DNA of 19,682 nt, taken from Deltaproteobacteria bacterium (GTDB lineage: Bacteria; Myxococcota_A; JAADFL01). The notes under the pieces are model-generated. The model did not search any database. It was not told the DNA's origin and worked only from the letters and a program-made list of their open reading frames with translations. The stretch is taken from NCBI GenBank assembly GCA_013152945.1, contig JAADFL010000127.1, forward strand, positions 1 to 19,682, read 5' to 3'. The position numbers and the translations under genes were made by a program. Shown one piece after another: positions 1 to 19,682 of the stretch (positions within the stretch are counted from its first letter, which is position 1; the number at the start of each line of letters is the position of its first letter).

Positions 1-6
1 ACCAAT

Positions 7-55
7 AATTCCTGGGGCGTTGCCCCAGGCTATTTTATTTCGCCCCTTTGGGGCT
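7..55 (-). repeat. Palindromic repeat, copy 1 (inverted relative to copy 2)
   Basis: This stretch holds two adjacent short hairpins: CCTGGGGC-gtt-GCCCCAGG and GCCCC-ttt-GGGGC. Its reverse complement aligns without gaps to 164-212, with about 39 of 49 positions identical. The structure (two GC-rich hairpins joined by an AT-rich spacer) is that of a REP-like dispersed palindromic element. No transposase gene is visible beside it. Some of the hairpins could also act in transcription termination for a gene left of the window. Confidence 0.75.
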
Positions 56-163
56 TTTGGGGAATTGGTTTTATTTGATTTAATCGGAAATGATTCAATA
101 AAGGACGATGTCCCTATGATGCGGGATGTATGGCCGGATGCTTTGAATGCTTGGCACCAATCA

Positions 164-212
164 AGCCCTGAAGGGGCGTAATATGTCAGCCAGAGGCAAC
201 GCCCCTGGAATT
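164..212 (+). repeat. Palindromic repeat, copy 2
   Basis: Partner of the element at 7-55, in the opposite orientation and about 108 bp away. It starts AGCCCTGAAGGGGCG and ends GGCAACGCCCCTGGAATT. The hairpin arms are less perfect than in copy 1. An open frame passes through it into ogt, but the encoded residues have no relation to the alkyltransferase family, so the repeat is treated as non-coding. Confidence 0.7.
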
Positions 213-243
213 GTTGCTGACATTTTAATTCGGCTATCACAGA

Positions 244-270
244 TTGTCTTTGTAACCTTGCCAATAATAC
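244..270 (+). promoter_or_regulatory. Possible sigma-70-like promoter for ogt
   Basis: TTGTCT (244-249) and TAATAC (265-270) are separated by 15 bp and end 23 bp before the chosen ogt start. The spacing is shorter than the usual 16-18 bp and both boxes are imperfect, so this is only a candidate. Confidence 0.25.
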
Positions 271-293
271 AGGACTCTAATAAAGTTTTGAAC

Positions 294-827
294 ATGTACA
301 TTTCTATTGCAAAGCTGGAAACGGAATTCGGATCGATCTATGTCGCCGGTTCTAAAAAAGGCGTGGTAATGGTGGACCTCGGGTCGCCTTCTTTGGTTGT
401 CTTCCGGGAAAGGTTGAAGAAACATGTAAGATGCATCGGGACTAACGAGGTTATAATTAAGGATGATGACGGATTGCTCGATGATTCAATTAAACAACTG
501 GCTGATTACCTTGGAGGCAAGAGAAGGAAATTCAGTGTTTCACTCGTTCTGATAGGAACAACATTCCAAAAAAGAGTATGGATGGAATGCTCGAAGATTG
601 GTTTTGGTGAGACGATCACCTATAAAGAATTGGCGAAAAATATCGGCAATCCCGGTGCGGCAAGGGCAGTCGGTGCGGCATTGGCTGCAAACCCTGTCCC
701 CATTTTTATTCCATGTCACAGGGTGGTCGGCAGCAGGGGGAATCCGGGAGGCTTCAGCGCAGGGATCGACCGAAAGATAGCTCTACTCGATATTGAAAAA
801 TCATATTTGCCCTTGGTTGCGAAGTAG
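294..827 (+). CDS. ogt: Methylated-DNA--protein-cysteine S-methyltransferase (O6-alkylguanine-DNA alkyltransferase)
   Basis: Suicide DNA repair protein that moves the alkyl group from O6-alkylguanine to its own cysteine. The active-site motif PCHRVV is present, with Cys141 encoded at 714-716. Before it lies the family's DNA-recognition helix region (GETITYKELA, then a GAARAVGAAL stretch containing the arginine finger). After it comes GNPGGFSAGIDRK, matching the usual GGYSGG-RK region. The 178-residue length is normal for Ogt, with an N-terminal half of low conservation. The frame stays open upstream to 147, but that extension runs through a palindromic repeat, so ATG 294 (MYISIAKLETEFG) is preferred. 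Its Shine-Dalgarno is weak (AGGA at 271, some 20 nt away). The gene ends 93 bp before the signalling cluster and need not be co-transcribed with it. Confidence 0.93.
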   Translation: MYISIAKLETEFGSIYVAGSKKGVVMVDLGSPSLVVFRERLKKHVRCIGTNEVIIKDDDGLLDDSIKQLADYLGGKRRKFSVSLVLIGTTFQKRVWMECSKIGFGETITYKELAKNIGNPGAARAVGAALAANPVPIFIPCHRVVGSRGNPGGFSAGIDRKIALLDIEKSYLPLVAK

Positions 828-920
828 TATATTTAGGCTGGCATAGAGTGATTGCGACAATCGTTACCAAGGGCTGGTTATTTGATCAATATTTGGGATT
901 GGGCGCCAGGGGCGGTACAG

Positions 921-2792
921 TTGGACGAGCAAGAACAAAAGAAAGAAACACCGGAAGATAAGGCGGCGGAGAACGTTTCCGTTGAGCCGCTTTCCGAGGA
1001 CATTGATTCAAAGGCCAAGATATTCAAGGCAGGTGAAGTTTTTCGTTCCTTGGAAAGAACGCTGAAAATCAGAAGGTTGTACTCTCCCACCAACCAGGCG
1101 TACAAGACAGCGATAGACCACTTGGCGGAGCGGCTGGGCCAGTACCTGCAGGAATTCGATATTCTTTCTGTTAGAGTGACCGCAAAGGGAATAAAGCTTG
1201 GAAGGGATATTCCAATTTATGAAAACGACGACAAGGAATCGAGCGTCTCATTTCAGCTCTACAAGGACGGCATCAGGAGAATAAGCTTTTCCCTGGGTCT
1301 TGATAGAGAGGAGATGGTACGGTTCATCGGCGTACTGGAACTCGACAGGGAGGGCAGGACAGCATTTGACGATGACCTGGTAACCCTGTTGTGGAAAGGA
1401 AATTTTGAAAATATCTCATATAGAGTGGTCGATCCTGTGCTGGACGAAGAAGTGGAAGACGAACTTGATGATGGAACCACGGTTGGGGGATTGGCCGGCA
1501 GAGGGGGCGATGCCATCAAGTCGTTGCGCGGTGAAGTCAAGGAGTTTGTTCGAAAGGTAAGCTCTTCCCTAATCGATAGAGCCGATCTCGGTAAGGATTC
1601 GATAGGCGGAGGGGAGGACAGGGGCTACCAGGATGATGTCCCCATTGCTTCGGAGGAGAGGATTCAGAGTAACCTCCCGGTAATAGCAAGGTTGGACAGC
1701 CAGGAAATTGAAAGATTGAAGAAAGAAGTTTCTTCCAACAAGAATGTGGGGACTCTCGACAAGTTTGTGGACATACTGCTTTTACTATTGTCAAAAGAGG
1801 GTGATTCGCTCGAAAACAATGAAGCGGGACAAATAGTATGGGCATTGATGACCGGTTATTTCAATGGCGGTTATTTCGCAACCTTGAATGTGCTGATAGA
1901 GAGATTGAAGTCATTGGACGGTAAGGTGTCTCCCGGCTTGTGGGAAGAAGTGAAATCGAAAATCGAGGCACTTGGTGAAGAAGCGCTTCTGTCCAAGCTG
2001 CCGGACATCTTTAGCAGGGGCTATCAAGGTGGTACGGAAAGCCTGGGCACTTTTTTGAAGAATTTGGGGCCGAATTCCACAAAGCCCCTGCAAAGTTTGT
2101 TGGCGCGCTTGAAAGGTGACTCCAAGCACAGGCAGTTGGTGCTCGAGGCGTTGATAGCCGGAGAGGATAGGGAAATATCCGAAATTGCCAGGGGTCTTCT
2201 TGATGTCGACCAGGATATTGCATTAGCCACGATTTCCGTGCTAAAGGCCAGGAAGGATCGGGCATCGATACATTATCTGCCAAGTGCGATGAAGCATGCG
2301 GATTCCATGGTAAGAATAGGAGCCATTGATGCATTACGCAGGTTTTCCGATCCAAGGGCTACTGTTGCCATGTTGCGCGGGTTGGAAGATTACGATGGCC
2401 AAGTGCGATTGTTTACGCTCAATGCTCTAAAAGGAAGGAAGGATCCCAGGGTCAGTACAAGGGTAAGCCAGGTGATCGACTCCAAGGGTTTCATGGAACG
2501 GTCGATCTGGGAGCAGCAGCACTATTTTGAGCTTTTAATCGAAAACAGGGGGCCTGTGGCCTTTGGTATCTTGAAGGAGAAACTCACAAAGAAAAAATTA
2601 TTCGGCGGCAAGAATCGGGAAAGAGTACGGATTGCTGCAGCCAAGGCATTGGCGGAATTACCCTTGCCAAGTACCGTCGAGTTGTTAAAACATGTCAAGG
2701 AGAAGGAATCAGGTGATTTGGCAAGGGCATGCGAAGAATCTCTGATGGAGCTTGCAAAACCCAGGGGTGGAACAGGCGACAATGGTGAATGA
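921..2792 (+). CDS. HEAT-repeat protein with an N-terminal domain shared with the next gene
   Basis: Cytosolic protein of 623 residues with no signal peptide or membrane segment. Residues 1-35 are acidic and probably disordered. Residues ~36-140 form a domain (FRSLERTLKIRRL...N.A) that aligns with the N-terminus of the HD-GYP-like protein downstream. An Asp/Glu-rich linker follows (~residues 175-190). The C-terminal half (~residues 350-615) is a series of paired helices typical of HEAT/armadillo scaffolds, for example DSMVRIGAIDALRRFSDPRA and RERVRIAAAKALAEL. I chose TTG 921 because AGGGGCGG at 907-914 sits 6 nt upstream; a TTG at 852 is possible but has no comparable site. HEAT repeats usually mediate protein-protein contacts, so a scaffold or adaptor role in the cluster is inferred. 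The precise function is not recognised. Confidence 0.8.
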   Translation: MDEQEQKKETPEDKAAENVSVEPLSEDIDSKAKIFKAGEVFRSLERTLKIRRLYSPTNQAYKTAIDHLAERLGQYLQEFDILSVRVTAKGIKLGRDIPIYENDDKESSVSFQLYKDGIRRISFSLGLDREEMVRFIGVLELDREGRTAFDDDLVTLLWKGNFENISYRVVDPVLDEEVEDELDDGTTVGGLAGRGGDAIKSLRGEVKEFVRKVSSSLIDRADLGKDSIGGGEDRGYQDDVPIASEERIQSNLPVIARLDSQEIERLKKEVSSNKNVGTLDKFVDILLLLLSKEGDSLENNEAGQIVWALMTGYFNGGYFATLNVLIERLKSLDGKVSPGLWEEVKSKIEALGEEALLSKLPDIFSRGYQGGTESLGTFLKNLGPNSTKPLQSLLARLKGDSKHRQLVLEALIAGEDREISEIARGLLDVDQDIALATISVLKARKDRASIHYLPSAMKHADSMVRIGAIDALRRFSDPRATVAMLRGLEDYDGQVRLFTLNALKGRKDPRVSTRVSQVIDSKGFMERSIWEQQHYFELLIENRGPVAFGILKEKLTKKKLFGGKNRERVRIAAAKALAELPLPSTVELLKHVKEKESGDLARACEESLMELAKPRGGTGDNGE

Positions 2793-4263
2793 CGATCGGC
2801 TAGTACCGGCAGGAGATAGCAACCTTCCTTTGGCCCCGGCTCGCAGAAGGGTGGAAAAGTTTGCCACGGGTTTTATAAAGGCACTGTTTCGCATTCTCAA
2901 GATAGCCCGGCTTCATGATGTAAACAACAAGGCACTGGTCCATCCAATTCAGGATTTTGTTTCAAAGGTTGAAGATGGGTTGAGAATTCTTGGGCCCATA
3001 AACTTCAAGTGGGGAATCGACATTTTCAAAGTTAATGATATCAGGTTGAGATTGGATGATGACTCGTTCAATTTGGCGAGGTTGATGGCGGATAACTTGA
3101 GGGAGAGAGGAATCGGCTCACTGTATTTGAGCAGGAACATAGAAGGTGAACAGGTAAAGGATTTTCTCAAGATGTACCTTACCGCTCCTCATAACAGGGA
3201 AGCATACGATCTACTCAACAGAGAACTCGATAAAGCAGGAATACCCATTAGGACAGGCCCTTTGTCCATGGGCACCGGAGAGGGCGGTTACGAAATGGTG
3301 GACGTGGATAGGAGAGTCCATGCATTGATACTATATGGCAGAATGGTCGCCCTGATGAAACGCGTGGTGGCTGGAATGGAAGACAAGAGTGAGGTCAAAA
3401 TCCTGTCGAGGAGGCTGCAGAGATGTACTCAGGGATTGGTGGACCTATGCGAGGCCGAAGCTCATTCCATAATTGGTTTGGCTCAGATAAAAGATTATGA
3501 TGATTATGAATATCACCACGTTATCAACGTTGCGGTTCTTTCCATAGTGCTGGGACGGGAAATCGGTCTCGAGAGAACCGAATTGAACGAACTTGCCTCA
3601 TGTGCCCTGTTTTACGATATCGGAACGTTCAAGATTCCCAATGATGTCCTGTACAAGAGGGGTAAACTGTCGGAAGACGAATGGAATGTAATCAAGAGAC
3701 ACCCGATGTTGACCGTATCCACCATACTCAAGATGCAGGGATTTGCTCCGTCCATACTCAAGAGACTTATTGTGGGATTCGAACATCACATAGGTTATGA
3801 CGGCTCGGGATATCCTACGGCCTTAAAGGGATGGAAGACCGACCTTTACACCAGGATTCTTTCTATTGCCGATGCATTCGATGCCATGACCAGCAGGCGG
3901 CCGAACAGGGAACCAATCCCACCCGACCAGGCCATGAGGAAGTTGGAAGAGCGGTCCGGAAAGCTCTACGACCCGGCCCTGGTAAAGGTTTTCATCAATT
4001 GCATGGGACTCTTCCCGGCCGGCTCGGTCGTCCAACTGTCGGATGACACATTCGGTGTTGTTATCCTCCCGGGTAAGGCGCCGGACTTTGACAGACCCAA
4101 GGTAAAGATCTTGGTCCAATCCTCGGGCAAGCCGGTAAATGGCGCTGTAATCGATTTGGCCGAGAAGAATAGTAACGGCACTTACAAGATAAGTGTCAAA
4201 CGGTTGGCCGATCCTGTTGCCGAGAAACTGCCGGTTCCCAGATACTTGGTCGGCGTACATTGA
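2782..4263 (+). CDS. HD-GYP-like signalling protein with altered HD dyad
   Basis: 493 residues, overlapping the HEAT gene by 11 bp. ATG 2782 follows AGGGGTGG (2763-2770). Residues ~28-133 carry the same N-terminal domain as the HEAT protein (ALFRILKIARLHDVNNKA, then NLRERGIGSLYLS). Residues ~240-400 are an HD-GYP domain, a family that hydrolyses cyclic di-GMP. The helix HHVINVAVLSIVLGREIGL, the GYP segment HHIGYDGSGYP (335-345), a DAFDAMTS motif and the C-terminal SGKLYDPALVKVF are all present. The hallmark HDIGK is replaced by Y278-D279-I-G-T, so the first metal-binding His of the HD pair is Tyr. The last ~80 residues form the small beta-rich tail often seen after HD-GYP. Cyclic-di-GMP binding without full phosphodiesterase activity is plausible but inferred. 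Confidence 0.85.
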   Translation: MVNDDRLVPAGDSNLPLAPARRRVEKFATGFIKALFRILKIARLHDVNNKALVHPIQDFVSKVEDGLRILGPINFKWGIDIFKVNDIRLRLDDDSFNLARLMADNLRERGIGSLYLSRNIEGEQVKDFLKMYLTAPHNREAYDLLNRELDKAGIPIRTGPLSMGTGEGGYEMVDVDRRVHALILYGRMVALMKRVVAGMEDKSEVKILSRRLQRCTQGLVDLCEAEAHSIIGLAQIKDYDDYEYHHVINVAVLSIVLGREIGLERTELNELASCALFYDIGTFKIPNDVLYKRGKLSEDEWNVIKRHPMLTVSTILKMQGFAPSILKRLIVGFEHHIGYDGSGYPTALKGWKTDLYTRILSIADAFDAMTSRRPNREPIPPDQAMRKLEERSGKLYDPALVKVFINCMGLFPAGSVVQLSDDTFGVVILPGKAPDFDRPKVKILVQSSGKPVNGAVIDLAEKNSNGTYKISVKRLADPVAEKLPVPRYLVGVH

Positions 4264-4277
4264 TAAGGGAGGTCTTG

Positions 4278-6422
4278 GTGGGACGTTTCGACAGGCTGGA
4301 TAGGATGGCTGACCAGGCAAGAACCAACGAGCCTGCGCGGAGGCATTTGAGGGTTTTGGTGATATCCGGAATGCGTGCTTTGAGGGAAGGATTACAGAGG
4401 GTGCTGGAGGCAGAGGGCTGTGAAACGATATTGGTGGACGATAGAGATAATTTCCAGGCGGTAATAAGTACGCAGAGGTTCGATCTTGTTGTTGTTGGTC
4501 ATGATATGGGAGATACAAGGGATATTGAAGCCAGGACAAAGACTGAAAACCCGACCGCCGAATTCAGGCGATTGATGCCGTTACACGACGAGTTGTTGAG
4601 AGAAGTGATTGGTTACCAGAGGATGTTTGATTTTTCCTGCAGGATACTCGCAGTGTTGATAGGTTTGATGAAAAACGGGAGCCCCGGCCTTGCCGAAAGA
4701 ACCCAGCGGATTGCCGATGTAGCCCAGGACCTTGCACAAAGGATGAAAATCGGGAAACTCGACAGGGATGCAATATCCATGGCCTGCTATGTAACGGCTT
4801 TTCACAGGAGTGCGGCTGGAGAAAAGGTTCAAAACGCCTCCCCTGAAGGCGACGGACATGACTATGATGCTGTATTGCTGAACAGGCTTGACCCGCCTCT
4901 TCCGTTGGAGAAGGTCCTGAAACATGATGCCGCTTCCGGCGACAATTCTTTGTCCTACGTGATGAAGTCCGCTTTTTACCTGGTGCAGGCAAAAGAGGAA
5001 GGGCTCGATACTGCAACCGTGGCAAGTGAATTAAGACACGGTATCGGTGTTGATGTAGATCCCGTTGCAGTGGAGATTGCGATAGGCAAGTACATGGAAA
5101 TGGCAGGGGGAATCAAACCTGAAGAAAGCCGTGCCTCGATATTGATCGTGGACTCTGATGCAGCCTATGTAAATCTTCTCGGTATGCGCCTCATCAATGA
5201 AGGATTCCAGGTATCCCGATTCAATGATGGTCTCAAGGCTTTGAACGAAATGGAGGAAGTTCGCCCCGACCTGGTTATTGCCGCCGTCAATCTTCCGGGG
5301 TTGGACGGCTTGACATTACTAGATCGTTTAAAGTCCGGCCGGGCAACCGGGGGTATTCCGGTTATTTTGACCACGCCCAAGGCGGATGCCCTCACCGTCA
5401 CGAGAGGGCTCGAGTTGGGGGCGGAAGAGGTCGTCAAGAGGTCTTCCGACCTGGATTCTCTTCTTGCAAGATTGAACCGGGTTTTGGGTTTGAAGGAGTC
5501 GAACCCGGAAAGAATAGCATCCAGGGCGGCCAACCTGGATTCACTGGGCGGAGCAGCGAAATCAGGGCAACGTGATCCGGCAAGTCTTTGTGCAGGCAGC
5601 AAGGTAGGCGACCGGTTCATGCTTCTCGACCTATTGGGCCGCGGCGGCATGGGATGGGTGTACAAGGCAAAGGACCTGGCCCTGGACGAGATAGTTGCAC
5701 TGAAGGTGTTGAGGGAACAGGGATTCGAGGATTCGGATGTTTCCCTGGCAAGGTTCAAGCAGGAAATAAAGTTGGCCCGCAAAATAACACACCCTCATGT
5801 CGTTAGGATATTCGATTTTATGGAACTCGAAGGCATAAAACTTATCTCCATGGAGTATGTCGAGGGCAAGACCCTCAAGGAAATTATAAAGGAAAATGGA
5901 CCGATGGAACTTTCCTTTGGTCTCAAGGTAATTCTGGAGATCTCTGCGGCCCTGGCCAAGGCCCATTCCATGGGAATAGTGCACAGGGATGTAAAACCGC
6001 AGAATGTCATAATCGATAAGAAGGGTATTGCCAAGGTCTTGGATTTCGGCATTGCAAGAATGCAGAATGCCGAAGGCTTTACAAGGGACGGCCGCTCCTT
6101 TGGTACACCCGAGTACATGTCGCCGGAACAGATAATGGGCCGGTCGCAGGATAGGCGTAGCGATATTTATTCTCTCGGCTGTCTCATGTACGAACTTTTT
6201 ACAGGCAAGACGATTTTTTTTGCCGACAATGCGATGAGTGTCGCCATGAAACAAGTGAAAGAGGAACCCGAGCCGATAAGAAACCTCAATCCTTCGGTGC
6301 CGAAAGCCTTGGAAGATATCATCATGAAAATGCTGCACAAGGTCCCGGAACTACGATTCAATAATGTTGTCGAGATCGATTCCGCCATTCGAAGCGCCTT
6401 TTCAAGGAAGCACTCCGGATGA
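4278..6422 (+). CDS. Ser/Thr protein kinase with two pseudo-receiver regions and a degenerate HD-GYP-like middle
   Basis: 714 residues and no membrane segment. GTG 4278 is preferred because GGGAGG (4267-4272) lies 5 nt upstream; a TTG at 4260 would overlap the previous stop but lacks such a site. Residues ~24-84 resemble a receiver fold without the acidic pair or phosphoacceptor Asp (DLVVVGHDMG). Residues ~140-275 look like an eroded HD-GYP (LAERTQRIADVAQDLA, then ELRHGIGVDVDPVAVEI) without its metal ligands. Residues ~286-408 are a second receiver-like domain (ILIVDSDAAY; DLVIAAVNLPGLDG), with Ala336 where the phosphoacceptor Asp belongs. The C-terminal kinase domain (~446-705) is intact: GRGGMGWVYKA loop, ALK Lys476, HRDVKPQN with Asp571, DFG at 589-591, and GTPEYMSPEQ. 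The kinase should be active, probably under the control of the N-terminal modules. Confidence 0.9.
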   Translation: MGRFDRLDRMADQARTNEPARRHLRVLVISGMRALREGLQRVLEAEGCETILVDDRDNFQAVISTQRFDLVVVGHDMGDTRDIEARTKTENPTAEFRRLMPLHDELLREVIGYQRMFDFSCRILAVLIGLMKNGSPGLAERTQRIADVAQDLAQRMKIGKLDRDAISMACYVTAFHRSAAGEKVQNASPEGDGHDYDAVLLNRLDPPLPLEKVLKHDAASGDNSLSYVMKSAFYLVQAKEEGLDTATVASELRHGIGVDVDPVAVEIAIGKYMEMAGGIKPEESRASILIVDSDAAYVNLLGMRLINEGFQVSRFNDGLKALNEMEEVRPDLVIAAVNLPGLDGLTLLDRLKSGRATGGIPVILTTPKADALTVTRGLELGAEEVVKRSSDLDSLLARLNRVLGLKESNPERIASRAANLDSLGGAAKSGQRDPASLCAGSKVGDRFMLLDLLGRGGMGWVYKAKDLALDEIVALKVLREQGFEDSDVSLARFKQEIKLARKITHPHVVRIFDFMELEGIKLISMEYVEGKTLKEIIKENGPMELSFGLKVILEISAALAKAHSMGIVHRDVKPQNVIIDKKGIAKVLDFGIARMQNAEGFTRDGRSFGTPEYMSPEQIMGRSQDRRSDIYSLGCLMYELFTGKTIFFADNAMSVAMKQVKEEPEPIRNLNPSVPKALEDIIMKMLHKVPELRFNNVVEIDSAIRSAFSRKHSG

Positions 6423-7555
6423 GTTTCATTAAGAAAAGATTGCTTATCCCATTGTGGATATTTACGGGAATAGTGTTGGTTACATCTGTAGCCGTAATGC
6501 TCTTTGAAAAGGGAGTCAACGGCCAGTTCACAGGATTTCTGGACGCCTTGTGGTGGAGTTTTGTGAGTGTTACGACCACTGGTTACGGCGACAAGGTTCC
6601 TGTTACGCTTGGAGGCAGAATCGCAGCCGTGGTAGCCATGACCGGCGGCGTGGTCTTGCTGGGGCTGGTGACAGGCGGACTCGCATCCATACTGGTGGAG
6701 AAAAGTCTGAATCGCCTGAAGGGATTGGGCAAGGTGGAGAACATGAAGAATCATTTTGTTATATGCGGATGGAAGCAGGAAATGCCCCGGGTTTTGAAAG
6801 ATATTTTGAGATTGCATACTTCACTCAAGGCTTCCGGCCTTGTTGTATTGGCCCCTGTTGATGAAGAAAAGATCCAGACAGTGCGGGAATCCGAAGACCT
6901 CCAGGATGTGGTGATATTGAGGGGCGACTACCATACGGAGGAAGCGCTGAAACGCGCCGGAATCGGCACTGCGAAGAAGGCGATAGTGTTGGCTGATAGC
7001 TCACAGAAGCTTTCCTTGAGCGAAGTGGATGCAAGGACGGTAATGACCGTCATGAGCATTCAAAAGATTTCAAAGGATGTCTATATATGCGCCGAGATTT
7101 TAGACAGGAAGTATGAGCACTACCTGCGCATGGTTAAATGCGACGAGATATTATTTACCAAGGATTACTCGAGAATCATGCTGGCCAATGCAGCCGTGGA
7201 CGTGGGGATTTCTCACGTGGTGGCGTCTTTGCTCGGCTTGGAAAATGAGTCATACCTTGTCACCCGGGACATTCCGCCAGGCTTGGTGGGCAAGACTTTT
7301 TCATCGGTTCGAGGGCATTTCGACAAGAGGGGCGAGATAGTCATCGGTATTCTCGAAAATACCGGTGTATTGAGAAGACTTCGGGAGAGCGCTTTACGAG
7401 AGGCCCAGAAGAGCCCGGATATCTCGGACCTTGTGAAAAAATTGAGAGCAGCCAAGGATATTCAGGGTAATGTCCCTGTTATCAATCCCGGACCTGATTA
7501 TGTTGTTCCTTCCAACTCAATGGCTGTTGTCGTGAGGGGTTCGAACCAAGGGTGA
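6419..7555 (+). CDS. Two-TM potassium channel with RCK (TrkA-N/TrkA-C) domains
   Basis: 378-residue inner-membrane channel of the MthK/Kch type. TM1 spans ~8-29 (LLIPLWIFTGIVLVTSVAVML). A pore helix leads into the K+ selectivity filter TTGYGD (53-58). TM2 spans ~67-94. A Rossmann-type RCK-N domain begins at ~111 (NHFVICGWKQEM). Its dinucleotide glycine motif is poor, but the family segment ILRGDYHTEEALKRAGI is clear. An RCK-C domain fills ~275-378. The ATG overlaps the kinase TGA (ATGA), indicating translational coupling. RCK channels are gated by ligands such as Ca2+ or nucleotides acting on the cytosolic ring. The gene for a cyclic-nucleotide-binding protein starts 6 bp after this stop codon, and the kinase gene precedes it directly. 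Either product could regulate the channel (inferred). Confidence 0.92.
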   Translation: MSFIKKRLLIPLWIFTGIVLVTSVAVMLFEKGVNGQFTGFLDALWWSFVSVTTTGYGDKVPVTLGGRIAAVVAMTGGVVLLGLVTGGLASILVEKSLNRLKGLGKVENMKNHFVICGWKQEMPRVLKDILRLHTSLKASGLVVLAPVDEEKIQTVRESEDLQDVVILRGDYHTEEALKRAGIGTAKKAIVLADSSQKLSLSEVDARTVMTVMSIQKISKDVYICAEILDRKYEHYLRMVKCDEILFTKDYSRIMLANAAVDVGISHVVASLLGLENESYLVTRDIPPGLVGKTFSSVRGHFDKRGEIVIGILENTGVLRRLRESALREAQKSPDISDLVKKLRAAKDIQGNVPVINPGPDYVVPSNSMAVVVRGSNQG

Positions 7556-7561
7556 TATCAA

Positions 7562-8050
7562 ATGGATATTCTTTCCAAGCTACGCGGAATAAGTTTGTTC
7601 GAAGGACTCGGTGAGCACACGGACTCATTGCTCCAAATAAAAGATGCAATGGAGGACAGGAAGATATCTGCAGGAGATTTCGTCATCAAGGAGGGGGATT
7701 CAGGAAATGAGATGTACATTCTCTTGGATGGAACAGTGACCGTACAAAAACGTACTATCCAGGGAGATCAATACGTGGTTACTCGCTTGAGCGCCAAAGA
7801 TGGTGCATTTTTCGGCGAGATGGCCTTGGTGGGTTACGATGTCAGGTCGGCGACGGTAAAGGCTGATACGGACTGTAGGCTGGTCGTGTTGACGAAAGAT
7901 AGATTCGAAAAACTTGCAAACGAGAATTTCAGGCTGGGCTTTATCGTTGTTCATGCCATTGCACGCAGAATGGCCGAGCAATTGAGACGCGCCAACCAAG
8001 ATATGATGGTGTTGTTCGAAGCATTGCTTTCCGAGGTTTCAGGGGAATAA
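7562..8050 (+). CDS. Stand-alone cyclic-nucleotide-binding domain protein
   Basis: 162-residue cytosolic protein consisting almost only of a CRP/cNMP-binding beta-roll. It shows VIKEGDSGNEMYILLDGTVTV (about 41-61) and the phosphate-binding cassette FFGEMALVGYDVRSATV (83-99). Glu86 and Arg95 are in the positions that hold the ribose hydroxyl and cyclic phosphate in functional domains. A C-helix region follows (~112-150). There is no helix-turn-helix, so it is not a CRP-type transcription factor. It starts 6 bp after the K+ channel gene and is the last gene of the cluster. It may be the detached ligand-sensing subunit of that channel or a regulator of the kinase; both ideas are inference from position. 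Confidence 0.88.
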   Translation: MDILSKLRGISLFEGLGEHTDSLLQIKDAMEDRKISAGDFVIKEGDSGNEMYILLDGTVTVQKRTIQGDQYVVTRLSAKDGAFFGEMALVGYDVRSATVKADTDCRLVVLTKDRFEKLANENFRLGFIVVHAIARRMAEQLRRANQDMMVLFEALLSEVSGE

Positions 8051-8260
8051 ACCTGGTCTTGCCCCGATGGGCAAATGGGGGACGGACCAAATGGGGGACC
8101 AAAGACCAAATGGGGAAAGACCAAATGGGGGACGAGACCAAATGGGGGACGGAGGTTCGTGGGCAAATGGGGGGGCAAATGGGGCAAATGGGGGACGGAG
8201 GTTCGAATCTGATGTGATAATCAGTACTTGATTCGTATATACTATCTGCATCCCCTGAAG
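8051..8260. other. Intergenic region between convergent genes, dominated by a repeat array
   Basis: This 210-bp gap separates the ends of the cyclic-nucleotide-binding gene (plus) and glgA (minus). A small hairpin GCCC-CGAT-GGGC (8061-8072) lies 10 bp after the first stop. The CAAATGGGG array fills most of the rest. From 8206 to 8260 I see no gene, and no clear U-tract terminator for either gene. Confidence 0.6.
8072..8205 (+). repeat. Array of eight CAAATGGGG units
   Basis: CAAATGGGG begins at 8072, 8088, 8107, 8122, 8139, 8164, 8176 and 8185. Most copies extend to CAAATGGGGGAC. Spacing is irregular (9-25 bp), unlike a CRISPR or a strict tandem repeat. An 18-bp segment, ATGGGGGACGGAGGTTCG, occurs exactly twice (8142-8159 and 8188-8205). 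The units are not self-complementary. Similar G-rich units are familiar as dispersed intergenic repeats in environmental genomes, sometimes near IS200-like/REP-associated transposases, but no transposase is present here. Confidence 0.85.
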
Positions 8261-9694
8261 TTATTTTTTGCTTTTCAGATGCCAGTAAAGAGAGATATAG
8301 TTCCTGGCTGCACGACTCCAGGAATAGTCCTTGGCCATGGCATTGATCATCAGCCGTCTCCATGCAGGCTTGTTGTTATAATATCTCAAGCACCTGGCAA
8401 TGGATGATAAAAAGGAAGCCCTGTTATACTCGCCGAATTTGAAGCCTGTTGCACCGGACCTGTCCTGTAAAGGGTCCACGATTGTATCTCTCAAGCCGCC
8501 CACGTCGTGTACAACAGGTATTGTTCCGTATTTCATGGCATAAAGTTGGGTCAATCCACACGGCTCGAATTCGGACGGCATGACCAGGCAATCGCCTCCG
8601 GCCTGCATCAGGTGAGCCAAGTCTTCACTGTACCCACGAAGGAAGGACACGTAAGGCCTGCAAGTGTGGGCCGTGTAACGCAGCATGGCCTCGTACTGAG
8701 GTTCGCCTTCTCCCATCATGGCCACACTGGCCCCCATCTTGACCAACTTTTTACATGCCGAGCACATGAGGTGCCACCCCTTTTGCCCTGTAAGCCTGGC
8801 AGGGATAACAAACAGCGGCCTGTAAATATCCTGGGGCAACCTGAATTCCCGGAGGAGTTCTTTCTTACAGGTTCTCTTGCCGGACAGGTCCTTTATAGAA
8901 TAGTTTGCAGGTATGTACGGATCCTTTTCAGGGTTCCACTTTTCATAATCCGCACCGTTCAGAATGCCGAACAGATCTTTCCTCCTGGCTTTGAGCAGGG
9001 TATGCATGCCCATGCCACGTCCGGGATTCAGGATTTCTTTCCTATATGAAGGGCTGACCGTACTCAAGACATCAGCCCAAAATATTCCCGTTGCCAGGTG
9101 ACTTGGTCCCATTGGCGCATTCAGTTCCAGGCTGGGAGCCAATCTTGAAGGGATTACACCTTGGTAAGCCAGGTTGTGGATGGTCAGCAATGTGGCTACG
9201 TCCTTGAAACGGGGCTCGGAAAATTCAAGGTTTGCAGAATAGTATACGGAAGCTGCCGTTTGCCATTCGTTTGCATGTATGACATCCGGCATGGAGTTCA
9301 GGTACAGGCAAAGTTCGACCGATGCCCTGGAAAACAAGCCGAACCTGTACGGATTGTCTGAAAATTCTTCCTTGCCATTGCCGTACAGGCCGTCCCGGTC
9401 AAAGAGACCGTCTATGTCCAGGAATATTACCTTGGGCCCGTCTTTCGGCGCGGAGTGCATGACATTGACCTGTAGTTTTCGTCCGGCCAGGATGAAAGAG
9501 AATCCGCCGTCCATACTTATTTGCCCTTTGTCTTGCATGCCCTGCGCGGATATGGCCGACCTGTACGCGGGTGTTACTACGAGGATATCCATTCCTTTTT
9601 GCCATAGTGCCTTTGGCACGGATCCTGCGACATCTCCAAGTCCGCCGGTCTTTGAGAAAGGTGCGACTTCGGATGACAGGTACAGGATTTTCAA
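8261..9694 (-). CDS. glgA: Glycogen synthase (ADP-glucose type, GT5)
   Basis: Transfers glucose from ADP-glucose to the growing alpha-1,4-glucan in the cytoplasm. The N-terminus LKILYLSSEVAPFSKTGGLGDV carries the KTGG substrate motif (Lys15), and the N-terminal domain includes HANEWQT. The C-terminal domain has EFEPCGLTQLYAMKYG and VGGLRDT, the conserved acceptor/ADP region. TTG at 9694 gives 477 residues, the usual GlgA length, and lies 12 nt after GGGAGG. An in-frame ATG at 9787 would add 31 residues unrelated to the family. It is the only clear gene on the minus strand and stands alone, with no other glycogen genes nearby. It converges with the signalling cluster and diverges from the lipoprotein gene. 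Confidence 0.95.
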   Translation of the reverse strand: MKILYLSSEVAPFSKTGGLGDVAGSVPKALWQKGMDILVVTPAYRSAISAQGMQDKGQISMDGGFSFILAGRKLQVNVMHSAPKDGPKVIFLDIDGLFDRDGLYGNGKEEFSDNPYRFGLFSRASVELCLYLNSMPDVIHANEWQTAASVYYSANLEFSEPRFKDVATLLTIHNLAYQGVIPSRLAPSLELNAPMGPSHLATGIFWADVLSTVSPSYRKEILNPGRGMGMHTLLKARRKDLFGILNGADYEKWNPEKDPYIPANYSIKDLSGKRTCKKELLREFRLPQDIYRPLFVIPARLTGQKGWHLMCSACKKLVKMGASVAMMGEGEPQYEAMLRYTAHTCRPYVSFLRGYSEDLAHLMQAGGDCLVMPSEFEPCGLTQLYAMKYGTIPVVHDVGGLRDTIVDPLQDRSGATGFKFGEYNRASFLSSIARCLRYYNNKPAWRRLMINAMAKDYSWSRAARNYISLYWHLKSKK

Positions 9695-9973
9695 AATTAT
9701 ACCAATCCTCCCTTTCCGGCTTCGACTTTCCACTTGAAAGGCATGAGGTGTCAACCGGAATCCTCCATCCGGCGGATGCCCGTCCATTGGTGTGATTTAC
9801 CCGGAATTTGAAAAAATTCAGGCCTCCTCAGGTCCGGCATCCCTGCCAGGGCACTTGCCGACAGTATTATCCGCATCCTACCGGTTATGAAAACGCCTGC
9901 CTTTGTTGCTGCTCCTCGAAATACTTCCGGGCGGCGATTGCCTTGGAACGTGCTTTCTATTAATATCCGGCTC
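9695..9973. other. Divergent intergenic region between glgA and the lipoprotein gene
   Basis: This 279-bp spacer must contain the promoters of two divergent genes. It holds a small hairpin CATCC-ggc-GGATG (9766-9778) and a candidate glgA promoter on the minus strand (9866-9893). I see no RNA gene, and no convincing promoter or Shine-Dalgarno for the plus-strand lipoprotein gene. Confidence 0.5.
9866..9893 (-). promoter_or_regulatory. Possible glgA promoter
   Basis: Read on the minus strand, TTTTCA (9893-9888) and GATAAT (9871-9866) are 16 bp apart. The -10 matches sigma-70 at 5 of 6 positions and the -35 at 4 of 6. It would give a leader of about 165 nt before the TTG start, which is long, so the call is tentative. 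Confidence 0.22.
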
Positions 9974-10750
9974 ATGAATCGCTGTTTTCCGAGTTTGGCG
10001 GCCGTGGTGATGCTTGCCGTTCCTTGCTTATTTCTGTTTTCAAGTTGTGACGAATCAAACAATACCCAAGTGCAAGCCTCGTGCGGACCGACAATACAGG
10101 GGCTGTCTTCATGCAATCAGGTGCTCGACTATCACCAGCGGGGACAAGACAGAATACCCGAGCCGGCATGGGTATCGGATATAGAGTGCCCTGTTGCCAC
10201 CTGCCATGTATGGAAGACCGTCACCATGAACAGCACAAAGGTCATCCAGGCCGGATGCAAAACCAGGCATTACAAGTGGCACGGTCCCTTGATCGCCAGA
10301 TACGACAACAATGACTTGGCTTTTGTCGGCGGTTATTGCAATGGTTGCGGCTGTGGTTTTTGGCGTTCTTTTTATAATAATGGGCAAATCCTTGCCGAAG
10401 GAATGATGTGCCGCGGACTGGCTTGCGGCCAGTGGAAACAATACGATGAGGCCGGCAGGATAAGAAAGACAAGTACATTCAAAGCATGTCCTTTTAACTG
10501 CAACTGCAATTGTTTCGAGATGCCGGACTTCGAAATAAGGAAACACGAGCAAGATGCCGAACTGTTCGAGAGGATCGAGCGTGTTGAACAGGATGCGGAA
10601 GACGGGAGCGATTTCCGGGAACAATGCCCGGAACAGGACAGTGACGATTCCATGACTACTAATGCCGAGCCGGATTCGCTGCAGGAACGCGAAAAGGCCG
10701 CCGAGATCGAGGGAAGGGAAGGCGAATCAAGAGAAGGCACGGAGAAATAG
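9974..10750 (+). CDS. Cys-rich lipoprotein with MORN/YwqK-like repeats
   Basis: 258-residue predicted lipoprotein. ATG 9974 gives a signal peptide (MNRCFPSLAAVVMLAVPCLFLFSSC) with a lipobox-like FSSC at residue 25, followed by Asp. A start at 9887 would bury this signal behind 29 extra residues. The middle (~95-165) has MORN/YwqK-type units: KWHGPLIARYDNNDLAFVGGY, then FWRSFYNNGQILAEG and GQWKQYDEAGRI. Cysteines are frequent, including CNGCGCG and CPFNCNCNC. The last ~80 residues are very rich in Glu, Asp, Arg and Gln, and probably disordered. YwqK-like proteins are often annotated as antitoxins, but a secreted lipoprotein with no toxin next to it does not fit that label. Function unknown; the envelope location is well supported. 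Confidence 0.75.
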   Translation: MNRCFPSLAAVVMLAVPCLFLFSSCDESNNTQVQASCGPTIQGLSSCNQVLDYHQRGQDRIPEPAWVSDIECPVATCHVWKTVTMNSTKVIQAGCKTRHYKWHGPLIARYDNNDLAFVGGYCNGCGCGFWRSFYNNGQILAEGMMCRGLACGQWKQYDEAGRIRKTSTFKACPFNCNCNCFEMPDFEIRKHEQDAELFERIERVEQDAEDGSDFREQCPEQDSDDSMTTNAEPDSLQEREKAAEIEGREGESREGTEK

Positions 10751-11094
10751 AAACAGGAAATTACCGGATCGCCGGACATCCCGGGAATCGAGTCAATAAG
10801 GGCTGAAAAAAAATACATTAATGCGGTTTATTGTTTTTTCGGGTGGTGGCCGAATCGAGTATTATTCAGGATGTACGAGCTGATTTAAGGTCTTTTTGAT
10901 TAATCGGCATTGGTGTTACCGTTCCTTTTTCAATCAGCATGACCGAAAAAAAATAATTTTTTTGGAAACAAAGCCCAAACTTCGTCCGATTATTAAGGTG
11001 AAGTTCAAAAAAAGAGGCGAATCCACGCCAAGTCAGGCAAAAACATTTCAACCCGGGCCGATGAAAAAGGTCCGGCAAGCAGGGAGGTGCTCAA
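10751..11094. other. AT-rich upstream region of the T3SS operon
   Basis: This 344-bp region has no convincing gene. It contains several A and T runs. One is a near-palindrome at 10944-10965 (CCG, A8, TAA, T7, GG). A FliA-type promoter candidate lies at 11038-11064 and a strong Shine-Dalgarno at 11082-11087. The A/T tracts could favour bending, nucleoid-protein binding or UP-element activity; this is inference. Confidence 0.5.
11038..11064 (+). promoter_or_regulatory. Candidate FliA (sigma-28)-type promoter of the T3SS operon
   Basis: CAAA at 11038-11041, a 15-bp spacer, and GCCGATGA at 11057-11064 match the enterobacterial sigma-28 pattern TAAA-N15-GCCGATAA. The -35 core matches at 3 of 4 positions, the -10 at 7 of 8, and the spacing is exact. 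The predicted transcript would begin near 11070, about 25 nt before the first start codon, leaving room for the GGGAGG at 11082-11087. The operon itself encodes a FliA-family sigma factor. Not verified by comparison with other promoters of the genome. Confidence 0.45.
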
Positions 11095-11556
11095 ATGTCA
11101 AACGTATCGAGGGTAGGGCGCTCGCAGATGGCAGTCACCACGACCAGGGACTCGGGTCGCAAGTCCCCGAGAACGGATTTCGGGGCCAAGCTCGGAAATA
11201 CTTTGCGAAAGGCCGGGAACATGGTTTCAATCGGGGGAGCAATAATGGCGCCCGTGATTCCCGCCGCCGGCCTGGTGTCCGCCGCGGTTTCTGGTATGAA
11301 GAACATGATGCCCACAGCACTGGAAACCGGAAAGGACAATGGCACTGATGATGTGCTGAACAGGGCGGACCAGGGAGCCGACAGCATGTTCGAGGCTACA
11401 AAGAAACTCCAGGAAATGAACCATGAAATGAACCTGGAATACCTGCAACTCCAGCAGCAGGTTCAACAGGAGGAACGCAACTTCAGCACCATGTCCCAGC
11501 TTATGGCTTCCAGGCACCAGACGGCAATGAGGGCCATACAGAACATGGGAAGTTAA
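11095..11556 (+). CDS. Putative T3SS-associated protein, hydrophobic centre and C-terminal coiled coil
   Basis: 153 residues, first gene of the T3SS operon. ATG 11095 is preceded by GGGAGG at 7 nt. Residues 1-35 are basic and Ser/Thr-rich with no Sec signal. A Gly/Ala-rich hydrophobic segment spans ~44-70 (VSIGGAIMAPVIPAAGLVSAAV). A Met/Gln-rich amphipathic helix follows (~95-150; MNHEMNLEYLQLQQQVQQEER). A soluble N-terminus, a membrane-active centre and a coiled coil are common in small T3SS substrates such as translocators or filament/tip components. The needle protein SctF is usually about 80-100 residues and lacks such a hydrophobic segment, so it is not called that. The role is inferred from position. 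Confidence 0.65.
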   Translation: MSNVSRVGRSQMAVTTTRDSGRKSPRTDFGAKLGNTLRKAGNMVSIGGAIMAPVIPAAGLVSAAVSGMKNMMPTALETGKDNGTDDVLNRADQGADSMFEATKKLQEMNHEMNLEYLQLQQQVQQEERNFSTMSQLMASRHQTAMRAIQNMGS

Positions 11557-11644
11557 CCAGGCTTGCGCTGTACGAAATGTTTTAGTATATGGTGTTGGCT
11601 AATTATCGTATGAGTAGGAACGAAGTTTCGAGGGAGGTGCCATC

Positions 11645-12058
11645 GTGCCCATAGATCCGACGGGTAAGGGACCAAAGGTCCCCCCTCCGGGAGCCAAGGA
11701 AGGCTCGCCTGTTGCAGGAAAGGGGATTGATGCTCCCCCGGGTAAGGGATTTGACAAGGCGGTATCCGGGAAAGACATTGCAGGTGAAGGTACGGGCCGG
11801 CCACAGGAAAATCCGGCAACCCGTTTCCCGGGCTTGGACAAGGTAATGCGGGTGGCTAATGATCTGAAATCAGGAGCCATATCGAGTAGGCAGGAGGCTG
11901 TGACAAGGGCTGTGAAGATAATGATCGAGACCAGACTCTCAAGGGTGCCCAAATCAGATCTCCACAAGGCTGCGGCAGAGGTTTCCAAGTTGGCCCGGGA
12001 AGACAAAGTACTTCGGGAGAGGATATCGAAGCTCTTGGACAAGTTGGCTGAAATCTAG
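11645..12058 (+). CDS. Small T3SS-operon protein of unknown function
   Basis: 137 residues. GTG 11645 lies 5 nt after GGGAGGTG (11632-11639); the 10-mer AGGGAGGTGC is identical to the one before the preceding gene. Residues 1-60 are rich in Pro, Gly and Lys (PTGKGPKVPPPGAKEG) and should be disordered. Residues ~63-137 are predicted all-helical (LDKVMRVANDLKSGAISSRQ; KLAREDKVLRERISKLLDKL). It has no signal peptide or membrane segment. It lies directly before the sigma-factor gene. A disordered N-terminus with a helical C-terminus before a FliA-type sigma recalls the layout of anti-sigma FlgM, but I see no FlgM signature. A secreted substrate or chaperone is equally possible. Confidence 0.65.
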   Translation: MPIDPTGKGPKVPPPGAKEGSPVAGKGIDAPPGKGFDKAVSGKDIAGEGTGRPQENPATRFPGLDKVMRVANDLKSGAISSRQEAVTRAVKIMIETRLSRVPKSDLHKAAAEVSKLAREDKVLRERISKLLDKLAEI

Positions 12059-12109
12059 GCCCGGGAACTATTTCGGGAAGCCCACGGTATTCGGAGGGGA
12101 AGACATTTA

Positions 12110-12775
12110 ATGGAGATCGATGTTGATGCCCTGATAATGGAGAACCAGGGGCTTGTCCGCGAAGTCGTGAGGCAGGTGACAGTGGAATACCAATGCCATA
12201 ACATTCAGGAAGAGCTGATGGAGTACGGAATATTGGGTCTCTGCGAAGCGGCAAATTCTTTCGATCCCCAAAGGGGGCGGGCCTTTTCTTCATTTGCATG
12301 GCTGAGAATTCGCGGGGCCGTGATGGACGGAATACTGCAAACCAAGGGTATCAAGCGAAGCGTTGTTCGAAGGGCGCGCGCACACAGAGCTGCAACAGAG
12401 ATGGAGGAGAACGAGCCGGTACCCGGCGAGCATGCCATGTCGGTTTTTGAAGAATATGACGAGGTATCGAACCTGGTTGCGGACATGGGAACTTGTTACC
12501 TGGTCGGGGCACAGTTCGAATCCGGAAAGAGGCCGGATAATCCTGAAAAAGAGTACCTGACCAAGGAAACACTCGAGGTAATTGGAGATGCAATGGAGGT
12601 CCTGAAACAGGACGAATACAAGTTACTACGCATGCACTATGGGATGGATTTACCTTTGAGCCATGTGGCTGTTGAACTGGGTGTGACTAGACCATGGGCA
12701 TGGAAGATTCATAAGAGGGCTATTCAAAAACTGCGAAAACGGCTTTCAAGAGGCTCATCTGGAGGGAGAGCATGA
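12110..12775 (+). CDS. FliA/sigma-28-family RNA polymerase sigma factor
   Basis: 221 residues. Region 2 (~10-75) binds core polymerase and the -10 element; visible parts are YGILGLCEAANSFDPQRG, then FSSFAWLRIRGAVMDGIL. The RSVVRRARAH segment after it corresponds to the FliA RSVRRKAR stretch. The middle, region 3 (~85-150), is poorly conserved. Region 4 (~160-215) has the -35-binding helix-turn-helix: LPLSHVAVELGVTRPWAWKIHKRAIQKLRKRL. GGAGGG at 12093-12098 precedes ATG 12110. It lies within the T3SS operon between two small unknown genes and sctI, so it probably directs transcription of this or linked secretion genes. The flagellar structural genes that normally accompany FliA are absent from the window. 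Confidence 0.88.
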   Translation: MEIDVDALIMENQGLVREVVRQVTVEYQCHNIQEELMEYGILGLCEAANSFDPQRGRAFSSFAWLRIRGAVMDGILQTKGIKRSVVRRARAHRAATEMEENEPVPGEHAMSVFEEYDEVSNLVADMGTCYLVGAQFESGKRPDNPEKEYLTKETLEVIGDAMEVLKQDEYKLLRMHYGMDLPLSHVAVELGVTRPWAWKIHKRAIQKLRKRLSRGSSGGRA

Positions 12776-12816
12776 ATATCAAAAATAGAGTATTAACGAA
12801 GGGAGAGTACAGATAA

Positions 12817-13176
12817 ATGAATATACAAGTTAACAGGTCTTTGATTAGTGCCGGAGCCGGGGCCAAAACAACACGCGGAACCAACCTTGGAAAACGGTTC
12901 AAGCAGGTATTGCACGGCACGAAACAAGGGACGGCGAAACAAGGCACGGTATCGAACAGCGACCGTTTGCTCGGCAGGCTGAATTCACTGGAATTGGGCC
13001 GATTGCAAGTCGACCGGGTGATGAAAGAGGCCTTGTCAGGCAGGAGATTCAATCCGGGCGAACTTTTGGCATTGCAGGCTGGAATATACCGGCTCAACAC
13101 GGAATTGGAACTGGCTGCCAAGGTAGTCGAAAGCAGCAATGCAGCGGTCAAACGGACCCTTTCCACCGAGGTGTAA
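12817..13176 (+). CDS. sctI: T3SS inner rod protein SctI (YscI/HrpB family)
   Basis: 119 residues. Forms the inner rod/adapter at the base of the needle filament. The conserved C-terminal helix is clear: GELLALQAGIYRLNTELELA, then KVVESSNAAVKRTL. The family consensus has an LLxLQ start and ends with VKxTLxTxV at the C-terminus, as here. Residues 1-50 are basic and low in complexity (HGTKQGTAKQGT). GGGAG about 11 nt upstream of ATG 12817 gives initiation. It ends 1 bp before sctJ, the usual sctI-sctJ neighbourhood. It is presumably exported through the apparatus without a cleaved signal. Confidence 0.88.
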   Translation: MNIQVNRSLISAGAGAKTTRGTNLGKRFKQVLHGTKQGTAKQGTVSNSDRLLGRLNSLELGRLQVDRVMKEALSGRRFNPGELLALQAGIYRLNTELELAAKVVESSNAAVKRTLSTEV

Positions 13177-13177
13177 G

Positions 13178-13939
13178 TTGAGGTCTTCACTATTTTGCCT
13201 GGTCCTGGGTTTGGCTGTTTTCTTTCAGGCATGCAGCACGGCGGTTTACCATGACCTCGATGAGAAACAGGCCAATAAGATAATCGTGGCCTTGGCCGGT
13301 GCAGGCATTCCCGCGCAAAAGGTAAAGGAAGGCCGGGGAAATGCCTCATGGAGCATACATGTGCAAGAGGACCAGGCTGAAAGGGCATGGCGATTACTCG
13401 AGTCATTGAACATGCCCAGGCAGGAGCCTGTGGGATTTAAAGGCATCTATTCAGATAAAAGCTTGATTCCAACACAACAGGAAGAGCGCGTAAGGTACGC
13501 CGCAGCCCTGTCCGGGGAGATGGAGAAAACACTGGAATCCCTGGACAGGATTGTGGACGCCCATGTCAACCTTGTGCTGGATAACGGATCTGCATCTCTT
13601 GACGAGGTTGGCTCCAAGGCTGTCAAGGCGTCTGTCTTGGTAAAGTACCTGGCGGACGACGGACAGGAACCGCCATTGAAACGGGCCGAGATTGCAAGGC
13701 TGGTATCCGGCGGCGTGGATGGCCTGGCGCCGGACAAGGTCGTAGTGGTAATGGCCGTGGTCAAGGGTCGAAAAGTCCTTGAAGAGTCAAAGGCGGCGGG
13801 CGCCAATGCGGGCATGGTCGGGATATCTCCAAGGTATCTGAAAATTGGAATGATAGTGCTTTCGCTGCTGGTGCTGGCAATGGCGGCCATGTTGGTGCAG
13901 TCCAGGCTGGCCCTGCACAGGGCGAGGCCGGCGGATTGA
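13178..13939 (+). CDS. sctJ: T3SS inner-membrane ring lipoprotein SctJ (YscJ/PrgK/HrcJ)
   Basis: 253 residues. TTG 13178 follows GAGGTG (13168-13173) and begins exactly at the lipoprotein signal peptide (LRSSLFCLVLGLAVFFQAC, lipobox Cys19). The alternative ATG 13139 would overlap sctI by 38 bp and hide the signal. Two ring-building modules follow. RBM1 starts YHDLDEKQANKIIVALAGAG, contains WRLLESLNMPRQ and runs to about residue 80. RBM2 covers EEVRYAA-type residues to ~205 (TLESLDRIVDAHVNLVLDN; KASVLVKYL; IARLVSGGVDGLAPDKVVVVM). A single C-terminal TM helix lies at ~219-243. The size and lipid anchor separate it from flagellar FliF (over 500 residues, no lipobox), so the system is an injectisome. 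Confidence 0.95.
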   Translation: MRSSLFCLVLGLAVFFQACSTAVYHDLDEKQANKIIVALAGAGIPAQKVKEGRGNASWSIHVQEDQAERAWRLLESLNMPRQEPVGFKGIYSDKSLIPTQQEERVRYAAALSGEMEKTLESLDRIVDAHVNLVLDNGSASLDEVGSKAVKASVLVKYLADDGQEPPLKRAEIARLVSGGVDGLAPDKVVVVMAVVKGRKVLEESKAAGANAGMVGISPRYLKIGMIVLSLLVLAMAAMLVQSRLALHRARPAD

Positions 13940-14337
13940 CCGTGGAGGGGATGTCCCGTTTATTATACGGCCTGCCGGCCGGCGAAGCGGCATTGTTACT
14001 GGTTGTATTCGGAGTACTGGGCGAAAGGGACAACAGTTTATTCGATAGATATCTTGGTCTGGAACAAAAGGCGAGATTGATCAGGCGGGCAGATGTCTTG
14101 TTGGAAATCGGGAGTGCAAAAAGGGCCAGGTTCGCCGTATCAGAGTTGAAGTTGCTGCTTGCAGCGGAATGCAGGGTATTGAAACCGGAACAGGCAGGCC
14201 CGAACCAGGAGATGGACGGGGAGACGGACGAGGAATTGTTTTCAAGCTTGGCTTTATCGGGAAATGCACTGCCGTCCGGTTTGGCGGCTGACCTGGCAAG
14301 GCTGAATAATTGGATCCTGGTAAAACAACATGGCTGA
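13936..14337 (+). CDS. Protein in the SctK position of the T3SS operon
   Basis: 133 residues. The sequence is mostly helical (LPAGEAALLLVVFGVLGERD; LIRRADVLLEIGSAKRARFA) with no true membrane helix or signal. TTG 13936 overlaps the sctJ stop (TTGA) and has GAGG 8 nt upstream; ATG 13951 is a possible later start, but its purine tract is too close. The stop overlaps sctL by 8 bp. In many T3SS operons the gene between sctJ and sctL is sctK, a sorting-platform pod component. The assignment rests on position, since SctK diverges strongly and is usually longer (about 200 residues). Confidence 0.6.
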   Translation: MTVEGMSRLLYGLPAGEAALLLVVFGVLGERDNSLFDRYLGLEQKARLIRRADVLLEIGSAKRARFAVSELKLLLAAECRVLKPEQAGPNQEMDGETDEELFSSLALSGNALPSGLAADLARLNNWILVKQHG

Positions 14338-14971
14338 GATAAAGAAGGGAAACAAGCTCGATTACCTGCCGCCGGCCATCGGGCCCAGGGGCGCCCGGAG
14401 GATTGATGCCGCTTGGATCGAGTCAAAGTTCAAGGCCGAGGAGATGTTGTCCGAGGCCAGGCTTGCGGCAGAGGATATTGTCAAAAATGCTCAATCGCTT
14501 TTGGAATCAGCGAAAAGGGAAGGGGAGAGAATGGGAAGAGCCGAGGCTGCGGACCAAGCGGCGCAATTGATTGCAAAGGCCAAGGTCGAGGCCTCGAGGA
14601 TCATATCCGGGGCGGAAACGCAGTTGCTCAAGCTATCCGTCAAGATTGCCGAGCAGATTGTCGGCAAGGAATTGGAATTATCAGGGGATGCGGTTACCCA
14701 TCTCGTATCCCAAGTATTGAACCAGGCCAAGACCGGTACAGGCCTTTGCCTGAGGCTCAATCCCCTTGACGCTGATGCCCTGAATAAACGTGTTCAAAGG
14801 CTTCGCATGTTGGTTCCGGATGCGCCGAAAATCGAAATTGCAGAAGATCCTTCCATGTCAAGAGGCGGTTGCGTGGTGAGCGGCGCCGACCTGGAGATTG
14901 ACGCCAGGCTGGAGACACGGTTGGAGGAGATCGAGAAGATATTGCTTGGAGGCGGCCGGGTAGACGGGTAA
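14330..14971 (+). CDS. sctL: T3SS stator protein SctL (YscL/HrpE, FliH family)
   Basis: 213 residues. Links the hexameric ATPase to the SctQ pods of the sorting platform. Residues ~28-105 form a long charged helix rich in Ala, Glu and Lys (FKAEEMLSEARLAAEDIVKN; AKVEASRIISGAETQLLKLS), like the peripheral-stalk b/FliH region. The C-terminal globular part (~106-205) includes VKIAEQIVGKELELS, then LCLRLNPLDADALNKRV and the family-typical DPSMSRGGCVV. Start ATG 14330 overlaps the previous gene by 8 bp, consistent with coupled translation. The ATPase gene follows 27 bp later. Confidence 0.9.
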   Translation: MAEIKKGNKLDYLPPAIGPRGARRIDAAWIESKFKAEEMLSEARLAAEDIVKNAQSLLESAKREGERMGRAEAADQAAQLIAKAKVEASRIISGAETQLLKLSVKIAEQIVGKELELSGDAVTHLVSQVLNQAKTGTGLCLRLNPLDADALNKRVQRLRMLVPDAPKIEIAEDPSMSRGGCVVSGADLEIDARLETRLEEIEKILLGGGRVDG

Positions 14972-14998
14972 TGCCTGTTGGGTAAGGAGAGATCTGCA

Positions 14999-16318
14999 TT
15001 GAACCTGGATGCGGACAAATACATATCCAAGTTGCGGTCCGGGCGAATCGAGCACGTTAAGGGCCGCCTTGCCTCTGTTGTGGGCCTGACCCTCGAGGCA
15101 GTGCTTCCAGGAACGTTTATCGGGGAACAGGTGGAAATTTTGAGCCGTACTCGTCCGGCGTTGCGCGCCGAAGTAGTCGGCTTCAAACGAGATGTAGCCA
15201 TACTGATGCCGCTCGGGGATCCTTCGGGCCTGGGACCGGGCTCGGAAGTAGTGCCCACAGGGGAGGAGCCCTCTGTTTCATGCGGACCGGCCTTGCAGGG
15301 CCGTGTGCTGGACGGCCTTGGAAGGGCACTGGACGGAAGAGGCCTTCCAGGGGGACTTGTCCGGGTTCCCCTGTACAGGAATGCGCCGCCGGCTCTCCGG
15401 AGGATCCCGGTCGACCGGTCTCTTACACTTGGGGTAAGAGTCCTGGACGGGTTGCTGACGGCCGGGGAAGGGCAAAGACTGGGATTGTTTGCTGCAGCCG
15501 GCGTTGGGAAGTCAACCTTGCTCGCCCAGGTGGCCAAGAATACCTCGGCCGATGTAATTGTGCTCGCCCTGGTCGGTGAGAGGGGCAGGGAAGTCAGGGA
15601 GTTCATCGACCATGCCCTTGGCGTGGAAGGGCTCGGACGCTCGGTGGTGGTATGCGCCACCTCGGATGAGCCGGCCCTGGTCAGGAAGCGGGCTGCGTAC
15701 ACGGCAACTGCGATAGCAGAGTATTTCAGGGACCAAGGGAAAAGGGTGTTGCTGCTGCTTGATTCCTTGACCAGGGTGGCAAGGGCACAGAGAGAGATCG
15801 GCCTCGCCGCAGGAGAGCCGCCTGTACGGCGTGGTTTCCCTCCATCTTCGTTTGCCATGTTGCCGGGTCTCCTTGAACGGGCCGGCAACTCGGACAAGGG
15901 GACCATGACCGCCATATACACGGTTCTCGTGGAAGGTGACGACCAGGATGAACCCGTATCCGACGAGGTTCGCGGAATACTGGACGGCCACATCATATTG
16001 TCCAGAAATTTGGCCTCCAGGGGCAGGTGGCCTGCAGTAGATGTGCTTGGGAGTCTTTCCAGGGTTTTCGACAAGGTGGCGGAACCGGGCCAGGTGGAAG
16101 GTGCAGCAAAGTTGCGTGCTTTGCTTTCGAGTTATGAACAGAAACGTGAACTGATCCTGCTCGGGGCGTACAAGCACGGAAGCGATCCCATGGTTGACAT
16201 GGCAATCGAACTCATGCCGCGGATAGAGAGTTACCTGGTGCAGGGTAAAACAGAGCGATCCGACATGAAGACCGCGGTTTCGGGCCTGTTGGAATTGACG
16301 GATTGGGATTGGTCGTGA
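14999..16318 (+). CDS. sctN: T3SS ATPase SctN (YscN/InvC/HrcN)
   Basis: 439-residue ATPase that detaches chaperones and unfolds substrates at the export gate. TTG 14999 is chosen because AAGGAGA (14984-14990) lies 8 nt upstream; TTG 14978 would add 7 residues but has no such site. The phosphate-binding loop is FAAAGVGKSTLL with Lys171. The canonical family loop is FAGSGVGKST, so the first Walker A glycine is Ala here. The catalytic glutamate motif GERGREV (Glu194), the Walker B stretch RVLLLLDSLTR (Asp255), AQREIGLAAGEPPVRRGFPP and a C-terminal regulatory domain are all present. The lack of flagellar-type neighbours and the SctI/SctJ context place it with the injectisome branch rather than FliI. 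Confidence 0.95.
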   Translation: MNLDADKYISKLRSGRIEHVKGRLASVVGLTLEAVLPGTFIGEQVEILSRTRPALRAEVVGFKRDVAILMPLGDPSGLGPGSEVVPTGEEPSVSCGPALQGRVLDGLGRALDGRGLPGGLVRVPLYRNAPPALRRIPVDRSLTLGVRVLDGLLTAGEGQRLGLFAAAGVGKSTLLAQVAKNTSADVIVLALVGERGREVREFIDHALGVEGLGRSVVVCATSDEPALVRKRAAYTATAIAEYFRDQGKRVLLLLDSLTRVARAQREIGLAAGEPPVRRGFPPSSFAMLPGLLERAGNSDKGTMTAIYTVLVEGDDQDEPVSDEVRGILDGHIILSRNLASRGRWPAVDVLGSLSRVFDKVAEPGQVEGAAKLRALLSSYEQKRELILLGAYKHGSDPMVDMAIELMPRIESYLVQGKTERSDMKTAVSGLLELTDWDWS

Positions 16319-16794
16319 ATAAACGTAATTTTTACTATCCACTGGACTTGTTACTCGAGGTGAAGCAGAAGGAAAAGCGGGAAACAGAACTTGCCCTTGT
16401 TGCTGCGAGGGACAACCTGCAAACAGCCCGGAGAAAGGCGCGGGAAACGGATCGCAGGGTAAGGGAAATGGAAGAGCGCATAGAAAGGGAAAAGAAAAAG
16501 GTCTTTGGCCTGGTAATGGCCGGCGAGGCCGAAGCCCTGGAGCGCTCGGTGATTGGCTTGACAGGCGACCTGGAAGACTTATTGGAGAGGAAGAGACTTG
16601 CCGGAGAAGAATTGCAGGCAGTCTCGGATGATGTTGCGGAGGCGGAGAGCAAACTGGGGCAGGCCGTCAAAGAGCTGAAGGCTGTCGAGGCTCATCACGA
16701 AAGGTGGATCCTCGAAACCTCGAAGAATGAATCGAGAAAGCAAGAGGCTGAAATCGAAGATGCCTGGATGGGGAGGTCCCGGGATGCCGACTGA
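16315..16794 (+). CDS. sctO: T3SS central stalk protein SctO (YscO/InvI, FliJ-like)
   Basis: 159 residues, almost entirely an antiparallel coiled coil of charged heptads (LLEVKQKEKRETELALVAAR; RKARETDRRVREMEERIERE; LAGEELQAVSDDVAEAESKL). This is the FliJ/YscO fold that inserts into the ATPase hexamer like a gamma subunit. GTG 16315 overlaps the sctN TGA (GTGA), giving translational coupling; TTG 16303 is an in-frame alternative adding four residues. The end overlaps the sctQ start by 11 bp. The sequence is low in complexity, so the family call depends on the sctN-sctO-sctQ order as much as on residues. Confidence 0.85.
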   Translation: MNKRNFYYPLDLLLEVKQKEKRETELALVAARDNLQTARRKARETDRRVREMEERIEREKKKVFGLVMAGEAEALERSVIGLTGDLEDLLERKRLAGEELQAVSDDVAEAESKLGQAVKELKAVEAHHERWILETSKNESRKQEAEIEDAWMGRSRDAD

Positions 16795-18037
16795 AAGGGT
16801 TTCCCAGCCCATGAAAGATTCGGTGAAGCGTGAAGTCAATCGGATCTCCTTGCCTGTGGCGGCAAGCCTGACCAGGCACGAAATGAATATTCAGAACGAA
16901 TGGGTCTCTTTTGTCGGCGAACCCGTGGGAGTCGCCGCTGCAATTCGGGAAACGATCTCTAACATGCTTTCAACGGATGTGGAGCTTTTGTTCGGTTCCC
17001 CGGTTTTACATGGCCCTGCTCTTGGCGGTGGTGAAGAGTCGGTGGTTTGTTTCCCTGTGGGAATGGGTAATGAGAACAGGTTGATCCACTTGTCTGTTGA
17101 CACGCCGTTTGCAACTTTTATCGTCGACTCCTTGCTTGGAGGCAAGGGCGGTCATTACGAGGTGCAGAGACCTTTGACCGGAGTCGAGAGAGGAGCCTTG
17201 TCGGCAGTGCTCCTGAATGTGATGAGGAAGCTGGAAGAACTCGGGCTCCCTTGTACAAGGCTGCTTTCGCTTGGAGGGCCTGAACCGGGAGATTTGGACA
17301 AGGCCGGCCTCATGGTTCCTATTGTTGTGAAAACCGGCAATCGCAAGGGCCATGTAAGGCTGTATCTGCCGGATGAATCACCGGGAACTGAAGGCATTCA
17401 AGGTAGAAGTATCCAAAAAGGAATAAATACATCAACAGCTAATGGACTGGCCCCGGCCGTAGAACTGGAATTGGCGGCGCAGATCGGATGGGGTACATTA
17501 CCGCTTTCACATCTCGTTGAAATGGGACCCGGTGACTTGGTATTGTTCGACGAGTTGACAATGGCAGGAGATGGGAAAGGTTCGGCAAGGCTCGTTGCCG
17601 GGCATGGTGAAGGCAAGAAGGCCCTGGTTTGCGCGGTATTGGAACCTAAAGCCCGGGATTATCCGGATGGTAAAAATCCGCGTTTGCAGGTGGTGGAACT
17701 CTTGGAAAAGGAGGGATTGACCGTGGAAGAGCATTCACACGAGGAACTTGTCGAAAATAAAAAGACGGCAGAGGCGACCAGGATCGATGATTTGAACAGC
17801 CCGGGTGCAAGGCTCCTGGATGATTTGCCTGTGAAGATGACATTGGAGTTGGGGAGAATCGTTTTGACTGCAAGGGAGATCATGGCGCTTCGGCCCGGAA
17901 ACATCCTGGAACTGGACAAGAACCCGGAGGATTTACTTGAATTGACCGTCAATGGAAGGACTATTGCCTTGTGTGAACTCGTTGAAGTGGACGGCAGGTT
18001 TGGGGCCAGGGTCAACAGGCTGGTGGCAGGCGATTGA
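16784..18037 (+). CDS. sctQ: T3SS sorting-platform (C-ring) protein SctQ (YscQ/SpaO/HrcQ)
   Basis: 417 residues, longer than YscQ (about 307). ATG 16784 follows GGGAGG (16771-16776) by 7 nt; an upstream in-frame ATG at 16727 is unlikely. Residues 1-215 are the divergent FliM-like/N-terminal part, including VERGALSAVLLNVMRKLEELG. SpoA1 lies at ~222-275 (VELELAAQIGWGTLPLSHLV; GPGDLVLFDE). A charged linker of ~70 residues follows. SpoA2 is at ~346-415 (DDLPVKMTLELGRIVLTARE; RPGNILELDK; GARVNRLVAG). The linker contains an internal translation start (see the separate entry). No sctP-like ruler gene lies between sctO and sctQ. SctQ forms the cytosolic pods that bind chaperone-substrate complexes. 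Confidence 0.92.
   Translation: MPTERVSQPMKDSVKREVNRISLPVAASLTRHEMNIQNEWVSFVGEPVGVAAAIRETISNMLSTDVELLFGSPVLHGPALGGGEESVVCFPVGMGNENRLIHLSVDTPFATFIVDSLLGGKGGHYEVQRPLTGVERGALSAVLLNVMRKLEELGLPCTRLLSLGGPEPGDLDKAGLMVPIVVKTGNRKGHVRLYLPDESPGTEGIQGRSIQKGINTSTANGLAPAVELELAAQIGWGTLPLSHLVEMGPGDLVLFDELTMAGDGKGSARLVAGHGEGKKALVCAVLEPKARDYPDGKNPRLQVVELLEKEGLTVEEHSHEELVENKKTAEATRIDDLNSPGARLLDDLPVKMTLELGRIVLTAREIMALRPGNILELDKNPEDLLELTVNGRTIALCELVEVDGRFGARVNRLVAGD
17709..18037 (+). CDS. Predicted internal product SctQ-C from an in-frame start within sctQ
   Basis: AGGAGG (17709-17714, inside AAAAGGAGGG) is followed after 8 nt by an in-frame GTG at 17723. Translation there yields 104 residues: about 32 linker residues and then the complete SpoA2 domain. 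A TTG at 17717 is too close to the Shine-Dalgarno. In Yersinia YscQ and Salmonella SpaO, an internal start makes a short SpoA2-containing protein that assembles with the full-length protein. The placement just upstream of SpoA2 here is the same. The coding region of the product is 17723-18037. It is predicted from sequence only. Confidence 0.6.
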
Positions 18038-18083
18038 TCGCATGGCTTTTTTTAATTTTTTCGAGCAATAAGGGAGAATGAAA

Positions 18084-18824
18084 ATGGAAGAAAACCGGGA
18101 AGACAGGAACGATAAAAATAAAGGCCCCAAGGATGAAAGCGGTGGCGATGCCGCCTGGCCTGATGCAAAACAGGAACAGGGCCCGGCACAGGTCCGGCCG
18201 GGCGGGGGTGATTTCACCCTTGGCGATATACTGGAGGATGCTTACAAGGCCCTGAAGGAAAACCTGGCCGCGTTTGTCGGTGCAATGGCAATCAACCTTA
18301 TTGCCAACGGCGCTCTGATGCGCACCAGGTTTTCAATGCTTAACGTCTTCTTTTCCGAGCACTTTTCCGTGGGCATGACGCTAATGGCCTTTTCCGCGTA
18401 CAGGAAGACCCGAAAGCCCGAGGTTGGAGACTTGTTCTTTCCGTTTACAGCTTATGTCCCGGTTTTTCTCGCGGGCCTGGTGTTTACCCTGGCCCTGGTG
18501 GTTGGTTTCGTCCTGCTCATCGTGCCGGGAATTTACATTGCATTGACATACGGCTTGTTAACTCCGTTGCTCGCCGAGGATGTAATGAAGGTGCGTGATG
18601 GCTCCATGAAACCAAGTGACATCGATTGGTGGGGAAAGTTCAAACAATCAGAGAAACTGATGGAAGGCTATCGCATCAAGTTGTTGTTGTACGGAATAGT
18701 TCTGACCCTGATCGGCATATCAGGCATTATAGCGTTTGGTGTGGGCATATTCTTTACCATGCCCATTGCATTTCTCGGGTTCATTGCTTTCTACGAGAGA
18801 CTAAGAGCAGTAAAGGGAGTTTGA
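18084..18824 (+). CDS. Polytopic membrane protein, DUF975/GDPD-membrane-domain-like
   Basis: 246 residues. AGGGAG (18071-18076) is 7 nt from ATG 18084, which is therefore preferred to ATG 18078 one base after it. Residues 1-42 are hydrophilic and disordered (EENREDRNDKNKGPKDESGG). About six hydrophobic segments follow: ~61-79, 85-105, 123-146, 147-164, 200-218 and 219-238. The stretch VLLIVPGIYIALTYGLLTPL with a PGI kink and a following Ala-Glu-Asp is typical of DUF975 and the membrane domain of some glycerophosphodiester phosphodiesterases. No catalytic domain is attached. It lies 46 bp after sctQ across an AT-rich gap, so it may or may not belong to the T3SS transcript. Function unknown. 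Confidence 0.75.
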   Translation: MEENREDRNDKNKGPKDESGGDAAWPDAKQEQGPAQVRPGGGDFTLGDILEDAYKALKENLAAFVGAMAINLIANGALMRTRFSMLNVFFSEHFSVGMTLMAFSAYRKTRKPEVGDLFFPFTAYVPVFLAGLVFTLALVVGFVLLIVPGIYIALTYGLLTPLLAEDVMKVRDGSMKPSDIDWWGKFKQSEKLMEGYRIKLLLYGIVLTLIGISGIIAFGVGIFFTMPIAFLGFIAFYERLRAVKGV

Positions 18825-18831
18825 TCACCTG

Positions 18832-19682
18832 ATGTTTCACAGGAAGATTGCAAGTTTCGACGGCACGTGGATTGCCTACAGGTTGTACGGCAATAAGGAA
18901 AAACCCTGGCTCGTGCTGACCAATGGTGCGGGTTGCAGTGAACATTACTGGACGAGCAAACTCATCCCGACATTGGAAAACGACTTCAGGCTTCTCGAGT
19001 GGGATTACAGGGGCCAATACGACTCGGGACCGGCCCCGGGAAGGGATGCTTACAGGGTCCGGGATCATGCATCCGACCTCCTCGCAATACTCGACGCCGA
19101 GTCAATCGACAAGGCCGTATTCCTTGGTTTCAGCCTGGGGGTCCAGGTTACGCTGGAAGCCTATTCAATGAGGCCCGGGGTATTTAATAGCCTTTGTTTC
19201 GTGAACGGCAGTTACGAGGATCCCCTTAGCTCCATGTGGGGAACAGACAAGTTAAGGCCCCTGATAGCAGGCATTCTCGAATTCGCTTCACATTTTCCGG
19301 GACTTGTATCTTTGTTGACCAGGGTTATTCTAGGAGGGCCTCTTGCACTTCCACTGGCAAAGCTCAACAGGTTTTGTGAAAAGGATGTTCCAAGAGAGCC
19401 GTTTGATGCATACATGAAAAAAGTCAGCAGGATCGACCCGATCGCGTACATGAGGATATTGAGGCTGATGGGTGAGCATTCCGCAGCCCATGTACTTTCA
19501 GGGATAACCGTTCCCACCTTGCTGATTGCCGGTGACCAGGATACGATGACTCCATTGCAGAAGATGCGGGAAATGAAATCAGCCATCAAGGGCAGCGAAT
19601 TGATTGTGGTTCCGGGAGGCAGACATACCCTGCTGTTTTCAAGGGGTGACTGGATCGGCAACACGTTGAAGGATTTTTTGAA
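18832..19682 (+). CDS. Alpha/beta hydrolase, 3'-truncated by the window end
   Basis: Starts at ATG 18832, 7 bp after the preceding stop, with AGGGAG some 13 nt upstream. 283 complete codons are visible and no stop is reached. The fold signature is clear: WLVLTNGAGCSEHYW (oxyanion-hole region), then LLEWDYRGQYDSG. The nucleophile elbow GFSLGV gives Ser at about residue 100. The acid lies in LIAGDQDTMTP and the catalytic His in PGGRHTLLF. All three triad residues are present, so an active esterase, lipase or related hydrolase is likely. The substrate cannot be told. The close spacing implies co-transcription with the membrane protein gene. Confidence 0.9.
   Translation, partial: MFHRKIASFDGTWIAYRLYGNKEKPWLVLTNGAGCSEHYWTSKLIPTLENDFRLLEWDYRGQYDSGPAPGRDAYRVRDHASDLLAILDAESIDKAVFLGFSLGVQVTLEAYSMRPGVFNSLCFVNGSYEDPLSSMWGTDKLRPLIAGILEFASHFPGLVSLLTRVILGGPLALPLAKLNRFCEKDVPREPFDAYMKKVSRIDPIAYMRILRLMGEHSAAHVLSGITVPTLLIAGDQDTMTPLQKMREMKSAIKGSELIVVPGGRHTLLFSRGDWIGNTLKDFL

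Follow-up and report, generated by a model that had tools for sequence, protein, structure and literature searches.

The sctQ gene of the DNA stretch analyzed here (19,682 nt, hereafter the window) contains a strong Shine-Dalgarno sequence (SD) followed by an in-frame GTG, at 17723, between the regions coding for its two SpoA domains. Judging from the sequence, this GTG is very likely used for internal initiation, so that sctQ would yield both a full SctQ and a separate SctQ-C. The features considered are the following:

13139..13939, + strand: sctJ, inner ring lipoprotein (TIGR02544, PF01514)
14330..14971, + strand: sctL, stator (PF02108, PF06635)
14978..16318, + strand: sctN, T3SS ATPase (TIGR02546/TIGR01026; tree)
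16303..16794, + strand: sctO-like gene directly upstream of sctQ (weak YscO-like match below the Pfam cut-off; position)
16727..18037, + strand: sctQ ORF, 436 aa from 16727 (TIGR02551, 94 bits; PF01052, 85.6 bits)
17462..17638, + strand: SpoA1 region, residues 246-304 (AF2 strands and pLDDT; SpoA profile match)
17639..17812, + strand: SpoA1-SpoA2 linker (AF2 model; residues 329-339 with pLDDT <50)
17708..17714, + strand: internal SD AAGGAGG (sequence match; duplex energy -12.1 kcal/mol)
17723..17725, + strand: predicted internal start codon GTG (sequence; SD energy)
17723..18037, + strand: predicted SctQ-C coding region, 104 aa, 11.56 kDa (computed product)
17813..18025, + strand: SpoA2 (FliMN_C) domain (Pfam match, residues 363-433)

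The initial annotation had noted AGGAGG at 17709-17714, 8 nt before an in-frame GTG, and this was confirmed in the sequence. The AGGAGG core belongs to a 7-nt SD match, AAGGAGG (17708-17714), and the stretch 17708-17725 reads AAGGAGG-GATTGACC-GTG. The GTG (17723-17725) lies 8 nt 3' of the SD, in frame with the sctQ ORF (16727-18037), of which it is codon 333 of 436; it is the sole linker ATG or GTG of this gene with an SD. At this spacing, the duplex energy of the internal SD against the 16S tail is -12.1 kcal/mol. The predicted SctQ-C begins with MEEHSHEELVEN and has 104 aa, a pI of 4.7 and SpoA2 as its only domain; its computed mass, 11,558 Da, agrees with the size of about 11.5 kDa first proposed. 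The distance from the GTG to SpoA2, given at first as about 32 codons, had to be corrected slightly: it is 30 codons to the Pfam FliMN_C match (residues 363-433), which places the start about 30-34 residues before SpoA2. Two other codons were considered as internal starts and rejected: TTG 17717, which is 2 nt past the SD (energy -4.7), and ATG 17837, which is at the edge of SpoA2 and without SD.

The assignment of the gene to SctQ was examined at the domain level. The TIGR02551 score is 94.2, just below the curated cut-off of 100.8, with residues 238-432 aligned. SpoA1 is under Pfam detection; an in-house SpoA profile matches it with 21 bits (ORF residues 261-312, counted from the upstream stop). 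In the AF2 model, whose mean pLDDT is only 67.5, the SpoA regions correspond to residues 246-304 and 368-432. That the full-length protein carries both SpoA domains therefore holds, by Pfam for SpoA2 and by the SpoA profile, the TIGR02551 alignment and the AF2 model for SpoA1. The site does fall in the linker, between SpoA1 and SpoA2: the start codon of SctQ-C is inside residues 329-339, for which the AF2 model has a pLDDT below 50. The best structural match of the whole model is 4yxb, a FliM(SPOA)::FliN fusion, and the best solved-chain sequence match for the SctQ alignment is 3uep, YscQ-C. The gene thus combines a FliM-like N-terminal part, SpoA1 and SpoA2 in one protein within a T3SS gene cluster, as in the SctQ family, and has an in-frame start codon with an SD between SpoA1 and SpoA2, as in genes of the SctQ-C type.

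The start of full-length SctQ is probably ATG 16784 rather than 16727, giving 417 aa. ATG 16784, which overlaps the 3' end of sctO, is preceded by GGGGAGGT (SD energy -12.2), whereas the mechanical start at 16727 has an energy of 0.1 and no SD. With the start at ATG 16784, the main and internal starts of sctQ have equally strong SDs. Ribosomes starting near 16784 (or 16727) would then produce full-length SctQ, with its FliM-like domain, SpoA1 and SpoA2, and ribosomes guided by AAGGAGG to GTG 17723 would produce SctQ-C, a FliN-like SpoA2 protein of 104 residues. By analogy with YscQ, SpaO, Spa33 and HrcQ, SctQ-C dimers may bind SctQ, two per SctQ, and stabilise it, and SctQ-C may help to build the sorting-platform pods.

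The internal site was compared with a background sample of the same genome (315 kb, 198 ORFs, about 62,000 internal codons). An in-frame start with an anti-SD energy of -11.9 kcal/mol or lower occurs in 2 of the 784 internal 70-codon windows of this sample. The same level is reached by the first-start codons of 4.5% of the sampled ORFs, which were called mechanically, so that a first start can only stand in for a real one. In-frame internal ATG, GTG or TTG codons with an SD of at least 7 nt amount to 0.35 per 1000 codons, i.e. about 2% per 50-codon linker, and the exact pattern AGGAGG-N8-GTG is found once in the window for 0.22 expected. The rarity of windows with a site so strong argues against a coincidence in which the poorly ordered linker, rich in Lys and Glu (L-E-K-E-G), encodes AGGAGG before a Val codon by accident, no initiation takes place and only full-length SctQ is made. 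We consider such a coincidence unlikely. It is nevertheless favoured by a synonymous-codon shuffle of sctQ (p=0.083), by the frame control on GTG codons given below, and by a 240-nt local RNA fold in which the SD core and GTG 17723 are mostly paired. The weak shuffle result is due to the ease with which Lys-Glu-Gly encodes AGGAGG, Glu-Glu and Lys-Glu-Gly fixing most of the SD; in a free linker, selection may act on the residues themselves so as to produce the SD, which makes the synonymous-shuffle null conservative. As to the fold, a ribosome translating sctQ would open the paired region. From the sctQ sequence of the window alone, the site appears unusual, yet not decisive. Besides the shuffle, positional, frame and FliM controls were applied.

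The distribution of start signals was analyzed in SctQ genes of the phylum. Phylum genes were selected as ORFs containing two SpoA domains, which gave 73 genes other than that of the window, in 18 families; 27 SctQ genes from other phyla were added. Synteny was dropped as a filter, because most phylum genes lack neighbours resembling the sctN or sctL of the window. In many phylum genomes (L090, L091, L102, L126 and others) the two-SpoA sctQ is isolated, no window-like sctN or sctL being present less than about 8 kb away. The initial annotation had expected the SD and the start codon to stay conserved while the linker varies. In this broader form the expectation was borne out: in-frame starts with an SD cluster in the SpoA1-SpoA2 linker. 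A start with an SD energy of -8 or lower is present in the 35 codons before SpoA2 in 46% of the 74 phylum genes (window sctQ included); the proportion is 10-15% in upstream 40-codon windows of phylum sctQ, and 11%, with no peak, at the equivalent place of FliM-like controls. Inside the SpoA2 domain SD-bearing starts are found in 20-28% of the phylum genes, above the body level, so composition explains part of the linker signal. The site of the window falls where the 73 related genes concentrate theirs, which is the second argument against coincidence. The phylum peak is at 16-20 residues before SpoA2, and the GTG of the window is farther, at 30-34.

The phylum sequences are related, so that the p-values obtained on them, except the per-family one, overstate independence: in-frame linker ATGs have an SD of -8 or lower in 27 cases out of 86, compared with 6 out of 135 in the gene body (OR 9.8, p=6e-8) and 2 out of 62 for out-of-frame linker ATGs (p=6e-6), and when one gene was drawn per family the median p of the linker ATG test was 9e-4. 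With ATG and GTG taken together the counts are 40/171 in the linker vs 33/655 in the body (p=1e-11). For the 86 linker ATGs, the mean anti-SD energy drops to -6.1 at ribosome-binding distance, the values to both sides of it being about -2 to -3. Linker sites of -11.5 or lower are present in 9 of the 74 genes, that of the window counted, vs 4 of 287 body windows, an 8.7-fold difference. In 53 phylum genes the SD of the best linker start reaches -6 or lower; 31 of these have Asp or Glu at residue 3 of the product, vs 23 of 243 for Met elsewhere. The result is negative for GTG considered separately: strong SDs precede 13 of 85 in-frame linker GTGs vs 10 of 52 out-of-frame ones, and GTG density in phylum linkers is no higher than in the gene body. 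An ATG or GTG is present in the linker of 73 of the 74 phylum genes, and 21 of the 74 are without a clear SD at the -6 threshold.

These data also bear on a role of the purine-rich stretch in slowing elongating ribosomes between SpoA1 and SpoA2, which would aid co-translational folding without any initiation. The position of the stretch, in a flexible linker that separates two domains, agrees with this, but a start codon is superfluous for pausing, and in phylum linkers the frequency of a following ATG or GTG is 22% for strong SDs vs 5.5% without SD. Furthermore, ATGs are three times as dense in the linker as in the body (phylum, p=4e-13; other phyla, p=4e-5). Ribosome slowing is on this evidence very improbable. 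In the SctQ of other phyla linker ATGs are enriched, but few strong SDs are present (3 of 27 SctQ); a clear SD-based signal is thus confined to the phylum.

Within genera represented by at least two sequences, a linker ATG or GTG with SD complementarity is present in every member of six genera out of nine. In g61 the start is kept in four genomes, as ATG or GTG and with energies down to -12.7, for a linker identity of 27-42%; in g135 a linker ATG is kept in all members with 35% linker identity; and in g92, where linkers are 40% identical, one member has ATG and the other GTG. A linker start with SD complementarity is likewise present in all members of g13, g130 and g167. Two genera (g60 and g162) have a weak linker start in part of their members, and g157 has no linker start with SD complementarity. 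Homologues thus keep the start signal in spite of a variable linker, at the phylum level and within other genera; in the phylum this signal is common, not universal, or sometimes independent of a visible SD. For the window itself, a profile scan across genome contigs found no close SctQ relatives, all relatives being of the same phylum only. The best SctN identity to the window is 55% among the matches listed in the contig scan, and 59-60% in the phylum search.

We also searched the genome for other sources of a SpoA2 protein. Only three SpoA ORFs are present: SctQ and two ORFs of 330 and 170 aa, FliM- and FliN-like, on a contig (C98) that carries FliI-, FlhA-, FlhB- and FliP-like genes, a gene set of flagellar type. 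Besides this flagellar-type FliN (170 aa), no separate SpoA2-only gene was found in the genome, which is 94% complete. The presence of the two flagellar-type ORFs beside a FliI-like ATPase would fit a single FliN serving both machines, with no SpoA2 partner coming from sctQ and the internal site being a relic. The internal site, however, is strong and not decayed, and in several phylum genomes with a linker site (for example G094, G144 and G354) the search at E <= 1e-10 gave a single SpoA match, no second SpoA protein that could be lent being found there. We regard a shared FliN as the least probable of the explanations considered. The prediction of a separate SctQ-C made from the internal SD and GTG is thus supported by the strength of the site and by its phylum-wide recurrence.

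The genes of the T3SS cluster lie upstream of sctQ and on the same strand, including weaker matches to sctI and sctO. The run is opened by an ORF of 153 aa (11095-11556) with a very strong SD (energy -12.4) and no Pfam or NCBIfam match, possibly a secreted or needle-type component. A FliA/WhiG-like sigma factor at 12110-12775, just upstream of sctI-sctJ, suggests a regulator dedicated to the T3SS cluster. T3SS export genes are dispersed over the genome, with a second FlhA/SctV-like gene located on contig C25 and a second FliP/SctR-like gene located on C168. A second FlhB/SctU was not found in this genome (94% complete, 218 contigs), nor was any YscC-family secretin match over the cut-off. In a maximum-likelihood tree of 91 SctN/FliI proteins, the SctN of the window is in a 100/100 clade of 12 SctN rows, among them two named Myxococcota rows and others from the phylum of the window, which is therefore most likely Myxococcota. 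It thus groups with Myxococcota systems, apart from the secretin-bearing ones. The layout is accordingly present in a divergent system, as had been claimed, distant from the known two-product systems. The T3SS of the window most likely belongs to the early-branching secretin-less Myxo group of Abby and Rocha (PMC3459982), and the needleless T3SS* of Myxococcus xanthus (PMC12075869) is most likely a relative of it. Elsewhere in the tree, the chlamydial SctN clade contains two genomes, a Waddliaceae MAG (L196:11857-13225) and a Verrucomicrobia-labelled MAG (L165:7492-8641), in which SpoA1 and SpoA2 are encoded by two different ORFs that overlap or abut. In a Binatota genome (L174:8675-9004), a 110-residue SpoA2-only ORF stands just before an sctR-like ORF. 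These ORFs look like stand-alone SpoA2 proteins without an internal start.

A two-product sctQ is already known as a kind, and the sctQ of the window would extend it to a distant lineage. No published report of an internal sctQ start in this lineage was found in a literature search that covered few subscription papers. As far as that search reaches, the phylum-wide enrichment of linker starts is undescribed. The internal start looks general in this distant branch, probably that of the Myxococcota SctQ. A wider proposal, which we make tentatively and rate as somewhat short of probable, is that the internal sctQ start is a general and ancient property of NF-T3SS, early-branching secretin-less Myxococcota included, and represents the ancestral fliN start preserved after fusion to fliM. 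If the phylum-wide start signal is true, the two-product design probably predates the secretin-bearing injectisomes and is part of the basic sorting platform. The T3SS* of Myxococcus xanthus would then be predicted to use SctQ-C too, and a real protein would be missed by gene annotation in many genomes.

A second sctQ product is known in five pseudomonadotal systems: YscQ, SpaO, SsaQ, Spa33 and HrcQ. The statement that YscQ and SpaO give SpoA2-only proteins from internal starts is borne out by published work (PMC4295842, PMC13059759). SpaO-short starts at GTG203, has 101 residues, associates 2:1 with SpaO and is required for full activity (PMC13059759). In Shigella, Spa33-C starts at GTG192 (PMC6925163), and Spa33-FL is described as equivalent to a FliM-FliN fusion (PMC4832279). 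SpaO (Salmonella SPI-1) and Spa33 resemble the sctQ of the window in having an internal GTG between SpoA1 and SpoA2, and their C-terminal products (101 residues for SpaO, 11.6 kDa for Spa33) are similar to the predicted SctQ-C of 104 aa. In the gene of the window the SD is much stronger and the linker longer (about 60-70 residues), the T3SS lineage is a distant one, and SctQ-C is a prediction from sequence. YscQ-C, without which assembly in Yersinia is blocked, starts at Met218 (PMC4295842); a SpoA2-only product is common to both systems, but the start is ATG in YscQ and GTG in the window, and the Ysc-group genes compared have a linker ATG with little SD. HrcQ-C of Xanthomonas is made from ATG211; this internal start, with an SD upstream, is conserved in the genus and required for pathogenicity when single-copy (PMC8553256). 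HrcQ shares with the window an internal start and an upstream SD; it differs by its ATG, its weaker SD (GAGG, 11 nt), its occurrence in a plant pathogen and its position on another branch. For the T3SS* of Myxococcus xanthus, sorting-platform components are reported (PMC12075869), as is a necessity for prey lysis; an internal sctQ start is not mentioned in the passages searched of that paper or of PMC3459982. The secretin-less Myxo-group NF-T3SS have the SctN clade in common with the window, in whose genome (94% complete) no YscC-family secretin match exceeded the cut-off. Finally, in terms of the flagellar C-ring, SctQ corresponds to FliM fused to FliN and SctQ-C to free FliN, whereas in flagella FliM and FliN are two separate genes, as they also are on contig C98 of the window genome.
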